Source: Isosphaeraceae bacterium EP7 | Lineage (GTDB): Bacteria > Planctomycetota > Planctomycetia > Isosphaerales > Isosphaeraceae | Direction of reading: 5' to 3' | NCBI GenBank assembly: GCA_038400315.1 | Contig: CP151667.1 | Coordinates: forward strand, 2,739,174-2,803,173 | Length of the DNA: 64,000 nucleotides | Shown here: positions 1 to 64,000 of the stretch, one piece after another | How positions within the stretch are numbered: the stretch's first letter is position 1 | Layout of the letters: each line of letters opens with the position of its first letter | Position numbers and translations under genes: made by a program | The notes under the pieces: model-generated | The model's input: the letters and a program-made list of their open reading frames with translations, nothing else | What the model was told of the DNA's origin: nothing | Databases searched by the model: none

Positions 1-1011
1 TATCTGGAGCTTTCCCAGGCCGCGAAAGTCACCCTCGCCGCCGGCGTGCGCGGGCTATACAACCAGCCCGGTCAGGACTGGGCCGGACTCCAGTCCGACA
101 TCCAGAATGCCGTCGTGCCGGCGAATGTGCCGGCGGACATCTGGACCTCGGTGCAATCCGAGCTGGCCACCGAATTGCTCTATGTCGGCGAGGTCTACGG
201 TCGGCTCACGTTGATGCAGACGCTCTATACCGAGATCCAGACCGTCAATAACGGCGCCCTCGCCGCCGCGGCCAAGATCGTCCAGCTCACCGACGAGGAC
301 CAGCAGAACTCGATCATTTCGCTCATTTTCGAGGATTTCTTCGAAGCGATCGCGGCGAGCGTCTCGTCGATCGGGATCCCCGCGGCGGGAGCAACCCTGG
401 CCGCGTTCCTATCGTCCGGGTTCGACAGCGCGCTCTCGATCCTCGAGGGCAGCAACCCCCCGAATTCCAAGAACGCAATCCCGATCGCCTACGCTCAGCT
501 CCAGACGACGCTTGATACGCTCTACGTGAACGCGTTGAACACGATCAACACGCAAATCACCAACATCGTCACCGACTCCGGCAAGCTCGCCGCGGTCGGC
601 CAGGCGATCGTGACCAAGGTCTGGCCTTACTCCAATCAGGAGATGTCGCAGCAACTGACGGCGACCCAGGCCGTTTACAACGAATTCTTCTATCAATCGC
701 TCACGGCCTCGAAGTGGCAAATCGTGCACACGCCCTACGGCAACTACGTCGTGAATCCGCCGAACCTGCCCGTGCCCAGCTACGCCATATTTGCGATCCC
801 GGATGGGTACCAGGACGGCATGCCCATCGAGCACCTCTATTTCATGAACAAGATCGGGGCTTCGCACGACCTGAGTTCGACCGATCTCGGACCCTTCCCG
901 GATTCGCTGCTGTTCACCACGATCGCCGGCCTCGGAAATTCGACGACGACCGATTTCTGGACGGGTGCGAATGGATGGTCGATCATCCCGCGCGTCGAGG
1001 CGACCCTCTGA
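1..1011 (+). CDS. Unknown protein, 5'-truncated by the window edge
   Basis: The reading frame is open from base 1 to a TGA at 1009-1011, so at least 336 residues are present and the true start lies upstream; the GTG at 46 is only the first in-frame start-like codon. The protein is rich in Ala, Thr, Gln and Asn, with long predicted helical stretches in the first 200 residues. A hydrophobic Gly/Ala-rich segment (around SIGIPAAGATLAAFLSSG) could insert in a membrane or form a buried helix. The C-terminal third is rich in aromatics and Pro and looks like a compact globular domain. I recognise no catalytic motif or family. The downstream gene lies about 90 bases away on the same strand, so they may be co-transcribed. 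Sure that it is coding (consistent GC3-rich codon use, no internal stop); function unknown. Confidence 0.75.
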   Translation, partial: YLELSQAAKVTLAAGVRGLYNQPGQDWAGLQSDIQNAVVPANVPADIWTSVQSELATELLYVGEVYGRLTLMQTLYTEIQTVNNGALAAAAKIVQLTDEDQQNSIISLIFEDFFEAIAASVSSIGIPAAGATLAAFLSSGFDSALSILEGSNPPNSKNAIPIAYAQLQTTLDTLYVNALNTINTQITNIVTDSGKLAAVGQAIVTKVWPYSNQEMSQQLTATQAVYNEFFYQSLTASKWQIVHTPYGNYVVNPPNLPVPSYAIFAIPDGYQDGMPIEHLYFMNKIGASHDLSSTDLGPFPDSLLFTTIAGLGNSTTTDFWTGANGWSIIPRVEATL

Positions 1012-1100
1012 TCGGGGACGAGTGGGGATTCTCGCCCGGACGAAGCCCCCCGGGCGAGTCGATCCGCCGCATTCTCAAACCCCAGGATCGGGGACGTTCG

Positions 1101-1718
1101 ATGGCGACGTTGTCTTCCAACGGCACGGGTTCCCGGGCTTCAATTCGCGGGTATCAAAAAATGTCGAAATACGCATTGATTGCCCTGGCGGTCACTTTGT
1201 GCCTCGGGGCGCCCATGGCCGGGAGGAGCCAGGAGCCGGCTCGCGGTCCCGGGAACGACCCGGGAGCCGTCGAGGGGAAGGAAGTTCGCGCTGTCACGCG
1301 TCCAACGCTGGAGGAAGCCCGCCGTCAATCGGCGGTGCTCCACACGGCCATGCATACGACACTCCAGGCCGTCCATCATCGGTACTACCGGGAGGATGAA
1401 GGCCTGCAGATCCCGGCCGCGACGCTGAAGGAGGTGTTCGCGGACCTGGAAAACGAACATCAAGTCACGCTTCGATGGCTTGTCGTCGAGGGACAGGCGA
1501 TGAACTCCGACCACAAAGCGCGGAGTTCCTTCGAGAAGGACGCCGTCGCGGCGCTGAAGGCGGGGAAGAAGGAGTTCGAACGCGCGGAAAACGGCGTCTA
1601 TCGGCGCGCAGGCGCGATCACCCTGACAAACCTCTGCCTCAAATGCCATGTGCCGGATCGCAAGAGCACCAAGGATCGGACAGCGGGGCTCATCATCTCC
1701 ATCCCCATCGAGGAGTAA
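1101..1718 (+). CDS. Exported DUF3365/Tll0287-like haem-binding protein
   Basis: A 205-residue secreted protein ending in a Tll0287-like (DUF3365) domain, a family of small periplasmic c-type haem proteins often joined to sensor kinases or acting as redox/gas sensors. Seen directly: a hydrophobic signal segment (KYALIALAVTLCLG, followed by an AxxxGRS-like cleavage region), a long helical middle, and the c-type haem motif CLKCH at residues 179-183, followed by the family's typical short tail that ends in an ISIPIEE strand. The ATG at 1101 is preceded by GGGGA about seven bases upstream. An alternative ATG at 1161 gives a more standard signal-peptide n-region but lacks a visible ribosome site. 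No kinase is fused, so the domain stands alone. The substrate or partner is unknown. Confidence 0.82.
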   Translation: MATLSSNGTGSRASIRGYQKMSKYALIALAVTLCLGAPMAGRSQEPARGPGNDPGAVEGKEVRAVTRPTLEEARRQSAVLHTAMHTTLQAVHHRYYREDEGLQIPAATLKEVFADLENEHQVTLRWLVVEGQAMNSDHKARSSFEKDAVAALKAGKKEFERAENGVYRRAGAITLTNLCLKCHVPDRKSTKDRTAGLIISIPIEE

Positions 1719-1793
1719 TGATCGGTATGCGGCCACCGATGGATGGTGCCAGAGCCGAGGATCGCGGGTGCGCCGGGGCTCGCTCCCATTCCC

Positions 1794-1825
1794 ACCCGGC
1801 CACCATCCCGGCGAGGCGGCCGGGT
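1794..1825. terminator. Hairpin between convergent genes
   Basis: Perfect 8-bp inverted repeat ACCCGGCC / GGCCGGGT with a 16-base loop, lying between the stop of the DUF3365-like gene and the stop of the convergent flavoprotein gene, whose stop codon begins at the last base of the stem. No U-tract follows on either strand. Confidence 0.4.
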
Positions 1826-2460
1826 CAGTAGAGATTGTTCGCGTAGGAGTCTTCAATGAGTTGGTTGAGCGACTCCACCGTCTGACCTTCGATCTTCGTC
1901 TGCTCGACCAGGATCTCGGCGAGGCAGGGGAGCGAGGAGGGTTGGTCGCCGTCTCGGGGGTTCCAGAGCCCGGATCGGAGGATGGCCTTGGCGCACTGGA
2001 AGTAGCACTCCTCGACGTCGACGGCGATCCCGACGAGCGGGACCTTCCCGTCCGCGGCCAGGGGGGCCAGCACGTCGTCATCGCAGATCAGGCAGGCAGC
2101 GCCGTTGACTCGCAGGGTCTCGCCCCTGCCGGGGATCAGGAAGAGGAGCCCCACGCGGCCGGTCTCCAGGATGTTCCGCAGGCTGTCGGCGCGGCGATTG
2201 CCCCGCCGGTCGGGGATGACGATCGTCTTCGGGTCCAGCACCTTCGCGAGCCCGAAACCGTCGCCTCGGGGGGAGACGTCGCAACGCCCTTCGCGGCCGA
2301 ACGTCCCCAGCAGCAGGAATGGGGACTCCTCGATGAACGTGGCCATGAACCCGTCGAGCTCGGCGAGCTGCTTCTTCAACACCAACTCGCCGGGCGTGCC
2401 GATCAGCGCCTCGAGTTCGGCCACCGAGGTCAGCGGTCTCTGGAATCGTCGGGTGTTCAT
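1825..2460 (-). CDS. Pyridoxamine 5'-phosphate oxidase-family flavoprotein (MSMEG_1061-like)
   Basis: A 211-residue protein of the split-barrel FMN-binding superfamily, most like the MSMEG_1061-type subfamily of small FMN-dependent oxidoreductases. Seen: the N-terminal helix that precedes the barrel, the strand motif SPFLLLGTFGREGRCDVSPR, the DRRGNRRADSLRNIL segment typical of the FMN-phosphate site, and a GRVGLLFLIPGRGETLRVNG core. After this comes a C-terminal Cys-containing helix (EECYFQCAKAILRS), which this subfamily uses near the substrate face. The start is the ATG at 2458-2460; the frame stays open upstream but that extension is Arg/Pro-rich and has no family character. It is a single-gene unit, divergent from the lipoprotein gene. 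True PNPOx activity in vitamin B6 synthesis is unlikely; a reductase for an unknown cofactor or small molecule fits better. Confidence 0.8.
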   Translation of the reverse strand: MNTRRFQRPLTSVAELEALIGTPGELVLKKQLAELDGFMATFIEESPFLLLGTFGREGRCDVSPRGDGFGLAKVLDPKTIVIPDRRGNRRADSLRNILETGRVGLLFLIPGRGETLRVNGAACLICDDDVLAPLAADGKVPLVGIAVDVEECYFQCAKAILRSGLWNPRDGDQPSSLPCLAEILVEQTKIEGQTVESLNQLIEDSYANNLY

Positions 2461-2833
2461 GCTCTGGCGCCCATCACGCGAGGGTTGACGCGGCCGAGCG
2501 GCGGGACGCTCCCGCGCGGGATTTCTCGGACTTCCCTCGAACGTCCGGCCGGACATCGGGCGGGAAGGTGCCATCACTGCGGAGCTTGGTTCGCATGTCA
2601 ATGCCTCATTGATCCGGATCACGGCCGGCGGTGGCGGAGAGTCGGGGCAACATGGGAGAGATGGGGCAAATCAGATCTTGGGCAGTCCCGCGAGGAGGTG
2701 ATTTGAACGGAGGGGTTGGGCGAGGCACGCCTCGGGTTGACCGCGAGGGGGCCAGCCGCTACAAGGCCGTTGCGCGCGTCGGGCGGGCGGGCAGGGGGTC
2801 CGCGCCGATGTCGCGGCAGGGAGGCGGAAGGCG
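2461..2833. other. Divergent intergenic region, no gene seen
   Basis: About 370 bases between the divergently transcribed flavoprotein and lipoprotein genes. It must hold both promoters, but it is GC-rich and I could not pick convincing -35/-10 boxes. GGAAGG lies just before the lipoprotein ATG at 2834. Short open frames here are Arg/Gly-rich and look like noise. Confidence 0.5.
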
Positions 2834-3370
2834 ATGATGGGACGGGAGATTCGACGTTTGGGGGTGATGATCGCCCTGGGGGGCTTCGCGGGCTCGGGCC
2901 TGGCGGGGTGCCGGACGATGGGTGGGATGGCGGGGAAGGGGGCGGTGCAGGTCGCCGGCAGCGAGACCGAGACGTTTCCCGTGCCGGGGGTCGAGGTGGA
3001 GAAGGCCGCCGAGCAGGCGATGAATGACCTGGCCATGACCGTGAAGGCGGGCCCGCGCGCCGAGCAGAAGGGCCAGGTCCACATCTGGGGACGGGCCAAG
3101 GACGCGCGGACGGTTCGGGTGGACGTGGCCGGCGGGGCCCAGTCCAGCGCGGTGACCGTCGTCATCGGCACCTACGGCGATCCGCCCCTCTCGCGCGCCC
3201 TGCTCGACCGGATCGGCGTCCGGCTGGGGACCAAGCCCCCCCAGCCGATTCCCGACCAGGTCGAATCCGAGCCCGCCGGCAACCCGTTCGTCAACCGGGC
3301 CGCCGTGCCCGACGCCGTCATGCTCCGCGACCAGTCCCAGGCCACTTACCGCGACGCGATCGTGCCCTGA
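2834..3370 (+). CDS. Putative lipoprotein, unknown function
   Basis: A 178-residue protein with an N-terminal signal sequence and a lipobox (GSGLAGC, Cys at residue 26), so it is predicted to be lipid-anchored and exported. After the Cys comes a Gly/Met-rich linker, then a domain that starts TETFPVPGVEVEKAAEQAM and continues with alternating strands and helices (AVTVVIGTYGDPPLSRALLD). This pattern resembles DUF3568-type small lipoproteins in which a conserved helix follows a VP-G strand, but I am not certain. The C-terminus is Pro-rich and probably disordered. AAGG upstream of the ATG at 2834 serves as ribosome site; an ATG at 2837 is an alternative. It is convergent with the histidine kinase, with only 27 bases between the stops. 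Confidence 0.7.
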   Translation: MMGREIRRLGVMIALGGFAGSGLAGCRTMGGMAGKGAVQVAGSETETFPVPGVEVEKAAEQAMNDLAMTVKAGPRAEQKGQVHIWGRAKDARTVRVDVAGGAQSSAVTVVIGTYGDPPLSRALLDRIGVRLGTKPPQPIPDQVESEPAGNPFVNRAAVPDAVMLRDQSQATYRDAIVP

Positions 3371-3403
3371 CCGGGCGGCATCCCCGGCCCGACGGGTTCA
3401 GGG
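3365..3403. terminator. Shared hairpin holding both stop codons of a convergent pair
   Basis: Outer arms CCCTGA (3365-3370) and TCAGGG (3398-3403) with an inner CGGGC / GCCCG stem and a small bulge. The TGA of the lipoprotein gene and the stop of the opposing kinase gene are both inside the arms. No U-tract. Confidence 0.4.
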
Positions 3404-5779
3404 ATGGCCGTCGAGGGCGGGTCTGGGGGGGACGCTCAGGCGGATGAGGTCGATGAGCAGGCCGAGGGAGGCGGGCTTGGCCAGGTGGTGGATGAAGCCC
3501 GCCTCCTTGCTCTCGCGCTCGTCCATATCGGAGGCGTAGCCGCTGAAGGCGATGCCTCTGAGGCCGAATCGGTCCCGGCCGTGGCGCATGACGTCCAGGC
3601 CGCTGCCGTCGGTCAGGCCGATGTCGCTGATGAGCAGGTCGAACTCCTCGACGGCCATCGCCGCGAGGGCGGAGACCACGCCGGAGGCGGTCCTCACCGC
3701 GAAGCCGGAGCTCCTGAGCAGCCGGGCGATGGCGTGCCTGGTGTCCCTGTTGTCCTCGACGAGCAGCAGGTTCAGGGGCGTGTCGGAGGGGCACGACGCG
3801 ATGGGGCCGCCGACGGCGGCGTGCGCTTCGTCGGCCTGCGACTCGACCTCGTGCGAGTCATTGACCGTCTCCAGTTCCACGCGGAAGACCGAGCCCCGGT
3901 CGCGGCCGGGGCTGGAGGCGACCAGGATCCCGCCGTGGAGGTCGACCAGTTGCTTGGCGATGGCCAGGCCGAGGCCGAGGCCGCCGTAGCGCCTCGCCAC
4001 GTCGCCGTCCGCCTGCTCGAAGGCCTCGAAGATCCGCCCGAGGGCCTCCGCCTCGATGCCGGCCCCGTTGTCCTCGACCTCGATGGCGAGGCGGCCGTCG
4101 CCCAGGTCCGAGGTGGACAGGCGGAGGCGGCCCCTGGCGGGGGTGAACTTGGTGGCGTTCTGGATCAGGTTCCAGAAGACCTGCCGCAGTCGGGTCGGGT
4201 CGCCCCAGGCGCGATGGTTCTCGGCGTGCAGGGCGAGGGTGACCTCCAGCTTCTTGGCGTCGACCTGGACCTGGCAGACGGCCAGCGCGGCGCGCAGGGT
4301 CGCGTGGCAGTCGACGATCTCGGGATGCAGGATGAGCTTGCCCTGGGCGATCCGGGTCAGGTCGAGCAGGTCGTCAATGAGGCGGGCCTCCAGCTCGACG
4401 TTGCGGCGGATGGAGGCCATGTCCTCGCGCAGGTCGTCGGGCAGCCCGGGCCTGCCTTCGAGGTGGACGATGGTGGCCAGCACGGGGGTCAGCGGGGTGC
4501 GCAGCTCGTGGCTGAGGATGGCGAGGAAGCGGTCCTTGGCCCGTCCGGCCTCCTCGGCCTCGTCCTTGGCCCGTCTCAGGAGGTCGTCGGCCCGCTTGCG
4601 CGCGGTGATGTCGCGGATGGTGCACTGGATGATCTCCAGGGCTCCGACCCTGTAGACGTTGCTGACGACCTCGACCTCGACCGCTCGGCCGTCGCGGGTG
4701 GCCAGGGGGATGTCGTCGTAGCGGACGTAGCCCTTCTCCTGGAGCTCGAGGAATGAGGCCTTGCTGGCCTCGACGTCGCCGAGCAGGCCGATCTCCCAGA
4801 GCCGCTTGCCAACGAGGTCGTCGCCGGAATAGCCGAGCAGGTCGAGCAGGAACGGGTTGGCGTCGGTGATGACACCGGTGCGGGAGTCGAGGATGAGGAT
4901 GCCGTCCTGGGCGGCCTCGAAGAGCCGCCGGAACCGCATCTCGGATGCCTCGAGGGAGGCCTGCATCTGCCTGCGGTCGGTGACATCCTCGATGGTCAGA
5001 AGGATGACCTGCTCCTCGCCATGACCGCGAAGGAGCCCGCGAGCCTTCAGGTGCATGACCCCGCCGCCGTGCGCCTCGAAGTCGCGCTCGACCGGGGTCT
5101 CGCCGATTTCCGCCGCCCCCTGGAGGATCTCTCTCAGGGTGGCGCGCAACCCTTCGGCACGCTTCATGGGGTCGCCGAACTCGAACATCGTGCGGCCGAC
5201 GGTCTGCTCGGGCGAGGCGCTGAAGGTGTCGTAGAACGCCCAATTGGCCGACCTGATGCGGAGGTCGCTGCCGAGGACGACGACGGAGACCTGCACGGCG
5301 GAGATGACGACCTCGCCCTGGAGCCTGGCATCCTCGAGCCCCTTCTCGACGAGCCGGCGCGAGGAGATGTCGCGGAAGATCAGGACGACCCCGTCCAGCA
5401 CGCCCGCGACGCCGCGGATCGGCGCGGCGCTGTCGTCGATGGCGACCTCCGTGCCGTCCCTGGCGACCAGGAGCGTCAGGCGGGCGAGCTCGTGGGTCCC
5501 ACCCAGCTCGATCACGCCCTGGACGGGCTGGCGGACCGGCAGCCGGGTCACCTCGTTGATGATCCGGAAGACGGACTCGATCGGCTGATTCTTGGCGTCG
5601 GCGTCGGCCCACCCGGTGAGGGCCTCGGCCGCGGGGTTCAGCAGGATGATCTGACCCAGCGGGTCGGTGACGATGACCGCGTCGCCGAGGCTGATGAGCC
5701 CCTGGCCGAGACGCGCCCGACGCTCGGCGATTGCCCTGTCTGTCTTTCCCTGCCCCTCGAATGCCGTGGGAAATTCCAT
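3398..5779 (-). CDS. Hybrid sensor histidine kinase with three PAS domains and a receiver
   Basis: A 793-residue soluble hybrid kinase. Domains in order: three PAS domains (about 25-140, 150-270 and 283-395), a HisKA dimerisation domain with the phospho-accepting His424 in ILSHELRTPL, and a HATPase domain with N-box FWNLIQNATKF, G1 box EDNGAGI and G2 box GGLGLGLAIA. A C-terminal receiver follows, with acidic pair E675-D676 (LLLVEDNRDT) and phospho-acceptor Asp719 in LISDIGL. No transmembrane segment is visible, so it should sense an intracellular signal, perhaps redox or a ligand bound in a PAS pocket. The start is the ATG at 5777-5779, which has AAAGGGGA upstream; the frame extends further up but that extension has no PAS character. 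No DNA-binding output is fused and no partner regulator is adjacent, so the downstream target is unknown. A long non-coding gap lies upstream. Confidence 0.93.
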   Translation of the reverse strand: MEFPTAFEGQGKTDRAIAERRARLGQGLISLGDAVIVTDPLGQIILLNPAAEALTGWADADAKNQPIESVFRIINEVTRLPVRQPVQGVIELGGTHELARLTLLVARDGTEVAIDDSAAPIRGVAGVLDGVVLIFRDISSRRLVEKGLEDARLQGEVVISAVQVSVVVLGSDLRIRSANWAFYDTFSASPEQTVGRTMFEFGDPMKRAEGLRATLREILQGAAEIGETPVERDFEAHGGGVMHLKARGLLRGHGEEQVILLTIEDVTDRRQMQASLEASEMRFRRLFEAAQDGILILDSRTGVITDANPFLLDLLGYSGDDLVGKRLWEIGLLGDVEASKASFLELQEKGYVRYDDIPLATRDGRAVEVEVVSNVYRVGALEIIQCTIRDITARKRADDLLRRAKDEAEEAGRAKDRFLAILSHELRTPLTPVLATIVHLEGRPGLPDDLREDMASIRRNVELEARLIDDLLDLTRIAQGKLILHPEIVDCHATLRAALAVCQVQVDAKKLEVTLALHAENHRAWGDPTRLRQVFWNLIQNATKFTPARGRLRLSTSDLGDGRLAIEVEDNGAGIEAEALGRIFEAFEQADGDVARRYGGLGLGLAIAKQLVDLHGGILVASSPGRDRGSVFRVELETVNDSHEVESQADEAHAAVGGPIASCPSDTPLNLLLVEDNRDTRHAIARLLRSSGFAVRTASGVVSALAAMAVEEFDLLISDIGLTDGSGLDVMRHGRDRFGLRGIAFSGYASDMDERESKEAGFIHHLAKPASLGLLIDLIRLSVPPRPALDGHP

Positions 5780-6689
5780 GGGATTTTCCCCTTTGAACAC
5801 GGGAGGTGCCGGAAAGCGAGCGGCTCGACATCGAGTCTCGCACATACGGGGCCGTCGTCCGGCGTGACCGGCCCGGAACCATTCGACCACAGAACATTGC
5901 AAGCGACATAACGATTTCTTTAATTTTAAATACGCAAAGGACTGGACACCAAGCAACTTCGCCCGCATACGCCCCCAAATTCAAGGGGTCATGAATCACG
6001 CGCTTCGTTAATACCGCCGCAATCAGCAAGAATAAACTCGCCCGCGAACGGGACGGTCGGATGCGATGCGCGGGGCGATCTGCGAATTCCAGAGCGGTCG
6101 ATTTCTCGAGGCTGAGAATCGGCCGGGGTCGCCGTCTCGGGTGCCGCGGTGTCCCTGGATGGGGGCGGGCGTTGGGGGGAGTTCGCCGATGGAGAAAGGT
6201 GGAGGAGGGGAGGGGGCCGAGCAGGCCAGACCGGCCCGCGTCGACTCGGCTTCCTGCCAAGCGGCGACGCGGGCCGTGCGGCCTTCGGGGCGTCCCGGGC
6301 ATCCGGGTGGATGACCGTGGAACGCACGTCGTGTGACACGAGGCCAGCTCCAGCGTCCTTGCCGGCCGAGCAGCGGTCACACTTTTATGAAGTAGGGCTA
6401 TAACGCCTAACGTGGCGTTACCAGCCGACTACATTTTTTTTGAGATTGAGGCGGAGGGGAGTGAACCTGGGCGGAGACGTGCACGGGACTGGATCGGTCG
6501 TCGAATCGACTCGACCCGCGTGACAAGGGCCATTTCTACGGGGTCGAAGCATCGGAGTCAACACGTTCTCCGCCCCTTTTTTCGATTACCGGGGGCCTGG
6601 TAAAGGGGGTCGTCTGGGGACGTTTGAACTGGCGCCCCCCCGAGTCGGCCTGATTTAAACTGGAAAGATTGAGCTTGTCGGGTTGAGAA
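5780..6689. other. 910-base non-coding gap upstream of the histidine kinase
   Basis: No convincing gene in either direction. An A+T-rich stretch at about 5900-5945, unusual for this genome, probably holds the kinase promoter (minus strand). A perfect small hairpin sits at 6401-6420 and a run of eight T follows about 13 bases later. Open frames in the gap are Arg/Gly/Pro-rich and have no start signals. Confidence 0.5.
6401..6420. other. Perfect 7-bp inverted repeat in the gap
   Basis: TAACGCC / GGCGTTA with a six-base loop (TAACGT), in a local island of lower GC. It could be an operator half-site pair or part of an unrecognised small RNA. The T8 run starts 13 bases after the stem, too far for a classical intrinsic terminator. 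Confidence 0.35.
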
Positions 6690-7382
6690 TCAGAGGAGGA
6701 CTTGATCCAGCGAGGAGAGGCCCAGGGGCTCACGGCTGGCGAACGGCTCGCCGTGCCGGACGCCGATGGTCTGTCCCCAGAAGCGGGTCCGGTCGCAGAC
6801 CGCGTCGATGACGCCGGGCCGGCCCGCGGGCTGATTGTCGACGAGCTGGGAGCGATAGGCGTTCATCGCCCGGACCTTGGCGTCGAGCTGGTCGGAGATG
6901 TCGAGGACGAAGCTGGGGCGCTCGACGATCCGCAGGTGGACGCTGAAGTAGTAGAAGATCCGGGCGGGGTGGAAGGGCTCGCCGGGGATGTCGCTCTTGG
7001 AGAGCTTGCTCCAGAACCGCGCGTCCTCGACGAGCCTGGTCGCGGCGAGGTGGTCGGGGTGGGCGTCTTCCCAGTAGGGGGCGAAGAGGAGCCTGGGGCG
7101 CACCTTGCGGAAGACGGAGGCGATGGCCCTGCGATGCTCCAGGGTCGCCTCCAGGTTGCGGTTGGGCAGGCCGAGGTTCATCCGCCAGGGGGAGCCCAGG
7201 GCCAGGTTGGCGGCCTCGGTCTCCTTGCGACGGCCCTCGACGCTGCCCAGGGGGGTGGGCTCGCCGGTGGTGAGGTCGAGGATGCCGACCTTCCAGCCGG
7301 CGGCGAGCAGCCGGGCGATGGTGCCGCCCACGCCCAGTTCGGCGTCGTCGGGGTGGGGGGCGACGACCAGGGCGTCGAGCAT
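6690..7382 (-). CDS. bshB1: PIG-L family deacetylase, BshB1-like
   Basis: A 230-residue zinc-dependent de-N-acetylase of the PIG-L/LmbE family. It matches the BshB1 branch, which removes the acetyl group from N-acetyl-glucosaminyl-malate in bacillithiol synthesis. Seen: the start LDALVVAPHPDDAELGVGG, with the zinc-binding HPDD motif at residues 9-12, and the second zinc-ligand block APYWEDAHPDHLAATRL. The branch-typical FYYFSVH segment follows, then AMNAYRSQL and the C-terminal IGVRHGEPFA, which BshB1 proteins share. Length fits the family (about 230-240). No bshA or bshC is in the window, so the bacillithiol role is inferred from similarity only; a general sugar deacetylase remains possible. 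It is monocistronic, and its 5' end faces the small membrane protein gene. Confidence 0.85.
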   Translation of the reverse strand: MLDALVVAPHPDDAELGVGGTIARLLAAGWKVGILDLTTGEPTPLGSVEGRRKETEAANLALGSPWRMNLGLPNRNLEATLEHRRAIASVFRKVRPRLLFAPYWEDAHPDHLAATRLVEDARFWSKLSKSDIPGEPFHPARIFYYFSVHLRIVERPSFVLDISDQLDAKVRAMNAYRSQLVDNQPAGRPGVIDAVCDRTRFWGQTIGVRHGEPFASREPLGLSSLDQVLL

Positions 7383-7589
7383 GAGAGGGCTCCTCGGGAC
7401 GGGTGCGGGCGTTGCGTCCGTGCCACTCTAAACGACCGAGGGGGGCGAATCGAAGGGGGATTGGGTGGCTCGGCGAGCGAAGGAGTCGGGCGTGGCATGC
7501 CGATCGCTTAGACTCGACCGACGACCGCATCCTCCCCCCCCTTCACCCGGCTGGGCCGCCGCGAACCGGCCGTGAACCGAGGAGCCACC

Positions 7590-7913
7590 ATGACGGCGAC
7601 CCCCACCGATCTGACGCTCGTCGATGCGCCCGATGCGGGTTCATCACTTGCCATTACCACCCTGACCGAGCTGCCCAGGGACCTGGGGGTGCTGCTCCTC
7701 GCAATGGGAATGGTGGGGGTGGCCGCGCCCGGTGTCCCCGGGACGCCCGCCCTTCTGGCCGCCTGCGTCGTCCTCTGGCCCGAAGGCTTCGGCTGGCTGG
7801 AACACCGGTTCGCGCGGCGTTTCCCCAGGGCGCATCGGTCGAGCCTGAACCAGGTCACTCGATTTCACAGGGATGTGGAACGCCGGTACCCGTCCTGCCC
7901 CAGGCTGAACTGA
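7590..7913 (+). CDS. Small membrane protein, weakly DUF454/PGPGW-like
   Basis: A 107-residue protein starting at the ATG at 7590, which is preceded by GAGGAG with good spacing. After about 30 polar residues comes a hydrophobic hairpin-like segment (DLGVLLLAMGMVGVAAPGVPG, continuing TPALLAACVVLW), then a basic amphipathic tail (WLEHRFARRFPRAHRSSL). The arrangement of a Gly/Pro-containing membrane hairpin followed by an Arg-rich tail resembles PGPGW and DUF454 small inner-membrane proteins, but the signature residues are not complete. Convergent with the FAD oxidoreductase gene; the stops share a hairpin. Function unknown. Confidence 0.65.
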   Translation: MTATPTDLTLVDAPDAGSSLAITTLTELPRDLGVLLLAMGMVGVAAPGVPGTPALLAACVVLWPEGFGWLEHRFARRFPRAHRSSLNQVTRFHRDVERRYPSCPRLN

Positions 7914-7939
7914 CGGCGGGGCACGCGGCCCGCCGTCAG
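7910..7939. terminator. Perfect 11-bp hairpin shared by convergent genes
   Basis: CTGACGGCGGG (7910-7920) pairs exactly with CCCGCCGTCAG (7929-7939) around an 8-base loop. The TGA of the plus-strand gene (7911-7913) and the stop of the minus-strand gene (7936-7938) are both inside the stem. Probably a bidirectional terminator; no U-tract. Confidence 0.6.
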
Positions 7940-9486
7940 GCGACGAACGGGGCCTTCAGCTTGCGCCAGGGCTGGCCGGTGATGCGCTCGACGACCCGTG
8001 CGGCGGAGAGGACGGTGGCCATCGTCCCCTGACCCGGGAAGACGGAGTCACCCACCAGCCAGAGGCCGGGGCCGAGCGCGTTGGGGCCCACGGCCAGCAG
8101 GTTGCTGTTGCGCCTGGAGACCGGCGGCCCGCCGACGGCGCCGAGGGTCCGCCTGGTGTAGCGGCGGAAGCTGCGCGGCGAGGCGAACTCCTCATGCCGC
8201 AGGGCGCCCGGCGCATCGGGCAGGGCACGCCCCAGCGCGGCGAGCAGCCGTCCTCGATAATCGGCCTTGCGTGCGGCATAGGTGGCCGCGTCCAGGCCGT
8301 CCCAATCTTGCGGGCGGGTGTGAGTCGACAGGGTGGCGACCCGGACGGAAGGGGGGCCGTAGCCCTCGTCGCCGGGGGGCGAGAGCGAGACGAGCACGTT
8401 GTTGCCGTCGTGCGGCGGCAGGTCATACGACTGCAAGACCTGGTGGAACAGCGGCGCGTCATCCGGCACCGCGGCGGCGCCGATGGCCAGGTAGCCGGTG
8501 AACGCGCCCCAGGCCGCGCGGCTCTTGCGTTCTTGCCCGCCCAGTCGGCCGACGAGGGGCCTGGAAAGCAGCGCCGCGGCCAGGTCCACCGGCAGGTTGA
8601 AGGCGACCTGCCGCGTCTTCAGCCGATCTCGCCGCCTGGTCGTCACGACGAACCCGCCGCGCCCGGGGTCGGCCTCGACGCGATCGACGATCGTGCCCGT
8701 GCGCAGGCTTCCGCCCAGCGCGGCGAACCGGCCGCCGAGCCCCTCGGCCAGCGCCTTCATCCCGCCGACGGGCCGGGCCATGCCCAGGCGGTAGGCGTGC
8801 AGGCAGGCGGCGGCATTGGAGAACGGGACGGTCTCGGGCCCCGCCTGCGCCGTGTCTTGCAGAAGCATGGCGATGAACGCCAGGAACGGGCGGTCGCGAT
8901 GGAGGCCGAGCAGCCGCAGGACGTCGAGGACGGAGAGCGTCCAGGTCGAGGCCGCCAGCAGGCCGCGCGGGCCGAGAATCGCCAAATTGTGCGCCCAGTC
9001 GGCCGGAGATAGCGTGGGCAGCCGCGGGATGCCCCCCGCGGCGCGGAAGAGGGCCGAGCCGACGGCCTCCTGCAAACCCCAGAAGAGGCCCCGGGCCCGA
9101 TCGTGCCCCGGGAAGGCGAGCCTGGAATCGGCCAGGAAGGTGGCCGGCGGCGTGCCGATGAGCAGCCGACGATCGGGCAGGCAGACGCGATAGCCGGCGC
9201 GGGGGACGTGCTCGAAGCGGGCCCCGACGGCGGCGAGCAGGTCGCCGATCGGCTGGCCGGGCTCCAGGCCCATCAGCGCGGTGGCGCCCGCGTCGAAGGT
9301 GTAGGGGCCGCGGCTGAAGTAGCCCGCGCAGCCGCCCAGGTGGGTGTGGGCCTCAAGCAGCGCGACCCGGCATCCGGCGCTCGCGGCCAGACCCGCCGTG
9401 GCAAGCCCCCCCATGCCGGCTCCGACGACAACCAGGTCGAACTCGACCGCTTCGCCCGCCAATGGCCCGCCCTCGCCCCGATTCAC
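7936..9486 (-). CDS. FAD-dependent oxidoreductase, CrtI/CrtD (carotenoid desaturase) type
   Basis: A 516-residue flavoprotein of the phytoene desaturase superfamily. The N-terminal Rossmann fold is clear: FDLVVVGAGMGGLATAGLAA (residues 16-35), then the acidic EAH end of strand 2 and the LGGCAGYF loop. The C-terminal FAD motif is GLWLVGDSVFPGQGTMATVL. This end, with the phytoene-desaturase-like PVGGMKALAEGL region in the middle, points to CrtD/CrtO-like enzymes that act on carotenoids or similar polyprenoids. Prolycopene isomerase (CrtISO)-like or retinol-saturase-like activity is also possible. No other carotenoid gene is in the window. The start is a GTG at 9484-9486; no better-placed start precedes the Rossmann motif. 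It is a single-gene unit. Confidence 0.82.
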   Translation of the reverse strand: MNRGEGGPLAGEAVEFDLVVVGAGMGGLATAGLAASAGCRVALLEAHTHLGGCAGYFSRGPYTFDAGATALMGLEPGQPIGDLLAAVGARFEHVPRAGYRVCLPDRRLLIGTPPATFLADSRLAFPGHDRARGLFWGLQEAVGSALFRAAGGIPRLPTLSPADWAHNLAILGPRGLLAASTWTLSVLDVLRLLGLHRDRPFLAFIAMLLQDTAQAGPETVPFSNAAACLHAYRLGMARPVGGMKALAEGLGGRFAALGGSLRTGTIVDRVEADPGRGGFVVTTRRRDRLKTRQVAFNLPVDLAAALLSRPLVGRLGGQERKSRAAWGAFTGYLAIGAAAVPDDAPLFHQVLQSYDLPPHDGNNVLVSLSPPGDEGYGPPSVRVATLSTHTRPQDWDGLDAATYAARKADYRGRLLAALGRALPDAPGALRHEEFASPRSFRRYTRRTLGAVGGPPVSRRNSNLLAVGPNALGPGLWLVGDSVFPGQGTMATVLSAARVVERITGQPWRKLKAPFVA

Positions 9487-9734
9487 GACCGGCCCCCGGT
9501 AGCACGGCCCACCCGGTCATCTTGGGCGCCGGGGAGCCGGTCGGCGAGGTGCGGCCCGCCCGTGCCCGGGGATTTGTCATTCAAAAAAATGCGTGTTTGC
9601 CGATTGGGCGATCGCCGGGGGGCGGGCGTCATCGCGGGGATTCGGATGTCGCACCGGCCCCGGGTCGGGTAAGATCGTCGGGAAACCGGGCGCCCGCGGG
9701 ATGACCCGCCTGGGGATCATGGGAGTCGTTGTTG

Positions 9735-10043
9735 ATGCCTGGTTTCGTGAAGATGGCGACCCTGGACGAGCTGCCACCGGGCGGCTCCAAAGAGGTGGAG
9801 CACGACGGCCGGATTTACGCCCTGTTCAACGTCGACGGGATCATCTCGGCGATCGACGGGATCTGCCCGCACCAGGGGGGCCCCCTGGCCGACGGCCCGC
9901 TCGACGGGACGTGCGTGACCTGCCCCTGGCACGGCTGGCAGTTCGACGTGCGCACGGGCAAGTCGTCCCTGAACGGGAAGCTGAGCCTGCCGACGTTCGA
10001 GGTGAAGCTGGACGGGGCCGATGTGCTCGTCTCGGTCGCCTGA
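9735..10043 (+). CDS. Rieske [2Fe-2S] ferredoxin
   Basis: A 102-residue stand-alone Rieske protein. The two cluster-binding blocks are present: CPHQGGPLADG (Cys and His ligands) and CPWHGWQFDVRTG (Cys and His ligands), separated by the usual spacing, so the cluster should be complete. Length and layout match soluble Rieske ferredoxins of the NirD/BphF type, which pass electrons to oxygenases or reductases. The ATG at 9735 starts the conserved domain; upstream TTG codons in frame are unlikely. No partner oxygenase is adjacent, so the redox partner is not known. The downstream acetyltransferase gene follows on the same strand after 72 bases. Confidence 0.92.
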   Translation: MPGFVKMATLDELPPGGSKEVEHDGRIYALFNVDGIISAIDGICPHQGGPLADGPLDGTCVTCPWHGWQFDVRTGKSSLNGKLSLPTFEVKLDGADVLVSVA

Positions 10044-10115
10044 CGTCGCGCCACGCCTCGGACCTCGCCGCATGGTCGTCGGACGCTCCTCCCCAATCCC
10101 ACTCAAGCCCCCCGA

Positions 10116-11111
10116 GTGCCGTTGACGCGCCTGAGGACGTTCCGCAACACCGACCCGCCTCGGCTGGCGTCGCTCTGGAATCGGGGGCTACCGACGATCG
10201 CGGTGGCGCGCCCGCTGGCGGCCCACGAGTTCGACTCGCTCGTCCTGGACAAGCCGCACTTCGACCCCGCCGGGCTGCTGGTGGCCGAGGACGACGCCGG
10301 CCATGTGATCGGCTTCGCGCACGCCGGATTCGGCCCGCTGGACCCGTGCGGAGAGGTGCGCGGGCGCGACACCGAGCTGGGCGTGATGGCGATGTTCGTC
10401 GTCGACGAGGAACGGATGGACTCCGACGCCGAGGACGCCCTTTGGCTGTCGGCCGAGCAATACCTCAGATCGCGCGGGGCCACCGTGCTGTACGCGGGGG
10501 GCCAGTACCCCGTCAATCCGTTCTACTGGGGGATTTACGGCGGCAGCGAGTACGCCGGAATCCTGTCGTCGCACGTCGCGTTCCACCGGGTGGCCCTGCG
10601 CATGGGCTACGAACCGACGTCGACCACGGCCGTCCTTGAGGCCAACCTCAGCGAGCCCGAGCCCCGCGACCCGCGCGTGGCCGCCCTCCGGCGCCAGGTC
10701 CGGCTGGACGTGGACGAGGACTCCTGGCTGGACTGCTGGTGGGACGCCGCCGCCATCGGCGCCTACCGGCCGACGACCTATCGCCTCCGACCGCGCAACG
10801 ACGAGACCGAGCTCGCATCGGCCATCACCTGGGACATGGACGGCTTCTCGCGACTGGACGGCCGCACCCGGCTGGGCCTCATCGACGTCGAGGTGCCCCA
10901 CGAGCAACGCCGCAAGGGCTACGGCCGCTTCCTCGTCCGCGAGATCATGCGCGAGGCCCGCAACCGGATGATCGACATCCTCTGCGTGCAGACGACCTCG
11001 ACCAACCACCCCGCGCTCGCCCTCTACGAATCCATCGGCTTCCACCGCCTGGAAACCGCCACCCTCTACCGCCTGCCCGCCGACAAGATGGGCCGCTCGA
11101 CGCCGCACTGA
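10116..11111 (+). CDS. Tandem GNAT-family N-acetyltransferase
   Basis: A 331-residue protein with two GNAT folds in a row, the layout found in mycothiol synthase-like and other double-GNAT enzymes. The N-terminal copy (about 1-155) has the VAEDDAGHVIGFAHAGF strand pair and an ELGVMAMFV strand, but its acetyl-CoA loop is weak. The C-terminal copy (about 175-325) has the clear acetyl-CoA signature DVEVPHEQRRKGYGRFLV, followed by the NHPALALYESIGF motif. So only the second half is likely to be catalytic. The acceptor substrate cannot be told from sequence. GTG at 10116 is taken as start; TTG at 10122 is an alternative. Transcribed with or after the Rieske gene. Confidence 0.85.
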   Translation: MPLTRLRTFRNTDPPRLASLWNRGLPTIAVARPLAAHEFDSLVLDKPHFDPAGLLVAEDDAGHVIGFAHAGFGPLDPCGEVRGRDTELGVMAMFVVDEERMDSDAEDALWLSAEQYLRSRGATVLYAGGQYPVNPFYWGIYGGSEYAGILSSHVAFHRVALRMGYEPTSTTAVLEANLSEPEPRDPRVAALRRQVRLDVDEDSWLDCWWDAAAIGAYRPTTYRLRPRNDETELASAITWDMDGFSRLDGRTRLGLIDVEVPHEQRRKGYGRFLVREIMREARNRMIDILCVQTTSTNHPALALYESIGFHRLETATLYRLPADKMGRSTPH

Positions 11112-11199
11112 GCGGTTCGGCGGAGGGTCACGCCAGCTCGCGCAAACGACACGTTTTCACGACGTCTCGACCGCCCGGGATGGATCGGTGAACCAGATC

Positions 11200-11241
11200 G
11201 GCACGCCCGCGTTGCGGGGCCCTGACATCCGGGGGCGTGCC
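11200..11241. terminator. Hairpin between convergent genes
   Basis: Perfect 9-bp arms GGCACGCCC (11200-11208) and GGGCGTGCC (11233-11241) with a 24-base GC-rich loop, in the 168-base space between the acetyltransferase and M56-peptidase stops. No U-tract. The rest of this space shows nothing else. Confidence 0.45.
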
Positions 11242-11279
11242 GTCGTGGATGGTTCCTCACGCATCGAGCCCGGCGAACC

Positions 11280-13538
11280 CTAGGGCTTCGGGACCTTCGG
11301 TCGGTTGATGACGGGCCGGTCCCGGACCTTGCCCGCGTTGCCCTCGGTCTCCAGCATCAAGGCCAGGACGGGCTCGAACATCAAGGCCAGGTCGGCGAGC
11401 GTCCCGAACCCCTCGGCCTGGAGGCCGATGGAGGGGCCCTCGGCCCGGATGCGGAGGTTTGCCAGGAACGATGTCGCCATGCGGCGAGCCAGTTCGACCG
11501 ACCGGAAATCCGGCGTGCCCGGCGGCGATGCGGGTTCGGCCTTCTCGACCTTCGCCTTGGCCAGCGTCAGGAGCGAATCGATGGCCCGGGTGACTGCCGA
11601 CGACGCACCGCCGTCGACGCAACTCGCGGCGGCACGGAAGGCCATGGAGTCGTGTTCGTCGACGCTGAAGATCCAGCGGTCGACTCCCTTGAGCAGCGAG
11701 AGGACCAGCGCGTCATCGGGCCTTCCCAGGTCGTAGCTCTTTCCCAGGGCGCCGCCCTGGTTGTCGAGGACGACGGCCAGCAGGCCGCGGCAGGCACGCT
11801 CCCAGTCGGCACTGAGCAGAGAGGCGGATTTCGAAGGCCCGCCGCGATTGACCAAGGCGCGGATCTCCGCCTCGTCGTCGACGACGGTGGTCCGGTCATC
11901 GGGCAGATAGATGCAGATGTCCCAGTTGCCAGCGCTCTGCGGCGGCCCGGTCAATTTGTAGTAAATGCGACCGCTCTCGCGAACCTCTTCGAGGTTGCAA
12001 TGCCACTGGCGGAGGAACCGGGGCCAGTCGAAGGGGGCGGCGGTGCGAATGGTCATCCCGCGTAACTCGAGCCTGTGAAGCGGGGCTTCCTGCTGGACGC
12101 CCCCCGGGCCGAAGCCGACGCCTCGGCCGAAGCCGACGCCGCAGGTGACCCACTCAACGTCCTCGAAGCCGAGCCTCAGGAAGCCGGGTGCGGACGTGTC
12201 GACCTTGAGCGATCCGGAGAGAATGGCAAGCTCGGAATTGAACCAGTCCGAGATCAAGGGAAAGGGGAAGGGCCGGGCCTTCCTCGCCAGGCGGAGCGCC
12301 GCGGCGGGGCGAAAAGCGATCAGGCCGGCCATCCCTTTGCGGGCGTGGGGCGTGTTGAACGGGGTCTCGGTCGTGGGCAAGGCCGGCGGGCCGGGCTCCG
12401 CCGATGCCAGGACTGGCGCGGGGGCCTCGTCGTCCGCGGCGCGTGCGGGGCCGCGGAGCATCGCCGGGCCAATCGTCAGGCCGAGCAGGGCGAGGGCCGT
12501 GGTGAGGCGCCAGGCGCCCGAAGAGGGCCGTTGGCCTGTTCCCGTTTCGTTCTGATCTCGCAGCATCGTGATCCTCCTGATCAGGGTCCCGCGGCCCGGG
12601 AGGAACGCCCTCGCCGGCCAGCTTGGGGACCGTCCATCTTGCTTCAGGGCCAGGCTCGACAGCGCCAGCAGGTACGTCACCCGCCCGCCAGCGAACCGGG
12701 CGCCCAGGGCGTCGGCCGCCTGCTCCTGCTGGAGCTGGAGCCGGCCGGCGAGCCAGCGCACCAGCGGGTGGTACGCATTCAGGACCACGGCGAGCCTGGC
12801 GACCAGGCCCGCCACATAGTCGTCCCTGAGGATGTGCGCCAGCTCATGCGCCAGCACTGCGCGTCGCTCGGGCGCGTCCCAGGTCCGCCAGTCGTCCGGG
12901 AGCAGAATTACCGGTCGCCGCCATCCCGCCGTGGCCGGCGTAGTCAGTTCGGCCACCTCTCGCAGCTCGACGGCCGGGCGACAGTCCATGGTTCGGCGTA
13001 ACTCGTCGAGAAGGCGGGATAGCCCGGGATCGTCGACCGGTCGCCCGCGGAGCCGGCAGATCCGGATGGCCCAGAGGCCGCCGACGAGCCGGAGGAGGCC
13101 GAAGCCGGTTGCGGCCAGTGCGAATATTGCGACCACGCCACCCCAGGGCCTGAACCTGGCCGCGGGCTCCGCAACGCCCCGATCGATGCGGGCCCAGGCC
13201 CGCCGCAGGCCCGAGAGATCCCAGCCGGCTTCGGCGGCCGTGGGAGCAACTGCGTCGGGGCCATTGGTGGCGATGGCGTCGTCCCGCGGGTCGACCGAGG
13301 TTGATTTTGGGGCCACCGCCACGGACGCGTGCCCGGTGGAGATCGCGGCGAAATGGCGGTCGACGCCGATCAGGCCGCTGAGGCTCAGGGCGACGACCAG
13401 GGCGAGCGTCAGGGTCGCGACCCAGGCGCCTTGGGCCGGGCCTCGCCGCGAGGCGATCCCATGCAGGGCCAGTGCGGGGACGCCCAGGAAGGTGACCTGC
13501 GCGGCGATCCAGGCGAGCGTGATGCCGAGGTCGTTCAT
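11280..13538 (-). CDS. BlaR1/MecR1-type M56 metallopeptidase sensor
   Basis: A 752-residue membrane protein whose first 290 residues form an M56 (BlaR1/MecR1) peptidase domain: N-terminal transmembrane helices, the zinc motif HELAH at 231-235 and the third-ligand region QEQAADA (Glu272). A further transmembrane segment near WRLTTALALLGLTIGP leads to a long extracytoplasmic region of about 380 residues with no penicillin-binding-like sensor motif. It contains a Gly-rich patch (CGVGFGRGVGFGPGG) and mixed helix/strand blocks that I cannot assign. By family logic a signal sensed outside triggers cleavage of the BlaI-type repressor encoded just upstream. Its ATG (13536-13538) overlaps the repressor's stop by four bases (ATGA), so the two are translationally coupled. 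Confidence 0.85.
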   Translation of the reverse strand: MNDLGITLAWIAAQVTFLGVPALALHGIASRRGPAQGAWVATLTLALVVALSLSGLIGVDRHFAAISTGHASVAVAPKSTSVDPRDDAIATNGPDAVAPTAAEAGWDLSGLRRAWARIDRGVAEPAARFRPWGGVVAIFALAATGFGLLRLVGGLWAIRICRLRGRPVDDPGLSRLLDELRRTMDCRPAVELREVAELTTPATAGWRRPVILLPDDWRTWDAPERRAVLAHELAHILRDDYVAGLVARLAVVLNAYHPLVRWLAGRLQLQQEQAADALGARFAGGRVTYLLALSSLALKQDGRSPSWPARAFLPGRGTLIRRITMLRDQNETGTGQRPSSGAWRLTTALALLGLTIGPAMLRGPARAADDEAPAPVLASAEPGPPALPTTETPFNTPHARKGMAGLIAFRPAAALRLARKARPFPFPLISDWFNSELAILSGSLKVDTSAPGFLRLGFEDVEWVTCGVGFGRGVGFGPGGVQQEAPLHRLELRGMTIRTAAPFDWPRFLRQWHCNLEEVRESGRIYYKLTGPPQSAGNWDICIYLPDDRTTVVDDEAEIRALVNRGGPSKSASLLSADWERACRGLLAVVLDNQGGALGKSYDLGRPDDALVLSLLKGVDRWIFSVDEHDSMAFRAAASCVDGGASSAVTRAIDSLLTLAKAKVEKAEPASPPGTPDFRSVELARRMATSFLANLRIRAEGPSIGLQAEGFGTLADLALMFEPVLALMLETEGNAGKVRDRPVINRPKVPKP

Positions 13539-13918
13539 CGGTCCTGCCCCTCCAGGATCCGCACGAGCATCGCACGCTCCTCGGCCGTCAGCTTGCGCTG
13601 GTCGACGAGCCGGCGAAGCAGCTGGGCACGCGATCCGCGGAAGACACGCTGGACGAGGTCGCCCAGGAGCCGGCCCGAGACGTCCTCGTACGACCTTTCG
13701 GCCCGGTAGCGGAAGGGACGCTCGCCGTTGAGCTGGCTCAGGAACCCCTTCTCCTGGAGGGCCCTGACGAGGTTGGCGATCGTCGTGTAGGTGCGGACCA
13801 GGCCCGTCGCCTCGAGCCGGTCACGCGCCTCGGCGGCCGTGGCCTCGGCCTGCGACCAGAAGACGTGCATGACTTCCAGCTCGCGATCGGTCAGATCCTT
13901 CGCAGGCGGACGTCCCAT
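13535..13918 (-). CDS. BlaI/MecI/CopY-family transcriptional repressor
   Basis: A 127-residue winged-helix repressor of the BlaI/MecI/CopY (penicillinase repressor) family. Seen: LTDRELEVMHVFWSQAEATA at residues 9-28 and the recognition-helix region RTYTTIANLVRALQEKGFL at 43-61, then the wing and a C-terminal dimerisation helix pair. A protease cut between the DNA-binding and dimer domains is how such proteins are usually inactivated, and the M56 peptidase for this is encoded next, overlapping by ATGA. Such pairs are frequent in planctomycetes and need not concern beta-lactams; the signal is unknown. It probably represses its own operon through the palindrome just upstream. Confidence 0.92.
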   Translation of the reverse strand: MGRPPAKDLTDRELEVMHVFWSQAEATAAEARDRLEATGLVRTYTTIANLVRALQEKGFLSQLNGERPFRYRAERSYEDVSGRLLGDLVQRVFRGSRAQLLRRLVDQRKLTAEERAMLVRILEGQDR

Positions 13919-13940
13919 GGCGGGCCCTCCCTTGGCCGCT

Positions 13941-13970
13941 CAAATTTCATTCTCCAAATTTGGTTTTCAT
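13941..13970. promoter_or_regulatory. Candidate BlaI operator upstream of the repressor gene
   Basis: A sharply A+T-rich patch in GC-rich DNA, with the perfect 10-bp palindrome CCAAATTTGG at 13954-13963 and a second AAATTT at 13942-13947. It lies about 36 bases upstream of the repressor start, where an autoregulatory operator would be expected. Inferred from position and symmetry only. Confidence 0.45.
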
Positions 13971-14161
13971 AACTTAGCGGGCATGGCACGCATGTCAATG
14001 CAAAAAATAACCCGCGACGAGCCGGAAGTCTGCCGACTCCGGCGTTGTCGACCTGGAGACGAGTCACGGCCGTGCCGGCCCCGAGACTCCGAGGATCGAA
14101 CGGGCTCGATCCCACCGGGACGGACGATCAGATGCCGATCACGCGCCGAGGAGGGCCCGGA

Positions 14162-15310
14162 TCAGCCTTCTTCCAGGGGCTGGCCGAAGTAGAGCTTCAT
14201 GTAGCTCTCGTAGCGGCCGGCATGGATGAGGCCCAGGTGGACGGCGTCCTTGACGGCGCAGTCGGACTCGTGGGTGTGGGAGCAGTCGGGGTATTTGCAC
14301 TTGGGGATGAAGGGGCGGAACTCGACGAAGTAGGCCTCGACATCGGCCTGCTCGACGCCCCAGAGCTCGAACTGGCGCAGGCCGGGGGTGTCGACGACGA
14401 AGCCGCCGGATTCGAGGCGGATCAGCTCGGAGTTGCTGGTCGTGTGCTTCCCCTTGCCGGTCCACTCGGCCACCTCGCCGATGCGCAGGTTCAGGCCGGG
14501 CTGCACGGCGTTCAGGAGCGAGCTCTTGCCGACGCCGCTCTGGCCCGAGAAGGCGGTGGTCCCCTCCTTGAAGAAGGAACGCAGGCGGTCGATGCCCCGG
14601 CCGTCGGCGGCGGAGGTGATGAGGGTCTCGTAGCCGAGCTGAGTGTAGAGGCCGACGATCCACTGGAAGTCGACGACGTCGACGAGGTCGGCCTTGTTCA
14701 GGATGATGATCGGCTGGACGCGGCCGATCTCCGCCGAGATCAGGTAGCGGTCGATGAGCGGGAGCTTCAGGCCCGGCTCGTCGAAGGCCGAGACGATCAG
14801 GATGCGGTCGACGTTGGAGACGAGCACGTGCTTGTGCTTGCGGTACCCGCGCGAGATGGTCCGGGTGCGGGCGTCGATCTTCTCGACCATCCCCTCGCCG
14901 TTGGGCTCGGGCCTGAACCAGACGCGGTCGCCGACGGCGATGACGTTGCGGCCGTCGATGGCCATCGTCTTGAGGATGCGCCTGACGTTGCAGCGGTAGC
15001 GGTCGCCGTCGTCGGCCTCGACCACCGAGATGAGCCCGTGGACGCGGATGACGCGGCCGTGCAGGCACTCGGTGAGGTCAACCGAGATGAGCGACCCCTG
15101 GTCGTCGCCGGCGTCGGCCCGCTCCTTGTCGGTCCCCTCGGTGACGATGGTGCGCTTGCGCGAGAGGTCTCCCTTGGCGCGCACGCGCTCGGCCGAGGCG
15201 TGGTCGAGCCGCACCTGGTTGTCGTTGCGAAAGTCTTCGGTCAGGTTATTGTCGCGGGTCCGCTTCTGGCGGTTCTTCTTGAAGCTGACCCGGATTTTCT
15301 TCTTGGCCAA
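14162..15310 (-). CDS. rsgA: Ribosome small-subunit-dependent GTPase A
   Basis: A 382-residue circularly permuted GTPase (YjeQ/EngC family) that helps late maturation of the 30S subunit. Domains in order: a basic N-terminal extension, an OB-fold (about 80-155, RYRCNVRRILK and VGDRVWF), then the GTPase motifs in permuted order: G4 IILNKADL, G5-like TSAADGRG, G1 GQSGVGKSSLLN, G2-region TT in GKGKHTTSN, and G3 DTPGLRQFEL. The C-terminal zinc finger is present with CKYPDCSHTHESDC. All expected residues are there, so it should be active. The Lys/Arg-rich N-terminus (KKKIRVSFKKNRQKR) suits rRNA contact. The start is the ATG at 15308-15310. Single-gene unit. Confidence 0.97.
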   Translation of the reverse strand: MAKKKIRVSFKKNRQKRTRDNNLTEDFRNDNQVRLDHASAERVRAKGDLSRKRTIVTEGTDKERADAGDDQGSLISVDLTECLHGRVIRVHGLISVVEADDGDRYRCNVRRILKTMAIDGRNVIAVGDRVWFRPEPNGEGMVEKIDARTRTISRGYRKHKHVLVSNVDRILIVSAFDEPGLKLPLIDRYLISAEIGRVQPIIILNKADLVDVVDFQWIVGLYTQLGYETLITSAADGRGIDRLRSFFKEGTTAFSGQSGVGKSSLLNAVQPGLNLRIGEVAEWTGKGKHTTSNSELIRLESGGFVVDTPGLRQFELWGVEQADVEAYFVEFRPFIPKCKYPDCSHTHESDCAVKDAVHLGLIHAGRYESYMKLYFGQPLEEG

Positions 15311-15434
15311 GCGCGTGCGACCTCGGGCGTTGGGATCTCGGGCGGCGCCCCTGCCTGCCGGCGCCTCGACTCAAGGCTAAGGCCCGGAGGGCTCGTGCGT
15401 CAATCAAGATGGCCCGTGACAGGGCCCGGCCGCC

Positions 15435-16133
15435 TCACCAGAACCGGTAGGCGCCCGACCAGAGGACGTAGATGCCAAGCGTCAGGTTCGCGATCGCGTG
15501 GCTGGCCACGCAGGCCGACAGGCTCCCCGTCCACTTTAAGAGCCAGGCCCAGGCCAGGCCCGTGAGCAGCGCGGGAAGCCACTCGGGATGCGCCAGGGCG
15601 AACGCCACCGAGCTGACCCCGGCCCCGAGCGGCGTGACCAGGCCGACGGGGACCTTCTCGAAGTCCTGGTCGATCACCCAGCGCACCAGGAACGACCGCC
15701 AGAACAATTCCTCGATCAGCGGGACCACCGCGACCAGCCCCAGGAACCGGACGGCCAGGAACGCATACCGGCCCGGGGCCGAGGAGATGGACTTGGGGTC
15801 GAAGCCCGCCCGATTGCCCGAGAGCGACCCGAACGTCGGATACTTCCCATCCAGGCCGACCCAGACCGCGATCACAAGCACCCCGAGCGCCGCTGCCACG
15901 AGCCAGCCGAGCGGGCCCGGCAGCGGCTTCAGGTCGCGCCAGGCCGACCGGCAGAGCCAGGCGACCGCGATGACCACGGCGAGCTTGGCGGTGTAGGCCA
16001 GCGGGTAGGCGGCCGGCGGCACGTAGCCCTCCAGCGACGTGAGCGAGAGGAACGCGATAATCGGCGACAGGTGGGCCCAGGGGGGCTGGGTGATCGCCGG
16101 GAAGCGGGAGGGTTCCGGGGTCGGGTCGGTCAT
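15435..16133 (-). CDS. CPBP/CAAX-protease-related membrane protease
   Basis: A 232-residue integral membrane protein of the CPBP (Abi/CAAX-like) intramembrane glutamic protease family, with about seven hydrophobic segments. The catalytic signatures are all seen: EELFWRSFLVRW (EExxxR), then FALAHPEWLPAL (FxxxH), then a terminal SHAIANL. The layout fits the CAAX prenyl protease-related group often found near exosortase systems, but no exosortase gene is in the window. The ATG at 16131-16133 is preferred because GGTGG lies nine bases before it; an in-frame ATG at 16140-16142 adds three residues. Substrate unknown. Confidence 0.85.
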   Translation of the reverse strand: MTDPTPEPSRFPAITQPPWAHLSPIIAFLSLTSLEGYVPPAAYPLAYTAKLAVVIAVAWLCRSAWRDLKPLPGPLGWLVAAALGVLVIAVWVGLDGKYPTFGSLSGNRAGFDPKSISSAPGRYAFLAVRFLGLVAVVPLIEELFWRSFLVRWVIDQDFEKVPVGLVTPLGAGVSSVAFALAHPEWLPALLTGLAWAWLLKWTGSLSACVASHAIANLTLGIYVLWSGAYRFW

Positions 16134-16206
16134 GCGGATCATCCACCGGGATCGGGATCAGTTCGATGGCATGACCCGGATCATGCCACAACGGGGACGG
16201 CACATC

Positions 16207-17079
16207 TCAGACTCGAGGCTGCTTCTCGAGGTGTTTTTCGATCCGATCGTGAGCGGCATTGATCTCGCTCATCCTCGTCTGCTCGGCCCCGTCCCGACCC
16301 GGATTGTGCGCGAGCCGGTCGGGGTGCCAGACCTGCACGAGGGCGATGTAGGCCGACCGGATTTCCTCCCGCGTCGCCATCCTCTTGAGCCCCAGGACTT
16401 TGAGGTCCTCCCGGAACCGAGCCTCCTCGGCCTCTCGCTTCAGCCGCTCCCGATCGTCCTCCTCGCGATCCGCGTCCCCGCCCGGTGGGAGATAGCTCCG
16501 CGAGCCGGGACGGGCATTGATGGTCCCGGCGAGATGAATATCGGAGAGGAAATCGACGTAATTCCTGACTTTTTCGGCCCGAGTCCGTCGCCGCGGCCAC
16601 TCGAAGGTGACCCGGCGATGCGGCGGGACGAACGTGAGCAGCCAGACGGCGCCGGGCGACCCGATCAGGCCGAGTTTAAGGGCGTAGAACCACCATTGCG
16701 TCGCCTGCGAGGAAGTGACCCCCGAGAGGAATCCCGGGATTTCCCCGTCGTGAGACGGGTCGCTGAACCAATCGATCGTCATCGCGGAACAGGCGTACCA
16801 GGAGACCGCGAACGTCAGGCCAGTCAGGAGCTGCGTGACCTGACGATCGATGCGGCGGTGTGTGAAGAGCAAGGCGACGAGGCCCGAGAGCCAGAGGCCC
16901 AGGGCCGAGGCCGTCCCGACGTCGAACCTCGGGGCGGCATGAGGCGACGATGGGCGTGCCCACAGGAACATCAACCATTCCGCGCCGAAGAAGGCCAGGC
17001 ACGACGCGAGGTACCAGGCGACGACGACGGCCGCTCCGGAGAGGAACCGCGTCTGCCTGGAGGAGATCCGGATCGCCAT
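16207..17079 (-). CDS. Membrane protein with C-terminal J domain (copy 1)
   Basis: A 290-residue protein: two N-terminal hydrophobic helices (about 12-33 and 53-70), two more (around LLTGLTFAVSWYACSAM and KLGLIGSPGAVWLLTF), an Arg-rich cytoplasmic linker, and a C-terminal J domain. The J domain runs from about residue 225 (LKVLGLKRMATREEIRSAY) through the hallmark HPD in LVQVWHPDRLAH to EINAAHDRIEKHL. J domains activate DnaK-type Hsp70 proteins, so this should recruit Hsp70 to the membrane. It is a tandem paralogue of the next gene upstream (17419-18306), with the same length and topology. Start: the ATG at 17077-17079, supported by alignment with the paralogue (both have RxLSGAA and WYLAS at the same place). 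Confidence 0.85.
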   Translation of the reverse strand: MAIRISSRQTRFLSGAAVVVAWYLASCLAFFGAEWLMFLWARPSSPHAAPRFDVGTASALGLWLSGLVALLFTHRRIDRQVTQLLTGLTFAVSWYACSAMTIDWFSDPSHDGEIPGFLSGVTSSQATQWWFYALKLGLIGSPGAVWLLTFVPPHRRVTFEWPRRRTRAEKVRNYVDFLSDIHLAGTINARPGSRSYLPPGGDADREEDDRERLKREAEEARFREDLKVLGLKRMATREEIRSAYIALVQVWHPDRLAHNPGRDGAEQTRMSEINAAHDRIEKHLEKQPRV

Positions 17080-17418
17080 CAATTTCGTCCGATTCCGCGG
17101 AAGTCGACGGCCACAAGCTCTGGCCCAGGGTGCGACGATCGAAAACTAGGACAGATCCAGGGCATTGTCCGCATCGTCGGGTCGGCGCCATGCTATTCGT
17201 CCGGACAGGCAATCGCCAGCCAGGAATCGATCCGACTCTGCAATTTTTAGCACACATCCCGACAGGCCGCGGGAAATGACACTCGGGCCGGGGCCCGCGC
17301 GGCTGCCGGTGTGCCGCCCGAACGTCCACCGACACGCCGGGCCCTTTCCGGCGGGGACGATCGTGATGGAGATCGGCCCATCCTCTCGTCGATCATTCCG
17401 GCGCGAATGGGGACCGCT
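17080..17418. other. Leader between the two J-domain paralogues
   Basis: About 340 bases without a gene. The 140 bases next to the copy-1 start align with the leader of copy 2 over their whole length (see repeat entries), so the promoter region was duplicated with the gene. A TTTTTAGCAC patch near 17245 is locally A+T-rich. Confidence 0.55.
17193..17220. repeat. Duplicated leader element, copy 1
   Basis: 28 bases matching 24/28 with 18421-18448 (shared core GGACAGGC). It lies 114 bases upstream of the copy-1 ATG; the other copy lies 115 bases upstream of its own ATG. Confidence 0.7.
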
Positions 17419-18306
17419 TCAGCCGCAGGTTCGATTCGCGAGATGGAGTTCAAGCCTGTCATGCGCGGCGTTGATCTCGCTCATCTTCTCCTGGGCAACC
17501 GCCCGCAGGTGCGGGTCGATCGGGAATCGATCGGGATGCCAGGCCAGCACCAGGCTGCGGTAAGCCTGGCGGACCTCCTCGGCGGTCGCCCCGACCTTCA
17601 GCCCCAAGATCCCCAGGTCACTCCTCGAACCGGGCGAGTCGAAGACTTGAGTCGATCCCCGTCCGGGGCCGTCATTCCGGGGCGGTTCACGGCGGGGTGG
17701 AGGATCGGCGATCGCCGCGAACACGCCCCCGAGGCGGGCGTCCCCTTGGATCCGGGCACGCCGGCCGCCCAAACGTCTAATGCTTAATTTCTCATAGATT
17801 GATTCAACGAGGTCGCGGCGATATCCGACGCTCTCCCGGCGATGCATCGAGCGGAACGTGAGCAGCCATGCGGGTGCGGGCAATCCGACCAGGGCGAACC
17901 GGAGGGGATAATACCACCAGTCGGACTTCTCCGCCGGCGGATGGGCCGCGTCAAACTCGGGATTTCTCGCGACGGCCGACGGTTCATTGAACCACTCGAT
18001 CGTCGTCACCAGGCACAGGTACCAGGAGAACGCGAAGGGCAGGATCGTGACGTATCGAAGGAACTGACCGTCGATGAATTGCTGCACGAGGAACATCGAG
18101 GCTAGGCCGACGAGCCACATCGCCAGGGCGGCGAACGTCGCGTGATCGAGGATCATCACGGCGTGTCGCGAATGCGGAGGCCGGCAATGGTCGATCAGCC
18201 ACAACGCGCCGCCATAAGCCAGGATCGAAGCGAGATACCAGCCGAGGGCGATGGCCGCTCCGGAGAGGATCCTCATGGTGCCACGCGGATGGGGCCGGGT
18301 CGCCAT
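17419..18306 (-). CDS. Membrane protein with C-terminal J domain (copy 2)
   Basis: A 295-residue paralogue of the downstream J-domain protein. Shared features in the same order: RILSGAAIALGWYLASILAY as first membrane helix, a second helix pair, LPFAFSWYLCLVTTIEWF, PLRFALVGLPAPAWLLTF, a long Arg/Pro-rich linker, and a J domain (LGILGLKVGATAEEVRQAY, HPD in VLAWHPDRFP, EINAAHDRLELHL). The linkers and loops differ strongly, so the duplication is old. Expected role: bring DnaK to the inner membrane face or to a membrane client. The ATG at 18304-18306 is chosen over an internal ATG at 18276 because the paralogue alignment and the equal leader distance both support it. Its stop precedes copy 1 by about 340 bases on the same strand. 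Confidence 0.85.
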   Translation of the reverse strand: MATRPHPRGTMRILSGAAIALGWYLASILAYGGALWLIDHCRPPHSRHAVMILDHATFAALAMWLVGLASMFLVQQFIDGQFLRYVTILPFAFSWYLCLVTTIEWFNEPSAVARNPEFDAAHPPAEKSDWWYYPLRFALVGLPAPAWLLTFRSMHRRESVGYRRDLVESIYEKLSIRRLGGRRARIQGDARLGGVFAAIADPPPRREPPRNDGPGRGSTQVFDSPGSRSDLGILGLKVGATAEEVRQAYRSLVLAWHPDRFPIDPHLRAVAQEKMSEINAAHDRLELHLANRTCG

Positions 18307-18420
18307 CGAGATCGTCCGCTCGAATGAGAAACGACGGCCGCATCCGACGGCCCATCGCGCGAGGATCGCGGATCAATCAGGGTACCGCGATCCTGACCAC
18401 GTCTTGAAGCCGGCTCCACG

Positions 18421-18448
18421 CGATTCGTGCGGACAGGCGATTGCCAGC
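18421..18448. repeat. Duplicated leader element, copy 2
   Basis: Partner of 17193-17220 (24/28 identical), 115 bases upstream of the copy-2 ATG and just downstream of the HAD gene stop. Flanking bases also align, for example CCGGCTCCACG here against TCGGCGCCATG there. Confidence 0.7.
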
Positions 18449-18459
18449 GCCGCCGACGA

Positions 18460-19137
18460 TCAGCCCCGCGGAGATCCCAGCAGCCTCAGCACGGCCGGAT
18501 CGTCGAGGCGGTCGACGAGGAGGTCGGCGGCGCCCAGTCCCGTGGCGGGGCTGTGGTCGTGGGGGATCCCGACGGCGTAGGCCCCGGCGGCCTTGGCGGC
18601 GGCGATCCCGGTGGGGCTGTCTTCCAAGACGAGGAGGTTCGACGGGTCGACGCCGTGGCGGGCGGCGGCCTTGCGGTAGATCTCGGGGGCCGGCTTGCTC
18701 TCGGTCACGTCCTCGGCGCAGAGGGTGAACGCGAACCGGTCGAGCAGGCCGTGGCGGCTGAGCAGGCCCTCGGCGTACTCGCGGCGCGAGGAGGTGGCCA
18801 GGCAGATCGGGAGCTTACGCTTGCCGATTGCGTCCAGGAGGGCGAATAGGCCCGCGGTCGGGTGAACGGACGTGTCAAGCACGGCGAAGAAGCGTGCCGT
18901 GACGTCTTCAAGGAGTTCCTCGGGCGTCTCGTCCAGCCCCGCCATCCGCTTGAGCGCGGGGAAGGAGACGTGGGCCTGCTTGCCGAGCATCGCGGCCATG
19001 ATCTCGGGGGTGAAGTCCTTCCCCTTGTCGGCCATCATCTCTGTGATGACACGATGGGCGAGCGCCTCGGTGTCGAACATCAGGCCGTCGAGGTCGAAGG
19101 CGATGGCACGGATTTCGGGGGCTGCGACGACATTCAT
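18460..19137 (-). CDS. HAD-superfamily hydrolase, beta-phosphoglucomutase-like
   Basis: A 225-residue HAD hydrolase of the sugar-phosphatase/beta-phosphoglucomutase-like subgroup. Motif I is AIAFDLDGLMFDTEAL (nucleophile and acid Asp at the DxD), motif II the Ser in ICLATSSRR, motif III Lys in ESKPAPEIY and motif IV LVLEDSPTGIAAAKAAG. A four-helix C1 cap lies between motifs I and II, as in phosphatases of small metabolites. It is the last gene of the pfa-ole run, 27 bases after oleD on the same strand, so it is probably co-transcribed. Whether it takes part in lipid synthesis (for example removing phosphate from an intermediate) or is a passenger cannot be told. Confidence 0.9.
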   Translation of the reverse strand: MNVVAAPEIRAIAFDLDGLMFDTEALAHRVITEMMADKGKDFTPEIMAAMLGKQAHVSFPALKRMAGLDETPEELLEDVTARFFAVLDTSVHPTAGLFALLDAIGKRKLPICLATSSRREYAEGLLSRHGLLDRFAFTLCAEDVTESKPAPEIYRKAAARHGVDPSNLLVLEDSPTGIAAAKAAGAYAVGIPHDHSPATGLGAADLLVDRLDDPAVLRLLGSPRG

Positions 19138-19164
19138 GGGGTGACGTTGCTCCGTGCTGGGGTC

Positions 19165-20148
19165 CTAGGCGAGCGAGGCGGCCAGGCGGCTCAAACCCTC
19201 GTCGAGGGAGATCCGGGGGTTGTAGCCCAGGTCGCGGCGGGCGGCGGAGAGGTCGAACCAGTGCGCGTGGGAGAGCTGGCCGGCCAGGAACCGGGTCATC
19301 GGCGGCTCGGCCTTCATACCGAAAAGGCGGTAGCCGGCCTCCAGGATCGCGCCCGCGGCGTAGGCCGTGCGGGGGGAGACGGTCTTGCGCACCGGCGGCA
19401 GGCCCGCGGCGGCGAGGATCCGGTCGACCAGGTCCCAGACGGGGACGGGCTCTCCCTGGGCGATGAAATAGGCCCTGCCCGCCGGGGGGGAGCCGGGGGC
19501 CAGGCGGTCGGCGGCCAGTAGGTGGGCGTCGGCGGCGTTGTCGACGTAGGTGGAATCGACGAGCTTGGGCGCATGCCCGATCCGCCTGAGCTTGCCGGCC
19601 CGACCGCGGGCGATGATCCGGGGGACGAGGTGATTGTCCCCGGGGCCCCAGATCAGATGGGGCCGGAGCGCGACGGTGGCAAAATTCGGGCCGTTGGCGG
19701 CGAGCACGAGCCGCTCGGCGAGCGCCTTGGTGGCCGGGTAGGGGGCGTCGTACCGATCGGGATAGGGGGTCGACTCGTCGGCGTTTTCCAGGTCGTGGCC
19801 GCCGAAGACGACGCTCGGCGAGCTGGTGTAGACGAGGCGGCCAACGCCCGAGGCGCGGCAGGCGTCGACGACGTGGCGGGTGCCGACGTGATTGACGCGG
19901 TCGAACTCGACGTAGGGGCCCCAGACGCCCGCCCTGGCCGCGACGTGGAAGACGACGTCGACCCCGCCGACGGCGCGGGCGACGGCGGCAGGATCGGACA
20001 AGTCGCCCCGGATCTGGTCGACGCCCAGGGCTTCGAGCACAGGGTAGGCGTTGCGGGCGAGGCTGCGGACGGAGTCGCCCCGGGCGACGAGCTGGCGGGT
20101 GATGGACAGGCCGAGGAAGCCGCCGGCGCCGGTGACGAGGGCGTTCAT
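19165..20148 (-). CDS. oleD: OleD, NAD(P)H-dependent 2-alkyl-3-oxoalkanoate reductase
   Basis: A 327-residue short-chain dehydrogenase of the 3beta-HSD/extended group. In head-to-head olefin synthesis OleD reduces the 2-alkyl-3-ketoacid from OleA to the 2-alkyl-3-hydroxyacid. Seen: NAD(P)-binding NALVTGAGGFLGLSITRQL at residues 2-20, the VVFHVAARAG strand, catalytic Ser in LVYTSSPSVVFGG and the YxxxK pair in YPATKALAERL, then LRPHLIWGPGD and the STYVDNAADAHLLA block typical of this group. The start is the ATG at 20146-20148; the open frame continues upstream over oleC but is a shadow there. The gap to oleC is 16 bases. The assignment relies on gene order with oleA, oleB and oleC. Confidence 0.92.
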   Translation of the reverse strand: MNALVTGAGGFLGLSITRQLVARGDSVRSLARNAYPVLEALGVDQIRGDLSDPAAVARAVGGVDVVFHVAARAGVWGPYVEFDRVNHVGTRHVVDACRASGVGRLVYTSSPSVVFGGHDLENADESTPYPDRYDAPYPATKALAERLVLAANGPNFATVALRPHLIWGPGDNHLVPRIIARGRAGKLRRIGHAPKLVDSTYVDNAADAHLLAADRLAPGSPPAGRAYFIAQGEPVPVWDLVDRILAAAGLPPVRKTVSPRTAYAAGAILEAGYRLFGMKAEPPMTRFLAGQLSHAHWFDLSAARRDLGYNPRISLDEGLSRLAASLA

Positions 20149-20164
20149 TGAGGAGGGGCCGAGA

Positions 20165-21841
20165 TCATGGCTGCCTCCGGAGGCGGCGGGTGGCCCAGGC
20201 GGCAAGCTTCTCGCGGAAGATCTTGGAGTTGTGGCGGATGTCGACGGGGAACGAGGGGTGGAAGAGGATGGTGGTGATGGCGCTGGTGTAGGGGGAGGTG
20301 GCGCCCAGGGCCAGAAGCTCGCGGCGCAGGCGTTTGCGGCCGATGAGCCAGGACCACTTGGTGGGCTCCACGCAGAGGACCGGGCGCATCGAGCCGGGGA
20401 TGCCGATCCCCACCAGGGCGCTGCGGGCGACCTCGGGGTGGGTGTTGAAGATCGCCTCGCTGGGGATCGTGTAGAGGGTGCCTCCCTGGATCTGGACCCG
20501 GTGCGCCTTGCGGCCGCAGAACCAGAGGCGGCCCTTGCCGTCGCGATAGCCCAGGTCGCCCATCCGGTGGAAGAAGCCGCCGGTGGCGGGGTCCTGGATC
20601 TTGGCCAGGGCGGTGGCGTCGGGCAGGCGGAAATATTCGCGGGTGACGTTGGGCCCGCGGACGACGAATTCGCCGACCTCGCCGTCGGCGACGAGCAGGT
20701 CGTCGGACCAGGTGGGGATGGGCGCGTCGCTGGTCCTGATAATCTCGACACGGACCCCCGGCACGGGGCGACCGACGCAGACGCCGTGGCCCAGGTCGGT
20801 CAGGCGGCGGGTGTCGAGGAGCAGCTCGTCGGAGCCGATCGAAGCGACGGGCAGCGCCTCGGTGGCGCCATACGGGGTGTAAAGCTGGACGTTGGGGGCC
20901 AGCATGGTGGCGAACCGCTCGACGACCTTGGCGGGGACCGGGGCGCCCGCGGAGATCACCCGACGAAGCGAGGGGAGCTTGATGTTCTTCTCGGCGCCAT
21001 AGAACCCGACCCGGCGCATGAGGGCCGGGGAGCCGAACATGTTGGTGACGCCGAAGTCCTCGATGGCCTCGATGATCTTCGTCGGGTCGACCCGCGCGGG
21101 GCGGCTGGCGTCCATCTCGGGGATGATGGCGGTCATCCCCAGCGCGGGGCCGAAGAGGGCGAAGAGCGGGAAGGTGCAGAGGTCGATCTCGCCGGGCTGG
21201 ATGCCGTAGACGGCGCGGAGGATCTCGACCTGCGCCGCGAAGATGGCGTGGGTGTACACGGCCCCCTTGGGCGGGCCGGTGCTGCCGCTGGTGAAGAGGA
21301 TGGCGGCGACGTCATCCGGCTGCACGCGGGCCATGGTGTAGGGGGTGGCGAAGTTGCCGGCCTCGTACACCTCGTCGAGCGTCCGGCCGTTGCGCGGCCT
21401 GTGCTTGCTGACGGAGACGAGGACGCGGATGCTCTCGCGGCCCCAGCCCAGCACGGCGCGGGCGGCCAGCGCCTTCTCGGTGCCGATGAACGCCGAAGGC
21501 TCGGCGTCGGCCAGGCAGCGGCCGATGTTCCTGACGCCAATGCCCGGATCGATCAGGACCGGCACCGCGCCGGCCTTGAAGAGGGCGAAGGTGAGGGCGA
21601 AGAACTCGAGGCTCGGCTTGACCATCAGGGCCGTGCGGGCCCCCTTGCTGACGCCCAGCCCTTCCAGGCCACGGGCGATCGCGTTGCTGTCGCGGTCGAG
21701 CTGCTGGAAGGTCCGGTGGGTGTGCCGGGCCCGGCCCTGGCGGTCGCGGCCCGAGGGGCAGACGACGGCGAGCGAGTGCGGGCGCGACCGCGCCATGTCC
21801 GTCAGGGCCTCGGCGATGTTGACGATCAAGGGGTCGTTCAA
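20165..21841 (-). CDS. oleC: OleC, beta-lactone synthetase (acyl-AMP ligase family)
   Basis: A 558-residue ANL-superfamily enzyme. OleC uses ATP to close the 2-alkyl-3-hydroxyacid into a cis-beta-lactone. Seen: the AMP-binding P-loop ILFTSGSTGPPKGAVYTH, the YTPYGATEALPVASIGS motif (A5), the MGDLGYRDGKGRLWFCGRKA block (A7/A8 with the family Asp and Arg), and a C-terminal KIFREKLA lysine region. No ATG or GTG is well placed; the best start is a TTG at 21839-21841 which forms TTGA with the oleB stop, a four-base overlap. This gives NDPLIVNIAEAL as the N-terminus, which fits the family. Its place between oleB and oleD supports the call strongly. Confidence 0.93.
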   Translation of the reverse strand: MNDPLIVNIAEALTDMARSRPHSLAVVCPSGRDRQGRARHTHRTFQQLDRDSNAIARGLEGLGVSKGARTALMVKPSLEFFALTFALFKAGAVPVLIDPGIGVRNIGRCLADAEPSAFIGTEKALAARAVLGWGRESIRVLVSVSKHRPRNGRTLDEVYEAGNFATPYTMARVQPDDVAAILFTSGSTGPPKGAVYTHAIFAAQVEILRAVYGIQPGEIDLCTFPLFALFGPALGMTAIIPEMDASRPARVDPTKIIEAIEDFGVTNMFGSPALMRRVGFYGAEKNIKLPSLRRVISAGAPVPAKVVERFATMLAPNVQLYTPYGATEALPVASIGSDELLLDTRRLTDLGHGVCVGRPVPGVRVEIIRTSDAPIPTWSDDLLVADGEVGEFVVRGPNVTREYFRLPDATALAKIQDPATGGFFHRMGDLGYRDGKGRLWFCGRKAHRVQIQGGTLYTIPSEAIFNTHPEVARSALVGIGIPGSMRPVLCVEPTKWSWLIGRKRLRRELLALGATSPYTSAITTILFHPSFPVDIRHNSKIFREKLAAWATRRLRRQP

Positions 21842-22833
21842 CGCGGGTCGCCTTCGGCCGGAGAGGGCGTGGTGGGGGACTCGATCGGGTGGTCGTCCAG
21901 GAACCTGCCGATCAGGGGGATGACGGCGTCGGCCTCGTCTTCCAGGATGTAGTGGCCGGCCTGCTCGAACCGGTGGACCTCGGCGGCCGGGAAGCGGCGG
22001 GTCCACTCGTCGAGGAAGTGGCGGTCGAAGACGAAGTCGCGCAGGCCCCAGGCGATCAGCATCGGCGTCTGCGAAAACTTGGGCAGCGCGGCCTCGGTGG
22101 CGGCCACCGTGTCGTAGGCACGCTCGCCGGGCTTCAGGGGGATGTCCTGGACGAACCGGTGGACGGCCCGGCGATTGGCCCAGCTGTCATACGGGCGAAT
22201 ATAGGCGGCGCGGAGGTCGGCGGGCATCGGGTGGTGGGTGCAGCCCTGGCTGGCGGCGCCCCGCGCAAACAGGTTCAGGCCGCGGACCAGGAAGGCGGAC
22301 AGCGGCGAGTTGCGGGAGAACCACAACTGCCAGGGGAACCGTTTCGACTTGGGGAGGCCGAAGGCGGCCGTGTTGAGGATGACCAGCCGCTTGATCCGAT
22401 CCGGGTGCCGCGCGGCGTAGCCCATGCCGATCATGCCCCCCCAGTCGTGCACGATCAGGGTGACGTCGCGGGTGACGCCCAGATGCTCGAGCAGGGCCTC
22501 CAGGTCGTCGATGCGCCTGGAGAGCGTGTATTCATACTTCGAATCGTCGGGCTTGTCCGACCGGCCGCAGCCGACGTGGTCGGGGACGATCACCCGACGG
22601 CTCCCGGCCAGCGACTCGGCCAGGTTGCGATAGTAGAACGACCAGGAGGGATTGCCGTGGACCATCACGACGGGCTCGCCCGAGCCCTCGTCGAGGTAGT
22701 GCATCCGCGGGCCGCCGGGCCTGGTCTCGAAGTCGCGTCCGGGGTGGTCGCGGACGAAGACGTCGTAGGGCGAAGCGTCGCCGGCACGGGTTGCGGTCGG
22801 GATCGTCGTCGGGTTCGTCACGGTGGTCACCAT
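21838..22833 (-). CDS. oleB: OleB, beta-lactone decarboxylase (alpha/beta hydrolase)
   Basis: A 331-residue alpha/beta hydrolase related to haloalkane dehalogenases. OleB removes CO2 from the beta-lactone made by OleC, giving the cis-olefin. Seen: oxyanion HGNPSWSFYYR, nucleophile Asp130 in VHDWGGMIGMG, acid region WGLRDFVFD and catalytic His in AGHYILEDEAD. The start is the ATG at 22831-22833, which shares one base with the oleA stop (TGATG); two in-frame GTG codons lie just before it inside oleA. The end overlaps oleC by four bases. The haloalkane dehalogenase reading is rejected because of the gene order; the N-terminal 25 residues are Thr-rich and probably disordered. Confidence 0.93.
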   Translation of the reverse strand: MVTTVTNPTTIPTATRAGDASPYDVFVRDHPGRDFETRPGGPRMHYLDEGSGEPVVMVHGNPSWSFYYRNLAESLAGSRRVIVPDHVGCGRSDKPDDSKYEYTLSRRIDDLEALLEHLGVTRDVTLIVHDWGGMIGMGYAARHPDRIKRLVILNTAAFGLPKSKRFPWQLWFSRNSPLSAFLVRGLNLFARGAASQGCTHHPMPADLRAAYIRPYDSWANRRAVHRFVQDIPLKPGERAYDTVAATEAALPKFSQTPMLIAWGLRDFVFDRHFLDEWTRRFPAAEVHRFEQAGHYILEDEADAVIPLIGRFLDDHPIESPTTPSPAEGDPR

Positions 22834-24020
22834 CACCACTCCAGCCCGAGCATCATGCAGTTCAGGCCGCTGCCGATGCCGAGGAAGCCGACCCGGTCTC
22901 CGGGTCGGAGGAACTCACGTTCCTCGGCCAAGGCGGCGGTCAGGGGGAGCGACACCGTGCCGATGTTGCCCAGATATTCGTAGGTCGAGAAGTCTTTGGA
23001 GGCGTCGATGCCCAGGGTCTTCAGCACCGTCTCGCGGTGGCCCGAGCCGACCTGGTGGCAGATCACCTTGTCGACCAGCTCCTTGCGCCAGTCGAGCCGG
23101 CCCATCAGGCGGGACCAGGTGCGCTGGCCCAGCTCGACTCCGTGCTTGAGGACGGCCACCGAGTCGGTGGTCATGTACTGGCTGAACTGGCGCGCGGCCA
23201 GCGGCATCACGGTCTCCAGCGTGCGGGCGGCGATCGGCATCACCGTCTCGTAGCCGCGGGTGGCCAGGGGCATGACGGTCTCGATACCGCGGGCGGCCAT
23301 CGGCTTCAGGGACTCGATGCCGCGGGCGGCCAGGGGGGCGACGACCTGCTCGATGCCCCAGCGGCAGAGCGAGTGATGCTGCGGGGCGGCCTGGGTGGCC
23401 CCGCCGACGAGACGCCTGCGGTCGCGGTTGGAGAACGAGCCGTCGGTGAGCAGCACCGCCACGGCGCCCGAGCCGCCGGTGAGGGTGGCCAGCGACGTGC
23501 GGAACATCTCCATGCTGCGGGTGTGCAGCATCCGCTCGATCATGATGTCGTTGATCTCGCGGGAGGTCTCGCACGAGACGACCAGGCCGGCGCGGGCCTG
23601 CCCCAGCTCGATCCGGTTGGCCACGTCGACCATGCCGTTGAGCACGCCCAGGCAGGCGTTGCTCAGGTCGTAGACGGCCGTGTCGGGACCGACGGAAAGG
23701 CCGGCGGCGACCTTGCAGGCGGTGGCCGGCTCGAACATCTCGCGGCAGACGCCGGCGTAAATCAGGACGTCCAGGTCCTTGGCCCGCACGTCGCAGTTGT
23801 CCAGCGCGTGGCGGCCGGCGGCGATGGCGCCGTCGGAGAGCGAGTAGCCTTCGTCCCACCAGCGGCGTTCGGCGATGCCGGTAAGCGCCTGGAGCTGCCC
23901 CTGCGGGATGCGCAGGGCCTCATACAGGGCGCCCAGGCGAGCTTCGAGCTCCGCGGTGGTGACGACCACCGGGGGGAGCTCGTAGCCGATCGCGTCGATG
24001 TAGACCTTCGAGTACTTCAT
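22833..24020 (-). CDS. oleA: OleA, acyl-CoA/acyl-ACP head-to-head condensing enzyme, with repeat insertion
   Basis: A 395-residue thiolase-fold enzyme of the OleA/FabH family. OleA joins two fatty acyl chains by non-decarboxylative Claisen condensation to a 2-alkyl-3-ketoacid. Seen: nucleophile Cys123 in SNACLGVLNGM, His322 in ICHQVGSGH and Asn352 in LGNIGTVSLPL, a complete triad, plus the DRVGFLGIGSGLNCMMLGLEW end typical of OleA. Usual OleA length is about 340-350; the excess is explained by five 11-residue repeats at 226-280, inserted between HHSLCRWGIEQ and QYMTTDSVAVLKHGVELG. The ATG (24018-24020) overlaps the stop of the fused PfaB/C-like gene by four bases, with GGAGG ten bases upstream, so synthase and OleA are translationally coupled. 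Substrates are probably chains released by that synthase. Confidence 0.95.
   Translation of the reverse strand: MKYSKVYIDAIGYELPPVVVTTAELEARLGALYEALRIPQGQLQALTGIAERRWWDEGYSLSDGAIAAGRHALDNCDVRAKDLDVLIYAGVCREMFEPATACKVAAGLSVGPDTAVYDLSNACLGVLNGMVDVANRIELGQARAGLVVSCETSREINDIMIERMLHTRSMEMFRTSLATLTGGSGAVAVLLTDGSFSNRDRRRLVGGATQAAPQHHSLCRWGIEQVVAPLAARGIESLKPMAARGIETVMPLATRGYETVMPIAARTLETVMPLAARQFSQYMTTDSVAVLKHGVELGQRTWSRLMGRLDWRKELVDKVICHQVGSGHRETVLKTLGIDASKDFSTYEYLGNIGTVSLPLTAALAEEREFLRPGDRVGFLGIGSGLNCMMLGLEW
23181..23345 (-). repeat. Five tandem 33-bp units encoding 11-residue repeats inside OleA
   Basis: Codes for residues 226-280 of OleA: VVAPLAARGIE, SLKPMAARGIE, TVMPLATRGYE, TVMPIAARTLE and TVMPLAARQFS. 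Consensus: hydroxylated residue, V, M, P, L, A, A, R, G, hydrophobic, E. The period of 11 (three helical turns) puts Leu/Ile/Met on one face and Arg/Glu on the other, as in apolipoprotein- or synuclein-like lipid-binding helices, although the Pro in each unit would kink it. Confidence 0.9.
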
Positions 24021-27000
24021 CGAGCCTCAGCCTCCAGCAAGCCCGCCGTGAATCGGCCCATCTGGTAGATCAGGCGGCCGTCGACCCCGAGGAGTCCGTC
24101 GGCCACCAGCAAGTGGCGTTGGTCGTCGACCTCGATGACCGTCGCCTCGGTCGTCATCAGGGTGTCGCCCGGCACGACCTGGCCGCGGTAGACCCAGCGA
24201 TGGGCCTCGGCAGGGCCGGCCGACAGGAAGACCGTCGACGGGTCGACGCCCCAGCGTTCCGCAGCCATCAGTTTAAGGAGTTGCAGGAACGATTCCAAAC
24301 CCAATGACCCGGGGACCACCGGGTCCTGGTGGAAATGGGCCTTGAAAAACCAGGCCGAGGGGTCCACCGGCTTCTTCCCGCGGATGTAGCCCAGTCCGGC
24401 CGGGCCGCCATCGGCGATCAGGTGCTCGACCCGGTCGATCATCCGCCACCGATCATCGGGGAAGGGGGCCTCGCGCGGATAGTCGAACGACTTCGATCGG
24501 GCCAGTTCGGCCTCGGTGGGCTGGTAGAAACTCGCCTCGCGGAAGCCGACCTGGTTGGCCAGGGCCTGCTTGGCGAAGAACCCGAAGTAGGTGTCGCCTT
24601 CGTAAACGACCTCGCCGCCGGAGGTCGTCATCCGATAATCGTAGTGCTGGATGATCATCCCGCCCGAGCTGGAAACCTTGGTCAGCGTGACCTCGGTCGT
24701 CATCGTGCCGACGTGCGGGGTCACCTCGATGAGCTGGCGGGCCTGGCCGCCGAGGTTGCGGAACGAGAGGTCGACGTCGCTGGTGAGCGCCGACCCGACG
24801 TAGGCGGCCAGCCAGCCGCAGGGCTGGAGCGCGGCCTCAAGCAGCACGCAGAAGGGCATCAGCGGCTGGCGGTCGGCCGAGAAGTACCAGGCGTCGGCGG
24901 GGACGTCGTACTCGGCTGTGGCCCCGGCGCCGGCGACCATCGCCCAGGGTTCCCCCTTGGTCGAGATCACGCGGTCGAGGAACTGGTAGGGTGGACCCGG
25001 AAGCCGGGCGATGACGCGGCCCTCGTCGAAGATGCGGTAAGGGGCGCCGAAGGCCTCGGAGGGATTGCCGATGGCGAAAGCCCGGATGCTCGCGGCGTCG
25101 TAAACGGGTGGCTGGGGGCTGGCTTCGGGCGTGACGACGAACTCGGGGCTGGCCTGTCGGCCGGCCCAGGTCGCTTGCAGGGTTTCGAGCGTCAGGCCCT
25201 CGAACCGCAGCGACATGTCGGTGATCTCGACGATCGGCTTGCCGTCGGCGTACATCAGGGCGTCGACGATGGCGTAGGGCTCGGGGCCGTAGCCAAGCTC
25301 CTTGATGGAGACCTCGTAGGTGACCATCCGGGTCGACTCGATGACCTGGCCCCGGCACTTCAGGCGGCTGGCGATGCCCGGGACGGGCCCGCACGTCACC
25401 GCGTCGTGCTCGCCGACCCAACCCATGCGGGCCAGGTAGATGCGCAAGGTGTGCAGGCAGCACTCGAACATGAGCGTGCCGGGCATCACGCGGTCGTCGA
25501 CGAAGTGGCAGGTCATGAACCAGTCGTCGGCGTGGATGTCGGCCTCGCCGCGGATCAGGCCAAGTCCGTAGGTGCCGCCGGCCGGGTCGATGCGCTCGAC
25601 CCGGTGGACCAGGGTCATCGGCCCGCCCGGCAGGCGCTGGGGCTCGGCCAGGGGGAGCCCGTCGAAGGCGGGACCGAACGCGGCGGCCAGGTTGCCCAGC
25701 CGGAGCGCCTCGACGCGGTCGGCGTCCAGTTGCTCCAGGGCCATCGGCACCAGCGGAGGCACGGTGCCGCCCCGGCCGTCGGCGCGGGTCTTCGCTTCGA
25801 GGGTGGACCGGACGATCCCTTTGCCGGCGGCCAGGGCCTCGGCGGTGAAGAAGCCGGCGCAGCCTTCCTGCATGCTGAGCAGCGGCTGTCCCCCGACAGT
25901 CGCCTCGAACCGGAACCGGAACAGCCAGGTGTCGGCCTGGCGGAAGAAGCCGTCGACGTGGATGTCGTAGTGGATCACCTCGCCGACGCCCGGCAACGGG
26001 CGGTGGAACGTGACCACGGCGTCCAGCAGCCGGTAGACGGCCAACCCTTCGGTGATGAAGTCGATGCCCAGGAAGCCCGACAGGAACAGGTCGGCCTGGC
26101 CGGCTTCCACGGCGATGCAGGTCGGAATCCGGCCGCCGTCCAGATACCACATCCCGGGGTGGATGTCGTGCTCGGTGACGACCCGTCCCGAGGTCATCGA
26201 CCGCGGCTCGCCGTCGATCTCGAGGATCCGGTCGACCAGCATCAGGGGTTCATCGGGGAGCCTGACGCGAGTCGGAAAAGCGTCGACCTCGGCAAAGTCG
26301 GGGCCGAGCACGTCGCCGATCCGGCCGATCGCATAGGCCAGGCATTGCGCCCGGTCGAGCGCCCGGGGGACCTGGCCCGTGGCGATGTCGAGCGGAGCGG
26401 GTGAGGTGACGACCCTTGTGACGGCTTCCGATTCGTCCTCTAGATCCGGGTAGGCGGGCAGGCTCGCGGCGGCGGGATTTCCGGCGAGGGCGTCGATGAG
26501 GGTCATCTGGAAGGCGATCTGGTCGGCCATCGTGCGGGCCAGGTCGCCCGAGGCCCGGAGGTAGGCGGCATGGGCTTCGCCGCGTGCGGCCTCCGCGGCG
26601 AAGAAGGGCTGGCCAACGACCGAGTCGTCGAAAGTCGGCATGATCGCGGGCTCGGTCCAACGGTACGACGGGACGGCCGGGCTCGGGCTCTGTCCGTTGC
26701 GATGCTGGGGAGGTGCGTCGGTGGCCATGTCGGGCAGCTCTCGGGGCGGCGTCTGTTCCGCGTAGGCGGGCGTCGGCTTGAAATCGACGGTCTCGGGGAG
26801 CGAGGCCGCCAGGGGCCTCGGCTCGGCCGGCTTCGGGCGGGCCGTGGGCGGTTGCGGCGGGAGGCCCACCGTTGAGCGGAGGCCGGGTACCTTCGCTTCG
26901 ACATGGGCCGCGTCGCCGTTTTCACGCGTCGCTGAGGCGGGAACGACCGACGCCGTCTCGATCCCGCGACCCTGCGCCAGGCCCTCGGGCGGGTCGAACG

Positions 27001-30000
27001 GGGCCCCGCCGATCGCGACCTGGATCGTCCGGCCCGGCTTGGCTTCGTTTTCGGGGGTCGTCTCGGTCGAACCATAGAGCGAGGTCAGGTCGAGCGGAAC
27101 GCGCTCGGCGATGAGGTGGGCGAGGCCTTCGAGCAGGGTGGCGACGGCGTCGTGGCCGGCGACGGCAAGGGGGCGGGCCATGTGGGGAAGGTCGCCCAGG
27201 ATCTCGCCGATCATCCGGCTGCACGACGAGCCGGGGCCGATCTCGACGAAGACGCGATGGCCGTCGTCGTAGGCGCGGCGGATCATCGCCGGGTAGTCGA
27301 ACCCGCGCAGGGCGTGCTCGGTGATGGCGTCGGCGGCCGAGTCGCGGTCGGGGATGTAGGGCTCACCGGCGGCGCTGATGTAGAAGGTGACGCCCGGCGG
27401 CGGGGTCGTCTCCAGCAAGTGCAAGGCGCGATAGGCGTCCTGGACGGGCGCGAGCAGCCCGCAGTGCACGGTGCTGACGGCCGAGAGCAGGACGAAGGGG
27501 CCGCCGACGCGTGCGATCACCTCGCCGACGGCCCGGCGCTGGCCGCCGATGACGGTCTCGCGCGGCGTGTTGGCGATCAGGCGGTAGACCCGAGGGATGC
27601 CGACGATCGCGGCGTCGACGGCCTCGGCCGGCTTGGGGATCACGCCGGCGACCCAGTCGACCGGCTCGTCGGGGCGCAGGTTCCAGACCAGGCGAGCGGC
27701 GTTGCAGGGGCCTGCCAGGTCGTCGCGGAAGAGGCTCGACTCGCGCAGCCGCCGCCAGATCAGGTCGCGACCGGTCCAGGCATGGGTGGCGAAGAGGCCG
27801 GCGGTCTCGCCCAGGCTATAACCGACGACCGCGTCGGGCCTCAGCAGCGGGGCGATCAGGTCGGCCACCATCGCGCCGAAGGAGACCTGGCCGAGGATCG
27901 GGGCCCGGTGGTCGTCGAACTGCGGGGGGATCGCGTCGGCCCAGAAGAGGTCGGGCGCGAACTGGCCTTTGAGGTGCACGCTGCCGGCATCCTGGCCGCG
28001 CAGGGCCTCGGGCCAGTGCGCCGCCAGGTCGCGGCCCATGCCGGCGAAGTGGCTGCCCGAGCCCGGGAAGACGAACGCGACCTTCGAGCCGCCCAGCGGG
28101 TTGGCGGGGTCCGAGGCGACGAAGACGCGGCGGCCGGCGCGGTCGCGAGATGACGGGGCAACCGTCCCCTTGTCGACCGACGCGACGGATCGGGCCAGGT
28201 CGGCGGCGTCGGCCGCCACGATCGCCACGCCCAGCGTGCGGGCCGGGTCGTTGGGGTGCATCCCCCACCAGCGGCGCGCCAGGGCCTCGATGGGTTCGTT
28301 TTGCCGGGTATCGGCCAGGGCGTAAAGCTCGTCGAGCCGGGCGCAGAGGGTCTGAGGATCGTCGGCCTCGACGGCGAAGAGGCCGAACGGGCGATCGCCC
28401 AGGGGCTGCGGGCTGGGGGCGGCCCGATTCGGCCCTTCATAGCCTTCCAGGATCGCGTGCAGGCTGGTGCCGTCGGTCCCGGTCGCGGCCACCGCCCCGC
28501 GGCGAGGGCCGTCGGCGCGGTCGCGGAGCCAGAACTGAGGGGCCGGCGAGGCGGCGGATTGGCCGACCTGGCCGGGAATCATGTCGTGCTGCAACCCGGC
28601 CGCGAGCCGGGCCAAACCAACCAGGCCGGCGGCGGCCCCGGCGTGACCGAGGGTGGCCACGGCGTCGCCCTGCATTCCGTGGAAGAGGACGGGCTCGGCG
28701 TCGGCGCGTTCCAGATAGGCGAGCGCCGTCACGTCGAGGCCGGCATCGGCGCAGGCCAGGGCGAACGAGGTGCGGGCGGCAGCGGCGCCGGGGATGACCT
28801 CCTGAGGCGAGCCGCCGCAGGCGGAACCGACACCCCGGACGACGGCCAGGATCGGGTCGCCGTCGCGCTCGGCGTCGTCCAGCCGCTTGAGGACCAGGGC
28901 CACGCCGCCATCGGCGGGGGTCGTCCGATCGGGGTGCAGGGCTGCGGCGGCGAGGGCGTAGCGGGGGTCGCCGGCGAAGTCGACCGCACCGACGAGGGCC
29001 TCGTCGATCTCGCCTCGGCGCAGCATGCCCGAGGCGACTTCCAGGGCTCGCAGGCCCGAGGTCTCCTCGCTGGAGACGGTGAAGCTAGGGCCGCCGGCGC
29101 GGAACTCGCGGGCGATCCGGCTGGCGACCAGCCCGCCGAGCGCCCCCATCGTTCGATTGGCCGACAGCGGAGGGCCGAAGGCGTCGCGCAGCCGACCCGC
29201 CCAGGCGACCACGCCGGCCTCGTCCAGCCCGAGCCCGAGCTGTTCGTTCCAGCGCCTGGCCTGCGGCAAAAGCCACCACCGCACATGATAGTTCGTCGTA
29301 TTCAGGTCGAGCCCAAGGCCGACGAACACGCCGGTGCGCAGCCTGGGGGTTCCGCGTTGCCAGCCGGCCTCGGCGATGGCCTCGCCCGCCAGGCGCAGCA
29401 GGAGCGACTGCTGCGGCAGCATCTCCTCCAGCTCCAGGGGCGGGATCCGGAAGCGGTCGGCGGGAAGCTCCAGCGTCTCCAGGTAGTAGCCGGCCGGGGC
29501 ATCGGCGATCCCCCACCAGCGTGCGGGCGCGGCGGGGCCGGCCTGCGAGCCGCCGCCGAGGGCCCGCACCCGGAACGCTTGTGTCGTGGCGCAAGGGCCG
29601 ACTTGTGCGGCCAGCGAGACGATGGCCAGCGGCACGCCCGGCTTGACCTTGGGCCTGGGCCGTGGGACGAACGGCCGCGCGGGGGGCCGCCACTCTTCCA
29701 GCAGGATATGAGCGTTGATCCCGCCGAAACCGAACCCGCTGATGGCGGCCCGGCGGGCCCGGCCGGCGGTGCGTTCGGGCCAGTGTGCGGACTCGGCCAG
29801 CACGCGGAACGGGCTCGACGGGTCTTCCAGCGGTTCGAGCGGACTGGCGAAGTTGGCGGTGGGGGGGAGGACGCCGTGCTCGAACGACTGCAAGACCTTC
29901 AGGAGCCCGGCCGACCCGGCGGCGGTGAGTGCGTGGCCGATATTGGATTTGACCGACCCGATGATGCATCGGCCCGGCTTTCCTTTCTCGCCGGCCCAGA

Positions 30001-31006
30001 GCTCGCGCAGGCTGGCCAGCTCGACCGAGTCGCCCAGCGGGGTGCCGGTGGCGTGGCACTCGATCAGGTCGACGTCGCCGGGCGCCCAGCCGGCGTTCTC
30101 ATAGGCGGCCCGCATGGCGCGGAGCTGGCCCTCGGTGCTGGGGGCGAGCAGGCCGCCATCGACATCGTTGGACAGGCCGGAGCCCGCGACCACGGCGTAG
30201 ATCCGATCGCCCGCCGCGACGGCGTCGCCGAGTCGTTTCAGGACGAAGACGCCCGCCCCTTCGCCGACCACCAGGCCGTCGCCGCCTGCGTCGAACGGCC
30301 GGGGGTGGCCGCCCGGGGAGAGGGCCCGCAACTGGGCGAACCCCATCTGGGTGTACAGCGGGTCGGGCCGCGAGACGCCGCCGGTGAGCATGACGTCGGC
30401 GCGGCCCGAGGTCAGCTCGTCGGCCGCCAGCTTGAGCGCGTACAGAGACGACGCGCAGGCGGCATCCAGCGTGTAGGCGGCCCCCTTCAGGCCCAGTGAT
30501 TTCGCCAGCATCCCCGCCGGCAGGCCCGCGGCGAACGCGGCGCGGGGGTCGACATCGGCCTCGGAATCGGCCGGTAGGTCCAGCGATTCGGCGAAGGCGC
30601 GGCCGAGGGTCTGACGGGCCAGGGCCGAGGCGCCCTCGGTGGGCAGGACGATGTGGCCCAGGATCACGCCGACGCGAGTCGGGTCAATGCCGTCGGTCTT
30701 CGCATCCCGCCAGGCGGAGCGGCCGGCGTGCAGGGCCAGCCGCACGGAGACGTCCAGGGGGCCGGCGAACTCGGGGTCGAGGCCCTCGGCGTTCACGAAG
30801 CCGGCGCGGAGGCTGGGGACGCGGTCGGGGGAGACGGGGCGCGGGTCGTGGGCGTCGCCGGGCGCGAGCGCCCAGCGGCCTTCGGGGACCTCGGAGGTGG
30901 CGTCGATGCCCCCCGAGACGATCTCCCAGAACTGCCCGAGGTCGGGGGCGCCCGGGAAGATGGCCCCGACGCCGACGATTGCCACCCGTTCCGCTGCTGC
31001 TGCCAT
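24017..31006 (-). CDS. PUFA-type synthase subunit, fused PfaB/PfaC-like: KS-CLF-AT-double-hotdog DH x2
   Basis: A 2,329-residue iterative type I synthase subunit. Domains in order: ketosynthase (about 5-440) with Cys184 in DAACASSLYAL, His318 in ECHATGTPLGD and His358 in SNIGHALTAAG; a chain-length-factor-like KS (about 460-855) whose active Cys is lost (SSEETSG near 645-651); an acyltransferase (about 975-1330) with PGSGSHFAGMG and Ser1064 in GYSLGETAG; a disordered Pro-rich linker (1330-1450); then four hotdog folds making two double-hotdog dehydratases. In each pair the second hotdog has the catalytic motif: MTCHFVDDRVMPGTLMF (about 1831-1847) and KAHFHQDPVVPGSLGLE (about 2222-2238); the first is degenerate. 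PfaC proteins are KS-CLF-DH-DH and PfaB supplies an AT; here both are on one chain. It starts 135 bases after the PfaA-like gene and overlaps oleA by ATGA. Confidence 0.92.
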   Translation of the reverse strand: MAAAAERVAIVGVGAIFPGAPDLGQFWEIVSGGIDATSEVPEGRWALAPGDAHDPRPVSPDRVPSLRAGFVNAEGLDPEFAGPLDVSVRLALHAGRSAWRDAKTDGIDPTRVGVILGHIVLPTEGASALARQTLGRAFAESLDLPADSEADVDPRAAFAAGLPAGMLAKSLGLKGAAYTLDAACASSLYALKLAADELTSGRADVMLTGGVSRPDPLYTQMGFAQLRALSPGGHPRPFDAGGDGLVVGEGAGVFVLKRLGDAVAAGDRIYAVVAGSGLSNDVDGGLLAPSTEGQLRAMRAAYENAGWAPGDVDLIECHATGTPLGDSVELASLRELWAGEKGKPGRCIIGSVKSNIGHALTAAGSAGLLKVLQSFEHGVLPPTANFASPLEPLEDPSSPFRVLAESAHWPERTAGRARRAAISGFGFGGINAHILLEEWRPPARPFVPRPRPKVKPGVPLAIVSLAAQVGPCATTQAFRVRALGGGSQAGPAAPARWWGIADAPAGYYLETLELPADRFRIPPLELEEMLPQQSLLLRLAGEAIAEAGWQRGTPRLRTGVFVGLGLDLNTTNYHVRWWLLPQARRWNEQLGLGLDEAGVVAWAGRLRDAFGPPLSANRTMGALGGLVASRIAREFRAGGPSFTVSSEETSGLRALEVASGMLRRGEIDEALVGAVDFAGDPRYALAAAALHPDRTTPADGGVALVLKRLDDAERDGDPILAVVRGVGSACGGSPQEVIPGAAAARTSFALACADAGLDVTALAYLERADAEPVLFHGMQGDAVATLGHAGAAAGLVGLARLAAGLQHDMIPGQVGQSAASPAPQFWLRDRADGPRRGAVAATGTDGTSLHAILEGYEGPNRAAPSPQPLGDRPFGLFAVEADDPQTLCARLDELYALADTRQNEPIEALARRWWGMHPNDPARTLGVAIVAADAADLARSVASVDKGTVAPSSRDRAGRRVFVASDPANPLGGSKVAFVFPGSGSHFAGMGRDLAAHWPEALRGQDAGSVHLKGQFAPDLFWADAIPPQFDDHRAPILGQVSFGAMVADLIAPLLRPDAVVGYSLGETAGLFATHAWTGRDLIWRRLRESSLFRDDLAGPCNAARLVWNLRPDEPVDWVAGVIPKPAEAVDAAIVGIPRVYRLIANTPRETVIGGQRRAVGEVIARVGGPFVLLSAVSTVHCGLLAPVQDAYRALHLLETTPPPGVTFYISAAGEPYIPDRDSAADAITEHALRGFDYPAMIRRAYDDGHRVFVEIGPGSSCSRMIGEILGDLPHMARPLAVAGHDAVATLLEGLAHLIAERVPLDLTSLYGSTETTPENEAKPGRTIQVAIGGAPFDPPEGLAQGRGIETASVVPASATRENGDAAHVEAKVPGLRSTVGLPPQPPTARPKPAEPRPLAASLPETVDFKPTPAYAEQTPPRELPDMATDAPPQHRNGQSPSPAVPSYRWTEPAIMPTFDDSVVGQPFFAAEAARGEAHAAYLRASGDLARTMADQIAFQMTLIDALAGNPAAASLPAYPDLEDESEAVTRVVTSPAPLDIATGQVPRALDRAQCLAYAIGRIGDVLGPDFAEVDAFPTRVRLPDEPLMLVDRILEIDGEPRSMTSGRVVTEHDIHPGMWYLDGGRIPTCIAVEAGQADLFLSGFLGIDFITEGLAVYRLLDAVVTFHRPLPGVGEVIHYDIHVDGFFRQADTWLFRFRFEATVGGQPLLSMQEGCAGFFTAEALAAGKGIVRSTLEAKTRADGRGGTVPPLVPMALEQLDADRVEALRLGNLAAAFGPAFDGLPLAEPQRLPGGPMTLVHRVERIDPAGGTYGLGLIRGEADIHADDWFMTCHFVDDRVMPGTLMFECCLHTLRIYLARMGWVGEHDAVTCGPVPGIASRLKCRGQVIESTRMVTYEVSIKELGYGPEPYAIVDALMYADGKPIVEITDMSLRFEGLTLETLQATWAGRQASPEFVVTPEASPQPPVYDAASIRAFAIGNPSEAFGAPYRIFDEGRVIARLPGPPYQFLDRVISTKGEPWAMVAGAGATAEYDVPADAWYFSADRQPLMPFCVLLEAALQPCGWLAAYVGSALTSDVDLSFRNLGGQARQLIEVTPHVGTMTTEVTLTKVSSSGGMIIQHYDYRMTTSGGEVVYEGDTYFGFFAKQALANQVGFREASFYQPTEAELARSKSFDYPREAPFPDDRWRMIDRVEHLIADGGPAGLGYIRGKKPVDPSAWFFKAHFHQDPVVPGSLGLESFLQLLKLMAAERWGVDPSTVFLSAGPAEAHRWVYRGQVVPGDTLMTTEATVIEVDDQRHLLVADGLLGVDGRLIYQMGRFTAGLLEAEAR

Positions 31007-31141
31007 GCTCGACCGTCAATCCTTGGTGCGCGTTGATGCTGGTCCGACGAACAATCGACGCCCGGGAACAAGGTGGGGGACGACGGGGCCGCGTCTCGCC
31101 TCGGAGCCGGCCCCCCGTTTTCCCCGGGGAAGTGGGCCGTT
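31007..31141. other. Spacer between the two large synthase genes
   Basis: 135 bases, no gene. AAGGA lies about 13 bases before the downstream ATG at 31006. No clear terminator or promoter, consistent with one transcript. Confidence 0.5.
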
Positions 31142-34100
31142 CTAGCGGGCGTCGAGCCGCGCGGGGCGGTTCTTGCGGAATGCGTTCTGGAGCGAGGCGT
31201 CGATGACGCACTCGTATCCTTCGATCCGGGCGACCGGCTCGCCGGCGCCGTCGAGGAAGTCGATGTCGGCGGTCGCGCCGTGGGCCGACGACCGGGTGAC
31301 GCGGGCGACAAGGGTCACGCCATCGGGCGGGAACGCCTTGCGGAACTGGCGGTAACGGCCGACCACCGTCGGCAGGCTGGCAGCCCCTCGCAGCTCGTGG
31401 CTCCAGAGGATCATCAGCTGGAAGGCACAGTCCAGGGCCAGGGGGTCGGTCACCCAGGCGGTCCGCAGCGGCTTGTCGAGCCACTCCGAGGGGGCCGGCG
31501 AGGTCGACGACCGGGCCACGGCGCCGGCCTCGTTGCAGGCGTCGATCTGCTGGATCCCTTGCAGCTCGGTGCCGTGGAACAGGACGTCGCGGTAGAGCGT
31601 CCGAGCGGTCCAGGCGGTGGGCTTGCCCGCGGGCAGGGGGCCGGCCGGGCCGGGCAGCGGGGCGCGGTCGCCCAGCACTACCTCGGCGCGGGCGTGCAGC
31701 ACCTCGCGGCCGTCGGCCAGCCTGCCGCGCAGCTCGGTCGGCACGATCGAGAGCCCGTCCTTGCGGATCGCCTTGCCGGCGAGCACACGGACGGTCTCGG
31801 GCCGGTCGTCGCGGAGGATGACCCCCTTCAAGAGCCGGAACTCATCCACCCCATGCAGCCCCAGGCCGGGATGCCGGTGCATGGCCCCCTGGACGAGCCA
31901 TTCCATGACCAGGGCCATCGGCAGGACCGGCCGGCCGTCGAGGACGTGGGCATCCAGGATCGGGATCGCCTGCACGCTCACCGGCCGCTCGAAGACCGCC
32001 GCCATCCCCGCGGCCGTCGCCGGCGCAGGCTCGATGGCCGGCGCCTCGGAGGTCGCGGGCGTGGCCTCGATCTCGGGCCGCAGCGGCGTGGTCGGCGGGG
32101 CCGAGCCGGGCCCCAGGATGACGACCTCGACGGGCCGGGGGGCGGCCGATCGCAGCTCATCCACCAGATAGGCCGACCCTGCTTCGAGCGGGATCAGAGC
32201 GACCCCCTCGGCGGAGAAGACCCCCTTCAAGGCCGGCGTGACCATGCCGCCGTCCCAGGGGCCCCAGTTGGCCGAGACCACGCGGCAGGAGGGGCGACGC
32301 CACTGCTCGACGCGGGCCAGCTTGTTGAGCGACTCATTCGCCGCGGCATACGCGACCTGTCCGGTCCGGCCGAGGCGGGCGGTGGTCGACGAGAAGACGA
32401 CGAGCACCTTCAGGTCGTCGCCCCGGGTCGCATCCAGCAGGGCGTTCAGCCCCTGGACCTTGGTGTCGTAGACGCGGGCGAACTGGTCGTCCGTCTGGTC
32501 GACGATCGCGCGATCGGCCAGGACGCCGGCCCCGTGGATCAAGGCTCGGACGGGGCCGAACCTGGATCGGACGTCGTCCAGGATCGAGGCCACGGCGGCG
32601 GAGTCGCGGACATCGGCCGCGTAGTAGGCCGCCTCCGAGCCGGCTCGGCGGATCCGGTCGAGGTTGGCGGAAACCTCGCGATTGGCCAGGATCGCGCGGA
32701 CCTCCTCGCCCACCTGCCTGAGGTCGGCCTTGCCCTCGGCCCTGGCCAGCATGGCCCGCTTGATGGCGGGCTCGTCGGCCAACCCGGCCAGCCATTCGGG
32801 CTCGGCCTCGGGGGCGGCGCTCCGGCCGATGACCACGATCGTGGGCCGGCAAGCCACGGCAAACGCCAGGGCCACCTCGGCCGTGACGCCTCGAGCACCA
32901 CCCGAGACGACCACCACATCGCCGGCTTCCAGGGGCATCGAGGCCCCGGCCTCGACGGACAGCGGGGCCGCGATCAGGTCGAGGGCCGACCGGCCGGCCG
33001 AGGACAGGCCGACCTCGACGGGTCCGTCCAGCGTCAGCTCGTCGACGATGGCCTCGGCAACCTCGTCGTCCGATCCCAGGTCATGCGCGGCGTCGATCGC
33101 GCGGACGCGGACGTCGGGCCATTCGCGGGCGGCCGTCTTGACCAGGCCGGCGAGCGCCCCGCCACGCCCCGATTCCAGGCCGCCCGGCCCGAACCCGAAG
33201 GCGCCATCGAGATGGCAGACGGAGGCCAGCACGCCGCCGGTCTGGCGGAGCGAGGGGCCGGCCTCACGCATCAGGCGGAATGCATCCTTGATCGCGGCCG
33301 TGTCGTCGTCGGACTCGCCCGCGAGCAAGATCAGGCCCTCGACCTCGCCGACCGACCCGGGGCGGACCAGCCTGGACCGGAGCCCTCGGGCTTCGAGCCG
33401 GCGCACCAGGGAGGCGGCCAGCGGCGAGCCGTCGTCCATCACGCCGAAGTCGGAGCCCGATCGAAGGGACCTCCGTTCGCCGGCGGCGATCCGGGCAACC
33501 GTGGGAAGAAACCGCTCGATCGCGGGGCCCGAGACCGCGACTTCGACCGGCCTGGCAGCCTCGGCGGCGACTGGCGCCGGCGTCTCGTCCGCGGTCGGGC
33601 TGCCGACCAGGAACTCGACGATCTGCTCCAGGGTCCGCAGCGAGCCAACATGCTCCGAGCCGATCGCGGCGGCATCGGGCAGGCGTTCTTGCAGCGCCGA
33701 GAGGATCTCGACGCGCTTGATCGAGTCGATGCCCAGGTCGGCATCAAGCTCCATCGACGGCTCAAGCACGTCGGCCGGATACCCCGTCTTCTCGGCAACC
33801 ACGGCCATCAGGGCCGCTCGAATCGTCGCGGCATGATTCCCCGAAGGTGTGGGGGCCTGGACGGGTGCGGACACCGGGGACGCCGTGGCGGGAAGGGTCG
33901 AGGCGAGATGCTCGACAATCTGGCCCAGGGTCCGCAGCGAGCCGACGTGCTCGGAGCCGATGGCCCCCGCTTCGGGCAGGCGTTCTTGCAGCGCCGAGAG
34001 GATCTCGACGCGCTTGATCGAGTCGATGCCCAGGTCGGCGTCCAGTTCCATCGTCGGCTCAAGAACGTCGACCGGATACCCCGTCTTCTCGGCGACGACC

Positions 34101-37100
34101 TCCATTAGGACGGAGAGGATCGACGACGAGGATGCCGAGGTCGCGGAGGGGGCGGCGGGAGTTTCGGCGGGGGCCGACGAGGCGAGATCGGCGACGAGGT
34201 GGTCGATGATCTGGCCGAGCGTCCGCAGCGAGCCGACGTGCTCCGAGCCGATCACGCCCGCCTCGGGCAGCTTCTCCTGGATGGCGGAGAGGATCTCGAC
34301 GCGCTTGATCGAGTCGATGCCGAGGTCGGCATCCAGCTCCATCGACGGCTCAAGAACGTCGACCGGATACCCCGTCTTCTCCGCGACGACTTCCAGCAAA
34401 GCCCGCTCAATCGCATCGCGGCCCATGCCGGCCGGCGCGGCGGGCTGAGGAGCGACGGCCGCAGAACGCGGGGCGACAGGCGCGGGGCGGGGTGCCTCGA
34501 CGTGTGCGGGGGCCGGGGCCCTGGTCGCGACGGGAGCCGGTCGGGGCGCCTCGAACTTTGGCGCGATCGGGGCCGGCGCGGGGGCGGGCCGTGCGATCGC
34601 CTGCTGCGGCGCGGGGGTCGGGGCGGGACGAAGGGGTGCGTGGGTAGGCGTGCCGGTGGCCAGGCCGAGGGAAGCGAGGGCCAGGGCCTGCTGCTGACCG
34701 AGCAGGGTTTGCAAGGTGCGCTGGGCCGTCTCTTGCCCTTCGAGGAACTGGCGATGCAGCCCGGCGGTCTGCTCGTTGAGGCGTTGCAGCCCCACCAGGT
34801 TCGCCTGCGCATCGCGCAAAGCCTGGCCCAGGAGTCCGGCAACGGCCGGGTCGGCCGACGTGGCCTGGCGTGCGGGCGGGGCGGGGGCCGCCGGGGTGTC
34901 GCGATGAGTCATGGTGTCGTCGGAGGTGAAGTGGCCTCGGCCATTGGTAGAGGCCGGCCCTGGTTGTGCGACGCCCCGGGGTGGGGCCTGCGGCGTGACG
35001 TTCGGGGCGTGGACGGGCAGGGGGCCGGGCGGGGTCAAGACTGCCCGTGCGGCCGGGGCCTGAATTGGTACGGCAGGGATAGGGGCCTGGACAGGCGGGG
35101 CCTGTTTTTTCGGCGGGGTGGGCGGCCGCTTACTGGGCTTGGCGGTCGCGTTGGCGCCACTCACCTTGACGGTCAGGCCGGCGGGCCTGGGCGGGGCGGC
35201 GGCCAGGGCGTTGGCCGGCTCATCCCAGCGGTCGAGCTTGAGCGGATGGCCCAGCGCGGCCAGGCCGGCGAGCGTCCGGGACAGGTCGAGCAGGCCGCCG
35301 CGGGCTCCCTTGCTGGCGTCGAGGGCGAGCGCCGCGTGGTCGGTTGTCTCCAGGATCGCCGAGACCAGGCCGGTCAGGACGGCGCCGGGGCCGACCTCGA
35401 CGAACGTGGTGATCCCCAGGCCGGCCATCGCGCGGATCTGGGCCACGAACTCGACGGGCCGGGCGAGTTGATCGGCGAGCAGGGCGCGGGCCTCGGCGGG
35501 GTCGGCCGGGTACTCCGCGGCGGTCGAGTTGGCGAAGACGGGCAGCAACGCCGGGGCCAATTTCACCGCGTCGATGGCCAGGCGGAACGGCAGGCTGGCG
35601 GCGGCGACGAACCGGCTATGGAAGGCCGCCGCCACGGCCAGCGGGCGGGTGGCGATCTTGCTCGCCTCGAACAGCCGGGCCGCCCGCGCGATGGCCGACG
35701 CCGGGCCCGAGAGCACCGCCTGCTTGGGTCCGTTCTTGTTGGCCACCACCACGTCGAGCCGCTCGCGGGCCAGCACCGCCTCGACCTCGGCGAGCGGGCC
35801 GAGCACCGCGAGCATCGCGCCCGAATCGCCCTCGCCCGCGTCGGCATTGCCGGCCTCGGCCATCAGTTCGCCGCGCTTGCGGGAGAGGGCGAAGAGGGCC
35901 TCGGCCGAGATCCGGCCGGCGGCATGCAGCGCGGGCAGCTCGCCATAACTGTGCCCGGCCGCGGCGTCGGCCTTCACGCCGAAGCGGTCGAGGATGGCGA
36001 GCATCCCCAGGCTGATCGCCCCCAGCGCCGGCTGCGCGGTCTCGGTGGCACGCAGGGCCCTGTCATGGGCGGCTCGGCCATCGTCGTCGAAGGCGGGCTG
36101 GGGGTAGATCGCGTCGGAGAGCCGGTCGGGGCCGCCGATCGTCCGGTCGCCCAGGTCGAGGACGCGGGCCATCTCGGGGAAGAGGCAGGCCAGCTCGCGG
36201 GCCATGCCGACGTATTGCGCCCCCTGACCGGGGAAGAGCATCGCCAGCTTGCCGGGCTTCCCTTCGCCCAGGTAGGCCCCCTCGGGGGCGACGGACAGGC
36301 CCTTGCGGGCGGGACCGGCCAGCAGCTTGCGGCCGGCCTCGAAGGCACGAGGCAGGTCGGCGGGGGTGGCCGCGATCGCCAGCCGGACCGGGGCGTCGGG
36401 CTTGAACGAGGCGCGGGCGCGAGCGGCCTGAACACGCAGGGCGTCGCCTTCAAGGCCGAGCGGCCAGATCTCCAGGAGTGAGCCCAGGGCCTCGCGGGTG
36501 GGCGCCGAGAAGGCCAGAAGCTGGACGCCGCCGTCCCAGGCGACCTCGGCGTGATCGGGATCGGCCTCTTCCATCACGCAGTGGAAATTGCTGCCGCCGA
36601 AGCCGAAGGCGCTGACGGCCGCGCGTCGCGGGTGGCCCTCGCGGGGCATCCAGGGGCGGGCCTCGGTGTTCACGTAGAAGGGGGACGCGCCCGGCAGGGC
36701 GTCGGCCAGCGGACGTGTGACCTTGGCCGTGGGGGGGAGCACCTTGTGGTGCAGCGCCAGCGCCGCCTTGATGATCCCCGCCGAGCCCGCCGCCGCCTTG
36801 GTGTGGCCGATCTGCGACTTCACCGAGCCCAGGGCGCACCAGGTGGCGTCGTCCTTCGCCTCGCGGTACACGGAGGCCAGCGCCGACAGCTCGATGGCGT
36901 CGCCCACCTTGGTCCCCGTGCCGTGGGCCTCGACCAGCTCGACCGTCTCGGGGCTGATCCCGGCCTCTTCATAGGCACGCCGCAGCGCCCGACTCTGACC
37001 GGCGGCGACCGGCGCGTAGACGGCCCCGCCCTTGCCGTCGGACGACGTGCCCATCCCCCGGATCACCGCGTAGATCCGGTCGCCGTCGCGTTTGGCATCG

Positions 37101-37960
37101 GCCAGCCGCTTCAAGACGACCACGCCCAGCCCTTCGCCCAGGATCGTGCCGTCGCAGCCGGCGTCGAACGGGCGGGCGTCGCCGGTGGGCGACATGGCCG
37201 GGGTCTTGCTGAAGCACATATACATGAAGATGTCATTGAACGTGTCGAGCCCGCCCGACACGGCCAGGTCGGTGCGGCCCGAGGCCAGCTCCAGCATCGA
37301 CAGGTGCACCGCGCCGTGGGAGCTGGCGCAGGCCGCGTCGATGACGCAGTTGGTGCCGTGCAGGTCGAGCCGGTTGGCGATCCGGCCGGCGGCCACGTTG
37401 CCCAGCAGGCCCGGGAACGAGTTCTCCTGCCAGCCGACGTAGCCCTCGCCGATCCGCTCGACCACTTCCTGCGCCGTCGCCTCGTCGACCCCCGAGTCCT
37501 TCAGGGCCTTGCGCCAGAGCGGGTGGCCGAGGCGGGCGCCCAGCGGGATCACCAGCTCCAGGGCGCCCGTGACGCCCAGGATCACGCTGACCCGGGCACG
37601 GTCGAACTCGCGCCCCGCGCCATACCCGGCGTCGTCCAGCGCCCGCCTCGCGGCGTACAGGCCGAGGAGCTGGGTGGTGTCGGTCGCATCCAGGTTCGCG
37701 GGCGCAATCCCGAACTCGAGCGCGGGGAAGTCGACCGGCGAGAGGAAGCCGCCGCGATGGGCGTAGGTCTTGTCGGGCGACTTGGGGTCGGCGTCGAAGT
37801 AGTCCTCAGGCCGCCAGTGCGAGGGGGGGACCTCGGTGATGGCGTCGACCCGGTTGCGGATGTTCGCCCAGTAGCTCGACAGGTCGCCGGCCCCGGGGAA
37901 CAGGCAGCCCATGCCGATGATCGCCACCGGGACCTGGGGGGTTGATTCGGCCGGATTCAA
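31142..37960 (-). CDS. pfaA: PUFA-type synthase subunit, PfaA-like: KS-MAT-ACP x3-KR-DH
   Basis: A 2,272-residue iterative type I synthase subunit. Domains in order: ketosynthase (about 10-465) with Cys211 in DAACASSHGAV, His346 in EAHGTGTKVGD and His386 in SQIGHTKAAAG; a malonyl-type AT (about 570-900) with LFPGQGAQYVGMA and Ser671 in GHSYGELPALHA; a Pro/Ala linker; a predicted coiled helix with LHRQFLEGQE (about 1040-1095) seen in PfaA/Hgl-type synthases; three ACPs with phosphopantetheine Ser1217, Ser1314 and Ser1413 in GIDSIKRVEIL; a ketoreductase with VVVSGGARGVTAEVA and YAAANESLN; and a C-terminal hotdog dehydratase with HVLDGRPVLP (HxxxGxxxxP) and DCAFQ (DxxxQ). The start is a TTG at 37958-37960 with AAGGA nine bases upstream; no ATG fits before the KS. 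Gap to pfaD is 63 bases. Confidence 0.93.
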   Translation of the reverse strand: MNPAESTPQVPVAIIGMGCLFPGAGDLSSYWANIRNRVDAITEVPPSHWRPEDYFDADPKSPDKTYAHRGGFLSPVDFPALEFGIAPANLDATDTTQLLGLYAARRALDDAGYGAGREFDRARVSVILGVTGALELVIPLGARLGHPLWRKALKDSGVDEATAQEVVERIGEGYVGWQENSFPGLLGNVAAGRIANRLDLHGTNCVIDAACASSHGAVHLSMLELASGRTDLAVSGGLDTFNDIFMYMCFSKTPAMSPTGDARPFDAGCDGTILGEGLGVVVLKRLADAKRDGDRIYAVIRGMGTSSDGKGGAVYAPVAAGQSRALRRAYEEAGISPETVELVEAHGTGTKVGDAIELSALASVYREAKDDATWCALGSVKSQIGHTKAAAGSAGIIKAALALHHKVLPPTAKVTRPLADALPGASPFYVNTEARPWMPREGHPRRAAVSAFGFGGSNFHCVMEEADPDHAEVAWDGGVQLLAFSAPTREALGSLLEIWPLGLEGDALRVQAARARASFKPDAPVRLAIAATPADLPRAFEAGRKLLAGPARKGLSVAPEGAYLGEGKPGKLAMLFPGQGAQYVGMARELACLFPEMARVLDLGDRTIGGPDRLSDAIYPQPAFDDDGRAAHDRALRATETAQPALGAISLGMLAILDRFGVKADAAAGHSYGELPALHAAGRISAEALFALSRKRGELMAEAGNADAGEGDSGAMLAVLGPLAEVEAVLARERLDVVVANKNGPKQAVLSGPASAIARAARLFEASKIATRPLAVAAAFHSRFVAAASLPFRLAIDAVKLAPALLPVFANSTAAEYPADPAEARALLADQLARPVEFVAQIRAMAGLGITTFVEVGPGAVLTGLVSAILETTDHAALALDASKGARGGLLDLSRTLAGLAALGHPLKLDRWDEPANALAAAPPRPAGLTVKVSGANATAKPSKRPPTPPKKQAPPVQAPIPAVPIQAPAARAVLTPPGPLPVHAPNVTPQAPPRGVAQPGPASTNGRGHFTSDDTMTHRDTPAAPAPPARQATSADPAVAGLLGQALRDAQANLVGLQRLNEQTAGLHRQFLEGQETAQRTLQTLLGQQQALALASLGLATGTPTHAPLRPAPTPAPQQAIARPAPAPAPIAPKFEAPRPAPVATRAPAPAHVEAPRPAPVAPRSAAVAPQPAAPAGMGRDAIERALLEVVAEKTGYPVDVLEPSMELDADLGIDSIKRVEILSAIQEKLPEAGVIGSEHVGSLRTLGQIIDHLVADLASSAPAETPAAPSATSASSSSILSVLMEVVAEKTGYPVDVLEPTMELDADLGIDSIKRVEILSALQERLPEAGAIGSEHVGSLRTLGQIVEHLASTLPATASPVSAPVQAPTPSGNHAATIRAALMAVVAEKTGYPADVLEPSMELDADLGIDSIKRVEILSALQERLPDAAAIGSEHVGSLRTLEQIVEFLVGSPTADETPAPVAAEAARPVEVAVSGPAIERFLPTVARIAAGERRSLRSGSDFGVMDDGSPLAASLVRRLEARGLRSRLVRPGSVGEVEGLILLAGESDDDTAAIKDAFRLMREAGPSLRQTGGVLASVCHLDGAFGFGPGGLESGRGGALAGLVKTAAREWPDVRVRAIDAAHDLGSDDEVAEAIVDELTLDGPVEVGLSSAGRSALDLIAAPLSVEAGASMPLEAGDVVVVSGGARGVTAEVALAFAVACRPTIVVIGRSAAPEAEPEWLAGLADEPAIKRAMLARAEGKADLRQVGEEVRAILANREVSANLDRIRRAGSEAAYYAADVRDSAAVASILDDVRSRFGPVRALIHGAGVLADRAIVDQTDDQFARVYDTKVQGLNALLDATRGDDLKVLVVFSSTTARLGRTGQVAYAAANESLNKLARVEQWRRPSCRVVSANWGPWDGGMVTPALKGVFSAEGVALIPLEAGSAYLVDELRSAAPRPVEVVILGPGSAPPTTPLRPEIEATPATSEAPAIEPAPATAAGMAAVFERPVSVQAIPILDAHVLDGRPVLPMALVMEWLVQGAMHRHPGLGLHGVDEFRLLKGVILRDDRPETVRVLAGKAIRKDGLSIVPTELRGRLADGREVLHARAEVVLGDRAPLPGPAGPLPAGKPTAWTARTLYRDVLFHGTELQGIQQIDACNEAGAVARSSTSPAPSEWLDKPLRTAWVTDPLALDCAFQLMILWSHELRGAASLPTVVGRYRQFRKAFPPDGVTLVARVTRSSAHGATADIDFLDGAGEPVARIEGYECVIDASLQNAFRKNRPARLDAR
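33605..34423 (-). repeat. Three tandem acyl-carrier-protein repeats in the PfaA-like gene
   Basis: Residues about 1180-1452, repeat period 97 and 99 residues. Each unit has VVAEKTGYPVDVLEP, ELDADLGIDSIKRVEIL and IGSEHVGSLRTL almost unchanged, joined by Ala/Pro/Ser linkers. The near identity at DNA level makes the copy number prone to recombination. Three is at the low end of the range known for PfaA proteins. Confidence 0.93.
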
Positions 37961-38023
37961 GGGTTCGAGTCCTTACGCGTGGGGCTGGCTCAGGCGATGC
38001 GGCGGGCGGCGTGCGGGGTTGAC

Positions 38024-39619
38024 TCAGGGCAGGATCAACGGATCCAGATCGGCCGGTTCAAGCGGGACCAGCCTCGGCGTGCCAGTCGGCGGCGCCAGGC
38101 CCTGCGCGGCCAGCGACCGTGCCCGCTGCAAGACCGCCGCGCCGTGGAGGATATTCAGGGAGGCCGGCAAGATCCGCCGGGCGGCGGGCGCCTCCAGCCA
38201 GGTCCCGCGCACCCAGTCGTTGAACGCGGCCATCGCGGGCCCGCACCAGACCTGGTAGTCGACCGCGCGGGAGGCGTCGCCGGCGTTGGCCCAATGCGAC
38301 GACTGGCCCAGATACCAGCGGAAGACCAGCGCCATCTTGTGCCGGGGGTCGCGATCGGCCCGCTCCACCTGCGACGGGTCGCGCACGGCGAAGAAGGCCT
38401 TGGTCTGGACCCAGACGGCGTCCAGCGGCAGCCGGAAGATCGTCTTCTCCAGCGTCGCCCGCTCGGCGGCCGGGATCGCCTCGATCGAGTCGTACGCGCG
38501 ATAGGCCTCATACAGCTTGGCCGCCCGCATGGCGAAGAGGGTGCCCCGCTTGAGCACCTGGAGCTTGATGCCCATCTCGAACATATCGGCGGCCGGCGCC
38601 ATGGCGATGTCGGCCTGGCGGGCCTCGGCGAGCATCGTGCGGACGGCGTCGGACGTGCCCGACTCCACGCACGACTGGCTGACGCTACCGATGACGAGAT
38701 AGGCGGCCCCCATCGCCAGGGCACCCGCAGCCGACCAGGGGGTCGAGATCCCGCCGGCCGCGCCGATGCGCGGGACCTGCGCGTAGCCGTGCTGGGCCTG
38801 GATCCGGTCCCGCAGGGCGAGCATCGTGGGCAGCAGGACGATCGCGGGCTGGTTGTCGGTGTGCCCCCCCGAGTCGGCCTCGGCCGTGATGTCGGCGGCC
38901 ATCGGAATCTCGGCCGCCATCGCCGCCTGCTCGGCCGTGATGTCCCCGCGATTCACAAGCTCCGCCAGCAGCTTCGGCGGCGGCGGCGCCAGAAACTTGG
39001 TGGCGACCTCGACCCGCGAGACTTTGGCGATCACCTTGTTGGGAGCGACCACGCGCCCCGAGGCGTCGCGCCGCAGGCCCGCCACCCGGTAGCGGACCAC
39101 CGGGAGCGTCAGGTCGAGATAGGCGCTGGCTTCCACGAGCCGGATGTTGCGCCTGAGGTAGAGGTCGACGACCGCGGCCTCAAGCGTCGGCTCGCCCGGG
39201 CTGTGGATCAAGTTGAACCCGCGCGGCACGGAGGCGTCGAGGTTGTGCTCGAGCCGGTCGATGGCGGCCTCGACGGCCGGGACGGGCAGGCCGGCCGCGC
39301 CGAAGATGCCGAGCATCCCGCCGCGGCCCATCGCCTCGACGATCTCGGTCGAGCCGATCCCGTTGGCCATCGCGCCCGAGACCATCGCAAAGCGCAGGCC
39401 ATGCTCGCGGAGGAAGGCGGAATCGCCCAGGTTCTCTAGCGGGCAGGGGGGAACGAGGCCCAGGACCCTATCGCCGTCAAGGGTTGCGGCGAGCCCGGCC
39501 GGCCAGTCGACCTCGACGAACTCGGGGCCGCCCGGGCGTTCGACCGCGACGAATCCGGCGCGCACGCGGGCAAGCGCTCGTTCCAAAGTCTCGCCCTGAG
39601 TCGTCGGTGCCACCGTCAT
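38024..39619 (-). CDS. pfaD: PfaD, trans-acting enoyl reductase of the PUFA-type synthase
   Basis: A 531-residue FMN-dependent enoyl reductase of the nitronate-monooxygenase-like TIM-barrel family, the PfaD type that works in trans with PfaA and PfaC. Seen: FAMVSGAMANGIGS and MLGIFGAAGLP near the N-terminus, GFNLIHSPGEP, then the barrel core ADSGGHTDNQPAIVLLPTM and the FMN-phosphate region RIGAAGGISTPWSAAGALAM, GAAYLVIGSVSQSCVESGTS. The C-terminal KMALVFRWYLGQSSHWAN and DYQVWCGPAMAAFNDW stretches are typical of PfaD. The ATG at 39617-39619 has GGAG seven bases upstream. It is the first gene of the pfa-ole run. Confidence 0.95.
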   Translation of the reverse strand: MTVAPTTQGETLERALARVRAGFVAVERPGGPEFVEVDWPAGLAATLDGDRVLGLVPPCPLENLGDSAFLREHGLRFAMVSGAMANGIGSTEIVEAMGRGGMLGIFGAAGLPVPAVEAAIDRLEHNLDASVPRGFNLIHSPGEPTLEAAVVDLYLRRNIRLVEASAYLDLTLPVVRYRVAGLRRDASGRVVAPNKVIAKVSRVEVATKFLAPPPPKLLAELVNRGDITAEQAAMAAEIPMAADITAEADSGGHTDNQPAIVLLPTMLALRDRIQAQHGYAQVPRIGAAGGISTPWSAAGALAMGAAYLVIGSVSQSCVESGTSDAVRTMLAEARQADIAMAPAADMFEMGIKLQVLKRGTLFAMRAAKLYEAYRAYDSIEAIPAAERATLEKTIFRLPLDAVWVQTKAFFAVRDPSQVERADRDPRHKMALVFRWYLGQSSHWANAGDASRAVDYQVWCGPAMAAFNDWVRGTWLEAPAARRILPASLNILHGAAVLQRARSLAAQGLAPPTGTPRLVPLEPADLDPLILP

Positions 39620-39773
39620 CAAGCCGCTCCACCGCCGCCCCTGTTGCCGACCTCGACCTGACCGGGCCTCACGGCGGACGGCCTCGGAACGTCCTCAAAC
39701 GGACACCCCCGGCCGCCCGGCTCGCCGACCATTCCGCGATTCGGCCGCGTGTCAGGCCCCGGGGGTGGGCTCC

Positions 39774-39803
39774 GTTATAGAATATGGGGGGGAGCCAGTG
39801 CAA
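39774..39803 (-). promoter_or_regulatory. Candidate sigma70-type promoter of the pfa-ole operon
   Basis: On the minus strand: TTGCAC (-35), 18-base spacer, TATAAC (-10), about 155 bases upstream of the pfaD ATG. A C-run lies inside the spacer. Assigned by consensus similarity only. Confidence 0.35.
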
Positions 39804-39962
39804 CACGGGCCGTCGTCGCCGTCGCCCCGGCCTCGTCGAAAAATCCTGAGATGGGGCTGCCGTCGGGGGGGCGGAAAACGCCTATGCTATCCGCTCCGAT
39901 GACATTCGTTGATGCGTTTTTGCAACACGATCGCGAATTCCCGCCGAGGCCCGACGAGGGTA

Positions 39963-39991
39963 TTGACGTCTGATGAGATTGGTTTTATCGT
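39963..39991 (+). promoter_or_regulatory. Candidate promoter for the lipoprotein/DUF1559 genes
   Basis: TTGACG, exactly 17 bases, TATCGT. The -35 is near-perfect and the -10 is weak. It lies about 195 bases upstream of the lipoprotein start. Confidence 0.3.
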
Positions 39992-40185
39992 CACAGATCT
40001 ATCGCCACGTTCCTCGGCCTCGACTTGTCTGAGGCCACCGCCAGATTCGTTTACCAGACTCGAATTTGAATCGGTGCTCGACAGCGCCACGATCGGGCGA
40101 TCGTACGCGCTTAAGTCGGCCGGCGGGACGTGAGTGTGGGGGTCCGCGCCTGGACCCCGAACTCCATTGCCAGGAGATGACTCTC

Positions 40186-40410
40186 GTGAGACGTGCAAAC
40201 GTCACCCTCGCGGCGACCCTCGCGGTCGTAGGCACTCTTATGCTCGGAGGTTGCGGATCGGCGGAGAACGACGGCGGGAAGATCGACCTCTCGGAGCAGT
40301 ACATCACGACGCCGAAGACCCCTCCCAAACCGGTCCCGCTCGAGAACCTCAGCCCACTTCAGAAGCGGGCTCGCCGGGCCGCAGAAGCCCAGGGCAAGAC
40401 AGACAATTAA
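40186..40410 (+). CDS. Small putative lipoprotein
   Basis: A 74-residue lipoprotein: Arg-rich n-region, hydrophobic stretch NVTLAATLAVVGTLMLGGCG with lipobox LGGC, then a short charged tail rich in Lys, Pro and Arg (TPKTPPKPVPLENL, KRARRAAEAQ). The ribosome site decides the start: AGGAG at 40172-40176 touches the ATG at 40177 with no spacing, but stands nine bases from the in-frame GTG at 40186, so GTG is preferred. It lies 110 bases upstream of the DUF1559 gene on the same strand; short lipoproteins of this kind are common next to DUF1559 genes in planctomycetes. Function unknown. Confidence 0.8.
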   Translation: MRRANVTLAATLAVVGTLMLGGCGSAENDGGKIDLSEQYITTPKTPPKPVPLENLSPLQKRARRAAEAQGKTDN

Positions 40411-40520
40411 TCGTCTCCGCCGGACCGATCGTCGGAGTCCGATCGGTCCACCCGTCATTCCTCCGTCCGTCGCCATTCATCTCTCGTACGCAGATCCTCA
40501 AAAACTCGGAGACGTCCGCC

Positions 40521-41606
40521 ATGCCGGTCCATGAGACGCGGAGCAAGGCCGTTCGGGGGTTCACCCTGATCGAGCTGCTGGTCGTGATTTCCATCATCGC
40601 GGTGCTGATCGCACTGCTGCTGCCCGCCGTCCAGTCGGCGCGAGAGGCCGCTCGGCGCATGCAGTGCGTCAACAACCTGAAGCAACTCGGGTTGGCGACC
40701 CACAATTATGAGTCGAGCGTCGGCTCGTTCCCCATGGGCGACCACAAGGGCCGCAACTATAACGGCAACTACATCCGCCAGAATTTCGGGCCCTTCGTGG
40801 CATTGACCCAGTTCATCGAGCAGGGCCAGGTCTACAACGCCCTGAACTCATCCCTGCAGATGTATCTGGCGCCGAACAGCACGGTCAATGCGATAGGCCT
40901 GACCGCCCTGTGGTGCCCCAGCGACATCAACGTCACTCGTCGTTACCCGGGCAACAAGGACGACGGCTGGGATGAAGCGCCGCAGCCGATGTGCTACAGC
41001 AGCTACGGTGCCAACACCGGCCCGCTCATCTACCATCCGAACCGCGGCAATAGCGGCTGGTCCGGAACCGGCACCCTGCTGCCGCAGATGAACGGCATCT
41101 TCTCCTACATCGGCGCCGCCGCCTACGGCGACACGGGCACCAGCGTCTCGCCGACCCGGCTCTCGGGCATCACCGACGGCACGAGCAACACCATCCTCTA
41201 CGGTGAGCATTCCTACGGCCGCAATGCCATGGGCAACACCGACGGGCCCGACGGCCCCAACTGGTGGTCCTCGGGCGACTATGGGGACACGACGTTCTCG
41301 ACGTTCTTCCCGCCCAACTATTTCAAGAGCTGGACCCAGTCCCGCGCGGTCGGCGTCTACTACTTCCCCCGCGGCGAGAACATCTCCAACACCTCGACCA
41401 GCTTCCACCCCGGCGGCTGTAACTTCGCCATGTGCGACGGGTCGGTCCGGTTCATCAAGGACACGATCAACTCCTGGAAGCCCCTGGCCATCGGCATCCC
41501 CTCGGGCGCCGAGACGCCTTACAACCTGAACGGCCAGACCTACGGCGTGTATCAGGCCCTCTCCACCCGCAACGGCGGCGAGATCGTCAGCGCCGACGCG
41601 TTCTGA
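40521..41606 (+). CDS. DUF1559 protein with prepilin-type N-terminus
   Basis: A 361-residue member of the large planctomycete DUF1559 family. Residues 10-35 carry a type IV prepilin signal: a basic leader, cleavage site before Phe in RGFTLIELLVV, then the hydrophobic IIAVLIALLLPAV helix and the family's SAREAARRMQC and NNLKQLGLATHNYES. The C-terminus holds the H-x9-DG motif (FHPGGCNFAMCDGSVRF). Such proteins are thought to be processed by a prepilin peptidase and assembled as pseudopilins or surface fibres; the real role is unknown. ATG at 40521. A strong hairpin follows the stop. Confidence 0.95.
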   Translation: MPVHETRSKAVRGFTLIELLVVISIIAVLIALLLPAVQSAREAARRMQCVNNLKQLGLATHNYESSVGSFPMGDHKGRNYNGNYIRQNFGPFVALTQFIEQGQVYNALNSSLQMYLAPNSTVNAIGLTALWCPSDINVTRRYPGNKDDGWDEAPQPMCYSSYGANTGPLIYHPNRGNSGWSGTGTLLPQMNGIFSYIGAAAYGDTGTSVSPTRLSGITDGTSNTILYGEHSYGRNAMGNTDGPDGPNWWSSGDYGDTTFSTFFPPNYFKSWTQSRAVGVYYFPRGENISNTSTSFHPGGCNFAMCDGSVRFIKDTINSWKPLAIGIPSGAETPYNLNGQTYGVYQALSTRNGGEIVSADAF

Positions 41607-41620
41607 TCCGACGCACTCAC

Positions 41621-41649
41621 GCCGAGGGGCACCTCACGGTCCCCTCGGC
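41621..41649 (+). terminator. Perfect 9-bp hairpin after the DUF1559 gene
   Basis: GCCGAGGGG (41621-41629) pairs with CCCCTCGGC (41641-41649), 11-base loop, 15 bases after the stop. No U-tract. Probably ends the lipoprotein/DUF1559 transcript. Confidence 0.55.
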
Positions 41650-41752
41650 GGGTCTCCTCACGCGACTGCCCGTGTACCCAATCTTGAAGGGTACGCGGGC
41701 GGCTTGCTTGGACGTCGAATCGACCGTCGAGACCCCGCGGGCCACGCCGAAG

Positions 41753-44644
41753 ATGACGACCCGCGCCCGAACACGCACCCTGATCGCGACAACACTCCTG
41801 ACGCTGGTCGGCCTGACCGTCGCCGGCGTCTGGGTCTCATCTCGCCGAGATCGCGCCTTCCGCGCCGACCTTGCCGAGGCTCGCAAGGCCATGGACGACG
41901 GCCGGTTCGCCATGGCCCGCCAGACATTGAACGGGTTGGCCGACGGCGGCTCCGATGACCCCGAGCTGTTCCTCCTGCTGGGCTACTGCGAGCAGGCCCG
42001 GGGCAAGCCGCCCGCGGCGCTTGCCGCCTGGTCCCGCATCGGGGCCGACACCCCGCAGGCCAGCGAAGCCTCCTTCCGCTCCGGCCAGGTCGAGCAGGAA
42101 GCCGGCCGACTCGCCGCTGCCGAAGAGCTGTTCCGCAAGGCGATCGACCTCCCCGGCACGTTCCGGGACCAGGGCCGCAACGCCCTGGCCAGACTGTTGC
42201 GCCTGGAAGGGCGCGAGGATGAGGCCCGCCGCGTCGACCTCGACGGCGTCGACGCCTCGACCGACCCGACGAGCCTGGCGAAGTTGCTGCACACGCAGGA
42301 CATCCTCCCATTCCCGATCGAGGGGGCCCGCCGCTATTTCGATCGCTCGGCCGCCCGAGCCCCCGACGACGACCGCGTCCGGCTGGGCCGGGCCAGGCTC
42401 GCGATCCTGACCGGCGACTTCGACGAGGCGACGCGGCTCCTCGACGCGAACCTGGCCCGCGCCCCCGACGACCCGCCCACGCTGAAGGCAAGTCTCGACC
42501 TGGCCGTCGCCGCCAATCGGCCCGAACTAGCGAAGCGGGCCCTGGGTCGCCTGACGAGCCTGGAACCGAGGGACCAGGCTCGGTTGCGAGCCTGGATCGC
42601 GGCGAGCCAGGGCGACCGTGCCGCGGAGGCCGACGCGCTCAGGGCCCAGGTCGCCGCCGGGCCGGTCGAGGCGCGGTCGCTCGATCGACTGGCCGAGTTG
42701 GAAGATCAGGCGGGGCGGCCCGACGAGGCTGCGAAGATCCGGACGCGCAAGGCCGACCTCGATCGGACGGGTCGGGAATACGCCGACGCCCTGGCGGCGC
42801 CCGGCCTGGATCCCGCCTCGAAGGAGCAGGCCGTCACGCTGGGCCGGCTGGCCTCGAAGCTCGGCCGGGCCCTGGATCTCGCCTGCTGGCAGGCCGTCGC
42901 CGAAGGCCGCCCGCTCGACCTCTCGAAGTTCAAGGGGTCCCCTGCGGTCTCGACCGGCCCGCTGCTGTCGATGCTGGAGCGGGCGAAGTCCGTCGAGGTC
43001 GTCGCGGATGTGGTCCAGCCGGCCCGATTCGAGGACGAGGCCGAACGTGCGGGCCTGAGATTCGGCCAGATCAGCGGCTCCACGGGGCGCGGTCTGATCC
43101 CGCCGGTGACGTCCTCGGGGGGAGTCGGCCTGATCGACTACGACGCGGACGGCCACCTGGACGTCTATCTCGTGCAAGGCGGCACCTTCCCCTCGGGGAC
43201 GACCGGCCCATCGGGCGGAGATCGCCTGTTCCGCAACAAGGGGGACGGCACGTTCGAGGACGCCACCGCGCGGTCGGGCATCGAGGCGATGCCTCGCGGC
43301 TACGGGCACGGGGTCGCGGTGGCCGACTACGACAATGACGGGCATGCCGACCTGTTCATCACACGCTGGCGGTCGTATGCCCTCTATCGCAACAAGGGAG
43401 ACGGCACGTTCGAGGACGCCACCGCCAGGCTTGGGCTGGGCGGGGACCGGGACTGGCCGACCTCGGCGGCGTTCGCGGACCTGGACGGGGACGGCGACCT
43501 GGATCTCTATGTTTGCCACTACCTTAAGTGGGACGAGAATTCGACCCTGCCATGCTCGGACCCGAACGACCCGTCGGTCTACGCCTGCAACCCGCGCGAC
43601 TTCCCGGCGCTGGCCGATCACCTGTTTCGCAACGACGGGTCGAAGTTCGTCGACGTGACCGCCGAGGCGGGCCTCGTCGACGACGACGGCCGAGGCCTCG
43701 GCGTGCTGGCGGCCGACCTGGACGACGACGGCAAGACGGACCTGTTCGTGGCCAATGACACCACGGCCAACTACTTCTGGCGCAACCTGGGCGGGTTGAA
43801 GTTCGAAGAGTCCGCCGTCGCATCGGGCCTGGCGTCGTCGGCCAGCGGCGGCTTCAAGGCGGGGATGGGCGTGGCCTGCGGCGACCTGGACGGCGACGGG
43901 ATCCTCGACCTGGCGGTGACCAACTTCTACAACGAGTCGACCACCTTCTATCAGAACCTGGGCGGGGGCCTGTTCGCCGACCGGACCTCGGCCCTGGGCC
44001 TTGCCGCCCCCACCCGGTTCGTGCTCGGCTTCGGCCTGGCCCTGCCCGACGTCAACAACGACGGGCATCTCGACCTGATGCAGGCCAACGGCCACGTCTT
44101 CGACGGCCGCCCCCAGTTCCCCTGGAAGATGCCCGCGCAGCTGCTTCTAGGGACTCCTCGAGGGACGTTGCTCGCCCCCGGCGCCGCGTCCGGTGCGCCG
44201 TTTTCCGTCCCTCACATTGCGCGAGGGCTTGCCGCCGGCGACCTGGACAACGACGGATCTATCGACGCGGTCCTCGTCTGCCAGGATGAGCCGGCGGTCT
44301 ACCTGCACAATAACGGGGGAGCGAACCGGTCGATCACGCTGGCCCTGCGCGGTGTGAAGTCGAACCGCGACGGCGTGGGCGCGAGGGTCAGTGTCCGGGT
44401 GGGCGACCGGACTCTGGTCGCGGCCCGGATTGGCGGAGGGAGCTATCAGTCGGCCGACGACCCGAGGCTGCACTTCGGCCTGGGCGCAGCCGACCATGCC
44501 GACTCGGCGGAGGTACGCTGGCCCTCGGGCCGGCTGGATCGGATCGGCAGGCTGGAGGCCGGTCGCGGCTACCTGCTGACGGAAGGCTCGGACACACCCC
44601 GGCCGCTGGACGGCCGGGAACACACCACGGATCCAAGACCATGA
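41753..44644 (+). CDS. Exported FG-GAP/VCBS-repeat protein with ASPIC/UnbV domain (CRTAC1-like)
   Basis: A 963-residue exported protein. A signal/anchor helix (TLIATTLLTLVGLTVAGVWV, residues 9-28) is followed by TPR-like helical repeats (about 40-330; for example LAEARKAMDDGRFAMARQTL). Then a beta-propeller of at least six FG-GAP/VCBS repeats with calcium-type loops (DYDADGHLDVY, DYDNDGHADLF, DLDGDGDLDLY, DLDDDGKTDLF, DLDGDGILDLA, DVNNDGHLDLM) spans about 450-830. An ASPIC/UnbV domain (about 855-950) ends in a GGGSYQSADDPRLHFGLG block. Two Cys in one repeat insertion (TLPCSDPN, VYACNPRD) may form a disulfide. Related proteins bind matrix or substrates outside the cell. The ATG at 41753 is the best start. 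Its stop overlaps the next start (ATGA), so the two genes are coupled. Confidence 0.9.
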   Translation: MTTRARTRTLIATTLLTLVGLTVAGVWVSSRRDRAFRADLAEARKAMDDGRFAMARQTLNGLADGGSDDPELFLLLGYCEQARGKPPAALAAWSRIGADTPQASEASFRSGQVEQEAGRLAAAEELFRKAIDLPGTFRDQGRNALARLLRLEGREDEARRVDLDGVDASTDPTSLAKLLHTQDILPFPIEGARRYFDRSAARAPDDDRVRLGRARLAILTGDFDEATRLLDANLARAPDDPPTLKASLDLAVAANRPELAKRALGRLTSLEPRDQARLRAWIAASQGDRAAEADALRAQVAAGPVEARSLDRLAELEDQAGRPDEAAKIRTRKADLDRTGREYADALAAPGLDPASKEQAVTLGRLASKLGRALDLACWQAVAEGRPLDLSKFKGSPAVSTGPLLSMLERAKSVEVVADVVQPARFEDEAERAGLRFGQISGSTGRGLIPPVTSSGGVGLIDYDADGHLDVYLVQGGTFPSGTTGPSGGDRLFRNKGDGTFEDATARSGIEAMPRGYGHGVAVADYDNDGHADLFITRWRSYALYRNKGDGTFEDATARLGLGGDRDWPTSAAFADLDGDGDLDLYVCHYLKWDENSTLPCSDPNDPSVYACNPRDFPALADHLFRNDGSKFVDVTAEAGLVDDDGRGLGVLAADLDDDGKTDLFVANDTTANYFWRNLGGLKFEESAVASGLASSASGGFKAGMGVACGDLDGDGILDLAVTNFYNESTTFYQNLGGGLFADRTSALGLAAPTRFVLGFGLALPDVNNDGHLDLMQANGHVFDGRPQFPWKMPAQLLLGTPRGTLLAPGAASGAPFSVPHIARGLAAGDLDNDGSIDAVLVCQDEPAVYLHNNGGANRSITLALRGVKSNRDGVGARVSVRVGDRTLVAARIGGGSYQSADDPRLHFGLGAADHADSAEVRWPSGRLDRIGRLEAGRGYLLTEGSDTPRPLDGREHTTDPRP

Positions 44645-45930
44645 GCCGGATCACCCAGGACCGACCGACCGCCGCCGACGGATCCGAGGCGGCGCCAAGG
44701 GCCCCGCAGTCGGGCTTCGCCGGCCGGATCGAGTCGCTCGACCAGTTCCGCGGCTACACCGTCTTCGGGATGTTCCTCGTCAACTTCCTGGGCGGCCTGG
44801 CCGCGGTGCACGCCAACTTCAAGCACAACAACACGTTCTTCAGCTATGCTGATTCGATCATGCCCAGCTTCATGTACGTCTGCGGCGTGTCGTATCGCCT
44901 GACGACGCTGAGGCGCATCGAGCAGGTGGGCACGGGCGCCGCATATGCCCACGTGATCAAGCGCAGCCTGGGGCTGATCCTCATCTCGCTGGCCGTCTTC
45001 GGCTTCGACGGCAAGTTCGATTCCTGGTCTGAGATGACCTCCGGGGGCGTGTTCGACTTCTTCGCCAAGCTCCTGAAGGCGAACCTCTGGGAAACCCTGG
45101 CGATCATCGGCGCGACGCAGATCCTGCTGCTCCCGGTGGTGGCGGCCGGTTGGCGGGTGCGGGTCGGCGCCATCGTCGCCTGCCTGGTGGGTCACGCGAC
45201 GATCACCTACCTGTTCAACTGGGACTTCGTCAACGGCCGGCCCAACTTCGTGAGCAATTTCTGGGGCGTGGAGAAGGCCCGTGCTTGGGACGGTGGTTTC
45301 TTCGGCCTGCTGGGCTGGGCGGTGCCGATGCTGCTGGGCACCCTGACCTACGACGCGCTGGCCAGGCGAGGATCTCGGGGAGCCTTCCCTCGGCTCCTCG
45401 CCTGGGGCCTGCTGCTGATGGCCGTCGGATACGGGATCTCCTGCCTGACGCGGCTTTATGACACCGCGCCCGACGCCGAAGGGAAGTACTCGGCCCCCGA
45501 GTATGCCGATTCCCCGGTCTGGCTGCCGCTGGAGAAGATGAGCGGCCGGCCCTGGTCCGACCTGCTGGCCGAGCCGCCGTTCGTCGAGCCTCCGCACTGG
45601 TCGCAGAGGCCGATCAACTACTGGATGATGGGCAAGCGGATGGTCGGCCCGTCGTTCACGCTGTTCGCCGGCGGGTTCGCGATGACGCTCTACGGCCTGT
45701 TCATCGTGGGCGTCGACCTGATGGGCCGCCGCCTGGACGTGTTCCGGATCCTGGGCCAGAACGCGCTCGCGGCGTATGTTCTGCACCACCTGATCGAGCA
45801 CGGGATGCTCCAGATCGTGCCCAAGGATTCGCCCCTCTGGTGGGTCCTGACGGCCCTGGTCATCTTCATGACGGTGAGTATCTCGTTCGTCGCTTATCTG
45901 GATCGGAACAAGATTCACATCAAGGTCTGA
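44641..45930 (+). CDS. DUF5009-like membrane acyltransferase (heparan-alpha-glucosaminide N-acetyltransferase family)
   Basis: A 429-residue polytopic membrane protein with about ten hydrophobic helices. The N-terminal motif SLDQFRGYTVFGMFLVNFLG is the signature of the DUF5009/NagX-HGSNAT family, which moves acetyl groups from acetyl-CoA across the membrane onto sugars. Other family traits: ADSIMPSFMYVCGVSYRLT and a C-terminal ILGQNALAAYVLHHLIEHG with the conserved Asn and His residues. It starts inside the stop of the ASPIC/UnbV gene (ATGA overlap), so both are co-expressed; this could mean modification of an exported glycan or of the partner. It ends before a large shared hairpin. Confidence 0.85.
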   Translation: MSRITQDRPTAADGSEAAPRAPQSGFAGRIESLDQFRGYTVFGMFLVNFLGGLAAVHANFKHNNTFFSYADSIMPSFMYVCGVSYRLTTLRRIEQVGTGAAYAHVIKRSLGLILISLAVFGFDGKFDSWSEMTSGGVFDFFAKLLKANLWETLAIIGATQILLLPVVAAGWRVRVGAIVACLVGHATITYLFNWDFVNGRPNFVSNFWGVEKARAWDGGFFGLLGWAVPMLLGTLTYDALARRGSRGAFPRLLAWGLLLMAVGYGISCLTRLYDTAPDAEGKYSAPEYADSPVWLPLEKMSGRPWSDLLAEPPFVEPPHWSQRPINYWMMGKRMVGPSFTLFAGGFAMTLYGLFIVGVDLMGRRLDVFRILGQNALAAYVLHHLIEHGMLQIVPKDSPLWWVLTALVIFMTVSISFVAYLDRNKIHIKV

Positions 45931-45939
45931 GCAGGGCTG

Positions 45940-45974
45940 GGCGACACGCCCCCGCCTGGCTGGGGCGTGTCGCC
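45940..45974. terminator. Perfect 13-bp hairpin between convergent genes
   Basis: GGCGACACGCCCC (45940-45952) pairs exactly with GGGGCGTGTCGCC (45962-45974), nine-base loop, in the 51-base space between the acyltransferase and RMD1-like stops. The strongest such element in the window. No U-tract on either side. Confidence 0.75.
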
Positions 45975-45981
45975 AAGGGGG

Positions 45982-47136
45982 TCAGTGGCGGACGAAGGCC
46001 ATGACGACCTCGACGGTGATCAGGAGGATGACGACGAGCTCCAGGACCTCTCCGCGGGTTCCGCCGGCCTGCTGAACGAGGAGGTCGAAGACGTCGCCGA
46101 CGGTGTCGAGCTTGCGGCGGATCGACTGCTGCCACTCGTCGAGGTGGAAGCGGGCCGAGGCGATGTCGAAGACCCTGGAGAGGTACTGGTCGCCGATCAG
46201 CTTGAGCGCGTTGTCGGCCCGCTCGAAGAGGCTGGTGGCCTCGATCTCCAGCTCGCGCACGCTGCGCACTGCGTCCGAATGAGTTCGCCAGTTGGGGGCC
46301 CACCGGCGCGCCGGGCGGCCGGGGCGGATCAGGCGATAGGCCCCCTCAAGGCGATCGTCGAGGCGGTCGTCGATGTGGCGAAATTCCAGCAGCTGGACGT
46401 TGGCGAACTCGATGACCTGCAGGGTCTCGGCGCAGTCGCGGTCGGCGATGAACCCGGCCGCCCAGTCGAGCAGGACGAGGTCATCGGGGGTGTAGGCCAG
46501 GCTCAGGCGGGTGGCCTCGGCGATCTCGGTGCGGCTCATGATGCCGGGCTCGAGCCGGACCAGGCCGGCGACCCAGGCGGCGTGGTCGGCGATCCATTCG
46601 GCGCGGGCGTCGGGGAGCTGGAAGACGATGTATTCCTCGCTCAGGTCGCTGACCTCGAAGCCGAAGACGACGGGCTTGAGCCGCTCGACCCAGGGGGAGA
46701 CGACGAGCCTGGCGGCCGAGTTCAAGGGGCCCGAGTCGGCCAGCTGACCGGCAAGCTCCAGGAGCCCGGCGGGGGTCAGGCGGACCGGGAAGCGGACCAT
46801 CAGCGAGATGGCGCCGAAGTCGAAGATCGACAGCTCGCCCTGCGCCGGCCTGGTCAGGACCACACCGCCCGGAAGGGCGAGGCCGGCGACGTCGACGGTG
46901 GCCCGCAGCGGGGCGGGGCGGTAGCGGATCGACTCGGGGGTCCGGCGGCGACGGGCCAGCGAGCCCGACTCGCCCGGCATCACGGCGCGGGCACGCTCCA
47001 GGTCGATCTCGTAGCCGATGTCGAAGGCGAAGGCCAGATGGATGACGGCGTCCAGCTCGTCGGCGTCGTCGCCGCCCGGACCGAAGGGCGAAGGGCTCGG
47101 CGAGGAGTCCGGGGCGGGCGTCGCGTGCGGGGTCAT
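45982..47136 (-). CDS. RMD1/DUF155-like protein with C-terminal membrane anchor
   Basis: A 384-residue protein. After a Pro/Ser-rich disordered N-terminus (1-30) comes a mixed alpha/beta domain (ELSIFDFGAISLMVRFPV), a long helical middle (YTPDDLVLLDWAAGFIADRD, LLEFRHIDDRLDDRLEGAY) and a C-terminal hydrophobic anchor (GEVLELVVILLITVEVVMAF). This layout of N-terminal barrel, helical bundle and a single terminal transmembrane helix after a glutamate fits the RMD1/YagE (DUF155) family, whose members act in mitochondria or bacterial membranes with unclear function. The call is moderate. Its start overlaps the metallophosphoesterase stop by four bases (ATGA), so the two are coupled. The Ser/Pro N-terminus is poorly conserved-looking and the start could be later. 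Confidence 0.65.
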   Translation of the reverse strand: MTPHATPAPDSSPSPSPFGPGGDDADELDAVIHLAFAFDIGYEIDLERARAVMPGESGSLARRRRTPESIRYRPAPLRATVDVAGLALPGGVVLTRPAQGELSIFDFGAISLMVRFPVRLTPAGLLELAGQLADSGPLNSAARLVVSPWVERLKPVVFGFEVSDLSEEYIVFQLPDARAEWIADHAAWVAGLVRLEPGIMSRTEIAEATRLSLAYTPDDLVLLDWAAGFIADRDCAETLQVIEFANVQLLEFRHIDDRLDDRLEGAYRLIRPGRPARRWAPNWRTHSDAVRSVRELEIEATSLFERADNALKLIGDQYLSRVFDIASARFHLDEWQQSIRRKLDTVGDVFDLLVQQAGGTRGEVLELVVILLITVEVVMAFVRH

Positions 47137-47969
47137 GCGGAACTCGTCAGGGTGATGTGGACCACTTCCGGCCGGCAGAAGAACCGCGCCGGGGGCCCCG
47201 CGGTGCCGACCCCCCGGCTGACGTACACCGGGCAGGCCGGGCCTTCGACGAGCCCCTGGGCGTACTTCTGGCCGAACCGAGAGGGAAGGATCGGGGCGCC
47301 GTAGCCGGGCACGCGAATCTGCCCGCCGTGGGTGTGGCCGCTGAGCATCAAGCCGACGCGGCGGTCGGTCAGGTATTCGGCGTAATCCGGGTTATGCGAC
47401 ATCAGGATCGTCGCATCGCCCTCGTCGGCGTCGCCCAAGGCCGAGGCCGGATCCTGGCGATCTTCCCAGAGATCGCCGACGCCCGCCACTCGCAGCCGGT
47501 TACAGCCCCGCTCGATCCATTCTCCCCGGTTCTCGGCGAGCGTGACGCCCGCGCTCACCAGGGCCGCACGCATGTCGGCGGGATTGCCCCAGTGGTCATG
47601 GTTGCCCAGGACGGCGAACTTGCCCATCCCGGCGCGAAGACGGGCCAGCTCGCCGGCCACGGGCTCGATGTGCGGGTGCCCCCGGTGGACGAAGTCGCCG
47701 GTCAGCATCACCAGGTCCGGCTTCAAGGCGTTGGTCATGTCGACGACGTGGCGGACATACTCGATCGAGACGTTGGGCCCGTGGTGGATGTCGGTGAGGT
47801 GGGCCAGCGTCGTGCCTTCGAAGGCCGCAGGAAGGTTCCGCAACGGCACGCGCACCCGGGTCACCCGGCACCACCTGGCTTCCAGGAACGGGTAGGCGCC
47901 CCCGGCCAGGCCGAGGCCAAGCAAGGACGCCGCGGCCCCTTTGAAGAATTTCCGACGCTCGATCGTCAT
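47133..47969 (-). CDS. Exported calcineurin-like metallophosphoesterase (YkuE/YaeI type)
   Basis: A 278-residue phosphoesterase with all the binuclear-metal motifs: AHLTDIHHGP (Asp, His), VMLTGDFVH (Asp), VLGNHDHWG (Asn, His), ILMSHNPDYAE (His) and LMLSGHTHGGQIRVPG (GHxH). The N-terminus has a Tat-like signal: RRKFFKG then a hydrophobic GAAASLLGLGLAGG stretch, so it acts at the outer face of the inner membrane. Relatives are YkuE-type and YaeI-type phosphodiesterases acting on lipid or lipid-linked substrates. The start is ATG at 47967-47969. It overlaps the RMD1-like gene downstream (ATGA). Confidence 0.92.
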   Translation of the reverse strand: MTIERRKFFKGAAASLLGLGLAGGAYPFLEARWCRVTRVRVPLRNLPAAFEGTTLAHLTDIHHGPNVSIEYVRHVVDMTNALKPDLVMLTGDFVHRGHPHIEPVAGELARLRAGMGKFAVLGNHDHWGNPADMRAALVSAGVTLAENRGEWIERGCNRLRVAGVGDLWEDRQDPASALGDADEGDATILMSHNPDYAEYLTDRRVGLMLSGHTHGGQIRVPGYGAPILPSRFGQKYAQGLVEGPACPVYVSRGVGTAGPPARFFCRPEVVHITLTSSA

Positions 47970-48017
47970 GGCATCTCCCCCTTTGTCACCTTGTTACGGC
48001 GCGACATCGCCGAACGG

Positions 48018-49922
48018 TCAGAGGATCAGGGGGGATTTTGCCTCGGCGGCCTGCTCCAGCATCGACTGCACGCGGGCCACCGTGTCCTCGGGCTCTGTGA
48101 CCACCCCTTCAAGCAAGAGCGCATTCGACCAGAGCTGGAGGCCGCATTGCTTGATGAAATCGTCATGCGTGTGGCTGGAGCCGAGCATCGACAGGCGGCG
48201 GATGAGGGGGGCGCCGGGGTTGATCTCCAGGATCCGGCCACCCGCCTGGAAGCTGGCGTCATTCATCTTGAGGATGCGCTGCATCTGGGTCGACATCGCG
48301 CCGTCGGCGTTGACCAGGCAGCAGGGGCTGTCGGTCAGCCGCTTCGACTCGCGGACGTCCTGCACGCGGGCGCCCAGGGCCTCGCGGAAGAGGGTCAGGA
48401 CCCGGGGCAGGCCGGCGGTGTCTTCGGGCTTGGGTTCGTTTTCCGACTTGGCCGCGTCCTCGCCGGGAAGGTCCAGCTCGGCGGCGTCGGTCGGGGTAAG
48501 GGTCTTGCCGGCGTAGGCGCCCAGCGAGGCCAGGACGAACTCGTCGACCGGGTCGGTGAGGTAGAGCACCTCGACGCCTCGCTTGCGGAAGATCTCCAGG
48601 TTGGGGCTCTTGCGCAGGGAGGCGAGGTCGGGGGCGCTCAGATAGTAGATGTGCGACTGCCCCTCGGGCATCCGGCCGATGTAGGCGTCCAGCGACGTGA
48701 CCGCGTCAGGTCCGCCCTCGACGGTGTGCGACGACCGGTAACGCAGGAGCTTGCCCACGCGGTCGCGGTGCTCGAAGTCGCGGACCCCTTCGCGGAGGAT
48801 CGTGCCGAACTGCTGGTAGAAGGCGAGGTAGTCTTCGGGCGTCTCCTCGGCCATCTTGGTCAGGCGGTCGAAGACGCTCTTGACCAGGACGCCGCGGATC
48901 CGGCGGATGACCGTGTTGTCCTGCAAGGTCTCGCGCGAGACGTTCAGGGGGAGGTCTTCGGAGTCGACCAGGCCGCGGATGAAGCGGAGGAAGTCGGGCA
49001 GCAGGTCGCGACAATGGTCCTGCACCAGCACGCGCCTGGCCAGCAGGCTCAGGCCTTCCTCGGGCTTGCCGAAGCCCATCGTCTCGAAGTTCGTCGGCGG
49101 GCAGTAGAGGATCGAGCGGAACTGGATAGGGGAGTCGACCGACAGGTGCAAGTGCCAGAGGGGCGTTTCCTCGGCATGGTGCGTCAGGTGGCGGTAGAAC
49201 TGCAAGTACTGCTCGGCCGTGACCTGGTTGCGAGGCTCGACCCAGATCGGCTTCTGATCATTGACCAGCTCGCCGGCCACCTCGATCGGGTAGGGGACGA
49301 AGCTGGAATACTTGCGGACGATCGACTTGAGCTTCCAGTCCTCGGTGAACTCCTTGGCGTCTTCCTTCAAGTGAAGGGTGATCGACGTGCCGCGCGGGAT
49401 GTCGGCGCCGTCGACCTCGGTGACGGTGAAGGTGCCCGAGCCGTCGGACTCCCACTCCCAGGCGGCCGACTCGACGGCGACTTTGCTGCGGACGGTCACG
49501 TTGTCGGCGATCATGAAGGCGGAGTAGAAGCCGACGCCGAACTGGCCGATCAGCGACAGCTCGGCGGGCTTGCCCTCGCCCGCCTTGGCCTTTTCGGCCA
49601 GCCCCTTGAGGAACTCGCGCGAGCCGCTGCGGGCGATGGTGCCCAGGTTGTTGACGAGGTCGTCGCGCGTCATGCCGATCCCGTTGTCCCGCAGGACCAG
49701 GCGGCGGGCCTCGGCGTCGGGTTCCAGGCTGATGCGCAGGGGCTCGTCGTCGCGCCCGGCCGTGTCGGTCAGCGCGGCGTACCGGCGCTTGTCCAGGGCG
49801 TCCGAGGCGTTGGAGATCAGCTCACGAAGCGCAATCTCACGACTCTGGTAGAGCGAGTGCGACAGCAGGTGCAGGAGTTGCTTGATCTCGGCCTGGAAGG
49901 AGAACTGTTCTTTGGATTCCAT
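48018..49922 (-). CDS. htpG: HtpG, Hsp90-family chaperone
   Basis: A 634-residue Hsp90 homologue of normal length. N-terminal ATPase domain with FQAEIKQLLHLLSHSLY, the RELISNASDALDK box, LVLRDNGIGM, GTIARSGSREFL and GQFGVGFYSAFMIAD. The middle domain has LPLNVSRETLQ, and the C-terminal dimerisation domain carries QMQRILKMND and ends LILEG-free at LIL. All nucleotide-binding residues are present, so it should be active in folding of client proteins in the cytoplasm. No CIRCE-type heat-shock element was seen upstream. Start ATG at 49920-49922. Single-gene unit, divergent from a small putative ORF. Confidence 0.98.
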   Translation of the reverse strand: MESKEQFSFQAEIKQLLHLLSHSLYQSREIALRELISNASDALDKRRYAALTDTAGRDDEPLRISLEPDAEARRLVLRDNGIGMTRDDLVNNLGTIARSGSREFLKGLAEKAKAGEGKPAELSLIGQFGVGFYSAFMIADNVTVRSKVAVESAAWEWESDGSGTFTVTEVDGADIPRGTSITLHLKEDAKEFTEDWKLKSIVRKYSSFVPYPIEVAGELVNDQKPIWVEPRNQVTAEQYLQFYRHLTHHAEETPLWHLHLSVDSPIQFRSILYCPPTNFETMGFGKPEEGLSLLARRVLVQDHCRDLLPDFLRFIRGLVDSEDLPLNVSRETLQDNTVIRRIRGVLVKSVFDRLTKMAEETPEDYLAFYQQFGTILREGVRDFEHRDRVGKLLRYRSSHTVEGGPDAVTSLDAYIGRMPEGQSHIYYLSAPDLASLRKSPNLEIFRKRGVEVLYLTDPVDEFVLASLGAYAGKTLTPTDAAELDLPGEDAAKSENEPKPEDTAGLPRVLTLFREALGARVQDVRESKRLTDSPCCLVNADGAMSTQMQRILKMNDASFQAGGRILEINPGAPLIRRLSMLGSSHTHDDFIKQCGLQLWSNALLLEGVVTEPEDTVARVQSMLEQAAEAKSPLIL

Positions 49923-50000
49923 GGAAGCTGCGGCCCATAGAGAGGAGAGGCGCCGACACCGCGTTGGGTTCGTTTTCTCGACGGCAACGTGGCCGGCCTG

Positions 50001-50017
50001 GCGTCAACTTTTGACGC
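50001..50017. promoter_or_regulatory. Perfect palindrome upstream of htpG
   Basis: GCGTCAA CTT TTGACGC: 7-bp arms, 3-base centre, about 80 bases upstream of htpG and 24 bases before the ATG of a small plus-strand frame. TTGACG in the right arm could be a -35 box for that frame. Looks like an operator; the binding protein is unknown. Confidence 0.4.
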
Positions 50018-50040
50018 GACCAAATAGAAATGAAATCAAT

Positions 50041-50178
50041 ATGCAAAATTCAAGCCACTCCGAAACGATCGCCACAACTTGTCCAACACCAAGCCTTTAT
50101 CTCATCGAAGACGACCCTGACGCGGTGGAAATCCTGCCAAGTTGCTCGGTTTGCATCGTCGTGCGACTGACATTTTGA
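50041..50178 (+). pseudogene. Short frame resembling the start of a response-regulator receiver
   Basis: A 45-codon frame from ATG 50041 to TGA 50178 in an A+T-rich island. It starts with a polar leader and then reads SLYLIEDDPDAVEIL, which looks like the first strand and acidic pair of a receiver domain (FixJ/OmpR type), but breaks off into a Cys/Val-rich tail without the phospho-acceptor Asp. It could be a decayed gene remnant or chance. The ATG lacks a clear ribosome site. Confidence 0.3.
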
Positions 50179-50188
50179 CAAACGAGGC

Positions 50189-51964
50189 TCAAGCTTCGGC
50201 GGGCCTGGTCCGACGCCGGACGAGCCGGCGCAGGCGAAGGACTCTCAAGTGCTCGCCCAGGTCGGGGAACATCAGGCCGAAGCTCAGGGTGGCGGCGGCT
50301 TGAAGGCCGATCAATGCGGAGACCCTGCGGACCAGGCCGTGGCGACGATGGACGCCCTCGATCGCTCGGTGCGTCTCTGCCTCTGCGGGGGCGACCTGGC
50401 CCGGATCAGATTCGGTTGTCGATTGTTCGATGGTGGATTCGGCGATCAGATCGATCCGCGGCGAGCCGTTGTCCCGGCCCCGGCCCCCCGCCCGGCCCGA
50501 GGCCAGCAGGGGAAATCCGCCGGTCCCTCGAATCGACGAAAGGCCGGCGTCCTGGTCGCAGAGGTCGTCGACATCACCGAGGGCATCCGGCGAGCCTTCG
50601 ACGACCTCGGCATCTCCGCCCGAGTCTTGCCCGAGGGCAACCAGGGCCAGGTCGACGCGGACCGTCTCGCGGGCGTCGATGGCGCGGGTGGGGCTGCCAT
50701 CGCCGAAGGCCCCGCCCATCGGGGCGGCGGCCAGGGCGGGCAGGGGGCCGGTCATCGCCGGCTGCGGTCCGAGCACGATCGCCAGGGTGGCCGAGTCCGT
50801 CAGCTGCTGGGGGACCTGGGATGAGACGCCCGACGTATCGGAGGGGGGCGTGGACGGGGTGATGAGGCCCGACGGGGCGGTGGTGTTCCCGCCCTTCGGA
50901 GCTTCGGGCAGACCGGGAATGGTCGGCGAGACAGGGTCCGGGGGCACGTTGAGCGTGGAGTCGGAGTGCACGTCAACGTGCATGAAATAGTCGGCCAGCA
51001 GGCCCTGGTTCGCCCCTGCGCCGTGGCCAAACTCCCCGCCCGAGTTGCCGGGATCGGCCGGGTAGAAATCGCCGACGCCGCCGGCCATGGTGTCGGCCTC
51101 GGCGTCGTCGGAAAAGGCGGGGCGGATGATACCGATGTTGAGATGGGGGCCGGCCGCCTTGAGGAATTCGCTCAGGTCCATCTCCGTGATCGGCCCATCA
51201 CCGAAGAGCGGGCGACGGCCGAGCTCGTTGCCCTCCGAGTCGAACACGGCGATCACCGATGCGGCGGAGAGTTGCGGCCCAATCCGGCCGAGCTGGATAT
51301 GCACCGACGAGACGCTCGACGCGACCTGGACCTGATAGAAGTCGGTCCGATCCTCGCCGCGCATGCTGCCCAGGACCATGGTGCTGGCGAAGCTGGGCAG
51401 GATCTGGCCGGTCAGCGACGAGTCATTGTCGCCGTCGCGTTCCCAGACGATCGTCGTCCCCTCCGACGCCGCCGCGATCCCCGAGGCAGGCAGGGCGACA
51501 GGCCCGACGAACGCGGGCGGGGTGGGACGACTGGAGGCCAGGGAGGGCTCGAGGTCATCGAACCAGGGACGATCGCGGATCAGGGCCATGACCGCACCGC
51601 CGTCCGGCCAGGGGAGGCCCTCAAGGCTCCCCGGCTGAAGCACCCCGACGTTGCCGTCGTGGAAGGTCAGCAGCATGGCGTAAGGGGGCAGTTCCGACGA
51701 GCCCGAGGAATTCTCGACGCCAGGGTCCGACGCGTCCACCTCCGCCGCGACCGGTTTGGGCGGCGGTTCGGGTACGTACAGGGTGGATTCGGCCGCGTCG
51801 AGCAGCAAGCGACCTTCCAGCGCCTCGATCGCCGGCCGCAGCGAGGGCCGCCGCCTCGGCAGGCTCGATTCGCCCGTCGCGTCCGCACCGACCGTCCTGG
51901 CGTGCTGTCGATCGCGTTGGAATCGCATGTGGGGCCGATCCGGACTTCCTTGGTGCGCATCCAT
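50189..51964 (-). CDS. Large exported-type protein with LEPR-XLL-like N-terminal motif
   Basis: A 591-residue protein of low-complexity composition (Ala, Gly, Pro, Asp, Ser). Residues 41-57 read SLRPAIEALEGRLLLDA, close to the LEPR-XLL motif (LExRxLLSA/DA) that marks many planctomycete surface or exported proteins near their N-terminus. A beta-rich domain follows (VQVASSVSSVHIQLGRIGP, VIAVFDSEGNELGRR at about 210-250), resembling the pre-peptidase-type or dockerin-adjacent domains in such proteins, then a long Pro/Thr/Ser linker. Near the C-terminus is one possible membrane helix (VSALIGLQAAATLSFGLMF) ending in an Arg-rich tail (RLRRLVRRRTR), which suggests anchoring in the inner membrane. 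Function unknown. Start ATG at 51962-51964; divergent from the second BlaI gene. Confidence 0.75.
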   Translation of the reverse strand: MDAHQGSPDRPHMRFQRDRQHARTVGADATGESSLPRRRPSLRPAIEALEGRLLLDAAESTLYVPEPPPKPVAAEVDASDPGVENSSGSSELPPYAMLLTFHDGNVGVLQPGSLEGLPWPDGGAVMALIRDRPWFDDLEPSLASSRPTPPAFVGPVALPASGIAAASEGTTIVWERDGDNDSSLTGQILPSFASTMVLGSMRGEDRTDFYQVQVASSVSSVHIQLGRIGPQLSAASVIAVFDSEGNELGRRPLFGDGPITEMDLSEFLKAAGPHLNIGIIRPAFSDDAEADTMAGGVGDFYPADPGNSGGEFGHGAGANQGLLADYFMHVDVHSDSTLNVPPDPVSPTIPGLPEAPKGGNTTAPSGLITPSTPPSDTSGVSSQVPQQLTDSATLAIVLGPQPAMTGPLPALAAAPMGGAFGDGSPTRAIDARETVRVDLALVALGQDSGGDAEVVEGSPDALGDVDDLCDQDAGLSSIRGTGGFPLLASGRAGGRGRDNGSPRIDLIAESTIEQSTTESDPGQVAPAEAETHRAIEGVHRRHGLVRRVSALIGLQAAATLSFGLMFPDLGEHLRVLRLRRLVRRRTRPAEA

Positions 51965-52190
51965 CGCGGACGTCGTGTCGGGCCCAGACGGCTCCTGAGA
52001 GGGCCCAAGGGCTTGCAGGCCCCTTCGATGGAGTCTGATCCTTCTCTTTCCTAACGAAAACCCCCCGACATTGCCGACAGGCTTTTTTCAGGCAGGAGCC
52101 CCCCAATCCATAACTCTCACCAGAAAGAAGAGTTGTGTCCATTGTTTTGTACGAGTCACTGAGCTTATTTGGCCTCGGGTGGTCGGTGCT

Positions 52191-52200
52191 CGAAATTTCG
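52191..52200. promoter_or_regulatory. AAATTT-centred palindrome upstream of the second BlaI gene
   Basis: CGAAATTTCG is a perfect 10-bp palindrome. It shares the AAATTT core with CCAAATTTGG upstream of the first BlaI gene (13954-13963), but lies further away, about 220 bases from the BlaI start. Confidence 0.3.
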
Positions 52201-52233
52201 TTGGTAATTCCCTGGACCCCGTCCCACTGCACT

Positions 52234-52265
52234 CCTAGTATCCACTAGAGATCCAGTAGACTAGG
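52234..52265. promoter_or_regulatory. CTAG-rich interrupted palindrome, candidate BlaI operator
   Basis: Outer arms CCTAGT (52234-52239) and ACTAGG (52260-52265), with an inner CTAGT-ATCC-ACTAG (52235-52248). Three CTAG tetramers in 32 bases is striking because CTAG is rare in most bacterial genomes. About 150-185 bases upstream of the BlaI start. Confidence 0.4.
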
Positions 52266-52268
52266 TGC

Positions 52269-52287
52269 CATGCTTGTGTGAAGCATG
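52269..52287. other. Small hairpin next to the CTAG cluster
   Basis: CATGCTT / AAGCATG, 7-bp arms with a GTGTG loop, immediately after the CTAG cluster. May be an RNA hairpin in the leader or a further operator. Confidence 0.35.
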
Positions 52288-52417
52288 CGGATGAAGTGCC
52301 TGGGAGGGATGATTCCGCTGCTGAAGGGGAAAGCTCCGGGGCCGGTGGTCCGCGTGTCGGGGGGGCTGGTCGCGGGCGACGGCCCACTCCGAATTTCGTG
52401 TTCAAATGGGAGATTCA

Positions 52418-52870
52418 ATGATGGCATTGGCGCGACCTTCGGAGCTGGAGTTGCAGGTCCTGGCGGTGCTCTGGGAGCGGGGGCCGTCGACGGTGCGGGA
52501 AGTGATGGAGGCGATGCCCGACGGCAAGGATCGGGCTTACACGACGATCCTGTCGGTGATGCAGATGCTGGAGAAGAAGGGGTTAGCAGGTCACACGCAG
52601 CAGGGGCAGGCCAACATCTACAGCCCGATCGAGCCGCGGGGGCAGGTCCTGCGTCCCTTGATGGTCGACCTGATGCGCAACGTCTTCGGCGGCAGCCCCG
52701 CGCGTGCGCTGCAATGCCTGCTGGACTCGGCCCCCCCCGGCGAGGATGAGCTGGCGAAGATCCGCGACGTGATCCGCGAAGCCGAGGAAAACGCAGCCCG
52801 CACCCCGGAGGACGGCCGATGCACCTTGGGCTCCCCATCGCCTTCGACTCGCCGGCCTGGCGCCCCCTGA
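52418..52870 (+). CDS. BlaI/MecI/CopY-family transcriptional repressor (second copy)
   Basis: A 150-residue winged-helix repressor of the BlaI family: SELELQVLAVLWERGPSTVREV at the N-terminus, recognition-helix region RAYTTILSVMQMLEKKGL, wing residues HTQQGQANIYSPIEP, then a C-terminal dimerisation part with DLMRNVFGGSPARALQCLL. Starts at the ATG 52418 or the adjacent ATG 52421; GGGAG at 52408-52412 supports either, and an ATG at 52406 overlaps that site. Sequence differs clearly from the copy at 13.5-13.9 kb, so these are separate regulatory systems. The last 52 bases overlap the peptidase gene in another frame. It probably controls this operon through the symmetric elements upstream. Confidence 0.92.
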   Translation: MMALARPSELELQVLAVLWERGPSTVREVMEAMPDGKDRAYTTILSVMQMLEKKGLAGHTQQGQANIYSPIEPRGQVLRPLMVDLMRNVFGGSPARALQCLLDSAPPGEDELAKIRDVIREAEENAARTPEDGRCTLGSPSPSTRRPGAP

Positions 52871-55800
52871 TCGTGGCCTTGCTGCACACGCTCTGGCAGG
52901 GGGGCCTGCTGGCTTTGCTGCTCGTTCTCGCGCTCAGACGCCTGCCCGCGAGCCGCGGCAACGCCCGCTACACGCTGGCGTTGGCCGCCCAGTTCGGCGT
53001 CGTCGTGGCCTGGCTGCTCACCTGGTCCATCCTCTCCGTGGAGCCCGCCCGGAAGGATCCGCGCCCGACGCAAGCCATCAGCATTCCGTCCCGAATCAAC
53101 CTCGGGGCTCGTCCCGCACCATCCGTATCCGCCTCGCTGCCGGACACCTCTCCGGCCATCGTCGAACTCTCTCCCGAGTGGGTCGGCCTGGCCGCCGCGG
53201 GCTGGCTGGCCGGTGTCGCCCTGATGCTGACCAGGGCCGCCGCCGCGACCGCATCGGCGATGCGCCTGGGGAAAGGACCGACGGCGGACGACGCCGCGCT
53301 CCTCGACGCGGTCGACCGGATCCGCCAGGGCTGGGGTATCCGTCGCCCCATCCGCGTGGTCGTCACGAGATCCAGATTCGGCCCCGCCGTGCTCGGCCTG
53401 CTCCGGCCGACCTTGCTGCTGCCACTCTCGCTGATGACGGGCCTGGACCCAGACGCCCTCCAGGCCATCCTGGCCCACGAGCTGGCGCACATCCGCCGGC
53501 ACGATTTCGCCTGGAACCTGGCGCAGATGTGCGTCGAGTCGCTCCTCTTCTTCAACCCGGCCGTCTGGTGGCTGGGCCGCCAGGCCCGGCAAGAGCGAGA
53601 GGCCTGCTGCGACGCGATGGCCGTGACTCTGCTGGGCCGCCCGCTCGATTATTCACGGGCCCTGGCCGCCTGGGCCGAGCGATTGCGAGAGCATCGTTCG
53701 ATCCCGAACGCGGCCCTGGCCTGGACAGGCCGAGACGGTTCATCGTCCCTGCTCGGACGCATCGTCCGCATCCTCAGGCCGTCCGAGGCGCCAAGGCTCC
53801 AGCTCTCCTGGGCCGGCCTGGCCCTGCTGCTCGTGGGCTGCCCGCTGCTGCTGATCGCCTTGAAGCTGGGCTCCCTGGCATTCTCGAAGATCATTCCCAC
53901 GCCAGAACGGATCGAGAAGATCGAGCGGGCCAGGGCCCAATATACCGCGATTCCTCCCGATGAACCCGTGACGCATGGGACCATCCGGGGGACGCTGCGA
54001 AACCCCGACGGGTCGCCCTGGGCGGGACCGCCGATCGAGAGCTGGGCGGCCATCCTGAATCCGGCGAGCAATCTTGGGGGCGGCATGCCGGGCAAGCCCC
54101 AGCCGGCGAATTTCTCGATGGACGTGCTCGGCGGCCGGAATTGGCTGATCTTCTTCCCCGAGGGATACGCCCCCGCCGTAACGGACCCCATCGAGGTGGG
54201 GCCCGATGAAGTCATCGAGAATGTGAATGTCATGTTTCAGCCCGGATTCAAGGCGCGAATCCGCGTGATCGACGAGATGGGTGTGCCCGCCGCCGGCGTG
54301 AAGATCAAGGGGAGCTTGATCGTCGACGAACTTAACGTCAACTTTCCCGAGGGTCGATGGGGCGGCCCCGACGGCCTGACGACCGATGCCGAGGGCTTCG
54401 CCACGGTCGAGCATGCATCCGACCGCGTCTATCGCCTATCTGCCAAAGCTCCGGGATATCGCCGGGCGTCCGAGGTGAGAGTCCGCTTGAAACCGGGCGA
54501 GCCGACCACGTTAACCCTGGTCAAATACCGGACGAAGCCCGCCAGGGGGCTGGTTGTCGCCCCCGACGGAACGCCGGTTGCCGGGGCTCGCCTGGGAGTC
54601 TTCTCCGCATCGACTGTGAATCAAAGCAGTTTCGCCCATGGACGGGACACGATGGCGACCACCGGTGCCGACGGCCGATTCGAACTGCGAGAGCTTGAGG
54701 ATGAGACGAGCTACGGGATGCTGGTGACGACCGATCTGTATGGTCGTGGCCTGCTGACCGACGTGAGGGCTGGCCAGGAGGATGTCAGATTCGTCATCGG
54801 GCCGAGGCGATCGATCCGGGGGGCGATCAGGGGGTCTCTGGACGCGCTCATAAAAAGGCTCGGCAAGCCGGTCGTGACCATCCTCCAGAATGGGACTGAG
54901 GAGCAGCGGCGGCTGACCCGGTACGACGATGGTTTTATCGTGGACAGGATCCTGGTCGAGCCGGTTGGCGATGGTGGACAGTTCGTGGTCGAGGATGTTT
55001 TGCCGGGCGAGGTCGTGATCCATGCCGGCGACCACGTCCTTCGCCTCGAAGTCACAGAGACCGAGACAGCCGCGGTCATCGACTTGACTCGGCCCCTTGG
55101 AAAGATCCCCACTCGCAAGCTGATCATCCGCCTTATCGGAACGGACTCCTCAGATCCCGTCACGGGATCGATCGTCGGCCAGTTCATCGGGCGCAGTGGA
55201 TTGGATCAGCCCGGCCCCGGCCAATTTGACGAGACTCTGGTCGAGGGCGAGGTGAGCGTCGAAGTGCCGATCGATTGCCAGGTCAACTTCGACGCGAGGT
55301 CCGTCAAGGGCTATTGGTTCCCGAGCCAATCCCTCTCAATTAACTCCGGGGATAAACCGTTAAGCCTCAAGGTCCAGGCCTCGCCGGCGGGGGCGATCGT
55401 CGGACAGGTCTTCAACTCCGACGGGACCCCGGCGGATCGGTATACGTACCTGATCTACAAATCGACCGATGCACCGGGTTCGGCAGGTTGGGTCCGCGGA
55501 CAATACCAGTTTCAGGAGGGAGCTGAGTCCCGCTACTTCCTCGGCCCGCTGCCATTCGGCAAGACCTACGTCTTGACCGCGGGCCGGAATGCGAATCAGG
55601 TGGATAGCCCGCCGATCAGGCTCGATGGGCGTGTGGCCACGGTCAAAGTCGATATAAAGCTCGCCGCGACCTCCGACGTGACAGGCCGGATCGTCGCCCC
55701 GGATGGCAAACCCCTCGCCGGAATCAACGTCAGCGTCGACTTCGAACAATCGAAGTCTGGCTCCCTGTTCAGCAGTCCGACGACGACGGACCGCGAGGGC

Positions 55801-56250
55801 CGTTTCCGCTTCTCGGGCTTGAATCCCGGGTTGGGACCTTATGTCGTCGATGTCGTACCCCTACGCGACTACCAGGGCACCCGGGCCACCGTGGTCGCTG
55901 GCGGCCCGCCCGTCGAGATCAAGCTGGCGCGAGGGCGAATCATCGAGGGCCGCGTCCTCGACGCCGCGACGGGCTGGCCCATCCCCGGGGCCGGCCTGAG
56001 CGCGCGGCTCCAGGAGCTCGAAACCGGCGTTGTTTGGTCCTCCAAGGTTGAAGGGAAGACTGACGCCAATGGCCACTTCCGATTCAGCACCCTGCCCGCG
56101 AAGCCGATGATTCTCTCGGTCGAGGAGGGCCACTTTCGGGAGCGGGGCGGGGACCTCAAGATCGACGCGAACTCGGCCGGCCCGATCGAGTTTCGCGTGG
56201 CGTTGCCGGCGGATTCGGCCCTCAGGCCCAGGCGACCGGACGGCCGTTGA
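52819..56250 (+). CDS. M56 (BlaR1-like) metallopeptidase with long carboxypeptidase-regulatory-like tail
   Basis: A 1,143-residue membrane protein. N-terminal M56 part: transmembrane helices (about 17-40 and 53-75, 120-140), zinc motif HELAH at 220-224 and third-ligand ERE in QEREACCDAMA (Glu261), and a fourth helix (about 329-354). From about 390 to the end it is an extracytoplasmic chain of beta domains of the carboxypeptidase regulatory-like/Ig type (GTIRGTLRNPDGSPWAG, GLVVAPDGTPVAGARLGV, GQVFNSDGTPADRYTYL, GRIVAPDGKPLAGINVSV, GRVLDAATGWPIPGAGL), at least five units. There is no penicillin-binding sensor, so the ligand is not a beta-lactam by this reading. The ATG at 52819 lies inside the repressor gene (52-base overlap), so both are coupled. 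Confidence 0.88.
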   Translation: MHLGLPIAFDSPAWRPLIVALLHTLWQGGLLALLLVLALRRLPASRGNARYTLALAAQFGVVVAWLLTWSILSVEPARKDPRPTQAISIPSRINLGARPAPSVSASLPDTSPAIVELSPEWVGLAAAGWLAGVALMLTRAAAATASAMRLGKGPTADDAALLDAVDRIRQGWGIRRPIRVVVTRSRFGPAVLGLLRPTLLLPLSLMTGLDPDALQAILAHELAHIRRHDFAWNLAQMCVESLLFFNPAVWWLGRQARQEREACCDAMAVTLLGRPLDYSRALAAWAERLREHRSIPNAALAWTGRDGSSSLLGRIVRILRPSEAPRLQLSWAGLALLLVGCPLLLIALKLGSLAFSKIIPTPERIEKIERARAQYTAIPPDEPVTHGTIRGTLRNPDGSPWAGPPIESWAAILNPASNLGGGMPGKPQPANFSMDVLGGRNWLIFFPEGYAPAVTDPIEVGPDEVIENVNVMFQPGFKARIRVIDEMGVPAAGVKIKGSLIVDELNVNFPEGRWGGPDGLTTDAEGFATVEHASDRVYRLSAKAPGYRRASEVRVRLKPGEPTTLTLVKYRTKPARGLVVAPDGTPVAGARLGVFSASTVNQSSFAHGRDTMATTGADGRFELRELEDETSYGMLVTTDLYGRGLLTDVRAGQEDVRFVIGPRRSIRGAIRGSLDALIKRLGKPVVTILQNGTEEQRRLTRYDDGFIVDRILVEPVGDGGQFVVEDVLPGEVVIHAGDHVLRLEVTETETAAVIDLTRPLGKIPTRKLIIRLIGTDSSDPVTGSIVGQFIGRSGLDQPGPGQFDETLVEGEVSVEVPIDCQVNFDARSVKGYWFPSQSLSINSGDKPLSLKVQASPAGAIVGQVFNSDGTPADRYTYLIYKSTDAPGSAGWVRGQYQFQEGAESRYFLGPLPFGKTYVLTAGRNANQVDSPPIRLDGRVATVKVDIKLAATSDVTGRIVAPDGKPLAGINVSVDFEQSKSGSLFSSPTTTDREGRFRFSGLNPGLGPYVVDVVPLRDYQGTRATVVAGGPPVEIKLARGRIIEGRVLDAATGWPIPGAGLSARLQELETGVVWSSKVEGKTDANGHFRFSTLPAKPMILSVEEGHFRERGGDLKIDANSAGPIEFRVALPADSALRPRRPDGR

Positions 56251-56334
56251 TCTGAGGAGAGAAAGGCTGGCGAAGAAGAAGTTGGGGGGTAGCCCCTAAG
56301 ATCTGGGTGGCTGGATCGTCTATAAGGGGGTGTG

Positions 56335-56354
56335 CGCGGCCGCGAGGGGCCGCG
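56335..56354. other. Hairpin in the leader of the macroglobulin-like gene
   Basis: CGCGGCC (56335-56341) pairs with GGCCGCG (56348-56354), six-base loop, between the M56 gene stop and the GTG start at 56413. It may terminate the upstream transcript or fold in the leader of the next one. Confidence 0.4.
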
Positions 56355-56412
56355 TGCCGCACTTCGCCGGCGCACCTTGCGTGCGCCACCCCCCTTCGAT
56401 GAGGAGCCAGCC

Positions 56413-59400
56413 GTGGCACGACGGATCGTCGGGTCGTTTCTCTCATTCGCCGCGGGGGTGCTCGCCACCTCGCTGATGCTGGGTGCCGATGCGCCCGCGC
56501 CCAATCCGGCGCATCGGGCCATCGAGCCGGTGGCCCCGGTGCTTCCCGCCGATGTGGTCGCGGCGATGCAGGAGAAGCGGTATGAGCAGGCTGCGACGTC
56601 GCTCGTGCGGATGGAAGGGGAGGCGAAAGCCGAGGATCAGGCCTATTTTTCCCTAATCCGTGGCATTGCCCAGCGGTTGGGCGGGAAGAAGGCCGAGGCC
56701 CGAGGCACGCTGACCAAGGCGATCGAGGGGGCACCCAAGGGGCCCTGGGCCGCCAAGCTCCGGTTCGAGCTGGCCACGCTGGAGGTGGCCGAGGGGAAGT
56801 TTGCCGCGGCCGAGGCCCTGGCCCGCGAGGAGGCCCAGGGCCTGCTGGCGGGCGACCGCAAGGACAGGCTGGCGGTCGTTTATGAGAACTTCGCCAAAAC
56901 TCTGCTCAAACCCGACGATCCGATCACGCCGGCCGATCCCGAGTCGGCCTACGCCCTGCTAGATCAGGCCCGCCAGCTTGCCAGGGGAGACGCCCTGCGA
57001 GCCAGGCTGCTGCTGGCCAAGGCCCGCGCCAGCCGCCAGGCGAACAACCTGCCGCGAGCCATTGCCGACTTCCAGGCCTATGTCAGCGCCAAGCCCGCGG
57101 GGGCAGATGCCGCAGAGGCACGCTTTGAACTGGCCGATGCGCAGCTGAACGCCGGCCAGCCGCTGCAAGCCCGGCTCGCCTGGGCCGACCTGGCCCGCGA
57201 CCTCGCCGGCAAGACCGAGGCGCCCCTGGTCGAGCTGCGTGCCCGCGCCCTGCTGGGAATCGCCCGGACGCACGGCATCCCGGCTCCCGCCGACGACACC
57301 CAGCTCAACCTGGGCGTCGCCGCCCTCCGCCGCTTCCTGGCCGCGGCGCCGGCGCATCCCAAGGCGGTTCGCGCGGCCTACGACATCGGCGCGTCGTACC
57401 TCTCGCGAGGCAAGACCCAGGAGGCTTACACCGCCTTCCTCGCCTTCCTGAAGGGGGACGGCTACAAGGCCGAGTCCGACGAGGCCAGGCGCGAGCTTGC
57501 CGCCCTGACCCCGACGGCGACGTTCCAGGTGGGCCAGGTCCTCCAGCAGCAGGGGAAGTTCGCCGATGCGATCGAGGCCTGGAAGGGTTACCTGGCCAAA
57601 TTCCCCGACGGCCCGCAGAGCGCCGACGCCCAGCGCCTGATCCTGGACACGCAGCTCGCCATCGCCGACGACCTCGCCAGGCGCGAAGCCTACGACAAGG
57701 CCCGCGCCGCCTGGACCGCCTTCGCGGCCCAGAACCCGTTGGACCCGCGCGTGCCGAGCCTGCTCTTCCGAGTGGGCGAGTCGTTCCTGCCCGAGAAGAA
57801 GCCCGACGCCGCCGTGGCCGCCTGGGAGCCCCTGCTCAGCAGGTTCCCCGACATCGAGCCGGCCGCGCACGCCCAGTTCGAGATTGCTCGCATCCGCGAA
57901 GTTGACAAGGGAGACCCCGCCGCTGCGGTCGACCTGTACCGCAAAATTTCCGTATCCCCCTGGGCGCAACAGGCCCAAGCACGGATCGCGGTGATGGAGT
58001 CGCGGCACCTCCAGGTCATCAGCCCGAAGGCCTATCGATCGGGCGAGGCCGCCTCATTGAAGGTCACCACGCGCAACCTGGAGACGCTGACCTTCACCGC
58101 CTACAAGCTGGACGCGGAGGCCTATTTCCGCAAGAAGCACGGCCTCCAGCGAGACATCGCCGGCCTGGACATCGGACTGGTCGCCCCCGACGCCGAGTGG
58201 ACCGTGCCCGTGGCCGGCTACGGCAAGTTCAAGACCCTGGAACATGATTATCCCCTGCCCAAGCTGACCCTGCCCGGCGTGTACGTGGTGCGGGTGACCG
58301 ACGAGAAGCACCTGCAAGCGACGACCCTGGTGCTGGGCAGCGACCTCGACGCGATCGTGAAGACCTCGCGCGATCAGATCCTGGTCTTCGCGCAGGATAT
58401 GAAGACTGGCAAGGGGCGGGCCGGAGCACGCGTGCTGGTCTCCGACGGCGGCGCGGTGATCCTGGACGCCAAGGCGGGGCCCGATGGCGTGCTGCTCTCG
58501 AGCTGGAAGGAACCGCGAGGGCCGGGGTCGAGCCTGACCTATCTGGTCCTGGACGGGCCCGACGCGGCGGGATCGGGCCTGAGCGTCCCAGGCGAGGTGG
58601 CGCAAGGGCTCTCCGCGCGTGCCTATCTCTACACCGATCGGCCGGCGTATCGGCCCGGGCAGTCGGTCGAGCTTCGCGGCGTGGTACGCGAGGTGAAGGA
58701 TGGGCAATATGAGAATCCGGCGGGCATCGCCTACACCCTGGAAGTGACCGACAGCCGGGGGAGGCTGCTACTCTCCAGGCCGGCGACGCTCTCGGCGTTC
58801 GGCACGTTCCACGAGAGGGTTGCGCTCGACGAGTCGGCCCCGGTGGGCGACTACCGCGTGCGAATTTCGAGGCCCGGACGGGGCGACTTCTCGGGCGGCT
58901 TCCGGGTGGACTCGTACAAGCTGGAGAAGATCACCCTGAGCATCGACCTGCCGAAGACGGTCTACATCCGGGGCGAGTCGGTCAAGGCGAAGGCCGTGGC
59001 GAGCTACCAGTACGGGTCGCCGGCGGCCGGGCGGCCGATCGAGGTGACGCTGCCGGACGGCCGGACGGTGGCAGGCTCGACCGACGCGGCGGGCGCGTTC
59101 GCGGTGGAGTTCGCCACGGACGGATTTGCCGAGGAGCAGGCCCTGAGGATCGTCGCGCGGCTGCCGCAGGATGACGTGGCCGCCGCGGCCGATGTCCGGT
59201 TGGCCGTCCAGGGGTTCCGCCTATCGCTGGAGACGCGCCGGACGGTTTACCTCGATGGCGAGTCGTTCGGACTGGACGTCATCGCGGTCGACGCCCAGGG
59301 CAAGCCCGCGGGTCGTGCCGTCAAGGTCTCGGTGCTCAAGCAGGTGACACGCGGCTCGGTGGTCGCCGAGCGCGAGATCTCGACGGCCAGCGTGACCACC

Positions 59401-62400
59401 GACACGGCCTCCGGGCGTGGGACGGCGCCCCTGAAGATCGACGACATTGACGGAGGCACATACGTGCTGCGGGCCTCGGGCGTGGATCAGTTCGACAACC
59501 CGATCGTGGCCGATCGCGTCGTCACCGTCTCGGGGAAGAAGGACGAGACGAAGCTGCGACTGATCGCCGATCGGACGCAATACAAGGTGGGAGAGAAGGC
59601 GTCGATCAACCTGCACTCGCGGTCCAAGGCCGGCACGGCGCTGCTTGCCTGGGAGGCCGATCGGGTCCTGCGTTACAAGGTCCAGACGATCGCCGAAGGG
59701 GACAACCCGCTGACCTGGGACGTGGACGGGGCCGAGTTCCCCAACTTCACGCTGACCGCCGCAAGGATGGTGGACACCCGGTTCGACGAGGCGCGGCTCG
59801 ACCTGAAGGTGGAGCGCGAGCTGGTCGTGCGGATCGAGCCGAAGCGGCCTTCGGCCAGGCCCGGCGAGGAAATCGAGGTCGAGGTGACGACCGTCGACCA
59901 GCTGGGCAAGCCGGTCGCCGCGGAGCTTTCCTTGGCGCTGGTCGACCGCGCCCTGTTGCGGCGGTTCCCCGACACGTCGTCGCCAATTAGCGAACATTTC
60001 TATAACCAGTCGCGCACCAATGCGTTTACCACCGCGGCCACCAATACATTCCGCGACGCCCCCCAGACCGTGCCCGTCCCCGAGGCGGTCGTCGAGGAGA
60101 TGGAATCGGCCGCGGCGCTCGCCGCCAACGAGGCCTCCAAGGCCGCCATCATCAACCGGGCCCAGTTGCAGGTGGCAGGCGACATGCCTGCCCCGGCGAT
60201 GGCTCCGATGATGGGCATGGGGATGGCGGGCAAAGGCGAAATGGGCGGTGGAATGGGCGGAATGATGGGCAGGATGGGAAAGAAATCGAAGGAGGGGTTG
60301 GTCTACGACAACTCGTCGTCATCGGTTGACAACATGTCGGCGTCGATTCCTGCCAACGGACTCCCGGTACTCGGGAGAAGAGCGGTGGAGATGGAAACCG
60401 CACTCGGGGAGAACGCCCCGGCGGAAGCAAGACAATTGTTCGCGCGGGATCAGAAGCTTGGGGTGGAGCCGCGACAGCAGTTCGTCGAGACCGCCTACTG
60501 GAATCCGGCCGTCGTCACCGATGCGAAGGGGAAGGCGACGCTCACGATCAAGGCGCCCGCGGCGCTGTCCGAATACCGCTTCACGGCGAAGGGGGTGACC
60601 GGGGCCGACACGCTCGTCGGCCAGACGACGGCCTCATTGGTGGTGCGCAAGGATGTGTTCGTCGACTTGAAAGTCCCCGCCACGCTCACGCAGGGGGACT
60701 CCCCCCGGTTCGTCGCGCAACTGCATCACAACGGCGTGAAGGGAAAGGCCTCTCTGATCCTCAAGGCCTATGCGGGCGACCGCGAGACGTCGTATCCACG
60801 CGAGATCGAGCTGACCGGCGACGGCGTCGAGGAGATCCTGTTCGAGGGATTCGAGGTCCCCGAGTCCGACCAGGTACGGCTGACCGCTTCGGTCAAGGTC
60901 GGGGACCAGGCCGATGAACTGACGGTCGAGGTCCCGGTCCGGCCGTGGGGGGTGCAGGCGATCGCGTCGGCGTCGGGCACGTCGTCGAACGACTCGACGG
61001 CCATCGTGGGCCTGCCCGAGGGGCGTGCGTACGAGAACGCCGAGATGCTGGTCGTGGTCTCGCCGACGGTGCAACGCATGCTCATCGAGCTTGCCATGCA
61101 GCGCGAATTCATGCCGATGCCGAGATTCGTCTCCGACCGGATCATGCCCCCGCCGTCGAACACGCTGGCCGACCGGGCGTCGGATCTGATCGGGGCCGCG
61201 GCGGTCCTGAAATACCTGAATGCGACGAAGGCGCAGGACGCCCCCGAGGCGGGCCGGTTGGTGGGCCGGATTCGCGGCCTGGTCGCCGAACTCATCACCG
61301 CGCAGAATGACGACGGCGGCTGGCCGTGGGTGGCCGGGCCCATCATCGAAGGCAAGGTTCGGCCCGGCGACCGGATGACCTCCGCCCATGTCACCCTGGC
61401 ACTCGCCGCCGCCAGCAAGCTGGGCCTGCTGAGCGACCCGGCGGCGTCCGAGCGTGCGACGACGTACCTGGCCCAGGAGATCGGCAAGGTCGAACCGGCC
61501 GACCACGAGGCCCGGGCGGCGATCTTGCACGCCCTCAGCGCGCACGGCAAGGCGACGTTCGAGGCCGCCAACAGCCTGAACCGCCTGCGGCAAGGCCTGC
61601 CCGACTCGGCGCTCGCGTATCTGGCCCTGACCCTGGTGAATCTCGACCGCGTGGCGCTGGCCGGCGAGATTCTGGACGTGCTCGGCACGCGGGCGAAGCA
61701 GGAGCAGGGGGCCCCCGGCGACAAGCCCCGGATCTTCTGGCCAGGCACCGTCGGCCGGGGCCACGCGGGCCCGACGGAGAGCACCGCCCTGGCCGCGCTC
61801 GCCTATGCCGCGGCCCGACCCGGCGCCGCACAACTGGAGGGGGCGGTCCGCTGGCTGGAGGCGCACCGGACGGGCTTCGGATGGCGTCCGGAGAAGGCCG
61901 AAGGGTTCGCGCTCGCGGCTCTCGCCGCCTATCACGGACGGGCCGCCGACTCCGAAGACCGGTATCGACTGGTCATCACCGTCAATGACGTCGAGGTCCA
62001 CCGCGCCGACGTCACCGGCGTCGCGACGGGAAAGGCCCTGCTCGTGCCGGCGAAGGCCATCAAGGCCGCGGGGAGCAACCGGGTCAGGTTCGACATCGAG
62101 GGACGAGGCACGTATGGATATTCGGTGACCTTGACCGGATTCACCCGCGACTTCGGCCCCGACCAGAATTCCCGCCAGCCCTTCTCCGTCGCCGAGCGTG
62201 TCTACACCCCCGCGGACCCCGAGTTCAACGGCCGGCCGATTGCCGCCGGCTTCGGGGTCGCGCTCAATGCGCAGGGATTCCGCAACACGGTGAGCCAGGT
62301 CGCCTCGGGGGGTCGCGCCAGGGTCCACATCGAGGCCAGGCGCAACCAGAACGGGGGAGTCGAGGCCTGGCGCCGCGACTTCCTGATCCTGGAAGACACG

Positions 62401-64000
62401 CTGCCCGCGGGCACCACCCTCATCGATGGATCGGTGAAGTCGTCGGCGCAGTCCCACACCTATGCCGATGGTTTGATCACGTTCTACTTCGGGCCCGACG
62501 ACTATCCGGGCACCATCGAATACGACATTGCCGGCTACCTGCCCGGCAAGTATCGGACCCTGCCCACGAAGATCAGGAGCGCCTACGAGCCGGGTCGCGT
62601 GCACCTGGGCAAGCCGGGCGAGATCACGGTGATCGCCCCCGGAGAGCCGACGACCGACCCGTACAGGCCGACTCCGGACGAGTTGTATGCCCGGGGCAAG
62701 GCCCTGTTCGACGAGGGGAAGATCGCCGAGTCGGCGGCCCCTCTGGAGGCCCTCTTCGCCGGGTACACGCTGCGGGATGACGTGGCCAGTGACGCCGCGA
62801 GGATGCTGCTCTCGGCCTCGGTGAAGGCGTACGACGCCCGCAAGGTCGTCCAGTATTTCGAGGTCCTCAAGGAGAAGGCCCCCGACCTGGTCATCCCGTT
62901 CGACGAGATCCTCGTCGTGGGGCGAGCCTATCGCGACATCAATGAACATGAGCGGGCTTACCTCGTCTGGCGGGCGATCGCCGAGGCGAGCTACCTGGAG
63001 GACGCACGCGTCGGAGAGGCGATCCGCCAGCGTGGTCGGACGCTCGAAGGCCTGGCGATGCTGATGGACCTCTGGCGCGAGTACCCCGACACCGCGTCGA
63101 TCCAGGGTGACTTCTTCGGCCTGTCGCAAGTGCTCGCCGACGCCGCCGGGCGTGCCCTGACCGAGCCGGCGCTACGCAAGGAGCTGGCGCAGGCCGGCGT
63201 GACCCGTTCGGAGCTGCTGCTCCAGGCGATCCGGATCACCCAGGTCTTCCTCGCGCTCTCGCCCGAGAACCCGATGGCTGACGAGGCGAGCCTGGGACTG
63301 GTCGGCGCCTTCCTCGACCTGGAAGATTTCGAGTCGGTGGTGAAGCTGACCGAGCGGTTCGCCAAGCTCTACCCCAAGAGCACCTTCCTGGACAGCTTCC
63401 AGTACAGCGAGGCCCTCGGCCGGTTCCAGCTCGGCCAGTATGACCGGGCCATCGCCGTGGCCGAGTCGATCAACGCGGCGACCTACAAGGATGCCGCGGG
63501 GGTCGACCAGCCGAGCCCCAACAAGTGGCAGGCGGTCTATATCCTGGGGCAGATTTACGACGCGAGGCGCCAGCCGGCCAGGGCGATCGAGTTCTACACG
63601 CAGGTCGCCGACAAGTTCAGCGACGCCGCCGAGGCGATCAACGGGTTCAAGCGCAAAGACCTGAAACTTCCCGAGGTCGTCGTGATCCGGCCGGCCGACG
63701 ACAAGGCCCCCGGCAAGCCGGGCGTCACGCTCGACTATCGCAACGTCGCCGAGGTCGAGCTGAAGGTCTATCCGGTCGACCTGATGCGGCTCTACCTGAC
63801 CAGGCGAAATCTGGACGGCATCGCCGGGGTCGACCTGGCGGGGATCAAGCCGCTGCACGAGGTGACCGTCAAGCTGGGCGACGGCGACGATTACGCCGAC
63901 AAATCACGGCGGATCGAGCTGCCGTTGACGAAAGAAGGTGCCTATCTGGTGATGGCACGCGGCGGCGAGCTGCACACCTCGGGCATCGTCCTGATCAGCC
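56413..64000 (+). CDS. Giant alpha-2-macroglobulin-like protein, 3'-truncated by the window edge
   Basis: An unbroken frame of 2,529 codons from GTG 56413 (GAGGAG ten bases upstream) to the window end, with no stop. A signal peptide (SFLSFAAGVLATSLMLGADA) is followed by TPR-like helical repeats (about 45-530). Macroglobulin (MG) beta domains come next (from about 557: TFTAYKLDAEAYFRKKHGL; TDRPAYRPGQSVELRGVV; RTVYLDGESFGLDV). A Met/Gly-rich segment sits at about 1258-1290. The A2M core (ETAYWNPAVVTDAKGKATL at about 1357) and a helical thioester-domain-like region (about 1547-1870) follow. The expected CxEQ thioester is absent, so covalent trapping is unlikely. A second TPR block (about 2090-2420) and a second first-MG-like domain (from about 2447, VELKVYPVDLMRLYL) close the visible part. 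Bacterial macroglobulins are periplasmic and often lipid-anchored; no lipobox here. Confidence 0.9.
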   Translation, partial: MARRIVGSFLSFAAGVLATSLMLGADAPAPNPAHRAIEPVAPVLPADVVAAMQEKRYEQAATSLVRMEGEAKAEDQAYFSLIRGIAQRLGGKKAEARGTLTKAIEGAPKGPWAAKLRFELATLEVAEGKFAAAEALAREEAQGLLAGDRKDRLAVVYENFAKTLLKPDDPITPADPESAYALLDQARQLARGDALRARLLLAKARASRQANNLPRAIADFQAYVSAKPAGADAAEARFELADAQLNAGQPLQARLAWADLARDLAGKTEAPLVELRARALLGIARTHGIPAPADDTQLNLGVAALRRFLAAAPAHPKAVRAAYDIGASYLSRGKTQEAYTAFLAFLKGDGYKAESDEARRELAALTPTATFQVGQVLQQQGKFADAIEAWKGYLAKFPDGPQSADAQRLILDTQLAIADDLARREAYDKARAAWTAFAAQNPLDPRVPSLLFRVGESFLPEKKPDAAVAAWEPLLSRFPDIEPAAHAQFEIARIREVDKGDPAAAVDLYRKISVSPWAQQAQARIAVMESRHLQVISPKAYRSGEAASLKVTTRNLETLTFTAYKLDAEAYFRKKHGLQRDIAGLDIGLVAPDAEWTVPVAGYGKFKTLEHDYPLPKLTLPGVYVVRVTDEKHLQATTLVLGSDLDAIVKTSRDQILVFAQDMKTGKGRAGARVLVSDGGAVILDAKAGPDGVLLSSWKEPRGPGSSLTYLVLDGPDAAGSGLSVPGEVAQGLSARAYLYTDRPAYRPGQSVELRGVVREVKDGQYENPAGIAYTLEVTDSRGRLLLSRPATLSAFGTFHERVALDESAPVGDYRVRISRPGRGDFSGGFRVDSYKLEKITLSIDLPKTVYIRGESVKAKAVASYQYGSPAAGRPIEVTLPDGRTVAGSTDAAGAFAVEFATDGFAEEQALRIVARLPQDDVAAAADVRLAVQGFRLSLETRRTVYLDGESFGLDVIAVDAQGKPAGRAVKVSVLKQVTRGSVVAEREISTASVTTDTASGRGTAPLKIDDIDGGTYVLRASGVDQFDNPIVADRVVTVSGKKDETKLRLIADRTQYKVGEKASINLHSRSKAGTALLAWEADRVLRYKVQTIAEGDNPLTWDVDGAEFPNFTLTAARMVDTRFDEARLDLKVERELVVRIEPKRPSARPGEEIEVEVTTVDQLGKPVAAELSLALVDRALLRRFPDTSSPISEHFYNQSRTNAFTTAATNTFRDAPQTVPVPEAVVEEMESAAALAANEASKAAIINRAQLQVAGDMPAPAMAPMMGMGMAGKGEMGGGMGGMMGRMGKKSKEGLVYDNSSSSVDNMSASIPANGLPVLGRRAVEMETALGENAPAEARQLFARDQKLGVEPRQQFVETAYWNPAVVTDAKGKATLTIKAPAALSEYRFTAKGVTGADTLVGQTTASLVVRKDVFVDLKVPATLTQGDSPRFVAQLHHNGVKGKASLILKAYAGDRETSYPREIELTGDGVEEILFEGFEVPESDQVRLTASVKVGDQADELTVEVPVRPWGVQAIASASGTSSNDSTAIVGLPEGRAYENAEMLVVVSPTVQRMLIELAMQREFMPMPRFVSDRIMPPPSNTLADRASDLIGAAAVLKYLNATKAQDAPEAGRLVGRIRGLVAELITAQNDDGGWPWVAGPIIEGKVRPGDRMTSAHVTLALAAASKLGLLSDPAASERATTYLAQEIGKVEPADHEARAAILHALSAHGKATFEAANSLNRLRQGLPDSALAYLALTLVNLDRVALAGEILDVLGTRAKQEQGAPGDKPRIFWPGTVGRGHAGPTESTALAALAYAAARPGAAQLEGAVRWLEAHRTGFGWRPEKAEGFALAALAAYHGRAADSEDRYRLVITVNDVEVHRADVTGVATGKALLVPAKAIKAAGSNRVRFDIEGRGTYGYSVTLTGFTRDFGPDQNSRQPFSVAERVYTPADPEFNGRPIAAGFGVALNAQGFRNTVSQVASGGRARVHIEARRNQNGGVEAWRRDFLILEDTLPAGTTLIDGSVKSSAQSHTYADGLITFYFGPDDYPGTIEYDIAGYLPGKYRTLPTKIRSAYEPGRVHLGKPGEITVIAPGEPTTDPYRPTPDELYARGKALFDEGKIAESAAPLEALFAGYTLRDDVASDAARMLLSASVKAYDARKVVQYFEVLKEKAPDLVIPFDEILVVGRAYRDINEHERAYLVWRAIAEASYLEDARVGEAIRQRGRTLEGLAMLMDLWREYPDTASIQGDFFGLSQVLADAAGRALTEPALRKELAQAGVTRSELLLQAIRITQVFLALSPENPMADEASLGLVGAFLDLEDFESVVKLTERFAKLYPKSTFLDSFQYSEALGRFQLGQYDRAIAVAESINAATYKDAAGVDQPSPNKWQAVYILGQIYDARRQPARAIEFYTQVADKFSDAAEAINGFKRKDLKLPEVVVIRPADDKAPGKPGVTLDYRNVAEVELKVYPVDLMRLYLTRRNLDGIAGVDLAGIKPLHEVTVKLGDGDDYADKSRRIELPLTKEGAYLVMARGGELHTSGIVLIS
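60184..60285 (+). repeat. Met/Gly-rich low-complexity segment in the macroglobulin-like protein
   Basis: Codes for about 34 residues with 13 Met and 10 Gly, for example MAPMMGMGMAGKGEMGGGMG followed by GMMGRMGKK. It sits between the MG domains and the A2M core, near where a bait region would be. Confidence 0.85.

What the first reader, a model, noticed from the sequence alone, without database searches (positions are those of the whole stretch)
56413..64000. Giant macroglobulin-like protein without a thioester and with repeated TPR-MG architecture
The A2M core is present but the helical domain lacks the CxEQ motif needed for covalent trapping. A TPR block followed by a first-MG-like domain occurs at the N-terminus (MG start about residue 557) and again near the visible end (about residue 2447). 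The two MG starts align: YKLDAEAYFRKKHGL against YPVDLMRLYLTRRNL, then IAGLD against IAGVD. This suggests an internal duplication, or a fusion of two ancestral genes. TPRs fused to macroglobulins would give a large periplasmic scaffold rather than a protease trap.
Basis: partly seen in the sequence, partly recalled or inferred. Interest (0 to 1): 0.62.

Follow-up and report, generated by a model that had tools for sequence, protein, structure and literature searches.

The report
Two-ended giant macroglobulin without thioester
A bacterium of the phylum Planctomycetota makes a very large secreted relative of the immune protein alpha-2-macroglobulin that has lost its chemical glue and carries a copy of its own front end at its back end; the same layout is conserved in many Planctomycetota and Verrucomicrobiota, and it may form a cage that holds proteases or other cargo.

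Summary
The gene (window 56413 to 64437, 437 bases past the window) encodes a cysteine-free 2674-residue secreted alpha-2-macroglobulin (A2M). Its front module, TPR + NIE + MG1, is repeated behind the receptor-binding domain, where the protein ends; there is no second A2M core. The duplication is real (profile-profile E 3e-20 over 301 columns), arose once, and is conserved in giant A2Ms of Planctomycetota and Verrucomicrobiota.

Lack of a thioester does not follow from the architecture: a sister clade with the same two-ended layout keeps PYGCVEQ. The focal clade lacks the thioester and both switch motifs of the receptor-binding domain, but has a conserved C-terminal tail that the thioester-bearing giants lack. 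The bait region is kept, long and hypervariable, and the predicted core matches native A2M, C3 and C5.

I favour a thioester-independent, probably oligomeric, bait-bearing trap. The main rival is a CAGE-like hollow container: the published domain order of the eukaryotic CAGE complex matches this protein closely, which I could not test directly.

The parts
56413..64000 (+). giant A2M gene; continues to window-equivalent 64437 (2674 aa, GTG start)
   Evidence: complete ORF L002:2587-10611; AGGAG just before the GTG
56413..56490 (+). signal peptide (MARRIVGSFLSFAAGVLATSLMLGADA), no lipobox cysteine
   Evidence: sequence; homologous N-termini also hydrophobic, (judged by eye, no signal-peptide program available)
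56548..58002 (+). N-terminal TPR superhelix, residues ~46-530
   Evidence: (all-helical to model residue ~500)
57982..58578 (+). NIE + MG1 (bMG3), residues ~524-722
   Evidence: 4zjh (E. coli A2M NIE-MG1) Z 15.1, rmsd 3.0 A, 189 aligned; Pfam bMG3
58618..58908 (+). MG2 domain (Pfam MG2), residues 736-832
   Evidence: E 4.5e-26
59554..59958 (+). A2M_BRD Pfam region, residues 1048-1182
   Evidence: E 4.2e-11
60112..60462 (+). bait region, residues ~1234-1350: Gly/Met/Ala-rich, hypervariable in length and sequence
60490..60726 (+). Pfam A2M signature (MG7 side of the core), residues 1360-1438
60973..62187 (+). CUB domain, split around the thioester domain (approximate bounds)
   Evidence: alignment to C5/TEP1; bounds inferred
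61066..61947 (+). thioester-domain fold (TED, alpha/alpha toroid), residues 1552-1845
   Evidence: C5 TE domain 9y6c Z 21.1, rmsd 3.4 A over 266; (YfhM TED and squalene cyclases)
61120..61188 (+). position of the lost thioester loop, residues ~1570-1592 (no C, no CxEQ)
62188..62637 (+). receptor-binding / C-terminal MG domain (CTMG), residues ~1926-2075, without RDDR and xMY motifs
62665..63672 (+). second TPR block, residues 2085-2420
63676..64000 (+). second NIE domain, residues ~2422-2530; the second MG1 copy (~2545-2620) and the conserved C-terminal helix + peptide (to residue 2674) lie at window-equivalents 64003-64437

Best explanation
SHOWN BY COMPUTATION: this is a secreted, cysteine-free, thioester-less member of a family of giant A2Ms of Planctomycetota and Verrucomicrobiota in which the TPR-NIE-MG1 front module was duplicated once, long ago, onto the C-terminus. 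One large clade (the focal one) has no thioester, its receptor-binding domain lacks the RDDR and xMY switch motifs, and it has a conserved C-terminal helix + peptide; a sister group with the same two-ended layout keeps the thioester. The bait region and the native-like MG7-CUB-TED-receptor-binding-domain fold are retained. INFERRED: it works as a thioester-independent protease trap outside the cytoplasm. A protease cuts the bait, the TED and MG arms collapse around it, and the protease is held by enclosure and non-covalent contact, as reported for MagD. The two TPR-NIE-MG1 ends probably wall off the cavity or join subunits into a closed oligomer, which would make the covalent bond dispensable; the tail may be a latch or docking peptide.
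For: Duplication. One event: all 30 N-modules form one clade (97*) and all 30 C-modules lie on the other side, thioester-bearing giants included. Same layout with an intact thioester in 11 phylum-sample giants. Thioester-less main clade is one side of the core tree under the mixture model (support 91) and is not rejected by the AU test (p 0.74, held tree 14.7 log units better). Switch motifs R[DE][DENTQ]R / xMYx[PE]: main clade 1 (an unrelated stretch, so effectively 0) and 0 of 37; thioester giants 8 and 9 of 10. Tail: 33-72 residues after the C-module in 109 of 110 main-clade sequences, Gly at -8 in 95 of 110; 1-9 residues (one 23) in thioester giants. Bait kept: median span 166 aa against 140 in shorter, mostly thioester-bearing A2Ms, identity 0.11-0.32 against about 0.5 around it. 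Native-like fold: rmsd 3.1-4.4 A to native animal A2M, C3, C5 and TEP1 structures, 10.8-14.3 A to activated forms. MagD precedent: PMC5764988. The family profile matches E. coli Type II YfaS (1.5e-76) better than Type I YfhM (1e-27), and the C-terminal part of YfaS lacks RDDR and xMY too.
Against: No biochemical data. Hypervariability of the bait could be that of any disordered linker. Monomeric A2ML1 needs its covalent bond to inhibit (PMC9156758), so a thioester-less protein must be oligomeric or non-inhibitory, and oligomerisation was not testable here. No mag-type partner (DUF1175) or PBP1c C-terminal domain in the genome, so the MagD analogy lacks its operon. Loss of the switch motifs could mean loss of the whole activation switch.
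Confidence: 0.45

Rival explanations
1. A CAGE-like hollow container or chaperone, no longer a protease trap: the A2M fold is reused as the wall of a homo-oligomeric cage outside the cytoplasm, and the bait is only a flexible loop.
For: The CAGE preprint (PMC12485934) describes ~2200-aa proteins forming ~1 MDa D2 tetrameric cages, with homologues in Planctomycetota and Verrucomicrobiota; most bacterial ones carry signal peptides. Its printed domain order (helical 1-443; beta domains 3-8 from 444 to 1195, two with A2M as top structural hit; a split beta domain 10 around helical domain 11; beta 12; helical 13-14; beta 15) parallels TPR, NIE, MGs, CUB(TED)CUB, receptor-binding domain, TPR, NIE-MG1. 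CAGE3 lacks domains 14-15, as shorter A2Ms lack the C-module. Thioester and switch motifs are gone.
Against: No sequence or fold match to a CAGE chain was seen (such a chain may not be in the copy). CAGE1 had no Pfam domain, whereas this protein has clear ones. The bait is retained.
Confidence: 0.35
2. A C5-like assembly or signalling protein: bait cleavage switches conformation and exposes a binding face, without trapping anything.
For: C5 is a thioester-less member of the same fold and matches the model at Z 28.8, rmsd 3.3 A; switch motifs and thioester both gone; large TPR blocks suggest partners.
Against: No anaphylatoxin domain among the Pfam hits, no conserved neighbouring partner gene; direct evidence is nil.
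Confidence: 0.1
3. A plain structural scaffold with no bait function.
For: Long TPR blocks at both ends; no thioester.
Against: The same two-ended layout occurs with an intact thioester; bait retained in length; predicted core is native-like.
Confidence: 0.08
4. A decaying pseudogene-like relic.
For: Loss of the thioester motif only.
Against: Open over 2674 codons, about 43-63% identical within the family, with the C-module among the best conserved parts.
Confidence: 0.02

Closest known systems
Type II bacterial A2M (Pseudomonas aeruginosa MagD, E. coli YfaS)
   Same: No CxEQ, bait kept, periplasmic without lipobox (MagD, PMC5764988); the C-terminal part of YfaS also lacks the RDDR and xMY motifs
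   Different: No TPR blocks, no C-terminal TPR-NIE-MG1 copy, ~1500 aa, six-gene mag operon; phylogenetic placement of YfaS relative to this family is unresolved
Type I bacterial A2M (E. coli YfhM/ECAM, Salmonella SaA2M)
   Same: Domain order NIE-MG1...bait...CUB-TED-CTMG; detectable sequence and fold similarity
   Different: Thioester, inner-membrane anchor, RDDR/EXMY switch, paired with PBP1c; none of these here
CAGE complex protein (Tetrahymena CAGE1-3, Dictyostelium AbpF and prokaryotic homologues; PMC12485934)
   Same: Very similar published domain order including a terminal helical + beta module; bacterial homologues reported in Planctomycetota and Verrucomicrobiota, most with signal peptides; no thioester mentioned
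   Different: CAGE1 had no Pfam hits, is ~450 aa shorter and seems to have one or two fewer MG domains; relation not tested
Complement C5 and other thioester-less animal relatives
   Same: Same MG7-CUB-TED-MG8 fold without thioester
   Different: No TPR, no NIE, no terminal duplication; C5 is a complement component

Membership tests
A2M / complement superfamily | MG domains + bait region + CUB-TED + receptor-binding domain in order | tested here: met
   Pfam; fold Z about 25-31 for MG7-CUB-TED-RBD; NIE-MG1 Z 15.1; bait
Type I bacterial A2M | CxEQ thioester | tested here: not met
   0 cysteines in 2674 aa
Type I bacterial A2M | partner PBP1c (BiPBP_C domain) | tested here: not met
   no PF06832 match in the genome, control rings in E. 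coli
Type II bacterial A2M (MagD/YfaS) | no CxEQ but bait kept | tested here: met
Type II bacterial A2M (MagD/YfaS) | mag/yfa operon partners (DUF1175 YfaT) | tested here: not met
   no PF06672 in the genome; control rings in E. coli
Type II bacterial A2M (MagD/YfaS) | groups with YfaS in a tree | tested here: inconclusive
   YfaS long branch, unresolved
Type II bacterial A2M (MagD/YfaS) | non-covalent trapping after bait cleavage | not testable with these tools
   needs purified protein
CAGE complex family | sequence or fold match to a CAGE protein | tested here: inconclusive
   no CAGE chain among hits, but unknown whether one is in the library
CAGE complex family | homotetrameric hollow cage | not testable with these tools
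   needs EM or mass photometry
CAGE complex family | domain order as printed (helical - six beta - split beta around helical - beta - helical - beta) | tested here: inconclusive
   order parallels with one or two MG domains more here; compared from the paper's text only

The most novel reading that the evidence does not exclude
The bacterial two-ended, thioester-less giant A2Ms and the eukaryotic CAGE complexes are one family: CAGE would then be an A2M whose terminal helical + beta module is a duplicated TPR-NIE-MG1, and the duplicated ends plus the conserved tail would close a megadalton cage that made the thioester dispensable.
Probability: 0.35. Interest if true: 0.82.

Novelty: new variant of a known kind. 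Interest (0 to 1): 0.58.

Why it matters
Bacterial A2Ms are usually described as two kinds, with or without thioester. Here is a family of Planctomycetota and Verrucomicrobiota with a third architecture in which both states occur on the same two-ended frame, so the effect of losing the covalent bond can be studied on a common background. Absence of the thioester and of both switch motifs goes with a conserved C-terminal peptide at clade level, a testable lead to how a trap works without covalent capture. If the CAGE link holds, it would give the unexplained cage of ciliates and slime moulds an evolutionary identity and a function to test.

Tried and rejected
Second A2M core downstream: absent. 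Shifted thioester: excluded by zero cysteines. Recent or strain-specific duplication: rejected, conserved across Planctomycetota and Verrucomicrobiota. Conserved operon partner: no recurrent neighbour beyond close relatives; the BlaI, M56, ASPIC and efflux-adaptor neighbours of this genome are not generally conserved next to the gene. Anti-phage defence models: no PADLOC hit. Direct sequence match of the C-terminal NIE-MG1 copy to a solved structure: none, so its identity rests on the profile match to the N-terminal copy and on Pfam bMG3. CAGE chain in PDB searches: not seen, which proves nothing. Split of the gene in L117: next to runs of unknown bases, so taken as an assembly fault. Placing YfaS and YfhM in the tree: unresolved long branches.

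Full report
CHECK OF THE OBSERVATION. The window lies in a 7.2 Mb genome whose nearest named relatives are Isosphaeraceae, Planctomycetota. The ORF runs off the window; in the genome it ends 437 bases further, giving a 2674-residue protein from a GTG at window 56413 with AGGAG in front. Pfam finds MG2, A2M, A2M_BRD, bMG3 and TPRs; phmmer finds Salmonella and E. coli A2M. There is no CxEQ and no cysteine at all.

DOMAINS. Two AlphaFold2 models with family alignments cover residues 30-1229 (pLDDT 82) and 1475-2674 (pLDDT 84). Residues 1475-2075 superpose on MG7-CUB-TED-MG8 of TEP1, A2ML1, A2M, C3 and C5 with Z about 25-31 and rmsd 3.1-4.4 A for native states, but 10.8-14.3 A for activated ones; E. 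coli and Salmonella A2M in the native state score Z about 22, rmsd 5.0-5.4 A. So the core is intact and predicted in the native arrangement; the program may have learned this. Residues 524-722 superpose on the NIE-MG1 crystal structure of E. coli A2M (Z 15.1, 3.0 A, 189 residues).

DUPLICATION. The last domain is recognised as bMG3 in 16 of 17 family members. The C-module profile is found in 85 of 294 sampled genomes of the phylum, 64 of 210 genera, and in Verrucomicrobiota, nearly always in ORFs of about 2500-3000 codons where the contig is long enough. A tree of the modules separates all N from all C copies, so one duplication precedes the spread of the family. The C-module is conserved at least as well as the core.

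THIOESTER HISTORY. All 23 members in the first set lack CxEQ, while 15 of 16 shorter A2Ms sampled from the same family and class have it. Among phylum-wide giants with the same two-ended architecture, 11 keep GCxEQ. The main thioester-less clade forms one side of the core tree under a mixture model (support 91); holding it together improves the likelihood of the simpler tree (p-AU 0.74). That this state is a loss is inferred from the thioester being general in the superfamily; the trees are unrooted. A second, separate loss is seen in L127/L128 (GGGLETT). Trees are quick searches without bootstrap.

CORRELATED CHANGES. In E. coli and Salmonella A2M the RDDR and EXMY motifs of the C-terminal MG domain hold the TED in the native state and bind the cleaved bait (PMC4498604). 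They are present in most thioester-bearing giants (8 and 9 of 10) and absent from the main clade (0 of 37, one regex hit being an unrelated stretch). The main clade instead ends in a 33-72 residue extension with a short helix and a C-terminal peptide with Gly at -8 (95 of 110), such as KGVQIQQAK here and RGVQIQQAR in a Verrucomicrobiota member; thioester-bearing giants stop right after MG1. The 110 are not independent. Its function is unknown.

BAIT. The segment between BRD and MG7 is disordered-looking, Gly/Met/Ala-rich and hypervariable, with identity 0.11-0.32 against about 0.5 around it and spans of 128-341 residues; it has not shrunk relative to the shorter A2Ms. This fits a working bait but does not prove it.

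MECHANISM. MagD of P. aeruginosa lacks the thioester, is cut in its bait and retains the protease non-covalently (PMC5764988). The family profile scores E. coli Type II YfaS higher than Type I YfhM, and the C-terminal part of YfaS also lacks the two switch motifs (yfaS is a pseudogene in this strain and its two frames were read apart), so their absence need not exclude trapping. Monomeric A2ML1 needs its covalent bond (PMC9156758), so enclosure by an oligomer is the natural way round; the duplicated ends are candidates for it. This is inference.

CAGE. A preprint (PMC12485934) reports a megadalton homotetrameric cage in Tetrahymena and Dictyostelium, with most homologues in bacteria, notably Planctomycetota and Verrucomicrobiota, and signal peptides on most bacterial ones. 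Its printed domain list reads like this protein: helices, a run of beta domains with A2M hits, a beta domain split around a helical one (as CUB is split around TED), a beta domain, helices, a terminal beta domain. I compared text only; no CAGE chain appeared in PDB searches, and it may not be there.

VERDICT. The duplication is real; the two-gene fusion is wrong; 'scaffold rather than trap' is unproven. It is a new variant of a known kind, with an open link to CAGE.

Noticed in passing
window-equivalent 64321-64437 (P0002 residues 2637-2674); L219, L104, L192 and others at their C-termini: Conserved C-terminal helix + peptide (Gly at -8, often GVQ/GVK, Ala/Val/Phe at -2) in the main thioester-less clade only.
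   Followed up: partly
L127, L128 (G177, G114): Separate thioester loss inside the thioester-bearing clade (PYGCxEQ position reads GGGLETT), without the tail.
   Followed up: partly
window 56413-64000: The 2674-residue protein has no cysteine at all; close homologues have only 1-7.
   Followed up: no
window 52406-56250: Upstream BlaI-like regulator and an M56-like peptidase fused to carboxypeptidase-regulatory-like repeats (named by eye); not conserved next to the gene in relatives.
   Followed up: partly
L002:10630-13637 (just beyond the window): Downstream FG-GAP/ASPIC-UnbV protein and an RND efflux adaptor, same strand; not generally conserved as neighbours.
   Followed up: partly
window 50189-51964: Minus-strand 591-aa protein with an N-terminal LEGRLLLDA stretch, resembling a surface or export signal common in planctomycete proteins (from memory).
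   Followed up: no
L058 (G030): A short (~2060 aa) A2M that has lost its thioester (HKTTDTT) although its relatives keep it.
   Followed up: no
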